From Fusobacterium perfoetens ATCC 29250 (GTDB lineage: Bacteria; Fusobacteriota; Fusobacteriia; Fusobacteriales; Fusobacteriaceae), in contig NZ_JHXW01000011.1 in assembly GCF_000622245.1 (NCBI RefSeq), positions 1 through 64,000 on the forward strand: DNA of 64,000 nucleotides. Reading direction: 5' to 3'. Of this stretch, positions 1 through 64,000 are shown in pieces. The notes beneath the pieces were generated by a model, which ran no database searches, had not been told where the DNA came from, and saw only the letters and a program-made list of their open reading frames with translations. Position 1 is the first letter of the stretch. The number at the start of each line of letters is the position of its first letter. Both the position numbers and the translations under genes were made by a program.

Positions 1-115
1 CTGACTTTAAGATAAGTACTCTATAGACAACTTCGAGACTAGGAGTTAGATAGGTTGGGAGTGTAAGTGAAGTAATTCATTAAGCGGACCAATACTAATA
101 AGTCGGAATCTTAAT
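1..115 (+). rRNA. rrl: 23S ribosomal RNA, 3' end (partial)
   Basis: The first ~115 bases carry the conserved 3' end of 23S rRNA, including the GTGTAAG segment and the terminal GGACCAATACTAATA block that pairs with the 5' end. The rest lies upstream of the window. The exact 3' end is estimated by comparison with known 23S ends. A 5S gene and a tRNA follow in the usual order of a bacterial rRNA operon. Confidence 0.9.
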
Positions 116-164
116 CAAGAGAAATTACTATGTAGTATTGAGTGTTTAAAAACTCAAAATATAA

Positions 165-280
165 GTTGGCAAGAAAAGCTACGAGGGTACACCTAGTAAC
201 ATACCGAACCTAGCAGTTAAGCTCGTAAACGCTGAAAGTACTTGGGGGGCAGCCCTCTGGGAGGATAGGAACTTGCCAAC
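165..280 (+). rRNA. rrf: 5S ribosomal RNA
   Basis: About 116 bases show the 5S pattern: the terminal arms GTTGGCAAG and CTTGCCAAC pair, and the conserved blocks CATACCGAAC, AGTTAAGC and GGGAGGATAGG are present. It lies about 50 bases after the 23S end and 10 bases before the tRNA. Ends are set by the paired terminal helix. Confidence 0.93.
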
Positions 281-290
281 ACTACCAAAT

Positions 291-366
291 GCTTCTTTAG
301 CTCAGTTGGTAGAGCCCACGACTGTTAATCGTGTTGTCGCTGGTTCGAGTCCAGCAAGAAGCGCCA
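291..366 (+). tRNA. tRNA-Asn (GTT)
   Basis: A full cloverleaf can be folded: acceptor arms GCTTCTT and AAGAAGC, D arm GCTC/GAGC, anticodon arm CACGA/TCGTG around the loop CTGTTAA (anticodon GTT, asparagine), T arm GCTGG/CCAGC with TTCGAGT, then discriminator G and an encoded CCA. It is the last gene of the rRNA operon and is followed by a terminator. Confidence 0.95.
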
Positions 367-376
367 TTTAAAGAAT

Positions 377-405
377 AACAACCTAGAAATAGGTTGTTTT
401 TTTAT
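377..405 (+). terminator. Rho-independent terminator of the rRNA operon
   Basis: A stem of ACAACCTA and TAGGTTGT closes a GAAA tetraloop and runs into seven T. It sits 11 bases after the tRNA-Asn and ends the 23S-5S-tRNA transcript. Confidence 0.9.
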
Positions 406-2265
406 TTTACAGGAACATATAATTTAATTATTTTTAATGAAGAATAATTAGAAACAAAAATGATACTTTTAAATAAAATAAAGATAATAAAGATATAAGA
501 AATAAAGCTATAAGTTAGTTATTTTAAGATTAAAAATAATATTTTAGAATTTAGAAGAAATAATTAAATTTTATATAAGAAAATAATATCTTTTTATATA
601 AAATATTATTGAGAAAAGATAAATAAAATATATAGATTATATTAGAATTTGAAGGGAAAGAAGTTAAAATAAATTTATTAAAATATTTTGCAGTTTTTAA
701 AGTTAAATTAAAAATAACTTTATATGAAAATTATAAGGAAATGATATTTATTATAAAAATATAAATATAACTAAAATTAAAGAAATAATAAAAATAAAAT
801 AAATTTAGAATATATTAGAAATATTTGAAAGACAATAAAGAAATATAAATTTATAGTATAAAAAATCTAATTAATAAAATTAAAAAATAATAAAAAAGAA
901 TTTTAATAAAAATAATTAGAAATATTAAAAAAGAATAGGTATATGTAAAGTATAAGAAAGATAATAAGAAAAGAAAAAATATGATTATTAAATTAAGAAA
1001 TTTATGAAAATAGTTAGAAATATTTTAATAATAAATTTGAAGAAAAAATTATAATAAATAATTCTTATAAAAAATATTTATTATTAATAAAAAAGGATTA
1101 CTAGAGGAAAAAAATTAGAAAATATTGAAAATTATGATGAAATAAAATCTAAAGATAATAATTAATAATAAAAAATGAAAAAATTTAAGAAATAGATAAT
1201 TTTTGAAAATATGATACTTAATAAATATTTGAAAAAAGTTAGGATATAAAAGAATAAAAACCAATAAATTAGATGTAATGGCTAGATATCAAATTAAGTA
1301 TAAAAATTTATTTTTGCTAAAATATATTAATAAAAAAGTGAAAAGAATGTATGAAAGAAAAATTTAGAACTAGATAAAAAAAGTTAATAAGAAGAAAATT
1401 ATAGAAAAAATAAGAAATTAAAATATAGAAATTGTAAAATAAATATCCAATTGAATTTATGATAGAAAAGTTGTATAAAATATAAAAAGAAAATAGAAAA
1501 AGAGTAAAAATATAATATCTTTAAAATTGAAGATTATAAAAAATTATGATAAAATACTGTATATGTTTGATGAAATTGTGAAAAACAAAGTTCTGTAGAT
1601 GTATTAAGAGATGTAAAATCAATAGAGGGTGTTATTTAAAATAATGAGGATTAATCAAAATAAATTAAGAAATAGGGTTTGTGGATTGATGTTTCTATAA
1701 AAACCGATTAAAAGAAATAATAAATTGTTGACAAAAAGGTTTTAAATAATGTCTTATATAACAGCAATAAAAATAGATAGAACAAATAAAAAGGTTTATT
1801 GAAGAAAATACATTATAATTAGAAAATTTTATATAGAAGTTTGAGGATTGAGAAAAACTAGATAAAAATTTAGTTGAGTATATATTAGAATCAAATAGAA
1901 AGTGTAAAATAAAAAATAATGAAAAAGACATTATGATATAGCCGAAGTAAAAAACTTTATGAATAATGGGATTTGAAGTTAAGAAAAGTTAGATAAAAAA
2001 TTAAGATATTTATATATTAAAGCCAAATAGAGAGTATAAAATAAAAGATAATAGAAAAGGTATCAAGATATAATTAAAGTATAAAAGTAAGGTTTTGAGG
2101 TTAAAAAAAGTTAGATAAAAAATTTAGGTATTTATATATTAGTGCCACATAGATAGTGTAAAATAAAAATAATAGAAAAAATATTTAGGTATGGTTAAAG
2201 TATAAAATTTTATAAGTAATAGAAATTGAAAATATGAAAAAATAATAAGAAATAGATATATATTA
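406..2265. other. 1.9 kb gene-free, A-rich decayed region
   Basis: No frame on either strand is open at gene length with a plausible start and ribosome binding site. The plus strand is strongly A-rich and G/C-poor, as coding strands are here, but all three frames are full of stops. Short coding-like stretches, such as YIL-P-R-YKIK within the repeats near 1900-2150, suggest eroded genes. I see no insertion-sequence ends, RNA gene or CRISPR. The ORFs found on the minus strand (1695-1931, 2139-2369) have no homology I recognise and look like chance. Confidence 0.5.
1840..2215 (+). repeat. Three degenerate tandem repeats of about 122-132 bp
   Basis: Three imperfect copies start at 1840, 1972 and 2094. 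Each holds TTGA(G/A)G near its start, then AGATAAAAA, then TATATATTA, then ATAGA-AGT followed by a (T/A)AAAATAAAA block. Translated in one frame all three give fragments like YIL-P-R-YKIK, but with stop codons, and a TAG is shared by all three at one position. This looks like the remains of a repeat-containing gene, or a non-coding tandem array. The function is unknown. Confidence 0.55.
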
Positions 2266-2282
2266 ATAAAGGAGATAAAAAA

Positions 2283-3209
2283 GTGAGTAGAGAAAATTTT
2301 GTATTTAATATAGTATTTTATATAATTCTTACAGCGTTTTTTATATATATTTTTGTGAAAGAGAAGCAATTATCTAATAAAATAAAGGGATATGTAGAGA
2401 AAGTATCCAATGGATTTTGTAATATTTGTGGGATAGAGAAAGAGTCTTCAAGAAAAAAAGTATTTACAGTATTTAATGGAATAGAATCAATAGCTACAGC
2501 TATTATATTAGTACTTATTATTCAAAGATTTTATATTGGAAATTTTATGGTACCAACAGGGTCTATGGAGCCAACAATAATGCCAAAAGATAGACTTTTT
2601 GGAAATATGATAAGCTATAAATTTAGAGCTCCTAAAAGAGAAGAAATTATTGTGTTTAAAGAGCCTATCCAAAATAAAGTACTTTATACAAAAAGAGTTA
2701 TGGGATTACCAGGTGAAACTGTACAGATAAAAAATAATCATTTATATGTTGATGGAAATATGATTGAGAGTAGAGAATATTCACCATTGGGAGAACTTGG
2801 AAATAATGTTTGGGTAATACCTAAAAAAGGTGATAAAGTAGAGATTATTCCTGGAATGAATTATAATGAGGCTTATATGGCTAGAAATATAAATGTTGCA
2901 AAATTACAGGAGATATTATTAGAAAATCCAGGAGAGGTAAAACAAGCTTTACCAATAATAAAGTTTTTAGTTAATGGAAAAGAAACAGGAATGATACTTG
3001 ATTTAATCCATAATAAAGATATATTAGATTCACTAATGAAAGGAGAAACTATAAAATTAACATTAGAAGATGATTATTATTTAGCTTTGGGGGATAATAC
3101 TAATGGTAGCTATGACTCAAGAATGTGGGGATTTGTAAAAGAGGATAGAATAAGAGGAAAAGCTTTTGTAAGATTTTGGCCTCTAAATAAAATCAAACTA
3201 TTAAAGTAA
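2283..3209 (+). CDS. lepB: Signal peptidase I
   Basis: This inner-membrane serine protease removes signal peptides from exported preproteins (family S26, Ser-Lys dyad). The 308-residue protein has hydrophobic segments at about 8-26 and 68-84. The catalytic Ser94 lies in PTGSMEPT, Lys137 in TKRVMGLPGE, and the GDN-x-GS-DSR-WG box at 270-283. The long segment between these boxes (about 160-260) is as in Gram-negative LepB. The start is GTG, 8 bases after GGAG. It heads a tight operon with rimI, a Gx-type membrane protein and glmM. Confidence 0.95.
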   Translation: MSRENFVFNIVFYIILTAFFIYIFVKEKQLSNKIKGYVEKVSNGFCNICGIEKESSRKKVFTVFNGIESIATAIILVLIIQRFYIGNFMVPTGSMEPTIMPKDRLFGNMISYKFRAPKREEIIVFKEPIQNKVLYTKRVMGLPGETVQIKNNHLYVDGNMIESREYSPLGELGNNVWVIPKKGDKVEIIPGMNYNEAYMARNINVAKLQEILLENPGEVKQALPIIKFLVNGKETGMILDLIHNKDILDSLMKGETIKLTLEDDYYLALGDNTNGSYDSRMWGFVKEDRIRGKAFVRFWPLNKIKLLK

Positions 3210-3220
3210 TGGAGATGTAG

Positions 3221-3643
3221 ATGTTGATATTAGATTATGAAAATAGCTGTGAAGATATAGCTAGATTAGAAAAAGAGATATTTAAGTTTAGCTCTTATTC
3301 TAAAAAAGAGATAGAGGAAATGCTAGAAAATAAAAGTATGTATAAATTTATCTCTGCTAAGGAAGATGGAAAAATTCTTGGTTATATAATAATTTTTGAC
3401 AATAGTGAATCATTAGAAATAATGAAGATAGGAGTAATCCCTGAAGCTAGAAAAAGAGGAATAGGGACACTATTAATAAAAGAAATGAAAAAAATGGAGA
3501 AGGATATTTTTTTAGAAGTTAGGGAAAATAATATGACAGCAATATCTTTCTATAAAGAAAATTTTTTTGTAGAAGTTGGTAAAAGAAAAAATTACTATAA
3601 AGATACAGGGGAAGCAGCAATTATAATGTGTTGGAATAGATAA
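3221..3643 (+). CDS. rimI: Ribosomal protein S18 alanine N-acetyltransferase-like GNAT protein
   Basis: This GNAT-family acetyltransferase of 140 residues probably N-acetylates a ribosomal protein from acetyl-CoA. The acetyl-CoA pyrophosphate loop is RKRGIG at 77-82, after the IGV-P beta strand. The C-terminal pattern EVRENN--AISFYKENFF--VG-R--YY is the RimI signature. The start ATG lies 6 bases after GGAG. It is 11 bases downstream of lepB and its stop overlaps the next start. In other bacteria rimI often sits beside tsaB/tsaD; here it sits in a cell-envelope operon. The family assignment is strong and the precise substrate is inferred. Confidence 0.85.
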   Translation: MLILDYENSCEDIARLEKEIFKFSSYSKKEIEEMLENKSMYKFISAKEDGKILGYIIIFDNSESLEIMKIGVIPEARKRGIGTLLIKEMKKMEKDIFLEVRENNMTAISFYKENFFVEVGKRKNYYKDTGEAAIIMCWNR

Positions 3644-4182
3644 TGGAGAAGTCTATGGAGAAAACAAAACAAGATATAAGAAGAGAAAAATATCTAATAT
3701 TATTAATTTTATTGTCTCTATATCTTTCATTGGCAGAAACACTTATCCCAAAGCCATTTCCTTGGTTAAAAATAGGATTGGCAAATATTGGGGGGATTAT
3801 AGCCTTAGAAAAATTTGATAAAAAAATGGCTATTGAAGTAGTTATTCTTAGAATAATAATTCAAGGATTGATGCTTGGAACATTGTTTACTCCAGGTTTT
3901 TTAATAAGTTTTATTTCTGGAGTTACTAGTTTAGGAATAATGATATTTTTATATAAATTTAGAAATAAACTATCTCTTGTTTCTATAAGTATGGCATCAG
4001 CTTTGGTACACAATATAATACAGTTAATTGTAGTATATTTTTTATTATTTAGAAATATAAATATCAATTCAAGATATATAATTTTATTTGTGATTTTCTT
4101 TTTAGCCTTAGGCTGTATATCTGGTAGTGTAACAGGGGTTATAGGAGAAAAATTATTGCTTAGAAGGAGTGAGAAAGAATGA
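3643..4182 (+). CDS. Gx transporter family / heptaprenyl diphosphate synthase component I-like membrane protein
   Basis: This 179-residue integral membrane protein has about five hydrophobic helices after a basic N-terminus (about 18-34, 45-56, 66-105, 113-138, 147-168). The motif ETLIP-PFPWLKIGLANI near residues 33-48 is typical of the family annotated as Gx transporter or Hpre_diP_synt_I. Members often sit with FMN-transferase, ApbE-like or polyprenyl synthase genes, but none is adjacent here. It is translationally coupled to both neighbours (TAATG before, ATGA after). Its real role is not established; a transporter is more likely than an enzyme subunit. Confidence 0.7.
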   Translation: MEKSMEKTKQDIRREKYLILLILLSLYLSLAETLIPKPFPWLKIGLANIGGIIALEKFDKKMAIEVVILRIIIQGLMLGTLFTPGFLISFISGVTSLGIMIFLYKFRNKLSLVSISMASALVHNIIQLIVVYFLLFRNININSRYIILFVIFFLALGCISGSVTGVIGEKLLLRRSEKE

Positions 4183-5540
4183 GAAAGTATTTTGGAACTG
4201 ATGGAATGAGAGGGGAAGCCAATAGAGAATTAACAGCTGACAAGGCTATGAGACTTGGTTATGCTTTAGGATATTACTTAAAAAAAGAAAACCCTGAAAA
4301 GAAAAAATTAAAAGTTATAATGGGGTCTGATACAAGAATATCAGGATATATGTTAAGGTCAGCTTTAACAGCTGGATTAAACTCAATGGGAATTAATATA
4401 GACTTTGTTGGAGTTATCCCAACTCCTGGAGTAGCTTATATCACTCAAATAAAAGAGGCTGAAGCTGGAATAATGATATCAGCTTCTCACAACCCAGCCA
4501 AAGATAATGGAATTAAAATTTTTGGAAAAGATGGTTGTAAATTACCAGATGTTGTAGAAGAAGAATTAGAAAGTTATATGGATAATTTAGAAGAAATTAT
4601 AAAAAATCCAATAGCTGGAGATGAATTAGGAAAATTTAAATATGCTCAAGATGATTATTTCCTATATAGAGACCATTTAAAATCAATAGTAAGTGGAGAT
4701 TTTTCTGGAATGAAAATTATATTAGATGCAGCTAATGGTTCAGCTTATAGGGCAGCTAAAGATGTATTTTTATCTTTAGGAGCTGAAATTGTAGTAATAA
4801 ATGACGCCCCTAATGGAAAAAATATTAATGTAAAATGTGGTTCTACTCACCCAGAAATTTTATCAAAAGTAGTAGTAGGTTATGAAGCTGATTTAGGTTT
4901 GGCTTATGATGGAGATGCTGATAGATTAATAGCTGTTGATAGAAATGGAAATATAGTAGACGGAGATAAAGTTATAGCTACTTTGGCTGTAGAGATGAAA
5001 AAGAAAAACTTATTAAATGATAATAGAGTTGTAACAACAGTTATGAGTAATATGGGGCTAGAAGCTTATCTAAATAAAAATGGAATAGTTTTAGTAAGAG
5101 CCAATGTAGGAGATAGATATGTTCTTGAAAAAATGAAGTTACAAGGATTAAATCTAGGTGGAGAACAATCAGGACATATTATAATGCTTGATTATGGAAC
5201 TACAGGAGATGGAATTCAAACTTCATTAAAACTTGTTGAAACTCTAAGAGATGCTGGAAAATCTTTAGATGAAATAGTAAAAGATATAAAAGATTGGCCT
5301 CAAACATTAATCAATGTAAGAGTTGGAGATAATAGTAAGAAAAATTCTTGGAATGAAAATAAGAAAATAAAAGATGTTATTAGTGAAAAAGAAGTTGAAA
5401 TGGGAGATAAAGGAAGAATCTTAGTAAGAACTTCTGGTACTGAACCTATTGTAAGAGTTATGGTAGAAGGTAAAGAAAAAGAAATGGTAGAAAGAATAGC
5501 TAGTGAAATAGCTGATGTAGTTAAAAATGAATTGGCATAG
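4179..5540 (+). CDS. glmM: Phosphoglucosamine mutase
   Basis: The enzyme converts glucosamine-6-phosphate to glucosamine-1-phosphate for UDP-GlcNAc, and so for peptidoglycan and lipopolysaccharide. The 453-residue protein has the full alpha-D-phosphohexomutase set: FGTDGMRG at 5-12, SASHNP at 101-106 with the phosphorylated Ser103, the Mg-binding loop DGDADR at 244-249, the sugar loop GGEQSGH at 327-333, and the C-terminal phosphate loop RTSGTEPIVRVM. The start overlaps the preceding stop as ATGA. It is the last gene of the lepB operon. About 220 bases with no recognised gene follow. Confidence 0.97.
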   Translation: MRKYFGTDGMRGEANRELTADKAMRLGYALGYYLKKENPEKKKLKVIMGSDTRISGYMLRSALTAGLNSMGINIDFVGVIPTPGVAYITQIKEAEAGIMISASHNPAKDNGIKIFGKDGCKLPDVVEEELESYMDNLEEIIKNPIAGDELGKFKYAQDDYFLYRDHLKSIVSGDFSGMKIILDAANGSAYRAAKDVFLSLGAEIVVINDAPNGKNINVKCGSTHPEILSKVVVGYEADLGLAYDGDADRLIAVDRNGNIVDGDKVIATLAVEMKKKNLLNDNRVVTTVMSNMGLEAYLNKNGIVLVRANVGDRYVLEKMKLQGLNLGGEQSGHIIMLDYGTTGDGIQTSLKLVETLRDAGKSLDEIVKDIKDWPQTLINVRVGDNSKKNSWNENKKIKDVISEKEVEMGDKGRILVRTSGTEPIVRVMVEGKEKEMVERIASEIADVVKNELA

Positions 5541-5762
5541 TAAAGATAAGATTTATCTAAAAATATAGGATAATATAAAAACTTTTGAATTACAAAAAAT
5601 ACAAGTTGAAAGCGTATTTTCTTTAAAATTTATATATTTTATTTATTTAAGAAAGTTTCTTGTATTGTTTACAAAATTACCTAATTTTATAAATTACAGA
5701 TATATTTAAATTGATTAAAAACTTAATAATAAAATAAATTATTATATATGTGGGAGAATTTT

Positions 5763-6764
5763 ATGAAAAAAATTTTATTAGGATTGTCATTAATATTTAT
5801 TTTAGGTTGTTCTGATAGAACAGATAAAAATGGATTCTATATAACTGGAGAAAATAAAGGTATTCATAAAGAGACTAAAACCAAATATGATAAAGAAGGA
5901 TATGATTGTTATGGTTTTAATAAAGATAAAATAAATAAATATACAGGAACTAATTACGATATTGATGGTTGGGATATCTCTGGATTTAATGAAAAAGGAA
6001 TTAATAAAACAACAGGTTTTAATTTTAATGAAAAAGGAAATACACAAGAAATATTTTCTTATCCTGTAGATATATTTACACATGAAATGGTTAAAAAACC
6101 ATATTTTTTAGATTCTTTTTCTGGTGGTGAAAAAGAGTATTTTAAAACAGATGATGATAAGTTTGAAGGAATAACTTATGTTGGAAAAAGTTATAGTTAT
6201 GATTTAATTAATGTAGCTATTACAACAAAACTTGCAAAAACTTCTATGGAATTAGCAGAAAAGAGAAAATTAGAATCTGATTATAAAGTAGCTTATGAAA
6301 ATATAAACAAAGCATTGGAAATAATTAAAAATAAATTCTATATAGATATTATTACAAATTATAGTCCGAGTAAGGAAGTTGAATCATATTTTATATTTAC
6401 TTTTTTTTCTCCTCAAAAGGAACATGATTTAAAATCAGTAGAACTCTTAGTAAATGGAAATATAATTAAAATTGATAATTATTTATTGTATTCTAATAAT
6501 ATTGAAATTAATTATACACTTCTTACAGAAAAATTACCAATGTATCTAAATCAAGTAAAGATACCTGTTACAGACAATCTTTTTAATTTATTTGCTAAAA
6601 TGGAAAAAGATAAAAAAATTGAAGTTAGAATCTTAACTGATATAGATAATAGATTTACTTGGATTAATAAAATAGAGAAAGATAAAGGATTACCTATTGG
6701 ATTAGGAAGACATTACAAATTAAAAAATTCTAAAGATGTAGCTAGAGAAATTGTAATATTTTAG
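5763..6764 (+). CDS. Lipoprotein with N-terminal G-Y/W-D / GFN repeats
   Basis: I do not recognise this 333-residue protein. Residues 1-17 form a lipoprotein signal with the lipobox ILGC, so it should be anchored in the envelope. Residues ~25-80 hold short imperfect repeats built on (K)YD-(K/I)-G(Y/W)D--GFN-KGINK-TG. The rest is charged and has no domain I can name; 155-195 could be helical. The ATG at 5763 is chosen over the in-frame ATG at 5748 because GGGAG lies just before it and it begins the signal peptide. It appears to be a single-gene unit. Confidence 0.7.
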   Translation: MKKILLGLSLIFILGCSDRTDKNGFYITGENKGIHKETKTKYDKEGYDCYGFNKDKINKYTGTNYDIDGWDISGFNEKGINKTTGFNFNEKGNTQEIFSYPVDIFTHEMVKKPYFLDSFSGGEKEYFKTDDDKFEGITYVGKSYSYDLINVAITTKLAKTSMELAEKRKLESDYKVAYENINKALEIIKNKFYIDIITNYSPSKEVESYFIFTFFSPQKEHDLKSVELLVNGNIIKIDNYLLYSNNIEINYTLLTEKLPMYLNQVKIPVTDNLFNLFAKMEKDKKIEVRILTDIDNRFTWINKIEKDKGLPIGLGRHYKLKNSKDVAREIVIF

Positions 6765-7020
6765 TTGTCTAAGATTTTGAAGAAGATACGAAAAAATTTC
6801 TGTAAATTCCAGATTAAATAAAAAAGTATTTGCTGAACAAACTTTTTAGAAAAAATAAAGCTATTAAATTTTTTTTATTGACATTTGAAACGACAAAAAA
6901 ATAAACATTAATATTAAGGAACTGGAGAAGAGTGGATGTGGACTTCAAATAATGTATAAAGAAAGATTTTCAGAATAAAGTAAAAAAGAAAATATAAAAA
7001 GAACACTTTTTTCAAAAAAG
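6765..7020. other. Intergenic region, no gene seen
   Basis: About 255 bases separate the lipoprotein from the convergent minus-strand operon. A TTGACA hexamer occurs near 6879 but no good -10 or downstream gene follows. The stretch near 6920-6960 is less AT-rich than its surroundings and could be a remnant. I cannot assign it. Confidence 0.3.
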
Positions 7021-7053
7021 AGAGCTGAGTAAAATATTTTACTCAGCTTTTTT
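7021..7053. terminator. Bidirectional terminator between convergent units
   Basis: A nearly perfect palindrome, AGCTGAGTAAAA/TTTTACTCAGCT, is followed on the plus strand by seven T. On the minus strand it is followed by CTCTCTTTTTT. It lies directly after the stop of the minus-strand ATPase gene. Confidence 0.85.
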
Positions 7054-7901
7054 TAATCTTTTTTCAATTCCTCAACCAATTTATCAAAACCAATTTTATT
7101 AAAAAATTCTTTCATTTCAGTAGAAGGAATTTTTTTCATATTTATACAATTAAAAATTTCTTTTTCAAAAGGGATTTTAACAGAGACTTTATAACCTTTT
7201 TCTTCTATAAAATTTTCTAATTTTTCTGAAATTTCATTAGATAAATCATATTTATTGATAATGAAATAAGGTTTTATTCTAAATTTTGCAATTAAATCTA
7301 ATAATCTTTCCATATCATGTAAGCCAGAAAGAGTAGGTTCTGTAACAAGAACAGCTTTTTTAATACCTGTAATAGAACTTATAACATTACAAGCTACTCC
7401 AGGAACTCCATCTAAGATAATATATTTTTTATTTTCTTCCTCAGCAATTTTTTTAGTAGCTTTTCTAACCTCAGCCACTAATTTTCCAGAATTTTCTTCT
7501 CCTGGAATAAGTGAAGCATGGACTAATTTTCCATAAGAGGTATCTGAAATAATAAGACTTCCAGCTTTATTATCTACCATTTCAATAGCTCCTGTAGGGC
7601 AAATATATTCACAAACTCCACAACCTTCACACTTAGTAAGATTATCAATAGCATTAAATTTACAATATTTAAAACAAAGTCCACAATTATTACAAACTTT
7701 CATATTTCTTTTTGCTTTTTTCATTCCAAAGAATTCTTTTATTTCAATATCTTTAGGTGAAAATAAAATTTTTAAGTTAGGAGCGTCTACATCACAATCT
7801 CCAATTACTACATCTTCAAAATATGGAATAAGAGAAGAAGTAACAGTAGTTTTTCCTGTACCACCTTTTCCAGATATAACAACTATTTCATTAAATTTCA
7901 T
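7053..7901 (-). CDS. MinD/Mrp-type P-loop ATPase with ferredoxin insert
   Basis: This 282-residue SIMIBI ATPase has a deviant Walker A GKGGTGKT at 11-18 and two [4Fe-4S] ferredoxin motifs inserted after the second beta strand (CNNCGLC-KYC and CEGCGVCEYICP, about 68-105). A DGVPG switch-like motif follows. Such proteins pair with a close paralogue and with NifX/NifB-like and DUF134 proteins, and are thought to handle iron-sulfur or metal cofactors. The start follows GAGGTGATAAATA. It overlaps the paralogue upstream by 11 bases, and is the last gene of a four-gene minus-strand operon. The physiological substrate is unknown. Confidence 0.85.
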   Translation of the reverse strand: MKFNEIVVISGKGGTGKTTVTSSLIPYFEDVVIGDCDVDAPNLKILFSPKDIEIKEFFGMKKAKRNMKVCNNCGLCFKYCKFNAIDNLTKCEGCGVCEYICPTGAIEMVDNKAGSLIISDTSYGKLVHASLIPGEENSGKLVAEVRKATKKIAEEENKKYIILDGVPGVACNVISSITGIKKAVLVTEPTLSGLHDMERLLDLIAKFRIKPYFIINKYDLSNEISEKLENFIEEKGYKVSVKIPFEKEIFNCINMKKIPSTEMKEFFNKIGFDKLVEELKKD

Positions 7902-8730
7902 TATTTATCACCTCTGGAATTTTCTTTAAAATATTTTCAAAGATTTCTCTATATTGAGGTAGGGTATCACAAATTATTTCACCTTTAGAATAAGTTTTTG
8001 CAATATCCTTATCAAAAGGAATTTCTCCCAATATTTCAAAAGAATTTTTATTGCAATAATTTTTTACTTCTGTATTACCATCAATAGATTTATTTATTAC
8101 AATTCCAAATGGAATTTTCATATCTTGTAAAAGTTCAATAACTAATTTCATATCACTTAAACCAAAAGGAGAAGGTTCTGTAACAATTATTGCAAAATCA
8201 CTTTCTTCTACGGAAGCCACAGTTGTACAAGAAGTACCTGGAGGACAATCAATAATAAAATCTTTTTCAGGTGTAGTTTTGTATAGTTCTTTTATTATCT
8301 TTACTCCAGACATCTCTCCAATATTTAATTTTCCATATTTTATTGGTGAATTGAAATAAGTTTCTCCTACAAATATTTCACCAATTTCTCTTTTGCAATA
8401 ATTTATTGCTCCAGCTCTACAGACAATTTTACAACCTCCACAGTCGTGGCAACTTTCTTCAAAAACTAAAACTTTTTTCTTACTAGGAATAATAGCATTA
8501 AATCTACAAAAATCTCCACAGTTACCACAAAGAATACATCTTTCCATATCTATTTCAGGATACATAGTATTTACAGGAAAATTTTTTATATTTTTTGGTT
8601 TTAAAAATATATGAGAATTTGGTTCTTCAATATCTGTATCAATTAAAAGAGATTTAGTAATAAAGGCAAGATTACTACTTACAGTAGTTTTTCCTGTACC
8701 ACCTTTTCCACTTAAAACAGCTAATTTCAA
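7891..8730 (-). CDS. MinD/Mrp-type P-loop ATPase with ferredoxin insert (paralogue)
   Basis: This 279-residue paralogue of the downstream gene has GKGGTGKT at 9-16 and two Cys clusters, CILCGNCGDFC and CHDCGGCKIVC, giving two [4Fe-4S] sites. The motif DCPPGTSC near 180-187 is typical of the family. The two proteins probably form a heterodimer that loads or uses Fe-S clusters with the NifX-like partners; this is inferred from conserved gene order. The start is TTG, 7 bases after GAGGTGG. It is 11 bases from the NifX-like gene upstream. Confidence 0.85.
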   Translation of the reverse strand: MKLAVLSGKGGTGKTTVSSNLAFITKSLLIDTDIEEPNSHIFLKPKNIKNFPVNTMYPEIDMERCILCGNCGDFCRFNAIIPSKKKVLVFEESCHDCGGCKIVCRAGAINYCKREIGEIFVGETYFNSPIKYGKLNIGEMSGVKIIKELYKTTPEKDFIIDCPPGTSCTTVASVEESDFAIIVTEPSPFGLSDMKLVIELLQDMKIPFGIVINKSIDGNTEVKNYCNKNSFEILGEIPFDKDIAKTYSKGEIICDTLPQYREIFENILKKIPEVINNEI

Positions 8731-8741
8731 GATACCACCTC

Positions 8742-9110
8742 TTAAGCTTTTCTAAGTCCCATTGGTTTTGGACTAAGGTCATATTTTTCTAAAAGATTTT
8801 TATTAAAAGCTTCTAAAACTTCATTAACTTTTTCATAGTTTCCAAGTTTATAAGTTGGTATTTCAAATTCATGTATAAGGGTAGCAGCCTTTGGTCCAAT
8901 TTCTCCAGCAATAATTATTTCAACTCCATATTTCATAAGAGTTTTTACAGCCTTAAGTCCAGCTCCTGTAACCTCATCTTTAGCTTCATTTTCAATTATT
9001 TCATAATCTTTTGTTTCATTATCTATTATTAAAAAATAAGATGCTCTTCCAAATCTTTCATCAACTAATGAATTAAAATCATTTTCTTTTAAAGCTATTG
9101 CTAATTTCAT
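8742..9110 (-). CDS. NifX/NafY-like dinitrogenase iron-molybdenum cofactor family protein
   Basis: This small 122-residue protein has the NifX/NafY fold: the N-terminal MKLAIA strand, then DERFGRA-YF-I, and a central GAGLKAVKTLMKYGVEIIIAGEIGPKA. In nitrogen fixers the fold binds FeMo cofactor. No nif genes are present here, so another iron cluster is more likely. I place the start at 9110 because GGAGGG lies immediately upstream; the in-frame ATG at 9122 overlaps that ribosome binding site. It lies in the operon with two Fe-S ATPases and the DUF134 fusion. Confidence 0.85.
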   Translation of the reverse strand: MKLAIALKENDFNSLVDERFGRASYFLIIDNETKDYEIIENEAKDEVTGAGLKAVKTLMKYGVEIIIAGEIGPKAATLIHEFEIPTYKLGNYEKVNEVLEAFNKNLLEKYDLSPKPMGLRKA

Positions 9111-9186
9111 AATTCCCTCCATAAAAATTAAGACTGTTACAAAGTATTGTTATAAAAATCTGTAACAGTCTATATTAAATTATATT

Positions 9187-9867
9187 TTATTCGTGGTCAT
9201 GGTGATGATGAGCACAAGCAGAACCTTTAGAATATAATTCTCCTTCAAGGTAAACTTTTAATATATCTTCAATATTTCCACAAGCTCCTAATATAACTTC
9301 TCCACCATTTCCTTTTATTAAATCAATAGCTCTTTGTCCCATTCCACCTGTTATTACAACATTGATATTATTAGCAGCTATAAATCTTGGGAATACTCCA
9401 GGAGCATGTTCAGGAGCTACTAAAATTTCTTTATTAACTATTTCTCCATCTTTAATAGAAAATACTGCAAATTTTTCACAGTGTCCAAAATGTTCTTCTA
9501 CAGTAACCTCGTCATTTGTTGGGAATCCAACTCTTAAAATTTCATTGTTCATCATATCATCTCCTATATTTTCTTCTGTATATTCTAGGTGTTCATTTTT
9601 TAGTTTAATGGCTTTTTGATGTAATAAACCTTCTAATATTTTTTTTCTTCCAGAATTTAAAAGTCTTTGAATAGTTCCTCTGGAAATTTTCATTATTTCA
9701 GCAGTTTCAATTTGACTTTTTCCCTCATAGTCACAAAGTCTTACAGCTTCAATCTCATCTATTTCAATTTGGATAATTTCCATTTGAGATAGAGGAATTC
9801 CTGTTGGTTTAAATATTATTTCATTAGCTAAAGCTCTACAACATCTAACTTTTTTACATCTAGGCAT
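9187..9867 (-). CDS. DUF134 HTH protein fused to a NifX-like domain, His-rich tail
   Basis: This 226-residue two-domain protein starts with a DUF134 domain (about 1-90), with Cys-rich RCKKVRCCR and a sigma-like helix-turn-helix around QIETAEIMKISRGTIQRLL. A NifX/NafY domain follows (about 108-210; EEHFGHCEKFAVF, GGMGQRAIDLI). It ends in a His/Asp-rich tail HHHHDHE that could bind metal. DUF134 and NifX proteins are usually separate neighbours, so the fusion supports a joint role. It is first in the operon, behind a strong promoter with a palindrome, and could be an autoregulator; that is inference. Confidence 0.85.
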   Translation of the reverse strand: MPRCKKVRCCRALANEIIFKPTGIPLSQMEIIQIEIDEIEAVRLCDYEGKSQIETAEIMKISRGTIQRLLNSGRKKILEGLLHQKAIKLKNEHLEYTEENIGDDMMNNEILRVGFPTNDEVTVEEHFGHCEKFAVFSIKDGEIVNKEILVAPEHAPGVFPRFIAANNINVVITGGMGQRAIDLIKGNGGEVILGACGNIEDILKVYLEGELYSKGSACAHHHHDHE

Positions 9868-9884
9868 ACAAATCTCCTAAAAAT

Positions 9885-9910
9885 TTATATTGTGCATATG
9901 CACAATATAA
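9885..9910. promoter_or_regulatory. 26-bp perfect palindromic operator over the start of the Fe-S operon
   Basis: A perfect palindrome with core TGTGCATATGCACA and AT-rich flanks lies just downstream of the -10 box of the minus-strand promoter, where transcription should start. Bound protein there would block RNA polymerase. The regulator is unknown; the DUF134 fusion encoded next to it is a candidate. Confidence 0.7.
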
Positions 9911-9938
9911 TTATATAAATTATTTTTTTATTTGTCAA
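9910..9938 (-). promoter_or_regulatory. Consensus sigma-70 promoter for the DUF134/Fe-S operon
   Basis: On the minus strand a perfect TTGACA (9933-9938) and a perfect TATAAT (9910-9915) are 17 bases apart. The downstream palindrome abuts the -10 box. An AGGAG ribosome binding site precedes the first gene. Confidence 0.85.
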
Positions 9939-10110
9939 CAAAAATTATTGGTAAAACAGGAAACCATTTTAACCATATTTTTTAATAAAATAAAAAAAAT
10001 TAGTAACATAAAATGAAAAAGTGTATAATTATAATATAGATATAAAAAAGTAAAATGGTATAAATTTTGCTAAATCTTTTAAGAAAAAATAAAAATAGGG
10101 AGGCTTATTA

Positions 10111-11292
10111 ATGAAATATAATTTTAACGAAAAAATTGATAGAAGTAAAAATCATTCAGCTAAATGGGAAGAGCTAGAAATGAAATTTGGAAGAAAAGAC
10201 TTAACTCCTATGTGGGTAGCTGATATGGATATAAAAGCTGCTCCAGAAATAGTTGAAGCAATGAAAGAAAAAGTTGAACAAGAGATATTTGGTTATGTAT
10301 ATAGACCAGCTTCTTATTATGAAACAGCTGCTAAATGGGTAGAAAAAAGATTTGGATATACTATATCTCCAAACTCTTTAATCCATAGTCCAGGTGTTGT
10401 ACCAAGTATGTCTATATTAGTGAAAATGTTTACTAAACCAAATGACAAAATTTTAATTCAATCACCTGTATATCCACCATTTGCTTCATCAGTAAAAGAC
10501 AATGGAAGAACATTAGTAGAAAATAAACTTATAAAAGATGAAAAAGGATATTATACAGTTGATTTTAAAGATTTAGAAGAAAAATTATCTTCTGGAGAAA
10601 TCTCTTTATTTATTTTATGTAGTCCACACAATCCAGTAGGAAGAGTTTGGTCAAAAGATGAATTGAAAAAAATGGGAGATTTATGCGTAAAATATAATGT
10701 AAGAATTATTGCTGATGAAATTTGGAGAGATTTAATTATGCCAGGACATAAACACACTCCATTAGGTTCAGTTAGTAAAGAGATAGAGGATATAACTATT
10801 ACATTATTTTCACCTACAAAAACATTTAACCTAGCTGGACTTCAAGCTTCTTTTGCTACATTCCCAAGAGAAGAAGAAAGAAAAGCTTTTGATACAGTAT
10901 TAGGTCAAATGGACGTTAAGAGAAATAATCCATTTAGTTTAGTGGCTTTTGAAGCAGCTTATGAAAAATGTGAAGATTGGTTAGGAGAATTAATCGAACA
11001 TATAAATGGAAATTTTGATTATGTAATGGATTTTGTAGAAAAAAGATTACCTAATGTAAAAGTTTACAAACCAGAGGGAACATATTTAATGTGGTTAGAT
11101 TTTAATAATATAGGAATTCCTCAAGATAAAATTCAAAGTTTCTTAATTAATGAAGCTAGAGTTGCTATGAATGAAGGTGGAAGCTTTGGAGAAAATGGAA
11201 AAGGATTTGGAAGATTAAATGTAGCTTGTCCTAGATATATGGTAGAAGAAGCTATGGAAAGAATAGAAAAAGCTATTAAAAATATAAAATAA
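10111..11292 (+). CDS. MalY/PatB-type PLP-dependent C-S beta-lyase
   Basis: This 393-residue fold-type I PLP enzyme probably cleaves cystathionine or cysteine to pyruvate, ammonia and a thiol or H2S. The PLP lysine is Lys237 in SPTKTFNLAGLQ. SPHNPVGRVW at 171-180 holds the cofactor asparagine, and ADEIW at 201-205 the aspartate that binds the pyridine nitrogen. The MalY-typical N-terminus LTPMWVADMD is present. A GGGAGG site precedes ATG. It stands just upstream of a sigma-54 regulator and a cysteine-catabolism-like cassette, which supports a cysteine desulfhydrase role. A second member lies at 51990. Confidence 0.88.
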   Translation: MKYNFNEKIDRSKNHSAKWEELEMKFGRKDLTPMWVADMDIKAAPEIVEAMKEKVEQEIFGYVYRPASYYETAAKWVEKRFGYTISPNSLIHSPGVVPSMSILVKMFTKPNDKILIQSPVYPPFASSVKDNGRTLVENKLIKDEKGYYTVDFKDLEEKLSSGEISLFILCSPHNPVGRVWSKDELKKMGDLCVKYNVRIIADEIWRDLIMPGHKHTPLGSVSKEIEDITITLFSPTKTFNLAGLQASFATFPREEERKAFDTVLGQMDVKRNNPFSLVAFEAAYEKCEDWLGELIEHINGNFDYVMDFVEKRLPNVKVYKPEGTYLMWLDFNNIGIPQDKIQSFLINEARVAMNEGGSFGENGKGFGRLNVACPRYMVEEAMERIEKAIKNIK

Positions 11293-11303
11293 GTTTAAAT
11301 ATT

Positions 11304-11340
11304 ATAGGGGCTATTGTAAGGGTTATACAATAACCCCTAT
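11304..11340. terminator. Stem-loop after the C-S lyase gene
   Basis: Arms of 15 bases, ATAGGGGCTATTGTA and TACAATAACCCCTAT, pair with one mismatch around a 7-base loop. No clear T run follows, so it may be a weak terminator, a processing site or an operator for the regulator downstream. Confidence 0.5.
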
Positions 11341-11404
11341 ATTAATATGTGATATTTTTATTATTTATATGTTATAATTAAAGAAAATTATAGGAGAAAT
11401 TATT

Positions 11405-13468
11405 ATGAAAAAAAGAATTTCAATAATAACTAATGCAAAAGAAATAAGAAGTGCAATGAAAGAACAAGTGGAATTTATATTTGATGGACTTGTTGATTGT
11501 GATATTTATAGTATAGAAGATGGTTCTATTAATAATTTAAAAAAATCTGATTTGTATCTTCTTTCAAGTAGTGCCTATGAATTTTTAGATGATAAATTTT
11601 TAAAAAATAAAAATATTGTAATAGCTGATTTAACATTAACAAAAGAGAATCTTAATTATTTAAAGAATTTTCCTAATAAGACTAAGATTATATTTTTTAA
11701 TGTAAGTTTTAAAATGGCTATAGAAACAATTTCTATGATGTATCACTTAGGAATAAATAATATAGAGTTTATTCCAGCTTATCCAAATATGGAGAATTTT
11801 CCAGATGGAGAAATAATTATGACTCCAGCAGAAACTCAATTACTTCCAGAAAATGTAAAAAATAGAAAAATAATTGATATTGGACATAGAATATTAGATA
11901 CAAATACAATAATAGAAATTGCTTTGAAATTAGAGTTTGAATATCTTTTATATTATAAAAAGATAAAAAAATATTTAGAAACTGTAGCTACTAATGATTA
12001 CAGTTTAAATAAAATATTAGAAAGAGCTACTCAAGCTGAAAGTCAATTTTCTATCCTTATGAAAACAAGTAAAATTGCCATTTTAGGAGTTGATAAAGAT
12101 AATTATCTTTGTTCTTGTAATGAGGCAGCTGAAAAGATATTGGGAAAATCAAGTAATAATTTAATAGGAAATAATGCTGAAGATATTTTACCATATATTC
12201 CTTTTAGAGAGGTAAGAGAAAATAAAGAAGAAATTAGAGAAAAACTTATAAAAATAAATGAGGAATATATTAATTTGAATATAATTCCTATAATAAAAGC
12301 AGATAATTATATGGGAGCTTTTGCTATTTTTCAAGAATTTAAAGAAGAAGAGAAAAAACAAATAGAACTTAGAAGACAACTTTTAAATAAAGGACATAAA
12401 GCAAAATATACTTTTGAGGATATAATCGGAGAAAATGAAGAAATAAAAAAATTAAAAGAAAGAGGAAGAAAGATTGCTCAAAAAGATATAGATATTTTAA
12501 TAACTGGAGAAAGTGGAACAGGAAAAGAATTATTTGTTCATGCTTTACATAATTCTTCTAAGAGAAAAGAATATCCATTTGTAGCTATAAACTGTGCTGC
12601 TATACCAGAAAATCTTCTTGAAAGTGAGTTATTTGGTTATGAAGAGGGAGCTTTTACAGGAGCTAAAAAAGGTGGAAAGATAGGACTTTTTGAATATGCT
12701 CATAAGGGAACATTATTTTTAGACGAATTAGAGGGAATGAGTCCAGCTTTACAAGTAAAATTATTAAGAGTTTTACAAGAAAAAGAGATAATGAGATTAG
12801 GTGGAGATAAGGTTATAAATGTAGATGTAAGAATTATAGCCACTACAAATGAAGAGTTGAGAGATTTGATAAAACAAGGAAAATTTAGAAAAGACCTTTA
12901 TTATAGATTAAATGTATTTCCATTTATAATTCCCCCATTAAGAGATAGAATAGATGATTTATATCTTTTAACAGAAAAATTTATGAATGAAAGTAAGGGA
13001 AACTTTAGATTTTCATCAAAAGCAAAAGAAGCTTTTGAAAAATATAATTGGGATGGAAATATTAGAGAATTAAAAAATTATATAGAATATTTAAGTTTTT
13101 TAGATGAAGAAATTATAGAGTTTCAAGAACTTCCACCAGCTATAAAAGAATATTATATAGAAACTACAGAAAAAGAAAAGAAAGATATTGAAACCAAAAA
13201 AGAGGAAATTCTAATAAATTTATTTGGAGATAGATTTGAGGATTATTTATTTGTTTTGAAAAAAATAGAAGAAGCTACAAAAAATGGCGAAAGTAGTGGT
13301 AGACAAAGATTAAGTGAGTTGAGCAAGAAACATAGTGTCTATTTAACAGAGCAAGAAATAAGAAGTATTTTAAAGAAACTGGAGAACCTAGAATTTATAA
13401 AAGTTTTTAAAGGAAGAAAAGGAAATATAATATCTGAGAAAGGAAAAGAGATATTAGAAAAATATTAA
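11405..13468 (+). CDS. Sigma-54-dependent transcriptional activator (PAS, AAA+), first copy
   Basis: This 687-residue enhancer-binding protein activates sigma-54 promoters. Residues 1-190 are a sensory domain I cannot name, with similarity to the second regulator at 18222. A PAS-like domain is at about 212-312. The AAA+ domain has Walker A GESGTGKE (368-375), the sigma-54 contact loop GAFTGA (415-420) and Walker B GTLFLDE (435-441). Instead of a Fis helix-turn-helix, the C-terminus looks like a winged helix ending RKGNIIS. It lies directly upstream of a -24/-12 promoter and the glutaredoxin-symporter-cyuA operon, its probable target. Confidence 0.9.
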   Translation: MKKRISIITNAKEIRSAMKEQVEFIFDGLVDCDIYSIEDGSINNLKKSDLYLLSSSAYEFLDDKFLKNKNIVIADLTLTKENLNYLKNFPNKTKIIFFNVSFKMAIETISMMYHLGINNIEFIPAYPNMENFPDGEIIMTPAETQLLPENVKNRKIIDIGHRILDTNTIIEIALKLEFEYLLYYKKIKKYLETVATNDYSLNKILERATQAESQFSILMKTSKIAILGVDKDNYLCSCNEAAEKILGKSSNNLIGNNAEDILPYIPFREVRENKEEIREKLIKINEEYINLNIIPIIKADNYMGAFAIFQEFKEEEKKQIELRRQLLNKGHKAKYTFEDIIGENEEIKKLKERGRKIAQKDIDILITGESGTGKELFVHALHNSSKRKEYPFVAINCAAIPENLLESELFGYEEGAFTGAKKGGKIGLFEYAHKGTLFLDELEGMSPALQVKLLRVLQEKEIMRLGGDKVINVDVRIIATTNEELRDLIKQGKFRKDLYYRLNVFPFIIPPLRDRIDDLYLLTEKFMNESKGNFRFSSKAKEAFEKYNWDGNIRELKNYIEYLSFLDEEIIEFQELPPAIKEYYIETTEKEKKDIETKKEEILINLFGDRFEDYLFVLKKIEEATKNGESSGRQRLSELSKKHSVYLTEQEIRSILKKLENLEFIKVFKGRKGNIISEKGKEILEKY

Positions 13469-13475
13469 TAGGTAA

Positions 13476-13506
13476 AATAGGTAGATAATTCTACCTATTT
13501 TTTTTA
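13476..13506 (+). terminator. Rho-independent terminator after sigma-54 activator 1
   Basis: AATAGGTAG and CTACCTATT pair around ATAATT and are followed by a run of eight T. It separates the activator gene from its probable target promoter. Confidence 0.85.
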
Positions 13507-13567
13507 TAGCTTTGGTTTGATTATAAACAAAAAGAGTTAAAAAAAGTAAAAAAATTTTTTTTATTTA

Positions 13568-13584
13568 TGGCATAAAAATTGCTT
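13568..13584 (+). promoter_or_regulatory. Sigma-54 (-24/-12) promoter
   Basis: TGGCATAAAAATTGCTT has GG (13569-13570) and GC (13581-13582) separated by exactly 10 bases, as in the sigma-54 consensus TGGCA-N-TTGC. It stands about 40 bases before the glutaredoxin-like gene and just after a sigma-54 activator gene. Confidence 0.85.
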
Positions 13585-13624
13585 TATAAATAATAAAAAA
13601 TAAAATAATTTTTAAGGAGGAAAA

Positions 13625-13876
13625 ATGAAAGTAACAGTTATAGGAAGTCACTTATGTGAAGATACAAGAAATGCTTTAGAGGTATTAAAAAGTAAAGGGG
13701 TAGAAATAGAATTTTTTAATATTTCTGAAAGTTTAGATTCTTTAAAAAAATACTTATCATACAGAGAAACAGAAGATATGTATAAAAAAGTAAGAGAAAA
13801 TGGTGGAATAGGAATTCCATTATTAATTTTAGAAGATGGAACAAAAACTTTTGATATTAATGAAATAGTAAAATAA
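13625..13876 (+). CDS. Glutaredoxin-like small protein, copy 1
   Basis: This 83-residue thioredoxin-fold protein begins with the strand MKVTVIGS. The active-site position reads HLCEDT, so only one cysteine is present rather than CxxC. GIGIPLLILEDG carries the cis-proline expected for a glutaredoxin. It may bind or reduce a thiol substrate of the neighbouring transporter; that is inference. GGAGG precedes ATG. It is first in the sigma-54-controlled operon with a symporter and CyuA-like enzyme. A paralogue at 16626 is very similar over its whole length. Confidence 0.75.
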   Translation: MKVTVIGSHLCEDTRNALEVLKSKGVEIEFFNISESLDSLKKYLSYRETEDMYKKVRENGGIGIPLLILEDGTKTFDINEIVK

Positions 13877-13901
13877 AAAGTTTAGATAGTAGGAGGGGTT
13901 T

Positions 13902-15134
13902 ATGGAAAAGAAAAAAGGAATATGGGAAGCCTATAAATTTTCAATCATTTTAGTAGGAGCTATAATAATTGGAAGTTTAATAGGAGTTTATTTAGGAGAA
14001 GGGGCAAAAAAATTAAAGCCTTTTGGAGATTTATTTATTAATGGTATGTTCACTATTGTTGTTCCATTAGTATTAGTTACAATCAGTAGTTCTATTGCTG
14101 GAATGAACGATATGAATAGATTAGGAAAAATTTTAAAAACATTGCTTTTAACATTTGTCGGAACAGGAATTATTGCTTTTATTTATGTATTTATAACAGT
14201 AAAAGTATTTCCACCAGCTCAAGGAGTAGAATTAAGTATGCCTGCTGCTGAAGCTTTAAAACCATTCCAAACAGGAGACCAAATAGTAAAAGCTATAACA
14301 GTAACAGATTTTCCAGAATTAATATCTAGAAAAAATATGTTACCATTAATAATTTTCTCAATAGTATTTGGACTTTGTGTAAATATGATTGGAGAAAAAG
14401 GAAGAATAATAGCTAGAGGATTAGAAGCATTATCAGAAGTATTTTTAAAAATGATAGGACTTTTAATGTACTATGCTCCAATAGGATTAGGAGCTTATTT
14501 TGCTGCTTTAATTGGAGAACATGGTAAAGAATTATTAGGTTCTTATGCTAGAGCAATGGCTATTTATTATCCTTTATGTTTAGTATATATGTTTACAGCT
14601 TTCCCTTTATATGGGTATATAGCAGCTGGAAAAGAAGGAGTAAGAGCTTTAAAACATGTAATTTCACCAGCAATTACAGCTGTAGCTACTCAAAGTAGTA
14701 TAGCTACTCTTCCTGTAAATTTAGATGCTTGTAAAGAAATTGGAGTTCCAAAAGATATAAGAGAAATAGTACTTCCAATAGGAGCTACAGCTCATATGGA
14801 TGGAACAGTTTTAAGTTCAATTTTAAAAATATCTTTCTTATTTGGAATCTTCCAAGTACCATTTGAAGGAATGGGAACATATTTAAGTGCTTTAGCCCTA
14901 TCAGTAGTAGGTGGAGTTGTTATGTCAGGAGTACCTGGTGGAGGATTAATTGGAGAGATGTTAATCGTTACTATGTATGGATTCCCAGCTGAAGCTTTCC
15001 CAATCATAGCTACAATAGGATATTTAGTTGACCCATTTGCTACAATGATAAATGCTAGTGGAGATACAATGGCTTCTATGTTAATAACAAGAGTTGTTGA
15101 AGGAAAAGATTGGATGAAGAAAAATTTAGGTTAA
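13902..15134 (+). CDS. Dicarboxylate/amino acid:cation symporter (DAACS/SLC1 family), copy 1
   Basis: This 410-residue secondary transporter has about eight membrane segments and two re-entrant loops. The serine-rich hairpin TQSSIATLP (about 266-274), the HMDGT motif (about 297-301), and the C-terminal MINASGDT helix with the substrate-binding Asp and Arg region are family hallmarks. The DAACS family carries glutamate, dicarboxylates or L-cystine (TcyP). The operon with a glutaredoxin-like protein and a cysteine desulfidase favours cysteine or cystine, which is inference. GGAGG precedes the start, 25 bases after the small gene. Confidence 0.88.
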   Translation: MEKKKGIWEAYKFSIILVGAIIIGSLIGVYLGEGAKKLKPFGDLFINGMFTIVVPLVLVTISSSIAGMNDMNRLGKILKTLLLTFVGTGIIAFIYVFITVKVFPPAQGVELSMPAAEALKPFQTGDQIVKAITVTDFPELISRKNMLPLIIFSIVFGLCVNMIGEKGRIIARGLEALSEVFLKMIGLLMYYAPIGLGAYFAALIGEHGKELLGSYARAMAIYYPLCLVYMFTAFPLYGYIAAGKEGVRALKHVISPAITAVATQSSIATLPVNLDACKEIGVPKDIREIVLPIGATAHMDGTVLSSILKISFLFGIFQVPFEGMGTYLSALALSVVGGVVMSGVPGGGLIGEMLIVTMYGFPAEAFPIIATIGYLVDPFATMINASGDTMASMLITRVVEGKDWMKKNLG

Positions 15135-15144
15135 AAAATTAAAC

Positions 15145-15176
15145 TAGACTGACTAAATGTCAGTCTATGTTTTTAT
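15145..15176 (+). terminator. Intra-operon stem-loop between symporter and cyuA-like gene
   Basis: TAGACTGAC and GTCAGTCTA pair around TAAAT and are followed by TGTTTTTA. It lies inside what looks like one operon, so it probably lowers transcription into the enzyme gene relative to the transporter. Confidence 0.7.
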
Positions 15177-15201
15177 GAAGAGAAAATTTTGGAGGGAGTA
15201 T

Positions 15202-16470
15202 ATGAAAGAATTAACAATATTAATAAAAAATGATATGAAACCAGCCCTTGGAGTAACAGAGCCTGGAGCTATAGCTTTTGCTGTATCAAAGGCTAAAAGT
15301 TATTTAAAAGAGGAAGTTGAAAAGGTAGAAGTTTTATTAAATTCAGGAATATATAAAAATGCTTTTACTTGTGGAATTCCAAACTCTAATGAATTTGGAA
15401 ATAAATTTTCAGCTGCTTTAGGTTTAGTTGGAGGAAATCCTGAAAAAGAGTTGGAGTCTTTAGAAGATGTGACAGAAGAAGATAATAAAAAAGCTCAAAA
15501 ACTTATTGATGAGGGAAAAATAGAGGTAAAATTAAATAAAATAAGTTCAGATATTTTTATTGAAGTAGAATTAAAAACTAAAAGTGAAAGTTGTAAATTA
15601 ACAATAGAGGACACTCATACAAATATCACTTCAATTATTTTAAATGATAAAGAGATTTTTAGTAAAAAAACAGAGAAAACTCAAGCTAAAAAAGAAGAAA
15701 TTGTAATTCATAAATATTCTTTAAAAGATATATTGGAATATGTAGAAACTGTAGATTATAATGAAATAAAATTTGTCTTAGATGCTCATAAAATGAATTT
15801 AGATTTATTTCAAGAGGGGTTATCAAATCCAAGAACAACTTTTGTAAAAGAGTTTTATAGATTAAATGGAAATAAAATATTTTCAGATGATGTATTAAAA
15901 ACAGCTCAACTTATATGTAATGGAGCTATAGAAGCTAGAGTTTTAGGATTAAATGAACCAGCTATGAGTATTACAGGTTCTGGAGCTCATGGAATAATTA
16001 CAACTTTACCTTTATATGCAGAATATAAGGTAAAAAATTTAAGTGAGGAAAAATTAGCTAGAGCAACAATGTTAAGTTATTTAATTTGTACTTATATAAA
16101 AGAATATTCTGGAAGATTGTCAGCTTTCTGTGGTTGTGGAATAGCTGGAGGAACAGGAGTAGCTTGTGGAATTGGATATTTAAGAGGAGCTAATGAAAAG
16201 GAAATAACAAATATTATTAATAATATGGCATCTGGTATAACTGGAATGATTTGTGATGGAGGAAATCAAGGGTGTACAATGAAAGGAATTGTAGCCACAG
16301 ATTCAGCTTTTCGTTCAGTAGAATTAGCTATGAATAATATATTTATTTCAAATATCCATGGAATAAATGGAAATACTCCAGAAGAAACTATGAAAAATAT
16401 GGGAAAAATAGCTTCTCCAGGAATGGAAGAAACTGAAAAAGTTATAGTGGATATATTTCAAGAAAAATAA
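15202..16470 (+). CDS. L-cysteine desulfidase-like protein (CyuA/YhaM, UPF0597)
   Basis: This 422-residue protein of the family to which E. coli CyuA belongs degrades L-cysteine to pyruvate, sulfide and ammonia with an Fe-S cluster. The hallmark N-terminus ALGVTEPGAIA (about 15-25) is present, as are cysteines in FTCGIPNS, FCGCGIAGGTG, ACGIG and ICDGGNQGC. I set the start at 15202, after TTTGGAGGG; an in-frame ATG at 15157 lies inside the upstream stem-loop and has no ribosome binding site. Being with a DAACS symporter mirrors the E. coli cyuPA pairing of transporter and enzyme. Confidence 0.85.
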   Translation: MKELTILIKNDMKPALGVTEPGAIAFAVSKAKSYLKEEVEKVEVLLNSGIYKNAFTCGIPNSNEFGNKFSAALGLVGGNPEKELESLEDVTEEDNKKAQKLIDEGKIEVKLNKISSDIFIEVELKTKSESCKLTIEDTHTNITSIILNDKEIFSKKTEKTQAKKEEIVIHKYSLKDILEYVETVDYNEIKFVLDAHKMNLDLFQEGLSNPRTTFVKEFYRLNGNKIFSDDVLKTAQLICNGAIEARVLGLNEPAMSITGSGAHGIITTLPLYAEYKVKNLSEEKLARATMLSYLICTYIKEYSGRLSAFCGCGIAGGTGVACGIGYLRGANEKEITNIINNMASGITGMICDGGNQGCTMKGIVATDSAFRSVELAMNNIFISNIHGINGNTPEETMKNMGKIASPGMEETEKVIVDIFQEK

Positions 16471-16483
16471 ATTTTAATATATA

Positions 16484-16535
16484 AGAGGATATTACAAGGT
16501 TTTTATTAAGAATGAATGTAATATCCTTTTTATTT
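16484..16535 (+). terminator. Rho-independent terminator after the cyuA-like gene
   Basis: AGGATATTACA and TGTAATATCCT pair around a 20-base loop and run into TTTTTATTTTT. It ends the first cassette before the duplicated one starts. Confidence 0.8.
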
Positions 16536-16577
16536 TTATAAAAAAATTACTAATTTGTAACTGTTTTTATTTTTTTA

Positions 16578-16586
16578 TGATATAAT
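16578..16586 (+). promoter_or_regulatory. Extended -10 promoter for the second cassette
   Basis: TGATATAAT is a perfect extended -10 (TG-N-TATAAT) 40 bases before the second glutaredoxin-like gene. No -24/-12 element is seen, so this copy appears to have sigma-70 rather than sigma-54 control. Confidence 0.6.
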
Positions 16587-16625
16587 ATGTTTAAAATTCT
16601 AAAATAAAATTATGAAAGGAGAAAT

Positions 16626-16874
16626 ATGAAAGTAACAGTTATAGGAAGTCATTTATGTAAAGATACAGTAGATGCTCTAGATATATTAAAAAATAAAAAA
16701 ATAGAGGTAGAATTCTTAAATATATCAGAAGATTTAACATCTTTAAAAAAATACTTATCATATAGAGAGACAGAAGAGATGTATAATGAAGTAAGAAAAA
16801 ATGGAGGAATTGGAATACCATTATTAATTTTAGAGGATGGAACAAAAACTTTTGATATAGATAAAATCTATTAA
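16626..16874 (+). CDS. Glutaredoxin-like small protein, copy 2
   Basis: This 82-residue paralogue of the gene at 13625 shares MKVTVIGSHLC, KKYLSYRETE-MY and NGGIGIPLLILEDGTKTFDI. The active site is again monothiol (HLCKDT). Its role is probably tied to the adjacent symporter, because the same pair is duplicated. GGAG precedes ATG, and it is 21 bases upstream of symporter copy 2. Confidence 0.75.
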   Translation: MKVTVIGSHLCKDTVDALDILKNKKIEVEFLNISEDLTSLKKYLSYRETEEMYNEVRKNGGIGIPLLILEDGTKTFDIDKIY

Positions 16875-16895
16875 AAAATAAAAGGAGGAAAATCT

Positions 16896-18131
16896 ATGGA
16901 AAAAAGAAAACAAAGTATATGGGAAGCCTATAAATTTTCAATAATTTTAATAGGTGCTATACTAATAGGTAGTTATATAGGTGCTCGTTTTGGTGAAAGT
17001 GCTAAAAAGTTAAAACCATTGGGAGATTTATTTATCAATGGTATGTTTACTATTGTTGTTCCTTTAGTTTTTGTTACAATAAGTAGCTCTATTTCTGCTA
17101 TGAGTGATATGAAAAGACTGGGAAAAATATTAAAAACATTACTTTTAACATTTGTTGGAACAGGAATGTTTGCGTTTATATATATTTTTTGTGTAGTAAA
17201 AATATTTCCACCAGCTCAAGGAGTAGATTTAGTTTTAGAAACTCCAGAAGCTCTAAAAACTCTTCATACAGGTGAACAAATTGTAAGAGCTTTAACAGTA
17301 ACAGATTTTCCAGAATTAATTTCTAAGGCAAATATGTTACCACTAATTCTTTTCTCAATAGTATTTGGATTATGTATAAATATGATTGGAGAAAAAGGAA
17401 AAATAATAGCTAGAGGATTAGATGCTTTAGCTGAAGTATTTTTAAAAATGATAGGACTTTTAATGTATTATGCTCCAATAGGATTAGGAGCTTATTTTGC
17501 TGCTTTAGTAGGAGAATATGGAGATAAATTAATAGGTTCTTATGCTAGAGCTATGTTAATATATTATCCTTTATGTATAGTTTATATGTTTACAGCTTTT
17601 CCATTATATGGATATATTTCAGGAGGAAAAGATGGAGTAAAAGCTTTAAAAAATTTAATTTCACCAGCAATTACAGCTGTGGCTACCCAAAGTAGTATTG
17701 CTACACTTCCTGTAAACTTAGAAGCTAGTAAGAAAATAGGTATTCCAAAAGATATAAGAGAAATAGTACTTCCAATAGGAGCTACAGCTCATATGGATGG
17801 AACAGTTATAAGTTCTATTTTAAAAATTTCTTTCTTATTTGGTGTATATCAAATTCCATTTGAAGGAACAGGAACTTATTTAAGTGCTTTGGCTCTATCA
17901 GTAATAGGTGGAGTTGTTATGTCAGGAGTACCTGGTGGTGGATTAATAGGAGAGATGTTGATTGTTAATATGTATGGATTCCCACCTGAAGCTTTCCCAA
18001 TTATAGCTACAATAGGATATTTAGTTGACCCACCAGCTACAATGATAAATGCTAGTGGAGATACAGTAGCAGCTATGATTATTACAAGAGTTGTTGAAGG
18101 TAAAGATTGGCTTAAAAAAAATCTAGGATAA
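16896..18131 (+). CDS. Dicarboxylate/amino acid:cation symporter (DAACS/SLC1 family), copy 2
   Basis: This 411-residue paralogue of the symporter at 13902 is closely similar along its whole length, including TQSSIATLP, AHMDGT and MINASGDT. The most visible differences are in the loop at about 107-122 (VDLVLETPEALKT), which suggests a shift in specificity or affinity. GGAGG precedes the start. It is followed by a stem-loop and then by the second sigma-54 activator. Confidence 0.88.
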   Translation: MEKRKQSIWEAYKFSIILIGAILIGSYIGARFGESAKKLKPLGDLFINGMFTIVVPLVFVTISSSISAMSDMKRLGKILKTLLLTFVGTGMFAFIYIFCVVKIFPPAQGVDLVLETPEALKTLHTGEQIVRALTVTDFPELISKANMLPLILFSIVFGLCINMIGEKGKIIARGLDALAEVFLKMIGLLMYYAPIGLGAYFAALVGEYGDKLIGSYARAMLIYYPLCIVYMFTAFPLYGYISGGKDGVKALKNLISPAITAVATQSSIATLPVNLEASKKIGIPKDIREIVLPIGATAHMDGTVISSILKISFLFGVYQIPFEGTGTYLSALALSVIGGVVMSGVPGGGLIGEMLIVNMYGFPPEAFPIIATIGYLVDPPATMINASGDTVAAMIITRVVEGKDWLKKNLG

Positions 18132-18146
18132 AATTATAAAAATAAT

Positions 18147-18184
18147 TAATGGGAGTTGTTATGATATTTATAACAACTCCTAAT
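18147..18184 (+). terminator. Stem-loop after symporter copy 2
   Basis: GGAGTTGTTAT and ATAACAACTCC pair around GATATTT, with flanking AT pairs (AATTA/TAATT) that lengthen the stem. The T run after it is weak, so some readthrough into the regulator gene is likely. Confidence 0.6.
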
Positions 18185-18221
18185 TTATATAAAAATTAAT
18201 TTAGAGAGAGGAAATAGCAAA

Positions 18222-20129
18222 ATGTCTCAAAAAATAATAACAATTATAGCTAGAAATATAAAAATAATTGATTCAATGATAAAAGATTTAAAATTAGTTT
18301 TTGGAGAAACAATTTTATATAATTATATCACTTATAGTATGTTAGAAGACAATATTGAAATAAAAGGAGATTTGATTTTAGTTTCTCATCATAATGAAAC
18401 AGAGAAGATAAAGCATCATTTAAAAAAAGATATAAAAATATTAATCTTTCAAAGAACATTTTGGGAAGAAGATATAAAAATTCTTTTAAAATTACCAAAA
18501 GGAACAAAAGCTCTAGTTGTTAATGATAGTGTAATGAATACTATTCAATCTACTAACTCTTTAAATAACTTAAACCTTTCAAATGTAACTTTTATTCCCT
18601 ATTTAAAAGATAAAGAAATAGATGAAAGTATCAGTGTAGCAATAACTCCAGATGAAGAAAAATATGTACCTGATTGGATTAATAAGGTTATAAATATAGG
18701 TAATAGACATCTAGATATTATTACTTTTTTAGATATTATTCACTATTTAAAAATTTATGATGATAAGATACTAGATAATTTATTAAATTATTGTAGTAGA
18801 ACAATTAATGACTTTATGGGAATAAAATCACAATATCGTAAAACAACTATTGAAAATTTACAACTAAAATATTTATTGAAAAATATTAATCAAGGAATTT
18901 TAGTGATTGATTCAAAAAATACAATAATTTTGAGTAATGATTATATACAAAAATTAATAAACTTATATATTGAAGATGGAAAAACAAAAATGGAAGAAAT
19001 TTTTGATAAAAATATATTTGAGTTATTAAAAAATATGAATAAAAGCATAGAAAGTGTAACACTAGATACTAGAGAAATAATAGTTAAACATGAAAAAGAA
19101 GATTATTACGGAGAAGAGAGAGATGTATTTTATTTTAATGATGTAACATATTTACATTTATTAGAAAATACAATAAAGGAAAAAGTAATAAATAAAGGTT
19201 ATATAGCTAATAAAAGCTTTGAAGATATAATATATAAATCAGAAAAAATGAAAGAATGTATAGAAAAATTAAAAATTTTTGCAAAATCAGATAAAACTAT
19301 TTTGATTGAAGGGCAAAGTGGAACTGGAAAAGAAATTTTAGCTCAATCTATACATAACTATTCTATAAGAAAAATATATCCGTTTATAGCTATAAACTGT
19401 GCTGCTTTACCAGAAAGTTTATTAGAAAGTGAGTTATTTGGATATGAAAAAGGAGCTTTTACAGGAGCTAGCCATAATGGAAAGTTAGGATTATTTGAGC
19501 AAGCGAATAATGGGACAATTTTTTTAGATGAAATAGGGGATATGCCTTTGAGCTTACAAGCTAAGTTATTAAGAGTTTTACAGGAAAAACAAGTGATGAG
19601 ATTAGGAAGTAGTAAGGTAATATCTATCAATGTTAGAATTATAGCAGCAACAAACCAAGACTTGAAAACTAAAATTTCAGAAGGAAAATTTAGAGAAGAT
19701 TTATATTATAGATTGAATGTTTTACCTTCAAAAATTCCAATTTTATCAGATAGAAAAGAGGATATTCTTCCAATTTTCTACCATTTTACAAAATTAAAAA
19801 AAGTATCTAATGATATAGAAAAAAAATTATTGAATTATTCTTGGCCTGGAAATGTTAGAGAGCTTCAAAATGTAGCAGAATATTATTTAATAATGAAAGA
19901 TACAGCACATCCTTTACCAGAATTTATGAATTTTTTAAATTCGGAGGATGTAATAAAAGAGAAAGTTTTAAAAATAATTAGCTTATCTGAAGGAATAGGT
20001 AGAGAAAAATTGTATGAAAAATTATCTGGAGAAATTAGTGAATATAAATTAAGAAAGATTATAGAAAAACTGAAAAAAGAAGGAAAAATAAAAGTATTAA
20101 AAGGACGAAAAGGTATAGTATTAAATTAA
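18222..20129 (+). CDS. Sigma-54-dependent transcriptional activator, second copy
   Basis: This 635-residue enhancer-binding protein is homologous to the one at 11405. Its N-terminal sensory region (1-200) shares the motif ITPDE--YVP------NIGNRHLD with the first copy. A PAS-like region is near 210-315. The AAA+ domain carries Walker A GQSGTGKE (364-371), GAFTGA (411-416) and Walker B GTIFLDE (431-437). The C-terminus again lacks a Fis domain and resembles a winged helix ending in GRKGIVLN. The next downstream promoter, before the AbgT transporter, is of the sigma-54 type and is its likely target. Confidence 0.9.
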   Translation: MSQKIITIIARNIKIIDSMIKDLKLVFGETILYNYITYSMLEDNIEIKGDLILVSHHNETEKIKHHLKKDIKILIFQRTFWEEDIKILLKLPKGTKALVVNDSVMNTIQSTNSLNNLNLSNVTFIPYLKDKEIDESISVAITPDEEKYVPDWINKVINIGNRHLDIITFLDIIHYLKIYDDKILDNLLNYCSRTINDFMGIKSQYRKTTIENLQLKYLLKNINQGILVIDSKNTIILSNDYIQKLINLYIEDGKTKMEEIFDKNIFELLKNMNKSIESVTLDTREIIVKHEKEDYYGEERDVFYFNDVTYLHLLENTIKEKVINKGYIANKSFEDIIYKSEKMKECIEKLKIFAKSDKTILIEGQSGTGKEILAQSIHNYSIRKIYPFIAINCAALPESLLESELFGYEKGAFTGASHNGKLGLFEQANNGTIFLDEIGDMPLSLQAKLLRVLQEKQVMRLGSSKVISINVRIIAATNQDLKTKISEGKFREDLYYRLNVLPSKIPILSDRKEDILPIFYHFTKLKKVSNDIEKKLLNYSWPGNVRELQNVAEYYLIMKDTAHPLPEFMNFLNSEDVIKEKVLKIISLSEGIGREKLYEKLSGEISEYKLRKIIEKLKKEGKIKVLKGRKGIVLN

Positions 20130-20145
20130 AATGGATGAAATAATA

Positions 20146-20180
20146 AAAAACAGGGTGAAATTAATAGCTCTGTTTTTTTA
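20146..20180 (+). terminator. Rho-independent terminator after sigma-54 activator 2
   Basis: AAAAACAG and CTGTTTTTTT pair around a short loop, with the T run forming part of the stem. It separates the activator gene from the abgT promoter. Confidence 0.75.
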
Positions 20181-20218
20181 TTGGGGTGTTTTTTCAAGGT
20201 AAATACAAGGATTTATTT

Positions 20219-20235
20219 TGGCATGAAATTTGCTT
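20219..20235 (+). promoter_or_regulatory. Sigma-54 (-24/-12) promoter of the abgT operon
   Basis: TGGCATGAAATTTGCTT has GG (20220-20221) and GC (20232-20233) exactly 10 bases apart. It lies about 120 bases before the transporter gene and is nearly identical to the element at 13568. Confidence 0.85.
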
Positions 20236-20356
20236 TTTAATATTAAAAAATATTTAAACAGTAATAAAAATGTATATTTCTTTTTAATATTATTCAGAAA
20301 ATAAAAAAATAATATAATTTAAAATTTATAAATTTATTTTAAGGAGGAAAGTCTTT

Positions 20357-21925
20357 ATGAAGCAAAAAACAAAATACATGTCAGTTTTAGAAAAATTTAT
20401 GAAAATAGTAGAAGTTGGTGGAAATAAACTACCTCATCCACTAGTATTATTTACTTATTTAACAATTTTTATTTTAATTTTATCTTTTATTTTAGCTAAA
20501 TTAAATGTTTCTGTAACATATTTAACAACATCAAAAGAAGGTTTGAAAGAAGTTACAGTTAATGCTTATAATCTATTATCAAAAGAATTTTTTAGAACTT
20601 TTGTAAAAGATTTCGTAAATATATATATAGGATTCTTCCCTATTGGATTAGTTGTAGTTATGATGTTTGGAGTTTCTGTAGCTGAAAAATCTGGTTTAAT
20701 ATCAGCTTTAATGAAAAAATTAGTTTTTGGAGCTCCAGATTATTTAGTTACATTTATTGTAGCTATAGTAGGTATTTGTGCTAATCTAGCTTCTGATGCT
20801 GGTATAGTTTTTGCCCCAGCCATTGGAGGAGCTGTATTCTTTGCTTTAGGACGTCATCCTTTTGCTGGAATTATGGCTGGATATGTGGCTGCTTATGGAG
20901 GATTTTCAGCAAACCTATTAATAGCTGGTACAGACGCCCTTTTAGCTGGAATAACTCAATCTATAATTTCTGGATTTACTTCAGAACCAGTTAATATTCA
21001 TCCTTTAATGAACTGGTTTGTAATGGCTTCTTCAACAATAATGCTTGCTGCTGTAGTTACTATTGTAACAGAAAAAATAATAACACCTATTTTAGGAAAA
21101 TTTGACCCAGCTGATGAAACATTAAAAGTACCTTCAAAAGAGGAATTAACTTTAACTGAAACTGAAAATAAAGGATTAAAAGCTGTAGGAATTACAACTA
21201 TTATATTTATTTTAGGATTATTTATACTTTCTTATCCTAAAAATGCTTTCTTTAGAAATGCTTCAGGTAATTTATTACCTACTTCTCCTCTAACACAAGG
21301 ATTAATGTTTATAATATTTTTATATTTTATGTTAATTGGATATTTTTATGGTAAAGTAACAAAAACTATTACATCTGGAAAAGACATAGCTAAATTTATG
21401 CAAAGTGGATTAGAGGGAGTTTCTGGGTTCTTAATAGTATGTTTACCAGCTTCAATGTTTATACATTTCTTTACAAAAAGTAATATTTCTACTTTAATAG
21501 GAGTTGGTGGAGCTCATTTTGTAGAAAGAATGGATATTTCAGGAATTCCATTAGTAATAATGTTAATACTTTTGACAGCATTTATGAACCTATTTATAAG
21601 TAGTGGTAGTTCTAAATGGTTAATTATAGGTCCTATATTTGTTCCAATGTTTTATATGTTAGGTATTCATCCAGCAACTACTCAAATGGCTTATAGAATA
21701 GGAGATTCTACAACTAACATTATTTCTCCAGTTTCAGCTTATATTCCTGTTATTTTAGGTATGATGGAAAAATATAGAAGTAAAAATCAAGAGTTAGGAA
21801 TTGGAAGTGTTCTTTCTTTAACTATTCCTTATTCAGTAATATTATTAGTTATCTGGATAATATTCTTTACTATTTGGTTATTAATAGGATTACCTATGGG
21901 ACCAGGAACACCAGCATTTTTATAA
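20357..21925 (+). CDS. AbgT-family transporter (p-aminobenzoyl-glutamate type)
   Basis: This 522-residue inner-membrane transporter has about 11-13 hydrophobic helices. The start region VEVGGNKLPHPLVLF and the C-terminal GSSKWLIIGPIFVPMF and RIGDSTTNIISP motifs are those of AbgT. E. coli AbgT imports p-aminobenzoyl-glutamate, and some relatives export antimetabolites. GGAGG precedes the start. A sigma-54 promoter precedes the gene, and a gamma-glutamyl hydrolase-type gene follows after 99 bases, which suggests import and cleavage of a glutamyl conjugate. Confidence 0.88.
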   Translation: MKQKTKYMSVLEKFMKIVEVGGNKLPHPLVLFTYLTIFILILSFILAKLNVSVTYLTTSKEGLKEVTVNAYNLLSKEFFRTFVKDFVNIYIGFFPIGLVVVMMFGVSVAEKSGLISALMKKLVFGAPDYLVTFIVAIVGICANLASDAGIVFAPAIGGAVFFALGRHPFAGIMAGYVAAYGGFSANLLIAGTDALLAGITQSIISGFTSEPVNIHPLMNWFVMASSTIMLAAVVTIVTEKIITPILGKFDPADETLKVPSKEELTLTETENKGLKAVGITTIIFILGLFILSYPKNAFFRNASGNLLPTSPLTQGLMFIIFLYFMLIGYFYGKVTKTITSGKDIAKFMQSGLEGVSGFLIVCLPASMFIHFFTKSNISTLIGVGGAHFVERMDISGIPLVIMLILLTAFMNLFISSGSSKWLIIGPIFVPMFYMLGIHPATTQMAYRIGDSTTNIISPVSAYIPVILGMMEKYRSKNQELGIGSVLSLTIPYSVILLVIWIIFFTIWLLIGLPMGPGTPAFL

Positions 21926-22024
21926 AATATAAGCTAAAAACTTTTAACTTATATAAAAATATCATATAATAATTTAAAGAAATCAAATAAATTTAATAAA
22001 AAATATAAAGGAGTAAAATTTATT

Positions 22025-22747
22025 ATGAAAAAAAAAGTAATAGGAATTTCTTCAGACTTCTTTTTCATAGAGAATAAAGTTTCAGAAAGTTTTAGAAGAT
22101 TATTCATAAATGAAGATTATACAAAAGCCATTGAATTGGCAGGAGGAATCCCTTTAGTTATTCCTCTTTCAAATGATAAAGAATTACTAAAAGAAACTCT
22201 TAGCTTATGTGATGCTTTACTTTTAACAGGAGGAGCGGATATAGACCCTTTTCTTTATAATGAAGAGAGAACAAAAAATTTAGGAAATATTAAACCAGAA
22301 AGAGATTTTTATGAAAAAGAACTATATTCAATAGCAAAAGAGATGAAACTTCCAATTTTAGGAATATGTAGAGGAATGCAACTTATAAATGTTTTAGAGG
22401 GAGGGACTCTTTATCAAGATTTAGGATATAGAGAGTGTAAAGAAAATAATATCGAACATTTACAAAAAGATAATAAAAATTATCCTTGTCATTATGTTTC
22501 TATAGAAGAAAATTCTTATTTATTTGAAATATTTAACTCTAAAAAAATAGCTGTTAATTCTTATCATCATCAAGCTGTGAAAAAATTATCTTCTAAATTT
22601 ATTTTAACAGCTCAATCATCAGATGGAATAGTAGAAGGATTTGAAAATAAAGAAGAAAAAATAATGTGTGTTCAATGGCATCCTGAAAAAATGTTAGATG
22701 ATTGTAAAATGTTAGAAATTTTTAAATTTTTTATTTCAAGGATTTAA
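22025..22747 (+). CDS. Gamma-glutamyl hydrolase-type class I amidotransferase (peptidase C26)
   Basis: This 240-residue cytosolic hydrolase has the glutamine amidotransferase triad: Cys115 in GICRGMQL, His219 and Glu221 in WHPE. Related enzymes (PuuD, folylpolyglutamate hydrolase) cleave gamma-glutamyl bonds. No signal peptide is seen. It follows the AbgT transporter on the same strand and probably shares its sigma-54 promoter, so it may process the imported substrate; that is inference. A lipid-anchored paralogue lies at 47909. Confidence 0.85.
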   Translation: MKKKVIGISSDFFFIENKVSESFRRLFINEDYTKAIELAGGIPLVIPLSNDKELLKETLSLCDALLLTGGADIDPFLYNEERTKNLGNIKPERDFYEKELYSIAKEMKLPILGICRGMQLINVLEGGTLYQDLGYRECKENNIEHLQKDNKNYPCHYVSIEENSYLFEIFNSKKIAVNSYHHQAVKKLSSKFILTAQSSDGIVEGFENKEEKIMCVQWHPEKMLDDCKMLEIFKFFISRI

Positions 22748-22761
22748 TAAAAAAGTTTATA

Positions 22762-22796
22762 TAAAAGGGTTATTGTTTAACAATAACCCTTTTATT
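22762..22796. terminator. Bidirectional terminator between convergent genes
   Basis: AAAAGGGTTATTG and CAATAACCCTTTT pair around TTTAA. The A and T tracts on the two sides let it act in both directions between the hydrolase and the minus-strand secreted protein. Confidence 0.85.
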
Positions 22797-22801
22797 AATA
22801 T

Positions 22802-23395
22802 TTATTGTGGTAGTAACATTATATGAGTGGCATATGTATTTCCTGGAATAACAGTAGCATAAGGATAATACCAAGCTATAATTTTACTTCCTACTTTAAT
22901 ATCATTAATAGTTACAATATTTCTAGTTTTATATGGGAAAATCTTAGTCTCTTCATCAGTTTTAATATATAAATTACCATTATTTGTTAAAAGTTTTATT
23001 CCATCTTCTTCTTGAATAATATTTTCTATTATATGATATTGTCCACACATAGTATCTTGAGGAATATCTCTCATAATTACAAGAGCTGGACTTTGTGGTG
23101 GAAGAGAGGCAGTAGCTATATTTGAGTGAAATACATAAACTCTCTCATCAGTACCGAAATTATTAGTAGGAGCTGGGATTTTTCTTCCACTATCAATACA
23201 AATAGTTTCTTCTGAAAGGTGGAAAATATACTCTCCTTTATTTTCAGAATTTAATAATAAAGATTTTACTTTTCCATTATCATCATTTATCACTTTTTCA
23301 ATTTTTCCATAATAAAGAGAAAAATTATTATTTGCTAAAAGGATAGTTGATGAAAATATCAAAATAATAAACATAGTAAAAAATTTTTTTAACAT
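22802..23395 (-). CDS. Secreted protein of unknown function
   Basis: I do not recognise this 197-residue protein. Residues 1-21 form a signal peptide (KKFFTMF, a hydrophobic core, then LANN), so it should be periplasmic or exported. The mature part looks beta-rich. Two cysteines (in EETICIDSG and DTMCGQYH) could form a disulfide. GGAGG precedes the ATG by 8 bases and lies in the 3' arm of a stem-loop. It is downstream of the CoA-disulfide reductase gene on the same strand and may share its transcript. Confidence 0.65.
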   Translation of the reverse strand: MLKKFFTMFIILIFSSTILLANNNFSLYYGKIEKVINDDNGKVKSLLLNSENKGEYIFHLSEETICIDSGRKIPAPTNNFGTDERVYVFHSNIATASLPPQSPALVIMRDIPQDTMCGQYHIIENIIQEEDGIKLLTNNGNLYIKTDEETKIFPYKTRNIVTINDIKVGSKIIAWYYPYATVIPGNTYATHIMLLPQ

Positions 23396-23432
23396 AAAAA
23401 AACCTCCAAAATATAATTATATTTCGAAGGTT
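23394..23432 (-). promoter_or_regulatory. Terminator-like hairpin that contains the ribosome binding site of the secreted gene
   Basis: On the minus strand AACCTTCGAAATATAA and TTATATTTTGGAGGTT pair with two mismatches, and a run of seven T follows. The GGAGG of the secreted gene lies in the 3' arm. It could end the reductase transcript or mask translation of the next gene. Confidence 0.6.
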
Positions 23433-23455
23433 AGACATTTAAAATCTTATTTTAG

Positions 23456-25090
23456 TTATATTTTTAATTTACTTTTAAATCCTCCAGCAATATTTTTTAC
23501 TTTATAACCAAGAGAAGTTAAAAATCTATATGCTATATATCCTCTAAGCCCCACAGCACAGTAGGCCCAAATTTCTTTATCCTTAGGTAATTCATTATAT
23601 CTTTCTCTAAGTTGTCCAAGAGGAATATTTATAGAATGTTCAAACTGTCCAACAACAACTTCAAACTCCTCTCTTACATCAAGAATAATATTTTTATCTT
23701 TATCAAAATCTTTTAAATTTTCTACAAAAATTTGTTCTACCAAATTATCTTCAATATTTTCTCCAATAAATCCACTCATATTAACAGGAGATTTGGCTGA
23801 AGAATAAGGTGGAGCATAAGCTAAATCAAGTTCTGATAAATCTTCTATAGTACCTCTAAATTTTAAAACAGTGGCTATAACATCAATAAATTTATCTGCT
23901 CCTTTAACTCCAACAGCTTGAGCTCCTAAAACTTTTTTACTTTCTTTTTCATATAAAAGTTTTATACTTATAGGTGTAGCTCCAGGATAATAATTAGCAT
24001 GGTCATTAGGGTGAAGATACATTTTTTCATATTTTTTACCAAGGACTTTTATACTTCTCTCATTTAATCCTGTAGAAGCTCCTGTTAAAGAAAATACTTT
24101 TATAACAGAAGTTCCAAAACTTCCTTTATATGTTTTACCTTTTTCCATAATATTATCAGCTACTATTCTTCCTTGTCTATTGGCAGGACCAGCTAAAGCT
24201 ATAGATACATCTTGACCTGTTACAAAATGTTTTACCAAAATGGCATCTCCAAGAGCATAAATATCTTTTATATTAGTTTCAAGAGAATCGTTTACTAAAA
24301 TATGACCTCTCTCTCCTAGATTTATTCCTGAATTTTTTAAGAAATTTGTATCAGGAGTTACACCAATAGCTAGGATTACCATATCTCCCTCAACCTTATT
24401 TCCATTTTCAAGAGAAATTACTACTCTCTCATTTTTTTCTTCAAATTTTATTACTTTATTATTTGTTAATAAATTAACTCCATTACTCATAAGTTCAACT
24501 TCTAAAAGATTAGAAATTTCACTGTCAAAAGGAGCAAGGATACTAAGAGCAGCCTCGATAATAGTTGTATTAACCCCTTTTTCTTGTAAATTTTCAGCAG
24601 CCTCTATTCCAATAAAGCCACCACCAATTACAATGGCATCTTTAATAGGTTTTTCTTTTAATTTTTCCATAATTTTATCAAGGTCAGTTACATTTCTAAG
24701 AGTATAAATATTATTTCCATTAATTCCTTCAATAGGTGGAACTAAAGGCTTAGCTCCAGGAGCTAATACAAGATAATCAAAAGTTTCTGTATATTCTCCA
24801 ACATTATTTTTAATGACTACTTTTTTATTACTAGAATCAACAGATATTACTTCACTATTAATTCTTACATCTATATTAAATCTCTTTTTTAATTTTTCAG
24901 GAGTTTGAACTAATAAGCTTTCTCTATTTTCAATTACTCCACTGATGTGATAGGGTAATCCACAATTAGCAAAAGATACATGTTGCCCTTTTTCAAGTAA
25001 AATAATTTCTAAATTTTCATTTAATCTTCTAAGTCTAGTAGCAGTAGAAGCTCCTCCAGCTACTCCTCCAACAATTAAAACTTTTTTCAT
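23456..25090 (-). CDS. CoA-disulfide / NAD(P)H polysulfide reductase fused to rhodanese
   Basis: This 544-residue flavoprotein has an FAD-binding GGVAGGAS at 8-15, the active Cys43 in SFANCGLPYHISG, an NAD-binding GGGFIGIEAAENL near 157, and a C-terminal rhodanese domain (about 455-540) with Cys in YCAVGLRGY. Such fusions reduce CoA disulfides, polysulfides or elemental sulfur with NAD(P)H. That fits the sulfide-producing lyase and desulfidase genes nearby. GGAGG precedes the start. It is divergent from an HxlR regulator. Confidence 0.92.
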   Translation of the reverse strand: MKKVLIVGGVAGGASTATRLRRLNENLEIILLEKGQHVSFANCGLPYHISGVIENRESLLVQTPEKLKKRFNIDVRINSEVISVDSSNKKVVIKNNVGEYTETFDYLVLAPGAKPLVPPIEGINGNNIYTLRNVTDLDKIMEKLKEKPIKDAIVIGGGFIGIEAAENLQEKGVNTTIIEAALSILAPFDSEISNLLEVELMSNGVNLLTNNKVIKFEEKNERVVISLENGNKVEGDMVILAIGVTPDTNFLKNSGINLGERGHILVNDSLETNIKDIYALGDAILVKHFVTGQDVSIALAGPANRQGRIVADNIMEKGKTYKGSFGTSVIKVFSLTGASTGLNERSIKVLGKKYEKMYLHPNDHANYYPGATPISIKLLYEKESKKVLGAQAVGVKGADKFIDVIATVLKFRGTIEDLSELDLAYAPPYSSAKSPVNMSGFIGENIEDNLVEQIFVENLKDFDKDKNIILDVREEFEVVVGQFEHSINIPLGQLRERYNELPKDKEIWAYCAVGLRGYIAYRFLTSLGYKVKNIAGGFKSKLKI

Positions 25091-25124
25091 AATTACCTCC
25101 TTAAAATAATTATTTTATAATCTC

Positions 25125-25153
25125 ATTATAGATTAAATATCATTTTTAGTAAA
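25125..25153 (-). promoter_or_regulatory. Promoter of the CoA-disulfide reductase gene
   Basis: On the minus strand TTTACT (25148-25153) and a perfect TATAAT (25125-25130) are 17 bases apart. The divergent promoter at 25175-25203 uses an identical TTTACT. Confidence 0.7.
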
Positions 25154-25195
25154 GTACAGTCTTTTTTGTCCATATTTACTTTTTTGTCTGTAAGT
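25152..25195. promoter_or_regulatory. Candidate HxlR operator in the divergent promoter region
   Basis: Imperfect inverted arms AAGTACAGTC (25152-25161) and GTCTGTAAGT (25186-25195) overlap the -35 box of the reductase promoter and the spacer of the hxlR-type promoter. Seven of ten positions match. Assigning it to the HxlR protein is inference from position. Confidence 0.45.
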
Positions 25196-25203
25196 AATAA
25201 AAT
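25175..25203 (+). promoter_or_regulatory. Promoter of the HxlR-family gene
   Basis: TTTACT (25175-25180) and TAAAAT (25198-25203) are 17 bases apart, 27 bases before the start codon. Confidence 0.5.
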
Positions 25204-25229
25204 ATAGAAAATGCTAAGGAGGGGATAGT

Positions 25230-25604
25230 ATGGATTCTAATAAACAATATAACTGTTATTTTGAATTGACTCTTGATATAATGGGTGGAAAATGGAAACC
25301 AATAATTTTATATTATATAAATTCTAATGGAGTTGCAAGGCATAGTGATTTAAAAAGATTTATTCCAAGTATAAATGAAAGAATGTTAACAAGACAACTA
25401 AGAGAATTGGAAACTGACCTATTAATTAAAAGAAAAGTATATCCTGTTGTCCCACCAAAAGTAGAATATTCTCTTACAGAGTATGGAAAATCTTTAATTC
25501 CAATATTATCTTCATTAGTTCAGTGGGGAAAAGATTACGCTAATTCTAGAAATTTTACAAATTTTAAAATGGATATATCCAACAAAAATGAAGAATTAAA
25601 ATAG
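25230..25604 (+). CDS. HxlR-family winged-helix transcriptional regulator
   Basis: This 124-residue MarR-like DNA-binding protein has the HxlR core GGKWKPIILYYI, the recognition helix region RHSDLKRFIPSINERMLTRQL, and the wing VPPKVEYSLTEYG. A single cysteine near the N-terminus (NCYFEL) is at the place used for thiol sensing in YodB/HypR-type members. It is transcribed divergently from the CoA-disulfide/polysulfide reductase-rhodanese gene, so control of that gene by thiol or sulfur stress is likely; this is inference. AGGAGG lies 7 bases before ATG. Confidence 0.88.
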   Translation: MDSNKQYNCYFELTLDIMGGKWKPIILYYINSNGVARHSDLKRFIPSINERMLTRQLRELETDLLIKRKVYPVVPPKVEYSLTEYGKSLIPILSSLVQWGKDYANSRNFTNFKMDISNKNEELK

Positions 25605-25773
25605 AAAAGTACTAAAATAAAAAAACATGTGTGGTTAAAAATTGATATTTCATAAAGAAAAAATTAATAAAAAATGGTAAAAAATTTATTTTAGCTTGAT
25701 ATATAGATTCTTTTATGAGATAATGTCTTTAATAAAAAAGGATATTAAAAAAAATTTGGGAACAGTGGGGAAT

Positions 25774-26487
25774 ATGTACAAAAATTTTTCTAAAATATAT
25801 GATAAATTTATGGAAAATTGTAATTATGATGATTGGACACAATTTTTAAAAAATATAATTTCTGATTATAAATTACAAGATAAAAAAATATTAGATTTAG
25901 GTTGTGGTACTGGAGAAATTCTTTTGAGGTTGGAAGAATATAATTGTAGTGGATTAGATTTATCTTCCGAGATGTTAAAAAAAGCAAATATTAAATTGAA
26001 AGGAAAGAATATACCACTTTTCTTAGGAGATATGCGAGAATTTAATACAGGAGAAAAGTATGGTATTATTTTTTCTTTTTTTGATACTTTAAATCATTTA
26101 ACTTCTAATGAGGATTTACTAGATACTTTTAATAGTGTAAAAAACTCTTTAGAAGATGGTGGAATTTATATATTTGATGTTGTAGATAGAGAGTTTATGG
26201 ATAAGATGTTTCCTAATGGTGTTTTTGCTGATGTTAGAAAAGATTTTTCTATGATATGGGAGCATGAAGTTGAAGAAGAATCAGGATTAGATATAATTGA
26301 AGCTACATATTTTATAAAAAATAAAAATAAAACTTATGATAGATTTGCTGAAGTTTATGAGAAAAAAATATTTACAAAAGAAGAAATAGAATCTGCTTGT
26401 AATTTAAGTGGATTATCTGTCGAAAAAATTATTGTAGATGAAAATTTAGCTGGAAAAAGATATTTTTATATTTTAAAAAATAATTAA
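25774..26487 (+). CDS. Class I SAM-dependent methyltransferase
   Basis: This 237-residue methyltransferase has the SAM-binding motif I LDLGCGTGEIL near residue 44, the acidic end of beta 2 in GLDLS, and motif FSFFDTLNHL. The substrate is unknown. I choose ATG 25774, preceded by GTGGGG, because the conserved start MYKNFSKIYDKFM begins there; an in-frame ATG at 25696 has no clear ribosome binding site. It stands directly before the ATP synthase operon (20-base gap to atpZ). Confidence 0.85.
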   Translation: MYKNFSKIYDKFMENCNYDDWTQFLKNIISDYKLQDKKILDLGCGTGEILLRLEEYNCSGLDLSSEMLKKANIKLKGKNIPLFLGDMREFNTGEKYGIIFSFFDTLNHLTSNEDLLDTFNSVKNSLEDGGIYIFDVVDREFMDKMFPNGVFADVRKDFSMIWEHEVEEESGLDIIEATYFIKNKNKTYDRFAEVYEKKIFTKEEIESACNLSGLSVEKIIVDENLAGKRYFYILKNN

Positions 26488-26507
26488 AATAGTTTTGAAG
26501 AGGAAAA

Positions 26508-26717
26508 ATGTTAAAGTTTAATAAAGATTTTTTTAGATATTTTGCCTTATTAGGGACATTAGGATTCGTTATAATTGGGAATATTTTAGTTTCTTTAAGC
26601 ATATATTTTCTTATACAAAAATTTTTCTTTGAAAGCCATTTACTATTTATAATATTTTTACTTTTAGGAGTAGTAAGTGGGTTTTATAGTGTATATAAAC
26701 AAATAATGAAAAAGTAG
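26508..26717 (+). CDS. atpZ: AtpZ/AtpI-type small membrane protein
   Basis: This 69-residue protein has two hydrophobic helices (about 15-35 and 42-60) and a basic end. Small AtpZ-type proteins head F-ATPase operons and are linked to c-ring assembly or Mg2+ transport. The sequence itself is poorly conserved; position and topology carry the call. GAGG precedes ATG, and it is 9 bases before the subunit I gene. Confidence 0.7.
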   Translation: MLKFNKDFFRYFALLGTLGFVIIGNILVSLSIYFLIQKFFFESHLLFIIFLLLGVVSGFYSVYKQIMKK

Positions 26718-26726
26718 AGAGGCATT

Positions 26727-27101
26727 ATGGAAGATATAAAAAAAATTATAAAAAATTCATTAATAACCTCTATAATAGTTTTAGTTTATGGCTTAATAGT
26801 AGGAAGTAAAGAAGTATATGGAGGAATGTTTTTAGGTTCTCTAATATCTATTTTTTGCTTTTATACTATCTATTTAGATGTAAAGACTTCTTTATTAAAA
26901 GGAGCAAGTTTTAAAAGTGGTGTTCTAAACTATTTAAAAAGATACTTTATTTATTGTGTATCTTTAGGAATTTCGATTTATTTTTTTAGTTTGGGAATGA
27001 TGTTAGGTACTGCCATAGGACTATTGAATATTAGATTCAATATATTACTGATGGTTTTATATAAAAATCTTTTAAAGTGGAAAGATAAGTATCTAAAATA
27101 G
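26727..27101 (+). CDS. atpI: ATP synthase subunit I
   Basis: This 124-residue protein has four hydrophobic segments (about 12-28, 32-48, 71-92, 95-113), the AtpI topology. AtpI acts as a chaperone for c-ring assembly in Na+ F-ATPases such as that of Propionigenium. It lies between atpZ and atpB in the usual place. GAGAGG precedes the start. Confidence 0.78.
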   Translation: MEDIKKIIKNSLITSIIVLVYGLIVGSKEVYGGMFLGSLISIFCFYTIYLDVKTSLLKGASFKSGVLNYLKRYFIYCVSLGISIYFFSLGMMLGTAIGLLNIRFNILLMVLYKNLLKWKDKYLK

Positions 27102-27120
27102 GGAAAGAGAGGAGATTTTT

Positions 27121-28228
<1,108 letters not shown>

Positions 28229-28262
28229 AAAATTGTTATAGAACTGGAAAGGAGGGAGTATT

Positions 28263-28766
28263 TTGGCAACACAAACAATGCCCGCTATTTCAATTGATGT
28301 CAATATGTTTTGGCAAATAATCAACTTCTTTGTTTTAATAGTTGTTTTTAATAAATATTTTAAAAAACCTTTAGGAAGAATAATTAAAGAAAGAAGAGAA
28401 AAAATATCAGGAGATTTAGAGGAAGCTAAAAAGAATAAAGAGATAGCTGAAGCTGAAGTAGAAAAAGCTAAAGTTATATTAAGAGAAGCAAAAGATGAAG
28501 CTCATAAAATAATAACAACTGCTGAGAAAAAGGCAGATGAAAGAAGAGAAGAAATAATAAAAAGTGCCACATTCCAAAGAGACAAAATTCTAAAAAGTGC
28601 TGAAATAGAAGTAGAAAAAATGAAAGAAAAAGCAAGAAAAGACATTAAAGAAGAAATGCAAAAAATAGCTGTCCAACTTGCTGAAAAACTTGTAAATGAA
28701 AAATTAGATTCTAAAAAAGGAAGTGCTTTAATAGATAACTTTATAGATGAGATGGGAGATGCTTAA
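28263..28766 (+). CDS. atpF: F-type ATP synthase subunit b
   Basis: This peripheral-stalk subunit of 167 residues has one N-terminal membrane helix (about 12-32, FWQIINFFVLIVVF) and a long charged alpha helix. The start is TTG, 6 bases after GGAGGG; no ATG fits in frame before the conserved membrane helix except Met5. Its stop overlaps the atpH start (TAATG). Confidence 0.94.
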   Translation: MATQTMPAISIDVNMFWQIINFFVLIVVFNKYFKKPLGRIIKERREKISGDLEEAKKNKEIAEAEVEKAKVILREAKDEAHKIITTAEKKADERREEIIKSATFQRDKILKSAEIEVEKMKEKARKDIKEEMQKIAVQLAEKLVNEKLDSKKGSALIDNFIDEMGDA

Positions 28767-29293
28767 TGGCAGACAATAAAGTTGGAAAAAGATATGCTGA
28801 AGCAATTTATTCAGTAGGAGAATCTAATAATAATTTAAAAGAAATTTATGAAGCACTTAATCTTTTAATGGAGATGTATTTAAAAGATAAAGAGTTTAAA
28901 AATATAATAAATCATCCATTAATATCTTTGGAAGAAAAAAAAGATTTCTTAAGTAAAATATATTTTTCAGAAAAAGAAAAAGTAAAAGATATTATATTCT
29001 ATCTTTTAGAAAAAGGAAGAATAATAGATATTAAAGAAATTGTAGCTGAATATTTAAAAATTTATTATCTAAAAAATAAAATTTTAGATGTAGAAGCTAC
29101 ATTTGCTCAAGATATAACAGAAAAACAAAGAGAAAGATTAATCAAAAATTTAGAAAAAAGAACTAATAAAAAAATTAATCTTAAAGTTAATATTGATAAG
29201 TCAATAATTGGTGGAGGAATTTTAAAAATAGGTGACAAGATAATAGATGGAACTATAAAAACTCAATTAAAGACTTTAATCAAACAAGATTAA
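28766..29293 (+). CDS. atpH: F-type ATP synthase subunit delta
   Basis: This 175-residue protein joins the peripheral stalk to the top of F1. The pattern KRYAEAIYSVGE at the N-terminus and the C-terminal IDKSIIGGGILKIGDKIIDGTI-TQL block are the OSCP/delta signatures. It is translationally coupled to atpF. Confidence 0.94.
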   Translation: MADNKVGKRYAEAIYSVGESNNNLKEIYEALNLLMEMYLKDKEFKNIINHPLISLEEKKDFLSKIYFSEKEKVKDIIFYLLEKGRIIDIKEIVAEYLKIYYLKNKILDVEATFAQDITEKQRERLIKNLEKRTNKKINLKVNIDKSIIGGGILKIGDKIIDGTIKTQLKTLIKQD

Positions 29294-29319
29294 CATACAC
29301 ATAATCGGAGGTGTATTAG

Positions 29320-30825
29320 GTGAGAATCAGACCAGAAGAGGTTAGTAATATTATAAAAACTGAAATAGAAAACTATAAAAAAAGTCTTGATATTAAAACT
29401 TCAGGTTCTGTATTAGAAGTAGGTGACGGTATTGCTAGAGTATACGGACTTAGTGATGCAAAAGCAGGAGAATTATTAGAGTTTCCAAATAAAATAATGG
29501 GAATGGTACTTAACCTAGAAGAAAATAACGTTGGAGTTATCATATTTGGGGATTTCTCTCAAATAAAAGAGGGAGATGAAGTAAAATCTACAGGAAGAAT
29601 AGTTTCAATTCCAGCAGGAGAAGATTTTTTAGGAAGAGTTGTTAATGCTTTAGGAGAACCTATAGATGGAAAAGGAGAAATAACTCCTAAAAAATATATG
29701 GAACTTGAAAGAAAAGCATCAGGAATTATATCAAGAAAACCTGTATTTGAACCTTTACAAACAGGAATTAAATCTATAGACGGAATGGTTCCTATTGGAA
29801 GAGGACAAAGAGAACTTATAATAGGTGATAGACAAACAGGAAAAACAGCAGTAGCTGTAGACGCTATTATAAATCAAAAAGGAACAGGAGTAAAATGTAT
29901 ATATGTAGCTATTGGACAAAAAAGGTCTACAGTAGCTCAAATATATAAAAAATTAGAAGATTTAGGGGCTATGGAATATACAACAATAGTAGCAGCCACA
30001 GCTTCAGAAGCAGCTCCTTTACAATATATGGCTCCATATTCAGGAGTTGCTATGGCAGAGTATTTTATGGATAAAGGTGAACATGTGTTAATCGTTTATG
30101 ATGATTTAACAAAACATGCTGTAGCTTATAGAGAAATGTCTCTATTATTAAAAAGACCACCTGGAAGAGAAGCTTATCCAGGAGATGTATTCTATTTACA
30201 TTCAAGATTACTTGAAAGAGCAGCAAAACTTTCAGATGAATTAGGTGGAGGTTCAATAACAGCTTTACCAATAATCGAGACTCAAGCTGGAGACGTAGCT
30301 GCTTATATTCCAACAAACGTTATTTCAATAACTGATGGTCAAATATTCCTAGATTCACAATTATTTAACTCAGGATTTAGACCAGCTATAGATGCTGGAA
30401 TATCAGTTTCAAGGGTTGGAGGAGCAGCTCAAATAAAGGCAATGAAACAAGTAGCAGCAAAAGTAAAACTAGAATTAGCTCAATATACAGAGTTATTAAC
30501 ATTTGCTCAATTTGGTTCTGATTTAGATAAATCTACAAAGGCTCAATTAGAGAGAGGACATAGAATAATGGCTATGTTAAAACAACCTCAAAATAAACCT
30601 TATCCAGTAGAAGAACAAGTAATTTCTTTCTTTGCAGTAACTAAAGGATTCTTTGATGATATAGATGTAGATAAAGTTTTAGACTTTGAAGTTAATTTAA
30701 TTAAAGAACTAAGAAATACTACAAATTTATTAAATGAAATAAAAGAAAAACAAGCTTTAGATAAAGAATTAGAAGATAAAATTTCTACTGCAATAAAAGA
30801 ATATAAAAAACAATATATTAAATAA
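29320..30825 (+). CDS. atpA: F-type ATP synthase subunit alpha
   Basis: This non-catalytic nucleotide-binding F1 subunit of 501 residues has a Walker A GDRQTGKT at 169-176 and a conserved arginine-finger region [15 protein letters not shown] near 365. The start is GTG after CGGAGG. The order atpH-A-G-D-C is the normal one. Confidence 0.97.
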
Positions 30826-30839
30826 AAAGAGGTGAATAT

Positions 30840-31691
30840 ATGGCTGGTTCTAAAGAAATTAAAAGTAGAATAAAAAGTGTTCAGTCTACTCACCAAATAA
30901 CAAAAGCTATGGAAGTTGTTTCAACTACTAAATTTAAAAAATTCTCTGAAAAAGTTTTAAAATCTCGTGATTATTCAGAGAGTATTCATAAAATTATGTC
31001 AAATATAGCTGCAGGAATAAAATCTGAGAGACATCCTCTTTTTGATGGAAGGGAAACTGTAAAAAAAATAGGAATTATAGTTTTAACTTCTGATAGAGGA
31101 CTTTGTGGAAGTTTTAATAGTTTGACATTAAAAAAATTAAAAGAGGTAGAAGAAAAAAATAAAGATAAAAAAATATCAGTCATAGTTGTTGGAAAAAAAG
31201 GAAAAGAATATTGTTCTAAAAGAAGTTATGATATAAAAGCAGAATATACTCAAATTATTCCTGAAACTATATATGATAAAGCTAAAGAAATAAGTGAAAA
31301 TATTGTAGAATATTATTATTCTGATATATTTGATGAAGTATATTTAATTTACAATAAATTTATTTCAGCTTTAAGAAGTGACCTTTTAGTTAAAAAAATT
31401 ATTCCTATCGAAAGAGTAGAGACAAATAAAAATATGTCATATATTTTTGAACCAGATGCAGAAGCTGTTTTATCTGATTTATTACCTAAATATATAAATA
31501 TAGAATTATATCAGGCAATGTTAGAAAACACAGCTAGTGAACACTCAGCTAGAAAAAACGCTATGAAGAGTGCTAACGATAATGCAGAAGAAATGATGAA
31601 AGAATTGAATTTACAATATAATAGAGAAAGACAGGCTGCTATAACTCAAGAAATCACAGAGATAGTAGGAGGAGCACCTGCCTTAAAATAA
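30840..31691 (+). CDS. atpG: F-type ATP synthase subunit gamma
   Basis: This 283-residue central shaft has the N-terminal helix [20 protein letters not shown] and the C-terminal helix ending [16 protein letters not shown], which form the coiled-coil rotor. [11 protein letters not shown] near 77-87 is the conserved gamma motif. GAGGTG precedes ATG. Confidence 0.96.
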
Positions 31692-31695
31692 TTAA

Positions 31696-33126
<1,431 letters not shown>

Positions 33127-33128
33127 AT

Positions 33129-33536
33129 ATGGCGAACTTTAAATTAGAAATAATAACTCCTATAGGAAAAAAGTTTTCTCAGGAAATTGAATTTGTGAAA
33201 GTTAGAACAACAGAAGGAGATATGGGTATTTTATCTAATCATGCTCCTTTTGTATCAGGATTACAACCTGAAGAAATATCTATAAGAGTAACTAAAGGAA
33301 AAGAAATAAAATATTATATATCTAATGGTTTTATAGAAGTTAGCAATAATAATGTTACTATTATAGTAGACGAAGCATTATTACCAGAAGAAATAGATAT
33401 TGAAATGGCAAAAAAAGAAGTTCAATTAGCTCAAGAAAAATTAAAAAAAGTTAATGAAGATAAGCAAATTATGATTGTTCAAAAAACTTTACAAGATGCT
33501 CTTATGAAGGTAAAAATAGCTGAGAAATTATTATAA
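33129..33536 (+). CDS. atpC: F-type ATP synthase subunit epsilon
   Basis: This 135-residue subunit has an N-terminal beta sandwich (PIGKKF, RTTEGDMGILSNHAPFV) and two C-terminal helices (about 88-135), which regulate F1 by inhibiting rotation. Its ribosome binding site GGGAG overlaps the end of atpD. It is the last gene of the operon. Confidence 0.94.
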   Translation: MANFKLEIITPIGKKFSQEIEFVKVRTTEGDMGILSNHAPFVSGLQPEEISIRVTKGKEIKYYISNGFIEVSNNNVTIIVDEALLPEEIDIEMAKKEVQLAQEKLKKVNEDKQIMIVQKTLQDALMKVKIAEKLL

Positions 33537-33548
33537 ATTAATTAAAAA

Positions 33549-33574
33549 GAAAGGAGTGAAAGCTCCTTTTTTAA
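33549..33574 (+). terminator. Terminator of the ATP synthase operon
   Basis: AAAGGAG and CTCCTTT pair around TGAAAG and end in six T, 12 bases after the atpC stop. Confidence 0.85.
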
Positions 33575-33596
33575 TTAAGAAAATAGAAGATAGATG

Positions 33597-33625
33597 TTGA
33601 CATTTAAATCAACAAGGAGTATAAT
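33597..33625 (+). promoter_or_regulatory. Consensus sigma-70 promoter of the DUF3798 ABC transporter operon
   Basis: A perfect TTGACA (33597-33602) and a perfect TATAAT (33620-33625) are 17 bases apart. The resulting leader would be about 80 bases, with no operator I can recognise. Strong constitutive expression is likely. Confidence 0.85.
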
Positions 33626-33714
33626 AACACTCAATAGTAATTATGTCTATTAGTTACAATAATACTAAAATTTTAAACAGTATTAAAAAAATATTTTAAT
33701 TAGGAGGGAGAAAT

Positions 33715-34893
33715 ATGAAAAAATTATTAGTTTGTTCTTTTTTACTAGGATGTTGTTCACTAAATGTCTTTGCAGAAGATTATCATATTGGAGTAGTAAG
33801 TGGAACTGTATCTCAATCTGAAGACTCTTTAAGAGGAGCTGAAGCTGTAGCAGCAAAATATGGTAGTGCAGCTAATGGAGGAAAAGTAGTTCATATAACT
33901 TATCCAGATAATTTTATGCAAGAAATGGAAACAACAATATCTCAAATAACAGCTTTAGCAGATGACCCTAAAATGAAAGCAATAATTATGACAGAAGCTA
34001 TTCCAGGAACTGTGGAAGCTTATAGAAGAGTAAAAGATAAAAGACCTGATATTATCTTATTAGCTAATACAGCTCATGAAGACCCAGAAATGATAGCTGA
34101 TGTTACAGATTTAGCATTATATCCAGATTCAATAGCTAGAGGATATTTAATAGTTAAGGCAGCAAAAGAAATGGGAGCTAAGAATTTTGTTCATATATCA
34201 TTCCCTAGACATTTAAGTTATGAAATGTTATCAAGAAGAAGAAATGTAATGAAAGAAGCAGCAAAAGATTTAGGAATGGGATTCTATGAAGTTTCAGCTC
34301 CAGACCCAGTAAGTGATGTAGGAGTAGCTGGAGCACAACAATATATACTAGAGCAAGTTCCAAACTGGTTAAAACAATATGGTAAAGATACTGCTTTCTT
34401 CTGTACTAATGATGCTCATACAGAACCTTTATTAAAAAGAGTAGCAGAAGAAGGAGGATATTTTGTAGAGGCTGACTTACCATCTCCAACAATGGGATAT
34501 CCTGGAGCTCTAGGAATTAAATTTACTAATGATGAAAGAGGAAATTGGCCAAAAATATTAAAAAAAGTAGAAGATGTTGTTGTTAAAAAAGGTGCTTCTG
34601 GAAGAATGGGAACATGGGCATATTCATATAACTTTGCTTGTGCTTTAGCAATGGCAGATCATGCTGTTAATGTAATAGATGGAAAAACAGATATATTAGA
34701 TTTTGATGCTGTTATGGAAACATTAAAAGCTAATACTCCAGGAGCTGGATGGAATGGAAGTTATTTAGTTGATAGTGATGGAATTGAAAGAGAAAACTAT
34801 ATTTTAATATATCAAGATACTTATGTATTTGGAAAAGGATATATGGGAATGACTCAGCTAGAAGTTCCTGAAAAATATTTTGATGTAAAATAA
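33715..34893 (+). CDS. DUF3798-type ABC transporter substrate-binding protein
   Basis: This 392-residue exported protein has a signal peptide at 1-20 (CSLNVFA cleavage site). The mature part resembles periplasmic binding proteins of the sugar/nucleoside (BMP-like) class and matches what I know of DUF3798. No ligand is established. Ten lysines and acidic clusters give no clue to the ligand. GGAGGG precedes the start. It is first in an operon with an RbsA/YufO-type ATPase and two permeases, so it is the recognition component of an importer. Confidence 0.8.
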   Translation: MKKLLVCSFLLGCCSLNVFAEDYHIGVVSGTVSQSEDSLRGAEAVAAKYGSAANGGKVVHITYPDNFMQEMETTISQITALADDPKMKAIIMTEAIPGTVEAYRRVKDKRPDIILLANTAHEDPEMIADVTDLALYPDSIARGYLIVKAAKEMGAKNFVHISFPRHLSYEMLSRRRNVMKEAAKDLGMGFYEVSAPDPVSDVGVAGAQQYILEQVPNWLKQYGKDTAFFCTNDAHTEPLLKRVAEEGGYFVEADLPSPTMGYPGALGIKFTNDERGNWPKILKKVEDVVVKKGASGRMGTWAYSYNFACALAMADHAVNVIDGKTDILDFDAVMETLKANTPGAGWNGSYLVDSDGIERENYILIYQDTYVFGKGYMGMTQLEVPEKYFDVK

Positions 34894-34915
34894 TAAAAAA
34901 TAATAAAAATGAAAG

Positions 34916-34952
34916 ATATGACAAATATAGATTAATCTATATTTGTCATATT
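34916..34952 (+). terminator. Stem-loop between binding protein and ATPase genes
   Basis: ATATGACAAATATAG and CTATATTTGTCATAT pair perfectly around ATTAAT, with AT-rich DNA after. Placed after the binding protein gene, it probably lets that gene be made in excess over the membrane complex. Confidence 0.75.
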
Positions 34953-35025
34953 TAAATTTTTAAAAAATTTAAATAAAATTTATAAATATTTTATTTGAGT
35001 ATTTTAAAAATGAAAGGTGGGATTA

Positions 35026-36621
35026 ATGAGTAAAAGATTACTAGAAATATCTAATCTATCTAAATCTTTTGGAGAAAATACTGTTTTAAGAGATATTAAT
35101 CTAGAAATAAAAGAAGGAGAAATAGTAGGATTAGTAGGAGAAAATGGTGCTGGTAAATCGACATTAATGAAAATTATATTTGGAATGCCAGTAATAAAAG
35201 AAACAGGAGGATATAATGGAACAATAAAATTAGAAGGAAAAGAAATTAATTTTAATAGTCCTTTTGATGCTTTAGAAGCTGGAATTGGAATGGTTCATCA
35301 AGAATTTTCATTAATACCAGGGTTTTCAGCTGGAGAAAATATTGTTCTTAATAGAGAAAGTACAAGACAAAGTTTTTTAGAATTATTGTTTGGTGAGAGA
35401 ATAAAAGTATTAGATAAAAATGAAATTAAAAAAAGAGCTGAAGTAGCCATTGAGAATTTAGGAATTACGATTAATAGTGATGAATTTATTCAAGAAATGC
35501 CAGTAGCTCATATGCAATTTACAGAAATTGCTAGAGAAATTGAAAGAGAAAAAATTAAATTATTAGTTTTAGATGAGCCTACAGCAGTTTTAACAGAAGG
35601 AGAAGCTGATGTATTAGTTAAAACAATAAAATCACTTGCTAAAAAAGGAATTTCAATTATCTTTATAACACATAGATTAAACGAAATAATTGAAGCTTGT
35701 GATAAAGTAGTTGTATTAAGAGATGGAGTAATGATTAATTCTGTAGCAACTAAAGATACAAATGTAGATGAAATAACTAACTGGATGATAGGTAGAAATA
35801 TAGAAGAAAATCAAAATGAAAAAATTCAAGAAGAACATTTAAAAGTAGAAGATTCTGAAGTTATTTTAAATATAGAAAATCTATCAGTAGATATGCCTGG
35901 AGAATTAGTAAAAAAATTAAATTTAAAAGTTCGTGAAGGTGAAATTTTAGGGTTAGCTGGAATGGCTGGACAAGGAAAAATAGGTGTTGCTAACGGAGTA
36001 ATGGGACTATATTATTCAACAGGAAAAGTTACATTTGAAGGACAAGATATAAAATTAAATGACCCAACAGACCCTTTATCTAAGGGAATTTTCTTTGTAT
36101 CTGAAGATAGAAAAGGTGTAGGATTACTTTTAGATAAATCAATAGAAATGAATATAGCTTATCCAGCAATACAAATAAAAGAATTATTTTTAAAGAAAAA
36201 ATTTGGTTGTTTAAGATGTATGGATAAAGAAGAAATAGAAAAAAATGCAGCTAAGTATGTAGAACAACTAGAGATTAAATGTATGAGTTCTAAGCAAAGA
36301 GTACAAGAGTTAAGTGGAGGAAATCAACAAAAAGTATGCTTAGCAAAAGCTTTTACAATGGACCCTAAGTTAATGTTTGTTTCAGAACCAACAAGAGGAA
36401 TAGATGTAGGAGCTAAAAAATTAGTTTTAGATATCTTAAAAAAATATAATAAAGAAAAAGGAACAACAATAATAATTACTTCTTCAGAGGTAGAAGAATT
36501 AAGATCTATTTGTGATAGAATAGCAGTAATAAATGAAGGAAAAGTAGCTGGAATATTATCTCCAAAAGCAAATATAATAGAGTTTGGTAAATATATGACA
36601 GGAATAGGAGGAAGTAATTAA
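35026..36621 (+). CDS. ABC transporter ATP-binding protein, two ABC domains (RbsA/YufO type)
   Basis: This 531-residue cytosolic ATPase energises the importer. The first domain has Walker A GENGAGKST near 38-46, the signature-region QEMPVAHMQF and Walker B LLVLDEPT. The second has a weak Walker A GMAGQGKIG, signature LSGGNQQK and FVSEPTRG, as usual for sugar/nucleoside fused ATPases. I start at ATG 35026, after AAAGGTGG; a GTG at 35017 lies in that site. Stop and next start overlap (TAATG). Confidence 0.92.
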   Translation: MSKRLLEISNLSKSFGENTVLRDINLEIKEGEIVGLVGENGAGKSTLMKIIFGMPVIKETGGYNGTIKLEGKEINFNSPFDALEAGIGMVHQEFSLIPGFSAGENIVLNRESTRQSFLELLFGERIKVLDKNEIKKRAEVAIENLGITINSDEFIQEMPVAHMQFTEIAREIEREKIKLLVLDEPTAVLTEGEADVLVKTIKSLAKKGISIIFITHRLNEIIEACDKVVVLRDGVMINSVATKDTNVDEITNWMIGRNIEENQNEKIQEEHLKVEDSEVILNIENLSVDMPGELVKKLNLKVREGEILGLAGMAGQGKIGVANGVMGLYYSTGKVTFEGQDIKLNDPTDPLSKGIFFVSEDRKGVGLLLDKSIEMNIAYPAIQIKELFLKKKFGCLRCMDKEEIEKNAAKYVEQLEIKCMSSKQRVQELSGGNQQKVCLAKAFTMDPKLMFVSEPTRGIDVGAKKLVLDILKKYNKEKGTTIIITSSEVEELRSICDRIAVINEGKVAGILSPKANIIEFGKYMTGIGGSN

Positions 36622-37646
36622 TGAATCTAAAAAAATATATAAATACTTTTGGATGGCCAAGAATAATTATAGGATTATTCCTTATAAGTATGTATGTGGC
36701 TTGTCCATTTATAGGATTAAATCTGGGAGCAGCTTTAAGTGATACTCTTGTAAGATTTGGAATGAACGTTGTTTTAGTATTATCATTAGTACCTATGATA
36801 CAAGCTGGAACTGGATTAAATTTTGGAATGCCTTTAGGAGTTGAAGCAGGACTTTTAGGTGCCGTAATTAGTATTGAATTAGGTCTTGTTGGAATGAAAG
36901 GATTTTTAGTGGCTATAGTTGTAGGAGCTTTTTTTGGAGTTATATTTGGATGGCTTTATGGAATAATTTTAAATAAAGTTAAAGGTGGAGAAATGATGAT
37001 AGCTACATATATTGGGTTTTCATCAGTTGCTTTAATGTGTATTATGTGGTTAATTCTTCCGTTTAAGAGTCCTGATATGATATGGGCTTATGGTGGAGAA
37101 GGATTACGTACAACAGTTAGTGTTGAAAATTATTGGCATGGAGCTTTAGAAAAAGCTTTACATCTTGAAGGACTTAAATTACCTATAGGAGAAATACTTA
37201 TTTTTACTATAATAGCTTTATTTATTTGGATATTCTTCCAAACAAAATCAGGATTAGCTATGAAAGCTGTGGGAACAAATGAAAAATTTTCAAAAGCTAC
37301 AGGAATTAATATAGATAAAGAAAGAATAAAATCTGTTATTTTTTCTAGTGTTTTAGCAGCAGTAGGAATTATAATATATGAACAAAGTTTTGGATTTGTA
37401 CAATTATATTTAGCTCCATTCTATATGGCTTTCCCAGCTATAGCAGCAATATTAATAGGAGGAGCTTCAGTTAATAGAGCCACTATAGTTAATGTAATAA
37501 TAGGAACATTTTTATTCCAAGGAATATTAACAATGACTCCAAGTGTTGTAAATGCAATAATAAAAACTGATATGTCAGAAATAATAAGAATAATAGTATC
37601 AAATGGAATGATATTATATGCATTAACAAGAAAGGGGGAATTATAA
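36621..37646 (+). CDS. ABC transporter permease (BPD_transp_2 family), first
   Basis: This 341-residue membrane permease has about eight to ten hydrophobic helices. The motifs GLNFGMPLGVEAG near the N-terminus and GTNEKFSKATGIN in the cytosolic coupling loop are typical of ribose/nucleoside/branched-chain permeases. It is coupled to the ATPase gene and is followed by a second permease, so the membrane domain is a heterodimer. Confidence 0.88.
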   Translation: MNLKKYINTFGWPRIIIGLFLISMYVACPFIGLNLGAALSDTLVRFGMNVVLVLSLVPMIQAGTGLNFGMPLGVEAGLLGAVISIELGLVGMKGFLVAIVVGAFFGVIFGWLYGIILNKVKGGEMMIATYIGFSSVALMCIMWLILPFKSPDMIWAYGGEGLRTTVSVENYWHGALEKALHLEGLKLPIGEILIFTIIALFIWIFFQTKSGLAMKAVGTNEKFSKATGINIDKERIKSVIFSSVLAAVGIIIYEQSFGFVQLYLAPFYMAFPAIAAILIGGASVNRATIVNVIIGTFLFQGILTMTPSVVNAIIKTDMSEIIRIIVSNGMILYALTRKGEL

Positions 37647-37647
37647 T

Positions 37648-38760
37648 ATGAAAAAAAATAATTTATCAAAAATTTTACTAAGTAATATAGTTCCTATAAT
37701 AATGTTAACATTAATCGTTATAGCTTTTCCATTATCAGGGTTAGGAGTTATATCTACAGCTCAGGAAATGGTAGAAAGACTTTCAAGAAACCTTTTCTTA
37801 GTTTTATCTTTATTAATACCAGTTGTAGCAGGAATGGGATTAAACTTTGGAATTGTTCTTGGAGCTATGGCAGGTCAATTAGCTTTAATATTCATAACTG
37901 ATTGGCAAATAGTAGGAATGCAAGGTATATTTTTAGCAGCAATAATTTCAATACCATTATCAATAATTTTAGGAATAATTGGAGGAACTATTCTTAATAG
38001 AGCAAAAGGTAGAGAAATGATAACATCTATGATTTTAGGTTTTTTCATTAATGGAGTTTACCAATTAATAGTTTTATATGGTATGGGAAAAGTAATACCT
38101 CTTACTGATAAAAAGTTATTATTATCAAGAGGATATGGAGTAAGAAATGCTATAGATTTAATAGATATTAGAAAAGTATTAGATAGTTTTTTAACATTAA
38201 AAATAGGACAAATAGAAATTCCTATATTTACATTTTTATTAATAGGGCTTTTAGGACTTTTTACAGTTTGGTTTAGAAAAACAAAATTAGGACAAGATAT
38301 GAGAGCCATTGGACAAGATATAGAAGTAGCTAAAACAGCTGGAATTGATGTAGATGGAACAAGAGTAATAGCTATTGTTATTTCAACTATATTAGCTGGA
38401 TTTGGTCAAATAATTTATCTTCAAAATATGGGAACAATGAATACTTATAACAGTCACGAACAAATAGGAATGTTTTCAATAGCAGCTCTATTAGTTGGAG
38501 GAGCTAGTGCTTCTAAAGCTAATATAATAAATGCTATTAGTGGTGTATTTTTATTCCATATGTTATTTATAGTATCTCCAAATGCTGGAAAAAATTTAAT
38601 GGGTTCTGCTTATATAGGGGAATATTTTAGAGTATTTGTATCTTATGGAGTTGTTGCTTTAACATTAGTACTACATCAAAGAATAAGAGAAAAAGAACAA
38701 GAAGAACAAAGAAGAAATGCTATAGAAGGAAGTTATCAAAATGTGGAAGGTGATAAATAA
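37648..38760 (+). CDS. ABC transporter permease (BPD_transp_2 family), second
   Basis: This 370-residue partner permease has the related motifs GLNFGIVLGAMAGQ and AIGQDIEVAKTAGID. About nine hydrophobic segments are visible, and it has a charged C-terminal tail (REKEQEEQRR). It is 2 bases from the first permease and overlaps the small downstream gene. Confidence 0.88.
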   Translation: MKKNNLSKILLSNIVPIIMLTLIVIAFPLSGLGVISTAQEMVERLSRNLFLVLSLLIPVVAGMGLNFGIVLGAMAGQLALIFITDWQIVGMQGIFLAAIISIPLSIILGIIGGTILNRAKGREMITSMILGFFINGVYQLIVLYGMGKVIPLTDKKLLLSRGYGVRNAIDLIDIRKVLDSFLTLKIGQIEIPIFTFLLIGLLGLFTVWFRKTKLGQDMRAIGQDIEVAKTAGIDVDGTRVIAIVISTILAGFGQIIYLQNMGTMNTYNSHEQIGMFSIAALLVGGASASKANIINAISGVFLFHMLFIVSPNAGKNLMGSAYIGEYFRVFVSYGVVALTLVLHQRIREKEQEEQRRNAIEGSYQNVEGDK

Positions 38761-39131
38761 TGAAAAGAGTAATTAGTTGGATAATTGTATTATTTATCAC
38801 ATTATTAATATCAGTTATGTTATTTTTTACAGGGAAACTTCATAAGGCTATATTGAGTGCTGGAAGAAAAGGAATGGAAGGAATACCTAAAGAAATACAA
38901 TATAGTATAGATAAAGAACCTTTTAAAAAGATAAGAGCTACTAAAAAAGCAGCTGTAGACATAAAAGGAGTAAATCATATTATTGTAATAAAATATAAAG
39001 ATGAACAAGGTGAAACAAAAGAAATTACTAAGAAATTTAAAGCTAAAATAGGACAAAGAGAAAATTTAGACCTTGTAAAATTATTAAATAATGATGAAAA
39101 ATGGATAACTTATACTAAAGAAAAAAGATAA
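38760..39131 (+). CDS. Small membrane-anchored protein of the ABC importer operon
   Basis: I do not recognise this 123-residue protein with certainty. It has one N-terminal hydrophobic helix (about 7-25) and a basic, probably beta-rich domain outside the membrane. It starts within the stop of the second permease (TAATG), so it is made with the transporter and is probably an accessory part of it. It is the last gene of the operon. Confidence 0.6.
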   Translation: MKRVISWIIVLFITLLISVMLFFTGKLHKAILSAGRKGMEGIPKEIQYSIDKEPFKKIRATKKAAVDIKGVNHIIVIKYKDEQGETKEITKKFKAKIGQRENLDLVKLLNNDEKWITYTKEKR

Positions 39132-39137
39132 AAAATT

Positions 39138-39169
39138 AAAAGGCACTATTTATATAGTGTCTTTTTTTA
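39138..39169 (+). terminator. Terminator of the ABC importer operon
   Basis: GGCACTAT and ATAGTGTC pair around TTAT (one G-T pair) and run into seven T. Confidence 0.85.
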
Positions 39170-39181
39170 TAAGTAAGAAAT

Positions 39182-39214
39182 AAAAAAAGAGGTTAAATTC
39201 TTAACCTCTTTTTA
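39182..39214. terminator. Terminator of the nan operon (works in both directions)
   Basis: AAAAAGAGGTTAA and TTAACCTCTTTTT pair around ATTC. It lies 12 bases downstream of the nanA stop on the minus strand and also backs the convergent operon. Confidence 0.85.
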
Positions 39215-39226
39215 AAATTTAATTAA

Positions 39227-40141
39227 TTAGCAATATTTTTTTATAGCTTCGTCTATCATTGCAGCACAAGCTTTTACTTTTGGCATATCTTCTTCAACTA
39301 ATTCAGGTAATGGATTTCTTACGCTTCCACAATCTACACCTTCACGTTGTTTTAATATTTCTTTCATTACTGCATATAAGTTTCCTTTACATCCACACAT
39401 AGCATAGATTATTGAACAAGCATCATATTGGATTTCTCTTGCTTTTGCAATTTCACCTTTTTTGAATAATTCTTCTATTTTTAAGTATAATTCAGGCATA
39501 ACTCCATAAGTTCCACCAATTCCTCCGTCAGCTCCCATAGCTAAACCAGAAAGTAATTGTTCATCTGGACCGTTGAATACAACTTTTCCTTCTCCTAATT
39601 CAGCTTTGAACATTTGGATATCTTGAACTGGCATTGAAGAGTTTTTAACTCCTATTACTCTAGGGTTTTTCATCATTTCTTTTAATAAAGACATTGTTAA
39701 AGAAACTCCAGCTAATTGAGGAATGTTGTAGATTATGAAATCTGTGTTAGGAGCTGCTGCTGACATATCATTCCAGTATTTAGCAATTCCGTGTTCAGGT
39801 AATTTGAAGTAAATAGGTGGGATAGCTGCTATAGCGTCTACTCCTAAAGACTCAGCATGAGCTGCTAATTCTTGGCTATCTTTTGTATTATTACATGCAA
39901 TATGAGCTATTACAGTCATTTTTCCTTTAGCTATTTTCATAACGTTTTCTAAAACTAATTTACGTTCTTCAACGCTTTGGTAGATACATTCTCCTGATGA
40001 ACCTCCAACATAAACACCTTTAACACCTTTGTCTAATAAGTGTTGAGTTAATTTTTGAACTCCTTCAACACTGATATTTCCTTCTTTGTCATAGCAAGCA
40101 TAAAAAGCTGGTATAATTCCTTGATATTTTTCGATACTCAT
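39227..40141 (-). CDS. nanA: N-acetylneuraminate lyase
   Basis: This class I aldolase splits sialic acid to N-acetylmannosamine and pyruvate. The 304-residue (beta/alpha)8 barrel has GGSSGE at 46-51 (pyruvate carboxylate binding), Tyr138 in IIYNIPQLAG and the Schiff-base Lys166 in VIGVKNSSM. The family also holds dihydrodipicolinate synthase, but the neighbours nanE and nanK settle the call. GGAGG precedes ATG. It is the last gene of a minus-strand nan operon. Confidence 0.92.
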   Translation of the reverse strand: MSIEKYQGIIPAFYACYDKEGNISVEGVQKLTQHLLDKGVKGVYVGGSSGECIYQSVEERKLVLENVMKIAKGKMTVIAHIACNNTKDSQELAAHAESLGVDAIAAIPPIYFKLPEHGIAKYWNDMSAAAPNTDFIIYNIPQLAGVSLTMSLLKEMMKNPRVIGVKNSSMPVQDIQMFKAELGEGKVVFNGPDEQLLSGLAMGADGGIGGTYGVMPELYLKIEELFKKGEIAKAREIQYDACSIIYAMCGCKGNLYAVMKEILKQREGVDCGSVRNPLPELVEEDMPKVKACAAMIDEAIKKYC

Positions 40142-40162
40142 TTTTTCCTCCTTAATATATTA

Positions 40163-40837
40163 TTATTTTGTCATTTCAGTTACGAATTTTTTAGTGATTT
40201 GTTGAGGTCTAGTGATAGCTCCTCCTACAACAACTGCATAAGCTCCTAAATCTAAAGCTTTTCTAGCTTTTTCAGGAGTATCTAAATTTCCTTCTCCAAT
40301 TACAGGAATATTAACTGCTTTAATTACTTTTTCTAATTCTGTAAGTGGATTATTTCCTTTTGTATATTCAGTATATCCAACAAGAGTAGTTCCAACTATA
40401 TCAAAACCTAATTTTTCACAATTAACAGCTTCTTCTACACAAGAAATATCAGCCATAAATAATTGATTAGGATATTTAGCTCTAACTTCTTTCATAAGTC
40501 CTTCTAAAGTATTTCCATCAGGTCTTTCTCTTTTTGTTCCATCTATAGCAATAACATCTACTCCTTCAGCAACTAGTTTATCAATTTCTTTAATTGTTGG
40601 AGTTATATAAACAGGATTATCTCCATAAACTTCTTTTATAATTCCAATGATAGGAAGAGAAACATTTTTCTTAATTTCTTGAATATCAGAAACAGTATTA
40701 GCTCTAATTCCAGAAGCTCCACCAACAAAAGCAGCATAAGCCATTCTTCCCATTATGAAAGAACTATGTAATGGTTCATCAGGAAGAGCTTGACAAGAAA
40801 CTATTAATTTTCCTTTAACATCCTCAAATTTACTCAT
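40163..40837 (-). CDS. nanE: N-acetylmannosamine-6-phosphate 2-epimerase
   Basis: This TIM-barrel enzyme converts ManNAc-6-P to GlcNAc-6-P. Motifs [13 protein letters not shown] at the N-terminus, [20 protein letters not shown] and [12 protein letters not shown] are typical. I put the start at ATG 40837 (224 residues), preceded by GGAGG at the right distance; an in-frame TTG at 40852 would lie before that site. It is 21 bases upstream of nanA. Confidence 0.94.
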
Positions 40838-40865
40838 AATTAATGCCTCCAAATATTATTTAAAA

Positions 40866-41321
40866 TTATACTAAAACTTTAAAAATTACTTTTCTAATTT
40901 TTTTAACTTCATTAACTTTTACAAGAGCCATATGAGGTTCATTAGGGAAGAACATAACAAATCTTTCAGGAGTTAAGTGGAAAAAGTTTTTAACTTCTCC
41001 TTCAAATAATTCATAATCTCCTTCAGCATCATACTCTTTAGTTAATTTCATTTCTGGATTAGGAGTAAATCCTAAATTTTCTTCTCCATCTATAACAACA
41101 TGAATATCTATATATTGTTTATGTCCTTCAAAAAAAGCATCTTTAATTTCTTTTGTCATTGGATAATCAGGATGATTGAAATATACATTATCTCCATCTA
41201 TAACATTTTTACCAACAACTCCATCTTTATATTTTCCAGATAAAATGTAATCAATAGCAGTATCTAAATTTTTTGAAATTCCTTTATATTGAGCTAAATC
41301 TTTAATTTCTCCATATATCAT
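40866..41321 (-). CDS. YhcH/YjgK/YiaL-family cupin-like protein
   Basis: This 151-residue beta-rich protein of the DUF386 family is common in sialic acid operons. The conserved patterns are FFEGHKQYIDIHVVIDGEE, EGDYELFEG and MFFPNEPHMAL, with His, Glu and His residues that could bind a metal. Relatives (E. coli NanQ) are reported to speed sialic acid anomer conversion. Its place between nanE and nanK fits that. Confidence 0.85.
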   Translation of the reverse strand: MIYGEIKDLAQYKGISKNLDTAIDYILSGKYKDGVVGKNVIDGDNVYFNHPDYPMTKEIKDAFFEGHKQYIDIHVVIDGEENLGFTPNPEMKLTKEYDAEGDYELFEGEVKNFFHLTPERFVMFFPNEPHMALVKVNEVKKIRKVIFKVLV

Positions 41322-41355
41322 AACACATCACTCCTTTATAATTGATTTAAACTTT

Positions 41356-42267
41356 TTATAATATTCCAACCTTTTTTAGTAATAAATATTCAGCACCTAA
41401 CATACCAGCATTATTACCTAATTCAGCAAATTTTATTTCTAAGTTTTTCTTATAATTTACTCCAAGTTTACTATCTAAACTATCTTTAAATTTATTTAAA
41501 AGATAATCTCCTTGTTTAGTAACTCCTCCACCAATAATAATAAGAGTTGGATTAAATATATAAGTTATAGTACTAAGTCCATCAGTAAAATAATCTACCC
41601 ATTCTTTTATAACTTCGACGAAAATAGGTTCATTTTTTCTTTCTTTATCAAAAATTTGTTTACCATTATAAATTTTACCTGTTTTTTCTTTTGCTAAAGA
41701 AACTAAAGCTGTTGCCGAAGCATATCTTTCATAACAACCTTTTTTTCCACATAAACATTCTTTACCGTTTTTTTCTATTTGAATGTGTCCAAATTCTCCA
41801 GCAACACAAGAAGAACCTCTAAATATTTCTCCGTTTAATACAATTCCTCCACCTATTCCTGTTCCTATTGTAACACAAATAAAATTATCTTGTCCTTTTC
41901 CAGCTCCAAGCCATTTTTCTCCAAGAGCAGCACAGTTAACATCATTTTCTAAAACAGCAGGAAGATTAAATTCTTTTTCTAATTTTTCAACAAGATTAGT
42001 CCCTATCCATCCAGGGATAATTGGATTTCCTCCTATAACTTTTCCAATACTACCATCTATTTGACCAGTACCAGAAACTGCTATACCAAGAATATCATTT
42101 GACTTTAAATATTTAGAAACAATATTGCATAATTTTTCAAAAAGAACCTCAATACCTTTAGAAGCCTCTGTTTCTACTTCACCATTTTCTAAAATATCTC
42201 CTTCAATAGATAAAAGTCCATATTTTATCATTGTACCACCAATATCAATACCGACTATTTTTTTCAT
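41356..42267 (-). CDS. nanK: N-acetylmannosamine kinase (ROK family)
   Basis: This 303-residue sugar kinase phosphorylates ManNAc with ATP. It has the phosphate motif GIDIGGTMIKYG, the central GTGIGGGIVLNGEIFRG, and the ROK zinc site GKECLCGKKGCYE. No DNA-binding domain is present, so it is a kinase rather than a NagC-type regulator. I start at ATG 42267 after AAAGGAG; the in-frame ATG at 42288 precedes this site. It is the first gene of the minus-strand nan operon, 35 bases ahead of the YhcH-type gene. Confidence 0.9.
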   Translation of the reverse strand: MKKIVGIDIGGTMIKYGLLSIEGDILENGEVETEASKGIEVLFEKLCNIVSKYLKSNDILGIAVSGTGQIDGSIGKVIGGNPIIPGWIGTNLVEKLEKEFNLPAVLENDVNCAALGEKWLGAGKGQDNFICVTIGTGIGGGIVLNGEIFRGSSCVAGEFGHIQIEKNGKECLCGKKGCYERYASATALVSLAKEKTGKIYNGKQIFDKERKNEPIFVEVIKEWVDYFTDGLSTITYIFNPTLIIIGGGVTKQGDYLLNKFKDSLDSKLGVNYKKNLEIKFAELGNNAGMLGAEYLLLKKVGIL

Positions 42268-42309
42268 TGATTTTTCTCCTTTAGTCATTAGAAAATTTAT
42301 AAAAAATTA

Positions 42310-42323
42310 TGTACTCGTGTACA
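42310..42323. promoter_or_regulatory. Operator palindrome for the nan operon
   Basis: TGTACTCGTGTACA has inverted arms TGTAC/GTACA around TCGT and lies just downstream of the minus-strand -10 box. A related site with the same centre is at 42605-42618 for the divergent symporter gene. Confidence 0.75.
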
Positions 42324-42328
42324 ATATA

Positions 42329-42357
42329 ATAATAACTTTTTATATAATATTTGTCAA
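42329..42357 (-). promoter_or_regulatory. Sigma-70 promoter of the nanK-nanA operon
   Basis: On the minus strand TTGACA (42352-42357) and TATTAT (42329-42334) are 17 bases apart, with the palindromic operator at the expected start site. Confidence 0.8.
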
Positions 42358-42539
42358 TGGTTTTTTATTTTTTTTAGTACATTTTTTTTAAAAAAAGTTT
42401 ATTTTATTCTAAAAAAAATAAATATAAATTTATATAATTGGTTATAAATCCTTAGAGTAAAAGTAAAAAAATAAAATAAAAAAAATCAAAAAAACTAAAC
42501 TAAAATGTATAAAAAAAAAGTTTTTTTTCTGAAAAAGAA

Positions 42540-42563
42540 CAACTGTTTCAAAAAAAACAGTTG
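42540..42563. promoter_or_regulatory. Inverted repeat overlapping the -35 box of the symporter promoter
   Basis: CAACTGTTT and AAACAGTTG are separated by 6 bases, and the right arm overlaps TTGACA at 42561. It could be a second regulator site; the protein is unknown. Confidence 0.5.
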
Positions 42564-42589
42564 ACAAAATCAAAAAAATAAACTATTAT
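42561..42589 (+). promoter_or_regulatory. Sigma-70 promoter of the sialic acid symporter gene
   Basis: A perfect TTGACA (42561-42566) and TATTAT (42584-42589) are 17 bases apart. The operator at 42605-42618 lies just downstream. Confidence 0.75.
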
Positions 42590-42604
42590 TAAATTATACT
42601 TAGG

Positions 42605-42618
42605 TGTTCTCGTGAACA
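42605..42618. promoter_or_regulatory. Operator palindrome for the symporter gene
   Basis: TGTTCTCGTGAACA has arms TGTTC/GAACA around the same TCGT centre as the site at 42310. Both fit TGTNC-TCGT-GNACA, so one repressor, probably sialic acid- or amino sugar-responsive, may control both directions. Confidence 0.75.
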
Positions 42619-42645
42619 AGAAAATAAAAAATAGGGAGGTCAATT

Positions 42646-44181
42646 ATGTCTTGGCATTGGTTTAACTGGGTTGTAATAGCATTATATTTTATTGGTATGT
42701 TTATGGTAGGAGTATACTTTGCTAAAAGAACTACTTCTACAGACGATTATTTTAAAGCAGGAGGAAGGGTTCCAGCATGGGTAACAGCTTGTAGTATTTA
42801 TGCAACAGCACTTTCTTCAATTTCATTTATAGCAATACCTGCTTCTGTATTTAGAGGTGGATGGCTTTTAGGAATGGCACCTATAGGAATTATTTTAATG
42901 GTTTTATGGGCAGCTTTAGTATTTGTTCCATTTTTTAGAAGAGTAAATGTAACTACTGCTTATGAATATTTAGGAAAAAGATTTGATAATAAATTTAGAA
43001 TAATAGGAAGTTTAGCTTTTATATTATTCCATATAATAAGAATGGCAGTTGTATTATATTTACCAACATTAGCTTTACAACAAGCATTACCAAGTCTTAA
43101 TCCAGTAGTATTAACAGTTGGTGTAGCAGTATTTTGTGTAGCTTATACATCAATGGGAGGAATAGAGGCTGTTTTATGGTCTGATGCAATTCAAACTATA
43201 GTATTATTATTAGGAGCATTTTTAATAATAATAATGGGATTTTCTGCTGCTCCAGAAGGTGTAGGACAAGGATTTAAAGCATTATCAGATGGTGGTTTAA
43301 TTTTAAATGCTGATTTCTTCTCTTTTGATTTAGCAAAAACAAGTTTATGGGCTATGTTAATTGGAGGACTTGTAAACTCAATTTATTCATATGTAGGAAG
43401 TCAAGATATAGTTCAAAGATATAATACAACAAAAAATGAAGCTGAAGCTAAGAAAAGTTTATTTATCAATATTCCATTATTATTAACAAGTATATTTATA
43501 TTTGTTGGAATGGGTTCAGCTCTTTATATATTCTTTAATTTTGGAAATAAATTACCAGAAACAATAAATGGAAACGCAATATTACCTTATTTTGTAATTA
43601 AATATATTCCTACAGGAATTTCAGGATTAGTATTAGCAGCTATATTTGCAGCAGCTCAATCAACAGTATCTTCAAGTTTAAACTCTGTATCAACTTGTAT
43701 GACAGCAGATATCTTAGAACAATTAAGACCTGATATGTCAGACAAACAAAAACTTAACTTTGCAAAAGGTTCAAGTTGGGTAGTAGGAATAATCAGTACA
43801 ATATTAGCTGTACATTTCTTATATGCTGGTCAAGGAGATATGTTCTTATACTTCCAAGCAATTACAGGATTATTAGGAGGACCAATAGCTGGAGTATTCT
43901 TAGTTGGAATCTTCTTTGATAAAGTAAATACAAAAGCTGTTTGGGTAGGATTTATAGCTTCTGTATTAGTAGCTACATATTTAGGAAATCCAATGGGATT
44001 ACTAACAAAATTAATACCAGGATATACTACTCCAAAAATATTTGAATTCTTAATTTCTTTAATTATAATAGGAAGTAATGTAATAGTTTCATTAATAGCT
44101 TCATTATTTACAGGAAAACCAACATTAGAAAATATAAAAGGTTTAACTTATTCAACAGTAAAAGATATGGAATCAAGATAA
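42646..44181 (+). CDS. Sodium:solute symporter (SSS family), probable sialic acid transporter
   Basis: This 511-residue transporter of the SSS/SGLT family has about 13 membrane segments. YFKAGGRVPAWVTACSIYATALSSISF (residues 35-61) holds the sodium-site helix, and IFAAAQSTVSSSLNSVSTCM is the conserved helix with Ser/Thr Na2-site residues. The substrate is inferred from the divergent nan operon and the shared operator type. GGGAGG precedes the start. It is a single-gene unit. Confidence 0.88.
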   Translation: MSWHWFNWVVIALYFIGMFMVGVYFAKRTTSTDDYFKAGGRVPAWVTACSIYATALSSISFIAIPASVFRGGWLLGMAPIGIILMVLWAALVFVPFFRRVNVTTAYEYLGKRFDNKFRIIGSLAFILFHIIRMAVVLYLPTLALQQALPSLNPVVLTVGVAVFCVAYTSMGGIEAVLWSDAIQTIVLLLGAFLIIIMGFSAAPEGVGQGFKALSDGGLILNADFFSFDLAKTSLWAMLIGGLVNSIYSYVGSQDIVQRYNTTKNEAEAKKSLFINIPLLLTSIFIFVGMGSALYIFFNFGNKLPETINGNAILPYFVIKYIPTGISGLVLAAIFAAAQSTVSSSLNSVSTCMTADILEQLRPDMSDKQKLNFAKGSSWVVGIISTILAVHFLYAGQGDMFLYFQAITGLLGGPIAGVFLVGIFFDKVNTKAVWVGFIASVLVATYLGNPMGLLTKLIPGYTTPKIFEFLISLIIIGSNVIVSLIASLFTGKPTLENIKGLTYSTVKDMESR

Positions 44182-44205
44182 TTTAAAAAATATTAATTAA
44201 TGAGG

Positions 44206-44244
44206 AAAGGATTAATTTATTTATAAAATTAATCCTTTTTTTTA
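44206..44244 (+). terminator. Terminator of the symporter gene
   Basis: AAAGGATTAAT and ATTAATCCTTT pair around an AT-rich loop and are followed by T8. Confidence 0.85.
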
Positions 44245-44804
44245 TTTTTTTGAAAAAAATATAAATTTATACTTTAAATAAAGAAAAGTTGATATTTCTA
44301 ATTTTAAGATAATAATTAATCATTTTAAATAAATTTATACTTTATAAAATAATTTCTAAAAGTTTTATTTTATAAATTTCTCTATATAAACTTCTTTTTA
44401 TTTTAAATTTAAAAAATATAAAATTTTTTATTAAATTAATTCTTAATATAATAAATTCTTATTATTTTCAAAATTTTATTAAAATTATTAAATAATTTTA
44501 TATATTATTATTATTATAAATCTTAAATAATTTTTATTTTTTTATTATAAATATATAAATGATACTGAAAAATATTGAATAAAAATATAAATTTTAAGTT
44601 ACTTTTAAATATTGTAAAAATAAAAAAGAATAAAATAAATAATGTAAAAAAACTATTGAATAAATTTTTATATGTTTTAGAAATAAATAAAATTACTTTT
44701 AAAGTAAAAAAATAATTTAAAATCGCATTTTTATATATAATAAAATACTAAAATTAAACAATTTTTAATATATAAAAAAACTATGGTTAGATAACAAAAA
44801 AATA
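44245..44804. other. AT-rich intergenic region, no gene seen
   Basis: About 560 bases of nearly pure A and T carry no reading frame, RNA fold or repeat that I can support. It separates the symporter from the autotransporter promoter. Confidence 0.4.
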
Positions 44805-44833
44805 TTGATTTTTATATAAATATATGTTATTCT
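44805..44833 (+). promoter_or_regulatory. Possible promoter of the autotransporter gene
   Basis: TTGATT (44805-44810) and TATTCT (44828-44833) are 17 bases apart. The leader would be about 125 bases long. Confidence 0.4.
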
Positions 44834-44910
44834 AAAAGCAGAGAAAATTTATCTAATAAATAAAAAAGTTTTTAATAATGCAAAATAATAGTCATGAGGT
44901 ATGTTGGAGA

Positions 44911-44931
44911 TAGTAAAATAAACTTTTACTA
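44911..44931 (+). promoter_or_regulatory. Hairpin in the autotransporter leader
   Basis: TAGTAAAA and TTTTACTA pair perfectly around TAAAC, 35 bases before the start codon. A direct repeat TTTACTAAT follows twice. It may stabilise or regulate the mRNA. Confidence 0.4.
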
Positions 44932-44966
44932 ATTGGAAATAATTTACTAATAAGGAGGCTACTTAA

Positions 44967-47741
44967 ATGAAACAATACAATGAAGTAGAAAAAAGTTTAA
45001 AAAGATATCTTAAAACTAAGATAAAAATTACTATGGCAACAGTAGTAGGATTTTTAATAGCAGGAACAGTATCAATGGCTAGTGCTGGAGAACCACAAAT
45101 AAAAGATACTCATATAATAAGTGCTGATGGTTCTTTTGAAATTAAAGATGGAGAAATTTATAAAGCAGTTCGTACAAAAGATGGAGAAACAGTAACAGGA
45201 GAATATTTTAATAATATTGAGATTGTAAATAATGGAAAAATAATCCTTGATACAACAGGACAAGGACATGACCAAAAAAATGTTCATGGAATTCGTGCTA
45301 AAGCTTCTGAAATAAATATTACCAATAATGGAGATATAACAGTAACAAAAGGAGATTTACAAGCAGGAAATTCAAATAAAGCATTTGGAATAGAAGCAAT
45401 AACAATAGAAGATAAAAGAGACCCTGATAATTTGAATAAAGTAGAATATATTGAAGGAAAAGGTGGAAAAGTAGTTAATAATGGAAATATTACAGTAACT
45501 ACAAAAGCTCTTGAAGCTAAAGATGATGCTTATGGAATTAATATTCAAGGAAAAAATTTAAAAGCTGAAAATAATGGAAATATTAAAATAGTAGGGAAAG
45601 GGCATGGAGTTCATGTTACTTATGGAGAGTTTGTAAATACAGAAAAAGGGACAATAGATATTTCTGAAGCTACAAACAGTACAGCTATATATGGATTAAA
45701 AGCTAATTTAAAAAATGATGGATTAATACAATTATCTTTAGGAAAAGATAATTCTACAAATAATAAAGCTATAGAAAATATCAATGGAACAGCTATTAAT
45801 ACAGGAAAAATTCAAATTACAGATAAAACAGCAGATGAGTTAAAAGATTATAATCTATATAATCTATTTGTTGGAGATGTAAAACATACAGGAATGTTTA
45901 CTGATTCAGAAGGAAATATGGTAGCTAAAAAAACTGACAATGTTTTAAAAGGTGAAAATACAACAGATAGTATCAATCAAGTTGGAAAAGATACAGGTTC
46001 TCTAGTATTAGGAAAAGGTGAAAAAGATGCTATAGTAGGAGGAGATAATCCTATTAAATTATCATCTTTAAATATAGCTGGAAATGTTGATATAAAAAAT
46101 TCAACAAATAAAAGAGAAACTAAGATAGATGGAACTACTATTAATTTAGATAAATCTGGAAAATTAAATGTTACAGATAACTCTTCTTTAACAATTTCTA
46201 ATGGAAAAGTAAATGGAGAGAAAGATAACACTGTAATTTCTATTGGAAGTGGAGCAACTACTAATATAAATAATGTAGAAATATTAGGAAATATAGATGG
46301 AACTGGAAATTTAGTAGCAACAGGAACAAATAGAATAGATGGAGTAATAGGAAGTATTTTAACTATTGGAAAAACTCAAGTTCCTGGAGCTAGAACTTTA
46401 GAAGTAAATCTTGGTAGAGATAAAACTACAGTTTCTTCTACTTCAAAATTTGAAAAAAATGTAACTATAAATCAAGAGGGACAATTAGTTCTTGAATTAG
46501 GAAAAGATAATTCTAATGCTTTACAAAATTCAAAAGTTACTGTAAAAGGAACAGGAACAAATGATATAGCTTTAGATACTTCTAATATATCAGGAGCAGG
46601 TACAACTATTAACTTAGGAAATGAAAATACATTTAATAATGTTGGAGTAACTACTACTGATGGAAAAGATGGAGTTTATAAAGTAGATACTCAATTAAAT
46701 GGAAAAGGTTCAGCTGATGTAAAAGTTGAATATAATAAGAAATTATATGAAAATGATTCTAAATTAAATACTATTAATAATGCTGTAATGAACTCTAATA
46801 CTTTCTTCTCACAAAATAAAGAAGAAAGAAAATCTCAATTATTAACAGCTACAGAATCAAGTATCTATTCAGAAACAGTAAAATCTTCTTATGAAAATGT
46901 AAAATTATCAGAAGATACTTTATTAGGAATGTCAAGAGTGGCTAAAACTGGAGAATGGGCAGCTAATGGTAAAGCTTTATATGATAAAAATCAATATGAT
47001 AAAGCAGGAAAATACTCATCAGAAATTGAATCTTCAGGATTATTAGGTAATTTAGAGTATGGATTAGATGACAATACATCAGTAGGATTTGCTTTCTCTG
47101 GAACAAAACAAGATGTAAAAACTAATGGTGGAACTTCTAAAGGAGATATATTCTATTTAGGAGCTTATTCAAGAAGAAATATTGGAAATTATAACTTTAC
47201 TGCTGGAGCTGGATATCAATTAGGAAAATATGATACAGATAATACAACAGCTAAAGTTTCTTCAAGTGATTCATATAAAACAAACTCATTATCAGCTTAT
47301 GGACAAGTAAAATATATAGCTAAATTTGATGGAGTATCTTTTGAACCAAAAGCAAGATTAGGATATACTTATGTAGAACAAGATGATGTAAAAGATGCTT
47401 ATACTAGAGTAACTGAAGCTAATACTTCTACAGTAGATGCTACAGTAGGATTAGATTTAGTAAAAGAAATATCATTAGATAGAGCTAATTTAAGATTAGT
47501 AGCTGGAACAAGCTATACAAAATTATTTGGAGATACAGATAAAGAATTTGTTGGAAACTTTGGAGCTAATAATATTTCAATTTCTGGAGCTAACTTAACA
47601 GAAAACTCTGTAAACTTCACATTAGGAGCTGAAGTAGAAAATGAATCTGGATTATTCTATAATGTAGGAGCTTCTTATACTATAGGAAGCAATAATACAG
47701 ATAATTATGGAGCAAATTTAGGAATAGGATACAGATTCTAA
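44967..47741 (+). CDS. Type Va autotransporter (outer-membrane beta barrel, surface passenger)
   Basis: This 924-residue surface protein has an N-terminal charged stretch and signal helix (about 18-40, ending MASAG). The passenger is beta-helix-like, with repeated NNGxI motifs (IVNNGKI, ITNNGDI, VVNNGNI, AENNGNI). A helical linker is near 600-650, and a ~270-residue autotransporter barrel ends in the aromatic GIGYRF needed for outer-membrane insertion. No protease triad is evident, so an adhesin or structural role is likelier. GGAGG precedes the start. Fusobacteria typically carry many such genes. The target of binding is unknown. Confidence 0.9.
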   Translation: MKQYNEVEKSLKRYLKTKIKITMATVVGFLIAGTVSMASAGEPQIKDTHIISADGSFEIKDGEIYKAVRTKDGETVTGEYFNNIEIVNNGKIILDTTGQGHDQKNVHGIRAKASEINITNNGDITVTKGDLQAGNSNKAFGIEAITIEDKRDPDNLNKVEYIEGKGGKVVNNGNITVTTKALEAKDDAYGINIQGKNLKAENNGNIKIVGKGHGVHVTYGEFVNTEKGTIDISEATNSTAIYGLKANLKNDGLIQLSLGKDNSTNNKAIENINGTAINTGKIQITDKTADELKDYNLYNLFVGDVKHTGMFTDSEGNMVAKKTDNVLKGENTTDSINQVGKDTGSLVLGKGEKDAIVGGDNPIKLSSLNIAGNVDIKNSTNKRETKIDGTTINLDKSGKLNVTDNSSLTISNGKVNGEKDNTVISIGSGATTNINNVEILGNIDGTGNLVATGTNRIDGVIGSILTIGKTQVPGARTLEVNLGRDKTTVSSTSKFEKNVTINQEGQLVLELGKDNSNALQNSKVTVKGTGTNDIALDTSNISGAGTTINLGNENTFNNVGVTTTDGKDGVYKVDTQLNGKGSADVKVEYNKKLYENDSKLNTINNAVMNSNTFFSQNKEERKSQLLTATESSIYSETVKSSYENVKLSEDTLLGMSRVAKTGEWAANGKALYDKNQYDKAGKYSSEIESSGLLGNLEYGLDDNTSVGFAFSGTKQDVKTNGGTSKGDIFYLGAYSRRNIGNYNFTAGAGYQLGKYDTDNTTAKVSSSDSYKTNSLSAYGQVKYIAKFDGVSFEPKARLGYTYVEQDDVKDAYTRVTEANTSTVDATVGLDLVKEISLDRANLRLVAGTSYTKLFGDTDKEFVGNFGANNISISGANLTENSVNFTLGAEVENESGLFYNVGASYTIGSNNTDNYGANLGIGYRF

Positions 47742-47783
47742 TTAAATAAGCAGTTTCATTTGTAATAATTCATATAAAACCTA

Positions 47784-47816
47784 AAAAACTCGAGGGTAAT
47801 ACCTCGGGTTTTTTAA
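47784..47816 (+). terminator. Terminator of the autotransporter gene
   Basis: AAAAAACTCGAGG and CCTCGGGTTTTTT pair around GTAATA (one G-T pair) with the T run in the right arm. Confidence 0.9.
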
Positions 47817-47821
47817 TAAAG

Positions 47822-47857
47822 AAAAAAAGACTATTACTTTATTTAGTAATAGTCTTT
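47822..47857 (-). terminator. Terminator of the lipid-anchored amidohydrolase gene
   Basis: AAAGACTATTACT and AGTAATAGTCTTT pair perfectly around TTATTT. On the minus strand seven T follow. It lies 52 bases past the minus-strand stop. Confidence 0.85.
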
Positions 47858-47908
47858 CTATTTATTTAATAGTTTAAGTGTCAGTTTTAATTGAAATTTT
47901 AAATAATA

Positions 47909-48736
47909 TTAATTTCTTTTATCTCTATTTTTTGCTCCATATTCTACAAGAGTTTGGAATATAGGTAAGAATTTATCGTCGTTTCCATAAACATGCCATT
48001 CAGGGTGGAATTGAACTCCAACAACGAAAGTAGCCTCATCTAATTCTACACCTTCTATCATTCCGTCAGAAGAAGTAGCAACTACTTTTAATCCTTTTCC
48101 TAATCTTTCAACAGCTTGGTGATGCCAAGAGTTAACAGTTAAATCTTCTAGTTGTAACATATTATAAAGTTTAGAATTTTTATCAGTTACTTTACAATCA
48201 TGGAAAACGAAATCTACTTTTTTAGGATCTCTATGTTTTAAATCAGAAATGTATTCAGTTGGTAAATCTTGATATAAAGTTCCACCAAGAACTACATTAA
48301 GAAGTTGCATTCCACGGCAAGTACCTAAAATAGGGTAGTCTTCTTTTAAAGCAGTTTTTAATAATAAGATATCAGATACGTCTCTATCATCTTTTAAAGT
48401 TTCAAGTTTTTTATGAGGTTTTTCTCCATAATAAACAGGGTTTATATCTTCTCCACCAGTTAAAATAACAGCGTCAACTGTTTTAAGAGCTTTTAAAGCA
48501 TCTTCTTCAGTTTTTAATTGAGGTAATAAAACAGGAACACCTCCAGCTTTTTTAACTGACTCTATATAAGCAATAGTATCTTCTGGGATATCTTTTTCAT
48601 AATCTCTATCCCAAGAGATACCTACTTTAACAGGGTCTTTAGTAGGAGCTTCTTTAGTTTTGAAACTTGTACATCCAGAAAGAATAAGAGTAAACAAAGC
48701 AATGATACTGATTATTAAAGTTCTAAATTTTTTCAT
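47909..48736 (-). CDS. Lipoprotein class I amidotransferase-like hydrolase (peptidase C26)
   Basis: This 275-residue protein has a lipoprotein signal (lipobox ILSGC, Cys22), followed by a gamma-glutamyl hydrolase-type domain. The nucleophile is Cys140 in GTCRGMQLLNVVLGG, with His and Glu in QFHPEW. The same fold at 22025 lacks the signal. Placement in the envelope suggests it trims gamma-glutamyl compounds outside the cytoplasm; this is inference. GGAGG precedes the start and a good promoter lies upstream. Confidence 0.85.
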   Translation of the reverse strand: MKKFRTLIISIIALFTLILSGCTSFKTKEAPTKDPVKVGISWDRDYEKDIPEDTIAYIESVKKAGGVPVLLPQLKTEEDALKALKTVDAVILTGGEDINPVYYGEKPHKKLETLKDDRDVSDILLLKTALKEDYPILGTCRGMQLLNVVLGGTLYQDLPTEYISDLKHRDPKKVDFVFHDCKVTDKNSKLYNMLQLEDLTVNSWHHQAVERLGKGLKVVATSSDGMIEGVELDEATFVVGVQFHPEWHVYGNDDKFLPIFQTLVEYGAKNRDKRN

Positions 48737-48786
48737 GAAATCCTCCTAGTAATATTCACTTAAACTAAAAATAAATTCTTATTAAG

Positions 48787-48815
48787 ATTATATAACTATG
48801 TACTAAAAAAGTCAA
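48787..48815 (-). promoter_or_regulatory. Sigma-70 promoter of the lipid-anchored hydrolase gene
   Basis: On the minus strand TTGACT (48810-48815) and a perfect TATAAT (48787-48792) are 17 bases apart. Confidence 0.75.
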
Positions 48816-48833
48816 ATGTTTTTTAAAACAGTT

Positions 48834-48885
48834 GTATATGTTTAAATAATATCAACGAAATTAAATTAAAGTTCAAAACATATAC
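48834..48885. promoter_or_regulatory. Inverted repeat in the divergent intergenic region
   Basis: GTATATGTTT (48834-48843) and AAACATATAC (48876-48885) are perfect inverted copies 32 bases apart, between the hydrolase promoter and the regulator gene. They could be paired operator half-sites. Confidence 0.4.
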
Positions 48886-49005
48886 ATAAAAGATAAAATG
48901 ATAGTAAATAATATATATAATGAATAGTGTGGGAGATTATTTTTTAGAATCCTTGATAAAATAATAAAAAAGTGGTTTAATTATAATAATAAGGAGGGGA
49001 TTTTT

Positions 49006-50322
49006 ATGAGTATAAATAGAAAAAATTTAGATATATTAGAAGAACTAGCAGAAAAGAAAAAACTACCTTTATCATATTTTTCAGAAAAATATCAAGTAAG
49101 TGAGAGAAATATAAGATATAGCATAGAAAATCTTAACTTCTACTTATTAAAATCCTCTCTTCATGAAATATTTTTAAAAAAAGGTGAATTAGAATGGATA
49201 TGTTCTAAGGAAGAATTAAAAAATTTTATAAAAAATATTAATATAAATAACTATATTTTTTCAAAAGAAGAGAGGGAAAACTATATTTTAATAAGTTATC
49301 TTTTTTCAGATAGTGTAAAGATAGCAAATATAGAAAAGTATTTAAAAGTAAGTCGTCCTACTATAAAAAAAGATTTAATATCTCTAAATAAATATTTAAA
49401 AGAATTTGAATTAGAATTTATAAGAAAAGAGAATAATATTTTAATAGAGGGAAAAGAAAAAAAATTAAGACATTTAAAACTTTTAAAACTTTTAGAATAT
49501 ATAGAAGTAAAAGATGGAAAGATTGAATTTATACCTAAGATTTATATTACCGAAAGAGAAGAAATTGAATTTATAAAAAAATATTTAGAGAATATAGATA
49601 TTTCACAATTTTGGGAAATAATTTTAGATATAGAAAAAGAGCTTAATGTAAAGTTTGATGAAAAATTTAAAACACTTATGTACCTTTATTTAATACCTAC
49701 AATGGAAAGAATAAAGAAAAATAATATTATAATAAAGAAAGATAATAGCGAGTTTTTAAGAAATCTTAGTGACTATAAAATTATAAGAAGAATACTTACT
49801 AAGATTATTCCAGAAAATTTAGATTATGAATTTTTACATTTGACTGAATATTTTATAAGTGGGTACTATTCAAGTGATTTTTCGGAAAATATTTCAATAG
49901 TTAATAAATTTATAGAGGAATTTTGTAAAAAAATTTCTCAATCTCTTAATTTTAATTTTGTAGAATCAGAAGAATATAAACAAGAAATATTAAGATATTT
50001 ATTACCAGCTGTATATCGTATAAAAAATAATTTCTTTTTAATAAAAAATCATGAAAAATATAGTGGAAATAATAAAATATATGAAAATGTAAAAAAAGCA
50101 GTATTAGAATGTAATTGTATATTAAAAGAGCCTTTTAGAGAAGATGAAATAGTTTTTCTTGCAAAAACAAGTGAAAAATATATTGAAATAAAAAAATCAG
50201 AGAAAATTTCATTAAAAAAATTAATTTCAATAATCAATGAAAATAAAAATATCCTAGAAAGTGAGCAATTTATAGATACTCTTTTATTAACCTTTGGAGA
50301 TAAAATAGAAGATGATAGATAA
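49006..50322 (+). CDS. HTH transcriptional regulator of the Mga/BglG-like type
   Basis: This 438-residue protein has two N-terminal helix-turn-helix regions (about 14-35, LSYFSEKYQVSERNIRYSIENL; and about 108-135, VSRPTIKKDLISLNKYL). The long helical remainder resembles PRD-type or Mga-type regulators, but I cannot place conserved PRD histidines with confidence. It lies directly upstream of a PTS permease gene and probably controls it in response to PTS phosphorylation. GGAGGGG precedes the start. Confidence 0.72.
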   Translation: MSINRKNLDILEELAEKKKLPLSYFSEKYQVSERNIRYSIENLNFYLLKSSLHEIFLKKGELEWICSKEELKNFIKNININNYIFSKEERENYILISYLFSDSVKIANIEKYLKVSRPTIKKDLISLNKYLKEFELEFIRKENNILIEGKEKKLRHLKLLKLLEYIEVKDGKIEFIPKIYITEREEIEFIKKYLENIDISQFWEIILDIEKELNVKFDEKFKTLMYLYLIPTMERIKKNNIIIKKDNSEFLRNLSDYKIIRRILTKIIPENLDYEFLHLTEYFISGYYSSDFSENISIVNKFIEEFCKKISQSLNFNFVESEEYKQEILRYLLPAVYRIKNNFFLIKNHEKYSGNNKIYENVKKAVLECNCILKEPFREDEIVFLAKTSEKYIEIKKSEKISLKKLISIINENKNILESEQFIDTLLLTFGDKIEDDR

Positions 50323-50352
50323 TTTTTTTGTGATATAGAACCTTAAAATTAA

Positions 50353-50370
50353 TTTCAAAAATTTTTGAAA
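50353..50370. promoter_or_regulatory. Perfect 18-bp palindrome upstream of the PTS promoter
   Basis: TTTCAAAAATTTTTGAAA is a perfect palindrome ending 11 bases before the -35 box, a place suited to an activator. The upstream regulator is a candidate binder. Confidence 0.5.
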
Positions 50371-50381
50371 AATAATTGATA

Positions 50382-50410
50382 TTAACAAAGAATTATATTA
50401 AATGTATAAT
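50382..50410 (+). promoter_or_regulatory. Sigma-70 promoter of the malX-malY operon
   Basis: TTAACA (50382-50387) and a perfect TATAAT (50405-50410) are 17 bases apart, 35 bases before the PTS start codon. Confidence 0.75.
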
Positions 50411-50444
50411 AAATGTATTGATATAATATAGGAGGTTCTAAAAT

Positions 50445-51977
50445 ATGAGCAAAAAAGTTGGATTTTGGGAGTTTTTCCAAGGGCTAGGAAAAACATTTAT
50501 GTTACCTGTATCTTTATTAGCTGCATGTGGTATCATGCTTGGAATTGGTAGTTCTTTTGCTAGTTCAGTAACAGCTGAGATTTTACCTTTCTTAAAAATT
50601 CCTGTAATAAAATTATTCTTTGAATTTATGTCTACTATTGGTTCTTTTGCTTTTTCAAATTTACCAATGATGTTTGCTATGGCAATCCCATTAGGTCTAG
50701 CAAGACAAGATAAAGGAGTGGCTGCCTTTTCTGGATTTGTAGGATTTATAATGGCTAGTATGACAGCAAACTTCTTCTTAAAAGTAACAGGAACTTTGGC
50801 TACTCCTGAAAATATGAAAGCAGCTGGACAAGCTATGGTTTATGGAATCCAAAGTGTTGATGTTGGAGTTTTAGGTGGAGTTATAATCGGGGTTATCGTT
50901 TATAAAATTCACGACAGATATTGTGAAATAAAATTACCTGACGCTTTAGCTTTCTTTGGTGGTTCAAGATTTGTACCTATTGCTACTGCAGTAGTAGTTG
51001 GAGTTGTTGGAATAGTAATACCTTTAATTTGGCCTTTCTTTAATGGAATTATCATTAAAATTGGAGAACTTATTGGAAAAGCTGGAGTATTTGGACCATT
51101 AGTATTTGGAGCTGGAGAAGGAATCTTAAGACCATTTGGATTACACCATATCTTAGTTGCTATGATAAGATTTACATCAGCTGGAGGAGAGGCTGTTGTT
51201 AATGGTGAAACAGTTTATGGAGCTTTAAGTATATTCTATAAAGAGTTTGCTAATGGAGTATTAGACCCTAATGTAACAAGATTTTTATCACAAGGTAAAA
51301 TGCCTTCATATTTATTTGGATTACCAGCTGTAGCTTTAGCTATATATCACACAGCTAGACCAGAAAATAGAAAGAAAATAAAAGGACTTTTAGCTTCTGG
51401 AGTAGTAGCTTGTATGGTTGGAGGAATTACTGAGCCATTAGAATTTATATTCTTATTCTTATCACCTGTTTTATATCTTTTCCACTGTATAATGGTTGGA
51501 CTTGGATTTATGACAATGGGAATTTTAAAAGTAGCTATTGGAAACACAGATGGAAACATAATTGACTTTATAGTATTTGGAGTTTTACAAGGATTTAGAA
51601 CAAAATGGTATCTTGTAATTCCTGTGGGAATTATTTGGTTTATAATTTACTATGTAGTATTCAAATATGCTATAGTTAAATTTGATTTAAAAACTCCAGG
51701 AAGAGAAGTTATTACAGATGAATCTAATGTTAAATTAGGTGGATATGACGCTGAAAGACTTTTAAAAGCTTTAGGTGGAAAAGAAAATATAGTTTCTTTA
51801 GATAACTGTATTACAAGATTAAGACTTGTTTTAAATGATACAAGTATTATAAATGAAGAGGAAATAAAAGCAACAGGAGCTATAGCTGTAGTAAAACTAG
51901 ATGCTAGTAACTTACAAGTTATAATTGGACCTCAAGTACATGTTGTAAAAAATAAATTAGATAAACTTATAAAGTAG
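50445..51977 (+). CDS. malX: PTS glucose/maltose-type EIICB component (MalX-like)
   Basis: This 510-residue membrane protein imports and phosphorylates a sugar. The EIIC part (about 1-410) holds about ten helices with GAGEGILRPFGLHH (222-235) and the substrate motif GGITEPLEF (326-334). The EIIB domain (about 433-510) has the phosphorylated Cys455 in SLDNCITRLR. No EIIA is fused. It is followed after 12 bases by a MalY-like gene, the same order as E. coli malX-malY. GGAGG precedes ATG. Confidence 0.9.
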   Translation: MSKKVGFWEFFQGLGKTFMLPVSLLAACGIMLGIGSSFASSVTAEILPFLKIPVIKLFFEFMSTIGSFAFSNLPMMFAMAIPLGLARQDKGVAAFSGFVGFIMASMTANFFLKVTGTLATPENMKAAGQAMVYGIQSVDVGVLGGVIIGVIVYKIHDRYCEIKLPDALAFFGGSRFVPIATAVVVGVVGIVIPLIWPFFNGIIIKIGELIGKAGVFGPLVFGAGEGILRPFGLHHILVAMIRFTSAGGEAVVNGETVYGALSIFYKEFANGVLDPNVTRFLSQGKMPSYLFGLPAVALAIYHTARPENRKKIKGLLASGVVACMVGGITEPLEFIFLFLSPVLYLFHCIMVGLGFMTMGILKVAIGNTDGNIIDFIVFGVLQGFRTKWYLVIPVGIIWFIIYYVVFKYAIVKFDLKTPGREVITDESNVKLGGYDAERLLKALGGKENIVSLDNCITRLRLVLNDTSIINEEEIKATGAIAVVKLDASNLQVIIGPQVHVVKNKLDKLIK

Positions 51978-51989
51978 TGGTGAAGAAAA

Positions 51990-53162
51990 ATGAATTTTGA
52001 TACTGTCATTGATAGAAAAGGGACATATTGCACACAATGGGATTTTGTAAAAGATAGATTTGGAAAAGAAGGGCTATTACCTTTTACTATTTCAGATATG
52101 GATTTAGAATCTTCAAAGGAAATAATAGAAGCCCTTATAAAAAGAGTTAATCACGGAGTTTTTGGATATAGTAGATGGAATCATGAGGACTTTAAAAATT
52201 CAATAGAATTTTGGTATAATACAAGATTTAATTATCAAATAGATAAAGAATGGATATTATATGCTCCAAGTGTAATCTATGCTATTTCAAAATTTATAAA
52301 AATGAAATCAAATGTAGGAGATGGTGTCCTTATAAATACACCTGGATATGATGGATTTTTTAAAGTGATTGCTGATAATGATAGAAAAATAATATCATCT
52401 CCACTTGTAAAAAATGGAAACAATTATGAGATTGATTTTGAAGATTTTGAAGAAAAATGTAAAACTTGTAAAATTTTCTTAATGTGTAGTCCTCATAATC
52501 CTGTTGGAAAGGTTTGGAGTGTTGAGGAACTAAAGAAAATCATCTCTATTTGTAAAAAATATAATGTCTTTATAATCTCTGACGAAATTCACATGGATAT
52601 TGTTTATAGTGGAAAACACATACCAGTGTTAGAAGTAGCAGGAGATTACATAGATAATATTGTACTATGTACAGCAGCATCAAAAACTTTTAATATTCCA
52701 GCTTTGGGAGGAGCTTATCTTTTCTGTACTACGGCTAAAGACAGAGATGAGTATTTAAGAATATTAAAAAATAGAGATGCTTTATCTTCACCATCTATTC
52801 TTGGAATAATAGGTACAATTACAGCCTATAATCAATGTGGTTACTGGGTAGATGAGCTTTTGAAATATACAAAATCAAATATTGAATTTGTAAAAGATTA
52901 TTTAGAAAAAAATATTCCAGAGTTAAGTTGTGATATTCCTGATGGGTGTTACTTTGCTTGGATTGATTTTTCAAAATTAAATATATCTAGTGAAGAATTT
53001 CAAAAAGCTTTGATAGATGTAGGAAATGTAGCTATAATGCCTGGATTGACTTATGGTGAAGCTGGAAGATTTTTCTTGAGATTAAATGTTGGATGTTCTC
53101 TTGAAAAAGTAAAAGATGGATTGAGTAGAATGAAAATTGCAGTTGATTCTTTAAAAAGATAG
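51990..53162 (+). CDS. malY: MalY/PatB-type PLP-dependent C-S beta-lyase, second copy
   Basis: This 390-residue PLP enzyme has Lys232 in AASKTFNIPALGG, SPHNPVGKVW at 167-176 and SDEIH at 197-201. The N-terminal PFTISDMD box is that of MalY. It probably cleaves cystathionine- or cysteine-type C-S bonds; E. coli MalY also represses the maltose activator MalT, but no malT is visible here. It is downstream of malX, and homologous to the gene at 10111. Confidence 0.88.
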   Translation: MNFDTVIDRKGTYCTQWDFVKDRFGKEGLLPFTISDMDLESSKEIIEALIKRVNHGVFGYSRWNHEDFKNSIEFWYNTRFNYQIDKEWILYAPSVIYAISKFIKMKSNVGDGVLINTPGYDGFFKVIADNDRKIISSPLVKNGNNYEIDFEDFEEKCKTCKIFLMCSPHNPVGKVWSVEELKKIISICKKYNVFIISDEIHMDIVYSGKHIPVLEVAGDYIDNIVLCTAASKTFNIPALGGAYLFCTTAKDRDEYLRILKNRDALSSPSILGIIGTITAYNQCGYWVDELLKYTKSNIEFVKDYLEKNIPELSCDIPDGCYFAWIDFSKLNISSEEFQKALIDVGNVAIMPGLTYGEAGRFFLRLNVGCSLEKVKDGLSRMKIAVDSLKR

Positions 53163-53211
53163 ACTATATAGATTGATTAACACAAAATAAATAGAAAAAT
53201 AAATAGGGAAT

Positions 53212-53248
53212 AAATAAGGTAGATATGGGAGTCTACCTTATTTTTTAA
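53212..53248 (+). terminator. Terminator of the malX-malY operon
   Basis: AATAAGGTAGA and TCTACCTTATT pair around TATGGGAG and run into T6. Confidence 0.9.
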
Positions 53249-53289
53249 TAAAAAAATGTATATAAACAATAATATTTTAACAAAATATA

Positions 53290-53298
53290 TGGTATAAT
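53290..53298 (+). promoter_or_regulatory. Extended -10 promoter of the type I R-M operon
   Basis: TGGTATAAT is an extended -10 element (TG-N-TATAAT), 36 bases before the hsdR start. No good -35 is seen at 17 bases. Confidence 0.55.
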
Positions 53299-53334
53299 TT
53301 AACAAAAGAGAAAATAATAAGTCGGGGTAAGATT

Positions 53335-56145
53335 ATGATGACAGAAGCAGAATTAGAAAAAAATTTAATAGATGACTTGATTGGGTTAGGATATGAGAGA
53401 ACTAATATAAAAGATGAAGAGGGATTAATTTCTAATTTAAAATCACAGTTAGAAAAGTTTAATAATATAAAGCTTAGTCAAAATGAATTTAAAAAAATAC
53501 TTATTCATCTATCTGGAGATAGTATATTTGAGAAAGCTAAAAAATTAAGAGATAGATTTGAACTTCCTACAGATAAAGGAGAGATTAAATATATATCTTT
53601 TCTTGATAGTAAAAATGTAGAAAATAATCTTTTTCAAGTAGCTAATCAAATCACAATGAAAGGACAATATGAAAATAGATATGATGTAACTATTCTTGTA
53701 AATGGACTTCCATTGGTACAGATAGAACTTAAGAAAAAAACAATCCAATTAAAAAAAGCTTTTTATCAAATACAAAGATATCAAAGACATTCATATTCAT
53801 ATAAAACTCTTTTTCAATATATTCAAATTTTTGTAATCAGTAATGAGGAAAATACAAGATATTTTTCTAATAATAAAGAGTTAAAATATGAATTTACTTT
53901 CCCTTGGGCTGATGAGTATAACCTAAAGAAAAATAGATTAACTGATTTTACAAAAACTTTCTTAGATAAAAAACATCTTGGAAATATGCTTACTAAATAT
54001 ATAGTTACTAATGAAACTCAAAAAGCTCTTATGATATTAAGACCATACCAATATTATGCTGTTGAAAAAATAATAGACAGGGTAAAAACTTCTCCAGGTA
54101 TGAATGGATATATTTGGCATACTACAGGAAGTGGAAAAACTCTGACATCATTTAAGGCTAGTCAAATAATATCTACTCTTGATGAAGTAGAAAAAGTTGT
54201 TTTTTGTGTAGATAGAAAAGACTTAGACTATCAAACATCAAAGGAATTTAACGCCTTTGCTCCAGGTTCAATAAGTCGTGTAGAAGATACAGACGAATTT
54301 GTAAAAAATATGTTAAATGGAACTAATAAAGTGGTGGTAACTACCATTCAAAAGTTAAATAATGCCATTAGTAAACCATATTATCTAAAAAGAATGGAGA
54401 AAATAAAAGATAAAAGACTTGTATTTATTTTTGATGAATGTCATAGAACACAGTTTGGAGAAACTCATTCAAGAATTGATAACTTTTTTACTAATAAACA
54501 ATTTTTCGGATTTACAGGAACACCAATATTTTCAGAAAATGCTGTAAAGTATAAAACAACTGCTGATTTATTTGGGCAAAGACTTCATACTTATACAATA
54601 AAAGAAGCTATAGATGATGAAAATGTATTAGGTTTTTCAGTAGAGTATTACTCTACTTTTAATTTAAAAGATGAAAATGGAGATGATTTATCTCCTGATG
54701 AGATGATAGAAAATGGAATTGACACAAAAGAGGTATTTTCAAAAAGAGAAAGACTTGAAAATATAGTTGATTTTATAATTAAAAATCATAATGCTAAAAC
54801 TTCTCATGGAGAATATCAAAGTATATTTGCTATAAGTGATATAAATACTTTAATTGAATATTACAATATTTTTAAAGAAAAAAATACAAATTTAAGAATA
54901 GCAAGTATTTTTACCTATGAAGCCAATGTAGATTTAGCTAATGACGAGGGAACTTTTGAGGTAGAGGGAGATGAGTGTAAACACCCAAGAGAACACCTTG
55001 ATAGAATGGTAGCTGACTACAATAAAATGTTTGGAGATAATTTTAATCTTAATGCTGAAAATGGTTTCAATAGTTATTTCATAGATATTTCAAAAAAATT
55101 AAAAGAGAGAAAAATAGATATACTACTTGTAGTAAATATGTTTTTAACAGGTTTTGACAGTAAATATCTAAATACTTTGTATGTAGATAAAAATTTGAAA
55201 TATCATGGACTTATACAAGCATATTCAAGAACTAATAGAATTTTAAATGTAAATAAACCTCATGGAAATATTGTATGTTTTAGAAATCTAAAGAAAAGAA
55301 CAGATGAGGCTATAAGATTATTCTCTGATGAGAGTGCTTGTGAAACTGTGCTTATGAAAAGTTATGGGGAATATGTAGAGATTTTTAATGACTATTTAAA
55401 AACTTTAAGAGCTTTGGCTGAAAATTCACAAGAGGTAGATAACTTAGAAACAGAGGAAAATAAACTATCATTTATTGAAACATTTAAAAATCTTTTAAGG
55501 GTAATGAATAAATTAACAAGCTTTTCAACTTTCTCATATGATGATTTGAATATTTCACAAGATGATTTTGAATCATATAAAAGTAAATATATAGATATGT
55601 ATGATACTTTGGTAGGGCAAGGAACAAAAAATAATGGAGATAAAACTTCTATTATAGATGAGATTGATTTTGAAATTGAATTACTAGCTAAAGATAATAT
55701 AAATGTAAGCTATATTATATCTTTGCTTAAAAATCTTGATAGTAAGGAAGCTACATTTGTAAAAGATGTAGAATATATTTTAAAAACTATTGATAGTGTT
55801 CCGAGCTTAAAAAATAAAAGGGAATTACTAGAGAGATTTATAGAAGAAAATAGAGAAATATTCACAATAGAATCAAAAGAAGATGTAGAAGATAAATTAT
55901 CTGAATATATGCAAGAACAAAAGAAAAAAGCTATTGAAGAATTAATAACAGAGGAAGAATTAAAGGCTGATAAAGTAAATAATATAATAGAAAAATGTGA
56001 GTTTACAGAGAAAAAGCCAGAAGTGGCAGATATAAAAGAATCTTTTGTAACAAGACCAAGTATTTTAAAATTAAATAAAAGAATTGAAGATATACAACAC
56101 AAAATAGAAAGTATTATAGAAAAGTTTAATTTCTTTAATATGTAG
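53335..56145 (+). CDS. hsdR: Type I restriction enzyme R subunit
   Basis: This 936-residue ATP-dependent translocase and nuclease cuts unmodified DNA with HsdM and HsdS. The nuclease core is Asp117 in YDVTI and Glu131-Leu-Lys133 in QIELKKK (PD-(D/E)xK). The motor has Walker A HTTGSGKT at 262-269 and DECHRTQFGE at 367-376, followed by FTGTP and QAYSRTNRI. The C-terminal part is helical. The type resembles EcoR124. An additional mrr-like and a GIY-YIG gene lie between it and hsdM. Confidence 0.96.
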   Translation: MMTEAELEKNLIDDLIGLGYERTNIKDEEGLISNLKSQLEKFNNIKLSQNEFKKILIHLSGDSIFEKAKKLRDRFELPTDKGEIKYISFLDSKNVENNLFQVANQITMKGQYENRYDVTILVNGLPLVQIELKKKTIQLKKAFYQIQRYQRHSYSYKTLFQYIQIFVISNEENTRYFSNNKELKYEFTFPWADEYNLKKNRLTDFTKTFLDKKHLGNMLTKYIVTNETQKALMILRPYQYYAVEKIIDRVKTSPGMNGYIWHTTGSGKTLTSFKASQIISTLDEVEKVVFCVDRKDLDYQTSKEFNAFAPGSISRVEDTDEFVKNMLNGTNKVVVTTIQKLNNAISKPYYLKRMEKIKDKRLVFIFDECHRTQFGETHSRIDNFFTNKQFFGFTGTPIFSENAVKYKTTADLFGQRLHTYTIKEAIDDENVLGFSVEYYSTFNLKDENGDDLSPDEMIENGIDTKEVFSKRERLENIVDFIIKNHNAKTSHGEYQSIFAISDINTLIEYYNIFKEKNTNLRIASIFTYEANVDLANDEGTFEVEGDECKHPREHLDRMVADYNKMFGDNFNLNAENGFNSYFIDISKKLKERKIDILLVVNMFLTGFDSKYLNTLYVDKNLKYHGLIQAYSRTNRILNVNKPHGNIVCFRNLKKRTDEAIRLFSDESACETVLMKSYGEYVEIFNDYLKTLRALAENSQEVDNLETEENKLSFIETFKNLLRVMNKLTSFSTFSYDDLNISQDDFESYKSKYIDMYDTLVGQGTKNNGDKTSIIDEIDFEIELLAKDNINVSYIISLLKNLDSKEATFVKDVEYILKTIDSVPSLKNKRELLERFIEENREIFTIESKEDVEDKLSEYMQEQKKKAIEELITEEELKADKVNNIIEKCEFTEKKPEVADIKESFVTRPSILKLNKRIEDIQHKIESIIEKFNFFNM

Positions 56146-56157
56146 GGAGTGAATAAA

Positions 56158-57075
56158 ATGATACCAAAATATAATGAAATGTATAGAGAGATTTTAGAAG
56201 TATTAAAGAATGGGGAAGCTTATCCTTTTAAAGAAGTAAAAGAGCTTGTTGCTGAAATATTAAGTCTTTCGGAAGAGGAAAGAAATGAAAGACTGGAAAG
56301 TGGAAAGAAAAAATATGATGATAGAATAAGTTGGGGTTGCACTTATTTAAAAAGGGCTGGGTTAGTAGAAAATACTAAAAGAGGAGTTGTAAGAATAACT
56401 AATAAAGGTTTAGAGTTATTAGAAAGTAATCCTGAAAAAATAGATAATAATTTATTATCTACCTATAAAGAGTTTACTAATTTTTTAAAAAGAAATAAAA
56501 AAGATGAGATACAAAATATAAAAGAAAAAATAGAAGAAAAAAATCAAACACCTCAAGATGTATTAGAAGAATCCTTTAAAGAAATAAATAAAATATTAGA
56601 AGAAGAAATTTTAGAGGAAGTATTAAGACAAAGCCCAGAATTTTTTGAATATCTTGTTGTAAAATTATTGCAAAAAATAGGATATGGAAGTTTAATATCT
56701 GAATCAGGGATAGTAACAAAAAAAAGTAATGATGAAGGAATAGATGGAATTATAAAACAAGATAAATTAGGTTTTGATTCTATATATATTCAAGCTAAAA
56801 AATGGGATAGAGAAACTACTGTAAGTAGACCAGAAATACAAAAATTTGTAGGAGCTTTGGGAGGAAAAGGAGCAAGTAAAGGACTTTTTATAACAACAGC
56901 TAAATTTTCAGATGGAGCTATGAAATATTCAAAAGAACAACATATAGCAAAAGTTGTCCTTATAGATGGAAGAAAGTTAGCAAAATTGATGATTGAATAT
57001 AATGTAGGTGTTTCAGTAGAAAGTACTTATGAAATAAAAAGAATTGATAGTGATTTTTTTGAAAATATAGATTAA
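56158..57075 (+). CDS. Mrr-like restriction endonuclease
   Basis: This 305-residue protein has an N-terminal Mrr winged-helix domain (about 1-95, WGCTYLKRAGLVE, RGVVRIT) and a C-terminal Mrr catalytic domain with Asp196 in DEGIDGII and Gln212-x-Lys214 in IQAKKW. Mrr enzymes cut modified or foreign DNA. It is 12 bases from hsdR. I start at ATG 56158, preceded by GGGAG, rather than at the GTG at 56149 that lies inside that site. A linker at about 110-150 is rich in Lys and Glu. Confidence 0.9.
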   Translation: MIPKYNEMYREILEVLKNGEAYPFKEVKELVAEILSLSEEERNERLESGKKKYDDRISWGCTYLKRAGLVENTKRGVVRITNKGLELLESNPEKIDNNLLSTYKEFTNFLKRNKKDEIQNIKEKIEEKNQTPQDVLEESFKEINKILEEEILEEVLRQSPEFFEYLVVKLLQKIGYGSLISESGIVTKKSNDEGIDGIIKQDKLGFDSIYIQAKKWDRETTVSRPEIQKFVGALGGKGASKGLFITTAKFSDGAMKYSKEQHIAKVVLIDGRKLAKLMIEYNVGVSVESTYEIKRIDSDFFENID

Positions 57076-57094
57076 GATAAAAAAAGGAAATATT

Positions 57095-57910
57095 ATGAAA
57101 ATACAGCAAATATTTAATGAATTAACAGATTTGAATGATATGAATTATAGATTTCATTTAGCAAAACCAGCAAGTGAAAGACCCTCAGATGTATTAGCTC
57201 GTTCAAGAGAAGATTGGCTAGGGTGGCAGATATATAAAGAAAGAGAAAATGGAGAGAGATTTCCTTATCCTGTGAAATATATTTTTAGTTTTGCACAATT
57301 ATCAGGAAATGAATTTATTTTTGGTGGAATATTCGAGATTTTAGATAGAAGTGGAAAAGAATATAAGGTTAAATATGTAGATAAATATCAAGATTTAATA
57401 GGAAGAGTTGTATTAACATATACTGGAAAAAATAAAAGAGGAACTGTTTTCAGACCTAGTCATATCTTGGAAAATTCAGAAATAATTGAAATTTATAAAA
57501 GTGCATATAAAGGAGAAAAATTTCCTGGTATAGAAAATATAAATCATACTTATAAACAACTAAGAATAGTTTATGATAATAAACTAGAGGATTGGAAAAA
57601 TATACTTAGTAATATAAAAGGAATTTATCTTTTGACAGATACTAAAACAGGAAAACATTATGTAGGTTCTGCTAAAGGTGTGGATAGTATATATGGAAGA
57701 TGGAGTAATTATATTTATGGATTTGATGGTGGGAATAAAGAATTAATAAAATTGAGAAAAGAAGAAGGGGAAGAATATTTTAAAGAAAACTTTAAATTTT
57801 CGATTTTAGAAGTTTTTGGAATGAGTTTTGAAGATAAAAATATAGAAGCAAAAGAAAGTCTATGGAAAGAAAAATTAATGAGTAGACAGTTTGGATATAA
57901 TTCAAACTAG
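57095..57910 (+). CDS. GIY-YIG nuclease-domain protein with unknown N-terminal domain
   Basis: This 271-residue protein has a C-terminal GIY-YIG domain (about 172-271): GIY at 176-178, YVG at 189-191, Arg202, a Glu near 251-254 and Asn269, the usual catalytic set. I do not recognise the N-terminal domain (1-165), which contains RSREDWLGWQIYKER and FGGIFEIL; it may read DNA or modified bases, but that is speculation. It sits between mrr-like and hsdM, so it is likely a defence or accessory nuclease. The start follows AAAAGG. Confidence 0.8.
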   Translation: MKIQQIFNELTDLNDMNYRFHLAKPASERPSDVLARSREDWLGWQIYKERENGERFPYPVKYIFSFAQLSGNEFIFGGIFEILDRSGKEYKVKYVDKYQDLIGRVVLTYTGKNKRGTVFRPSHILENSEIIEIYKSAYKGEKFPGIENINHTYKQLRIVYDNKLEDWKNILSNIKGIYLLTDTKTGKHYVGSAKGVDSIYGRWSNYIYGFDGGNKELIKLRKEEGEEYFKENFKFSILEVFGMSFEDKNIEAKESLWKEKLMSRQFGYNSN

Positions 57911-57938
57911 AGATTTAAAATTGTGGAGGAAATAAATA

Positions 57939-59480
57939 ATGTCAGAACATCAAGCAGAATTAGAAAAAAGACTATGGGCAATAGCCAATGAGCTTAGGGG
58001 AAATATGGGAGCTGATGAATTTAAAAACTATATACTAGGTTTAATATTCTTTAAGTTCCTATCTGAAAAAATAGAGAAAACAGGAAACGATATATTATCA
58101 GAAGATAATATGAAATTTGAAGATATAGAGGGAAAAGATGAATATATTGAAGCAGTAAAAGAGTATTGTATCAATAGTATTGGTTATTTTATAGAGCCTA
58201 AATATCTTTTTGGAAATTTAGCTAGTAGAGCAAAGAATGGAGAATTTATCATAGAAGATTTGGGGCTAGCTTTGAAATATATAGAAGATTCTACAAATGG
58301 ACAAGCTAGTAATGACGATTTTTCAGGACTATTTGGAGATGTAGATTTAACATCTTTAAAACTTGGAAAAACTTCTAACGATAAAAATAAAATGATTTCC
58401 GAAGTAATAAAACATTTACAAGATATTAATTTTAATTTTGATGATACAGAAATGGACGTTTTAGGAAATGCCTATGAATATTTAATAGGTCAATTTGCTA
58501 GTAATGCTGGTAAAAAGGCTGGAGAATTCTATACACCAGCACAAGCTTCAAAACTTTTGGCAAAATTAACAACAGTTGGAAAAGATAGAATAAAATCAGT
58601 TTATGACCCTACTTGTGGTTCTGGTTCTCTATTATTAAAAGTAGCTTCTCAAGTAGAAGTATCAAATATCTATGGGCAAGAGTTAAATACTACAACTTAT
58701 AACTTAGCTCGTATGAATATGATATTACATGGAGTAAAATTTAATGATTTTGAGATTAGACAAGGGGACACATTGGAGAATCCACAACATTTAGACAAAA
58801 GATTTGATATAGTTGTGGCTAACCCTCCATTCTCTCAAAAATGGAGTGCTGATGATAGTTTTCTATCTGATGAAAGATTTGCTTCTTATGGAAAATTAGC
58901 TCCTAGTAGTAAGGCTGATTTTGCTTTTATTCAACATATGGTTTATCATTTAGATGATGAGGGAACAATGGCTGTAATAGTTCCTCACGGAGTATTATTT
59001 AGAGGAGCAAGTGAGGGAGTTATAAGAAAATATTTATTAAAAGAGAAAAATTATATTGACGCAATAATTGGACTACCTGCTAATATTTTCTATGGAACAA
59101 GTATTCCTACTTGTGTAATTGTAGTTAAGAAAAATAGAAAAAATGATGATGATATATTATTTATAGATGGTTCAAATGATTTTGAAAAATCTAAAAATCA
59201 AAACTATTTGAGAGATGAAGATGTAGAAAAGATTGCTAATACTTACAAAAATAGAGAGGAAATAGAAAAATATTCTAAAAGAGTAAGTATGAAAGAGATT
59301 GAAGAAAATGATTATAACTTAAATATTCCAAGATATGTAGATACTTTTGAGGAAGAGGAAGAAATAAATCTTGAAGAAGTAGTAGAGAAAATAACAAAGA
59401 TAGATGAGGAAATGAAAGAAGTAGATGAAACTATCAAAAACTTCTGTAATGAGCTTGGAATAAAAGCTCCTGTAATGTAG
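57939..59480 (+). CDS. hsdM: Type I restriction enzyme M subunit
   Basis: This 513-residue N6-adenine methyltransferase has the N-terminal HsdM domain (about 5-170), SAM motif DPTCGSGSLLLK at 223-234 and catalytic NPPF at 295-298. It modifies the site chosen by HsdS to protect host DNA. GGAGG precedes ATG. It is followed after 8 bases by the DUF1016 remnant and then hsdS. Confidence 0.96.
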   Translation: MSEHQAELEKRLWAIANELRGNMGADEFKNYILGLIFFKFLSEKIEKTGNDILSEDNMKFEDIEGKDEYIEAVKEYCINSIGYFIEPKYLFGNLASRAKNGEFIIEDLGLALKYIEDSTNGQASNDDFSGLFGDVDLTSLKLGKTSNDKNKMISEVIKHLQDINFNFDDTEMDVLGNAYEYLIGQFASNAGKKAGEFYTPAQASKLLAKLTTVGKDRIKSVYDPTCGSGSLLLKVASQVEVSNIYGQELNTTTYNLARMNMILHGVKFNDFEIRQGDTLENPQHLDKRFDIVVANPPFSQKWSADDSFLSDERFASYGKLAPSSKADFAFIQHMVYHLDDEGTMAVIVPHGVLFRGASEGVIRKYLLKEKNYIDAIIGLPANIFYGTSIPTCVIVVKKNRKNDDDILFIDGSNDFEKSKNQNYLRDEDVEKIANTYKNREEIEKYSKRVSMKEIEENDYNLNIPRYVDTFEEEEEINLEEVVEKITKIDEEMKEVDETIKNFCNELGIKAPVM

Positions 59481-59488
59481 GTGAGAAT

Positions 59489-60016
59489 ATGGAAATTGAG
59501 AGAAGAGATATTTTTACAGATATTAAAAATATTATTGACTTATCTTATCAAAAAGCGCAGACAGTGTCTGCGGAATTTAAACTTTCATATTCTCATTATC
59601 TTACTCTTATGAGAATAACAAATATAGAGGAAAGAAATTTCTATGAAATAGAGGCAATAAATAATAATTGGAGTTTAAGAGAATTAAAAAGACAAATTGA
59701 TTCTGCTTTGTATGAAAGATTAGTTTTGAGTAGAGATAAGGAAAAAGTTATTGAATTATCTAAAAAGGGGCAATTAATAGAAAAGCCTCAAGATATTAGA
59801 CAGATACAAATGTATGTAAATTACTATGATAGACATGTAAAACTTGATGATGAAAATAAAACAATAGGAATTATAATATGTAAAGATAAAAATGATACTC
59901 TTGTAAATATGACACTTCCAGAGGGAAATGAACAAATATTTGCTAGTAGATATATGACAATCTTACCTAGTAAAGAAGAATTGAAAAAGATAGTAGAAAG
60001 TGAGGTAAGAGAATGA
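59489..60016 (+). CDS. DUF1016 (YhcG-type) protein with internal deletion of the nuclease core
   Basis: This 175-residue open frame carries the start and end of a DUF1016 protein. The N-terminal part has LSYSHYLTLMRI, FYEIEAINNNWSLRELKRQI and LYERL, and the C-terminal part has QIQMYVNYYDRHV, TIGIIICKDK and IFASRYMTILP. Family members are about 340 residues. The centre, which holds the PD-(D/E)xK catalytic core, is missing; the two halves join near residue 95 without a frameshift. It overlaps hsdS by 4 bases. Family assignment is from memory of the motifs. It is probably not a nuclease any more. Confidence 0.75.
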   Translation: MEIERRDIFTDIKNIIDLSYQKAQTVSAEFKLSYSHYLTLMRITNIEERNFYEIEAINNNWSLRELKRQIDSALYERLVLSRDKEKVIELSKKGQLIEKPQDIRQIQMYVNYYDRHVKLDDENKTIGIIICKDKNDTLVNMTLPEGNEQIFASRYMTILPSKEELKKIVESEVRE

Positions 60017-61236
60017 AAAAAGTACCAAAGTTAAGATTTAAAGAGTTTAGTGATGAATGGGAAGAAATAAAAGAGGATATAAAAATTTTATCTGGTAACG
60101 CTTATCCATTAGAAAGTTATAATTCAGAAGGAATTTTATTAGTCCAAGGCTTGAATATTTATCCAGGAAAATTAATAATAGAAAATCCTATATATATAGC
60201 AAAAAATTTCAATAATTTTAAACATATTAATATTAAAAATGGAGATATTTTACTTGGGTTAAATAGACCTATTATTAATAATGAGTTAAAAGTTTGTTTA
60301 TTTGAGAATGATAAAGCGTACTTATATCAAAGAGCAGGAATACTACATTTTAATAAAAATAATATAAATTCTAAATTTATTTATCAATATTTAAGAAGTG
60401 AAAGTTTTAAAAGAAAATTAGAAAAAGAATTAGTAGGGTCGGACCAACCTTATATAAAATCTGATTTGTTTAAAATTATAAAAATTTATTCAGGAAAATA
60501 TTTCGAACAAGAAAAAATAGCTAACTTTCTTTCTAGTATAGATAAAAAAATTTCTTTAACAGAAGAAAAATTAGAATTATTTAGAGAATACAAAAAGGGA
60601 GTTATGCAAAAGATTTTCTCTCAAGAATTAAGATTTAAAGATAATGAGGGAAATGATTATCCAAAGTGGGAAGAAAAGAGATTAAATGAATTAGTTGTTA
60701 AATTAACAAATGGGATAAGTTTAAATCAAAATTTAGAAAAGAAAGGATATAGAGTAACAAGAATAGAAACTATTTCAATGGGGAAAATAGATATAAATAA
60801 AATAGGATTTGTTTTAACTGATAAAAATTTAGATGAATATAAATTAAATATAGGAGATTTATTATTTAGTAATATTAATAGTGTAGAACACATAGGAAAA
60901 ATAGCTTATGTAGATAAAGATTATAATTTATATCATGGAATGAATTTGTTGAGAATAGTTTTTAAAGAACAATATAATTCAAAATATTTTTATTATATTT
61001 TAATAACTAATAAATATAAAAAGATATTTGAAAAATTATGTAATAAAGCAGTAAGTCAAGCTAGTATAAACCAAACTGAATTAGGAAAAATTAAGGTAAA
61101 ATTTCCTATTTTAGAAGAACAAAGAAAAATAGCAAATTTCCTATCATCTATTGATGAAAAAATAGAGAAAATTGAAAATGAACTTGAAAATTTAAAAGAA
61201 TTTAAAAAAGGATTATTACAACAGATGTTTGTATAA
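60013..61236 (+). CDS. hsdS: Type I restriction enzyme S (specificity) subunit
   Basis: This 407-residue protein sets the DNA target of the R-M complex. It has two target recognition domains (about 15-160 and 215-365), each followed by a conserved helix: KIANFLSSIDKKISLTEEKL near 168 and KIANFLSSIDEKIEKIENEL near 372. The N-terminus PKLRFKEFSDEWEEIK is typical. Its ATG overlaps the preceding stop. It is the last R-M gene; an inverted repeat follows 14 bases later. Confidence 0.94.
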   Translation: MKKVPKLRFKEFSDEWEEIKEDIKILSGNAYPLESYNSEGILLVQGLNIYPGKLIIENPIYIAKNFNNFKHINIKNGDILLGLNRPIINNELKVCLFENDKAYLYQRAGILHFNKNNINSKFIYQYLRSESFKRKLEKELVGSDQPYIKSDLFKIIKIYSGKYFEQEKIANFLSSIDKKISLTEEKLELFREYKKGVMQKIFSQELRFKDNEGNDYPKWEEKRLNELVVKLTNGISLNQNLEKKGYRVTRIETISMGKIDINKIGFVLTDKNLDEYKLNIGDLLFSNINSVEHIGKIAYVDKDYNLYHGMNLLRIVFKEQYNSKYFYYILITNKYKKIFEKLCNKAVSQASINQTELGKIKVKFPILEEQRKIANFLSSIDEKIEKIENELENLKEFKKGLLQQMFV

Positions 61237-61250
61237 ATTATATAATAAAT

Positions 61251-61292
61251 TTGTCGGTATAAGATAAAGTAAAAATATCTTATTACCGACAA
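61251..61292. repeat. Inverted repeat after hsdS
   Basis: TTGTCGGTATAAGATA and TATCTTATTACCGACAA pair almost perfectly (one extra base) around a 9-base loop. No T run follows on either strand, so it is not a typical terminator. It may act as a bidirectional terminator, an mRNA end or a recombination mark. Confidence 0.65.
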
Positions 61293-61424
61293 TGGTAAAA
61301 TACCTTATATTTCAATAAAAAAGAAATAATAAAGAATAATTTTATAAAAAATATTTAAAATTTATAGAATTCGACAAAAATACATTATAAATCTTTCTAA
61401 AATAATAATATTTTAAAGTTATAA
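61293..61424 (+). promoter_or_regulatory. AT-rich leader of the CRISPR array
   Basis: About 130 bases of AT-rich DNA precede the first repeat. This is the leader end, since the degenerate repeat is at the other end. TCGACA near 61374 and TATAAA near 61387 are present but too close for a good promoter, so I name no exact promoter. Confidence 0.55.
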
Positions 61425-61916
61425 GACTAAAACCAAGTAAATTGGTATTTAAACTTTAATCATATCTGATACCCCTTTCTTTATTTTCTGACTAAAACCA
61501 AGTAAATTGGTATTTAAACTTTTCTAAAAATATGTATCTCATATAAATACACTCAGACTAAAACCAAGAAAATTGGTATTTAAACAAACATTAATCTATC
61601 TAAAATGCTTTTTCTCTCTTCGACTAAAACCAAGTAAATTGGTATTTAAACTATTATATATTTTGTGTACATAAAAATTTATTTTCTGACTAAAACCAAG
61701 TAAATTGGTATTTAAACTAAGATTAAAAGCCATAGCAACAGGCATATTCTCTCGACTAAAACCAAGTAAATTGGTATTTAAACAATCTTAATTTATCCCC
61801 TACTTTTAAATCATTTACATGACTAAAACCAAGTAAATTGGTATTTAAACTTATGATTTTTATATCAATATTATCTGTATTTATTGGACTAAAACCAAGT
61901 AAATTAATATTTATTA
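61425..61916 (+). CRISPR. Type VI-C CRISPR array, 8 repeats and 7 spacers
   Basis: Eight 30-bp repeats start with GACTAAAACC and end with GGTATTTAAAC. They are at 61425, 61490, 61556, 61622, 61688, 61754, 61821 and 61887. Spacers are 35, 36, 36, 36, 36, 37 and 36 bases. Repeats 1, 2 and 4-7 are identical. Repeat 3 has one T-to-A change in the hairpin loop. Repeat 8 is degenerate and marks the leader-distal end. Each repeat can fold with stem ACCAA/TTGGT around GTAAA. The array is read rightward, towards cas13c, judging by the degenerate last repeat, the downstream terminator and spacer composition. Confidence 0.97.
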
Positions 61917-61947
61917 AAAACTAGTTATCTAAATAACTAGTTTTTTT
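61917..61947 (+). terminator. Terminator between the CRISPR array and cas13c
   Basis: AACTAGTTAT and ATAACTAGTT pair perfectly around CTAA and end in T7. It sits directly after the last, degenerate repeat, so it should stop the pre-crRNA before cas13c. Confidence 0.9.
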
Positions 61948-61948
61948 C

Positions 61949-61977
61949 TTGTTTATGTTATAAAAATAAGCTAGAAT
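61949..61977 (+). promoter_or_regulatory. Possible promoter of cas13c
   Basis: TTGTTT (61949-61954) and TAGAAT (61972-61977) are 17 bases apart, directly after the terminator. The start would be only about 10 bases before the ATG, leaving little room beyond the GAGGTG site, so the call is tentative. Confidence 0.45.
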
Positions 61978-61994
61978 AATATAGAGGTGATAAA

Positions 61995-64000
61995 ATGGGA
62001 AAACCAAATAGAAGTTCAATAATAAAAATTATAATTTCTAATTATGATAACAAAGGAATAAAAGAAGTAAAAGTAAGATACAATAAACAAGCTCAATTAG
62101 ATACTTTTTTAATTAAAAGTGAATTGAAAGATGGAAAGTTTATTTTATATTCAATAGTAGATAAAGCAAGAGAAAAATATAGATATAGTTTTGAAATAGA
62201 TAAAACTAATATTAATAAAAATGAAATACTAATTATAAAAAAAGATATATATTCTAATAAAGAAGATAAAGTTATAAGAAAATATATTCTTTCTTTTGAA
62301 GTATCTGAAAAAAATGATAGAACAATAGTAACCAAAATAAAAGATTGTTTAGAAACTCAAAAGAAAGAAAAATTTGAAAGAGAAAATACAAGAAGATTAA
62401 TCTCTGAAACAGAAAGAAAGTTATTGAGTGAAGAAACACAAAAAACATACTCTAAAATAGCTTGTTGTTCTCCAGAAGATATAGATTCTGTAAAGATTTA
62501 TAAAATAAAAAGATATTTGGCTTATCGTTCAAATATGCTTTTATTTTTTTCTTTGATAAATGATATATTTGTTAAAGGAGTAGTAAAAGATAATGGAGAA
62601 GAAGTAGGAGAAATTTGGAGAATAATTGACTCTAAAGAAATAGATGAAAAGAAAACTTATGATTTACTTGTTGAAAACTTTAAAAAAAGAATGAGTCAAG
62701 AGTTTATAAATTATAAGCAAAGTATAGAAAATAAAATAGAAAAAAATACAAATAAAATAAAAGAGATTGAGCAAAAATTAAAAAAAGAAAAATATAAAAA
62801 AGAAATAAACAGGTTAAAAAAACAATTAATTGAATTAAATAGAGAAAATGATTTATTAGAAAAGGATAAAATTGAATTATCTGATGAAGAAATAAGAGAA
62901 GATATTGAAAAAATATTAAAAATTTATTCTGACTTAAGACATAAATTAATGCACTATAATTATCAATATTTTGAAAATCTTTTTGAGAATAAAAAAATTT
63001 CTAAAGAAAAAAATGAAGATGTAAATTTAACTGAATTGTTAGACTTGAATTTATTTAGATATTTACCTTTAGTAAGACAGTTGAAATTAGAAAATAAAAC
63101 GAATTATTTAGAGAAAGAAGATAAAATTACTGTATTAGGAGTTTCTGATTCTGCTATAAAATACTATAGCTATTATAATTTTTTATGTGAGCAAAAAAAT
63201 GGGTTTAATAATTTTATAAATAGCTTTTTTTCAAATGATGGAGAAGAAAATAAGAGTTTTAAAGAAAAAATAAATTTATCATTAGAAAAAGAAATAGAAA
63301 TAATGGAAAAAGAAACCAATGAAAAGATAAAAGAAATTAATAAAAACGAACTCCAATTAATGAAAGAACAAAAAGAGTTAGGAACAGCTTATGTACTAGA
63401 TATTCATAGTCTTAATGATTATAAAATTTCGCACAATGAAAGAAATAAGAATGTAAAATTGCAAAATGATATTATGAATGGAAATAGAGATAAAAATGCT
63501 TTAGATAAAATAAATAAAAAATTAGTAGAATTAAAAATAAAAATGGATAAAATAACAAAGAGAAATTCCATTCTTAGATTAAAATATAAATTACAAGTAG
63601 CTTATGGATTTTTGATGGAAGAATATAAAGGAAATATAAAAAAATTCAAAGATGAATTTGATATTTCTAAAGAAAAAATAAAGAGTTATAAATCAAAGGG
63701 AGAAAAATATTTAGAGGTTAAGAGTGAGAAAAAATATATAACTAAAATATTAAATTCAATAGAAGATATACATAATATAACTTGGCTTAAAAATCAAGAA
63801 GAAAATAATCTTTTTAAGTTTTATGTTTTAACATATATTCTTTTACCTTTTGAATTTAGAGGAGATTTTTTAGGTTTTGTAAAGAAACATTATTATGATA
63901 TAAAAAATGTTGAGTTTTTAGATGAAAATAATGACAGGTTAACACCTGAACAATTAGAGAAAATGAAAAATGATAGTTTCTTTAATAAAATAAGACTTTT
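61995..64000 (+). CDS. cas13c: Cas13c, type VI-C CRISPR RNA-guided ribonuclease (N-terminal 668 residues, runs off the window)
   Basis: The frame is open from ATG 61995 to the window end: 668 residues, compared with about 1,100 for the family. AGAGGTG precedes the start. The first HEPN nuclease motif (R-x4-H) is RHKLMH, Arg315 to His320, in the pattern DLRHKLMHYNY. The second HEPN motif should lie beyond the window. Coiled-coil-like charged helices occur at about 245-300 and 430-460. From memory the N-terminus (MGKPNRSSIIKIII) matches the Cas13c of Fusobacterium perfoetens. The protein should bind crRNA from the adjacent array and cut single-stranded RNA. No cas1, cas2 or accessory csx gene is visible upstream. 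Confidence 0.95.
   Translation, partial: MGKPNRSSIIKIIISNYDNKGIKEVKVRYNKQAQLDTFLIKSELKDGKFILYSIVDKAREKYRYSFEIDKTNINKNEILIIKKDIYSNKEDKVIRKYILSFEVSEKNDRTIVTKIKDCLETQKKEKFERENTRRLISETERKLLSEETQKTYSKIACCSPEDIDSVKIYKIKRYLAYRSNMLLFFSLINDIFVKGVVKDNGEEVGEIWRIIDSKEIDEKKTYDLLVENFKKRMSQEFINYKQSIENKIEKNTNKIKEIEQKLKKEKYKKEINRLKKQLIELNRENDLLEKDKIELSDEEIREDIEKILKIYSDLRHKLMHYNYQYFENLFENKKISKEKNEDVNLTELLDLNLFRYLPLVRQLKLENKTNYLEKEDKITVLGVSDSAIKYYSYYNFLCEQKNGFNNFINSFFSNDGEENKSFKEKINLSLEKEIEIMEKETNEKIKEINKNELQLMKEQKELGTAYVLDIHSLNDYKISHNERNKNVKLQNDIMNGNRDKNALDKINKKLVELKIKMDKITKRNSILRLKYKLQVAYGFLMEEYKGNIKKFKDEFDISKEKIKSYKSKGEKYLEVKSEKKYITKILNSIEDIHNITWLKNQEENNLFKFYVLTYILLPFEFRGDFLGFVKKHYYDIKNVEFLDENNDRLTPEQLEKMKNDSFFNKIRL

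Follow-up and report, generated by a model that had tools for sequence, protein, structure and literature searches.

The locus analysed here is closest to the described subtype VI-C systems, such as that of FpeCas13c of Fusobacterium perfoetens (PMC7670108), with which it shares the effector family, the two HEPN motifs, a Fusobacteriota host, the short array beside the gene and the lack of adaptation genes. How type VI arrays gain spacers without cas1 and cas2 has been explained for a minority of subtypes at most. In Flavobacterium columnare, a VI-B array is fed in trans by the Cas1 protein of a type II-C system, a claim that is based on shared acquisition motifs and on deletion of cas1 (PMC8092290). 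The VI-C locus resembles this VI-B system in that it is predicted to target RNA, lacks cas1 and cas2 and, as proposed here, has its array extended by the Cas1 of another CRISPR type. However, the VI-B and II-C leaders of F. columnare have no more than poly(A)/poly(T) tracts in common, whereas the VI-C and I-B leaders compared below share sequence boxes at fixed distances. The two also differ in their spacers, since the newly acquired VI-B spacers of F. columnare carry no mRNA bias, in contrast to its natural ones (PMC8092290) and to the standing VI-C spacers described below. In type I-A (PMC9456107) and, as related for the work of Kieper et al. in PMC10212523, in type I-D, spacer uptake is influenced by leader motifs that lie some way off the junction and may serve as an anchor for the adaptation complex or for a host factor. 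The VI-C leader motifs are comparable in this respect, but differ in sequence and host and in that a single layout is common to two CRISPR types.

A standard subtype VI-C locus beside a defence island

The window, i.e., the whole 64,000-nucleotide stretch of F. perfoetens ATCC 29250 DNA that was analysed, carries on its forward strand a VI-C CRISPR array (61425..61916) of eight 30-nt repeats and seven spacers of 35-37 nt. The repeat, GACTAAAACCAAGTAAATTGGTATTTAAAC, starts at positions 61425, 61490, 61556 (with one mismatch), 61622, 61688, 61754, 61821 and 61887, and has no further copy within three mismatches elsewhere in the genome. It forms a short stem-loop and has a repeat-guide layout, and the array adjoins cas13c. 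The eight-repeat array of the earlier note thus consists of seven good repeats and a degenerate terminal one (61887..61916, forward strand), in which five mismatches disrupt both the 3' handle and the 3' arm of the stem, where TTGGT has become TTAAT. Since this degenerate repeat is at the cas13c side, the leader is located upstream and the old end of the array beside cas13c. The changes would prevent the formation of a useless last crRNA, as expected of a repeat-guide system. Between array and cas13c, a perfect 13-bp hairpin followed by a T-run (61916..61952, forward strand; arms 61916-61928 and 61933-61945) is likely a Rho-independent terminator, which the GC-based terminator scan did not report because its stem is A+T-rich.

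The cas13c open reading frame starts at 61995 on the forward strand and is still open at the end of the window (61995..64000, the first 668 of 1121 codons). In the contig it closes at position 65360, giving a protein of 1121 amino acids. This protein matches the NCBIfam VI_Cas13c model (NF038193) with 1083.7 bits over the whole profile (cut-off 150) and the PADLOC Cas13c model with 1359.5 bits, while no other Cas13 model of NCBIfam, those of Cas13a, Cas13b and Cas13d included, matches it even at E<=10. It contains exactly two R-x4-6-H motifs, RHKLMH at residues 315-320 (62937..62954, forward strand) and RNKICH at residues 816-821, the latter beyond the end of the window. The R and H of both motifs are invariant in an alignment with relatives of 34-47% identity. 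The earlier note, which had only the first 668 residues with R315-HKLM-H320 and an N-terminal resemblance to Fusobacterium Cas13c, and which considered that a stop soon after 64000 might leave the protein without a second HEPN motif, was therefore right about the family and about the effector being already known. The named relatives come from the plasmid collection only; none was found in scans of general genome contigs and viral contigs, nor in the PDB by sequence profile. One of the plasmids, NZ_CP092523 of Cetobacterium somerae (40,685 bases), has cas13c split into two ORFs (L054 11310-14925), followed by a nucleotidyltransferase/HepT-like pair. In all, the locus is a standard subtype VI-C CRISPR-Cas locus without adaptation genes, whose Cas13c protein would be expected to cleave RNA, and what is new about it is the leader and its link to type I-B.

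Both flanks of the locus contain further genes. Upstream, the earlier note had seen only a restriction-modification operon. The type I system is indeed present, but the region from 53335 to 61236 (forward strand) encodes hsdR, an Mrr-like endonuclease, a GIY-YIG protein (a PADLOC UzuA match), hsdM, a DUF1016/YhcG-like protein (PADLOC PDC-S02, 175/175 aa, 400 bits) and hsdS, and is thus a composite defence island in which Mrr-type, GIY-YIG and DUF1016/YhcG-like genes are interspersed in the operon. Directly 3' of cas13c, an ORF of about 30 codons (contig about 65460-65570; L002 about 5460-5570) has a strong ribosome site (AAGGAGG), a hydrophobic start and a hairpin-T terminator. Its product looks like a small membrane peptide and is perhaps a type I toxin. 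Rfam contains no family for the region, this ORF included.

The seven spacers gave only chance-level matches against phages and plasmids (best E 0.3, unrelated hosts), and for spacer 5 the viral contigs contained neither an exact nor a back-translated match, and 61 genomes of the family no match elsewhere at three mismatches. Judged by codon-likeness rather than by matched protospacers, an antisense orientation to coding-like sequence is seen in 26 of the 28 VI-C spacers, including all seven of this genome, versus 60 of 95 I-B spacers (Fisher p=0.002). This bias fits crRNAs selected to meet mRNA. Because in F. columnare the bias occurs only in natural VI-B spacers, selection after acquisition is its likely cause.

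The VI-C leader and its counterpart in type I-B arrays

The leader, oriented by the degenerate terminal repeat, extends from hsdS to the first repeat (61237..61424, forward strand). It contains a 40-nt imperfect palindrome, TGTCG-N30-CGACA (61252..61291, forward strand; about 173 nt before the first repeat), which is the sole TGTC-N32-GACA match in the window, and a third box, TCGACA (61371..61376, forward strand), whose CGACA begins at -53 relative to the first repeat. Of 98 species genomes of Fusobacteriota, five contain cas13c: this one (G000), G006, G009, G028 and G033. All six VI-C leaders recovered from them have TGTC-N32-GACA about 175 nt before the first repeat and a third box, (T)CGACA, at about -53. 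In the five leaders first available, the 40-nt element starts 172-176 nt before the first repeat and the third box, in the form (C/A)GA(C/T)A, occurs at -53 or -54, distances measured in the other leaders with the conserved 29-nt repeat core. No other 4mer-gap-4mer is common to all VI-C leaders at a fixed position, and none of 200 shuffles produced any that all leaders share. When used as a pattern on the 98 genomes, the three boxes gave matches in each of the five genomes with cas13c and in only two others, which belong to another family and in which the matches precede I-B-type repeats. The pattern also revealed the VI-C array of G006, where array and cas13c are on separate contigs. G028 has VI-C arrays on both sides of cas13c, each with its own three-box leader (L020 6893-11372), and a lone VI-C-like repeat elsewhere (L120 3047). 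A description of the VI-C leader was not found in a literature search of incomplete coverage.

RNA structures were also considered. As an RNA hairpin, the 40-nt element has fold energies of -15.7 to -4.4 kcal/mol and its inner pairs are not kept, so that a DNA site fits better. A leader-repeat hairpin of the VI-B type (PMC13187072) is not expected in a repeat-guide system, and the repeat stem persists in five folded leaders.

In 19 genomes, which belong to several families, the same TGTCG-N30-CGACA element, in 39 distinct versions, precedes arrays whose repeats are of I-B type and about 30 nt long. In these leaders the third box is at -53 in 23 cases and, with one exception, within 3 nt of this position in the rest, the small shifts being due to chance extension of the repeat. 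In three I-B-type leaders no third box was detected around this position. The two neighbouring gene sets that were typed both encode Cas1b, Cas2, Cas4, Cas3 and Cas7/Cst2, and the remaining element-linked arrays are called I-B-type from their repeats alone. With groups of Cas1b score that were set after the scores were seen, an array-linked element is present in 15 of the 22 genomes whose best Cas1b match reaches at least 427 bits, in none of the nine with a Cas1b at 306-406 bits and in four of the 67 without a Cas1b above the cut-off. The association with the high-scoring group (15/22 versus 4/76 genomes) has a Fisher p of 2.6e-9, related genomes not being independent. Fusobacteriota I-B arrays thus resemble the VI-C array in their leader boxes, repeat length (29-30 nt in VI-C) and 36-37-nt spacers, and differ from it in repeat sequence, in effector and in the presence of a promoter -10 after the third box. 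The arrays beside the Cas1b of G028 (L053 1000-11275), a protein of the lower-scoring group with an in-frame TAG in its gene, have another kind of leader, marked by CCAAG/CTTGG boxes. This leader may represent a second address, corresponding to the second Cas1b group.

Proposed spacer acquisition in trans and its alternatives

The reading favoured here, to which a probability of about 0.7 may be given, is that the VI-C locus produces RNA-targeting crRNAs and that its spacers are most likely added in trans by a type I-B Cas1b-Cas2-Cas4 module that recognises the leader layout. The earlier note had already supposed acquisition in trans; the leader anatomy sharpens this by pointing to a Cas1b module. 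In the proposed pathway, the array would be transcribed from the leader toward cas13c, and each repeat hairpin with its spacer would yield a repeat-guide crRNA that is processed and bound by Cas13c. Through its two HEPN motifs, Cas13c would then cleave the matching RNA, for the most part phage mRNA in sense orientation. The I-B module would insert new VI-C spacers upon recognition of the 40-nt element and the -53 box, the boxes being docked either by the adaptation complex or by a host factor that works with it.

A transcription-control site, in which the three boxes would be an operator or promoter part of I-B and VI-C arrays unrelated to adaptation, is an unlikely alternative that nonetheless survives better than the others. 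Palindromic boxes are typical of operators, regulator binding at the boxes is possible, and in 31 of 37 I-B leaders the third box (TCGACA) serves as a -35 that is followed ~17 nt on by a TATAAT-like -10. However, a -10 after the third box is missing from all six VI-C leaders (0/6 versus 31/37, p=1.5e-4). Because these leaders keep the box and its distance nevertheless, promoter use is not the only reason for its retention, and this speaks for a role at the site of integration. Moreover, the spacing is fixed relative to the repeat, which is the site of integration, and the element tracks a Cas1b group.

Further evidence for the I-B module comes from the cas13c genomes that also keep element-bearing I-B arrays, G033 and G006, on which two the host matching rests and in both of which a matching I-B Cas1b module is present. 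When their VI-C elements are compared with the 39 I-B elements of the 19 genomes, the nearest is that of the own genome (37/40 identical positions in G033 and 31/40 in G006), whereas at most 27/40 are shared with other VI-C elements. In contrast, the stretch between element and third box and the last 48 nt of the leader show about shuffle-level similarity between VI-C and own I-B leader, whereas the similarity of these regions between two I-B leaders of G033 is 76-86%. It is therefore the boxes, and not the whole leader, that VI-C and I-B have in common. In G033, an orphan I-B-type array directly follows the VI-C array, each with a 40-nt element (L019 11039-13540; 35/40 identical).

It is quite improbable that the VI-C array is instead fed by the resident type III-A Cas1-Cas2. 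The search of this genome (2.10 Mb, 99.97% complete) for cas1 and cas2 found none at the VI-C locus and a single cas1, on another contig in a III-A locus, where it is adjoined by two short cas2-like ORFs (assigned by position and length), Csm1 and arrays. In favour of this Cas1 is that it is the only one of a nearly complete genome; the III-A leader also has one CGACA, at -56, and the III-A spacers have the same antisense bias (43/46). Against this, the III-A leader of this genome lacks the 40-nt element, the III-A repeats are 37 nt long and unrelated in sequence to the VI-C repeat, and the cas13c genomes G006 and G033 have matching I-B modules instead. The resident protein is not a Cas1b, because it scores only 100.5 bits with the I-B Cas1b model, for which the cut-off is 304. 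The III-A locus itself (L011 6715-14160) contains two arrays with leaders that are 91% similar across 254 nt, and part of the stretch between the arrays reads N.

Least probable of all is that VI-C leaders descend from I-B leaders through a one-time capture of an array by the effector, with the boxes as inherited relics: the layout is common to several genera and an I-B array adjoins the VI-C array in G033, and a common origin is possible, yet a relic would neither persist, as the boxes do in leaders that are otherwise randomised when VI-C is compared with I-B or VI-C loci with one another, nor track the host, as the G033 and G006 elements do in following the I-B version of their own genome rather than other VI-C elements.

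Probably frozen and possibly learning VI-C arrays

If spacers are added by a type I-B Cas1b module, the state of a VI-C array depends on the genome in which it resides. Three of the five cas13c genomes have no matching Cas1b: this one, with the III-A Cas1 only, G009, with no Cas1, and G028, with a Cas1b of the other group that has an in-frame TAG. Since the matching Cas1b is absent from this genome, its VI-C array is probably a frozen memory, and the genome may either have lost an I-B module or have received a finished VI-C locus. The number of spacers (seven here, two in G009 and five over two arrays in G028) is low in these three, which would be expected of frozen arrays, but is no evidence for freezing, because G006, with a matching Cas1b, also has only five.

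By naming both a candidate partner, the I-B Cas1b-Cas2-Cas4 module, and the exact DNA boxes, the leader layout predicts that strains with a matching Cas1b are learners and that this genome is a non-learner. The three-box pattern is at the same time a search tool for VI-C arrays that are detached from their effector, as in G006. On a broader view, to which we would give about even odds, there is one leader address in Fusobacteriota that is read by a group of Cas1b proteins, and any array bearing it is extended, whatever the effector. If this is true, VI-C would be a mobile accessory; it would acquire memory only in genomes with an I-B module of the same address and would freeze in others, as in this genome.
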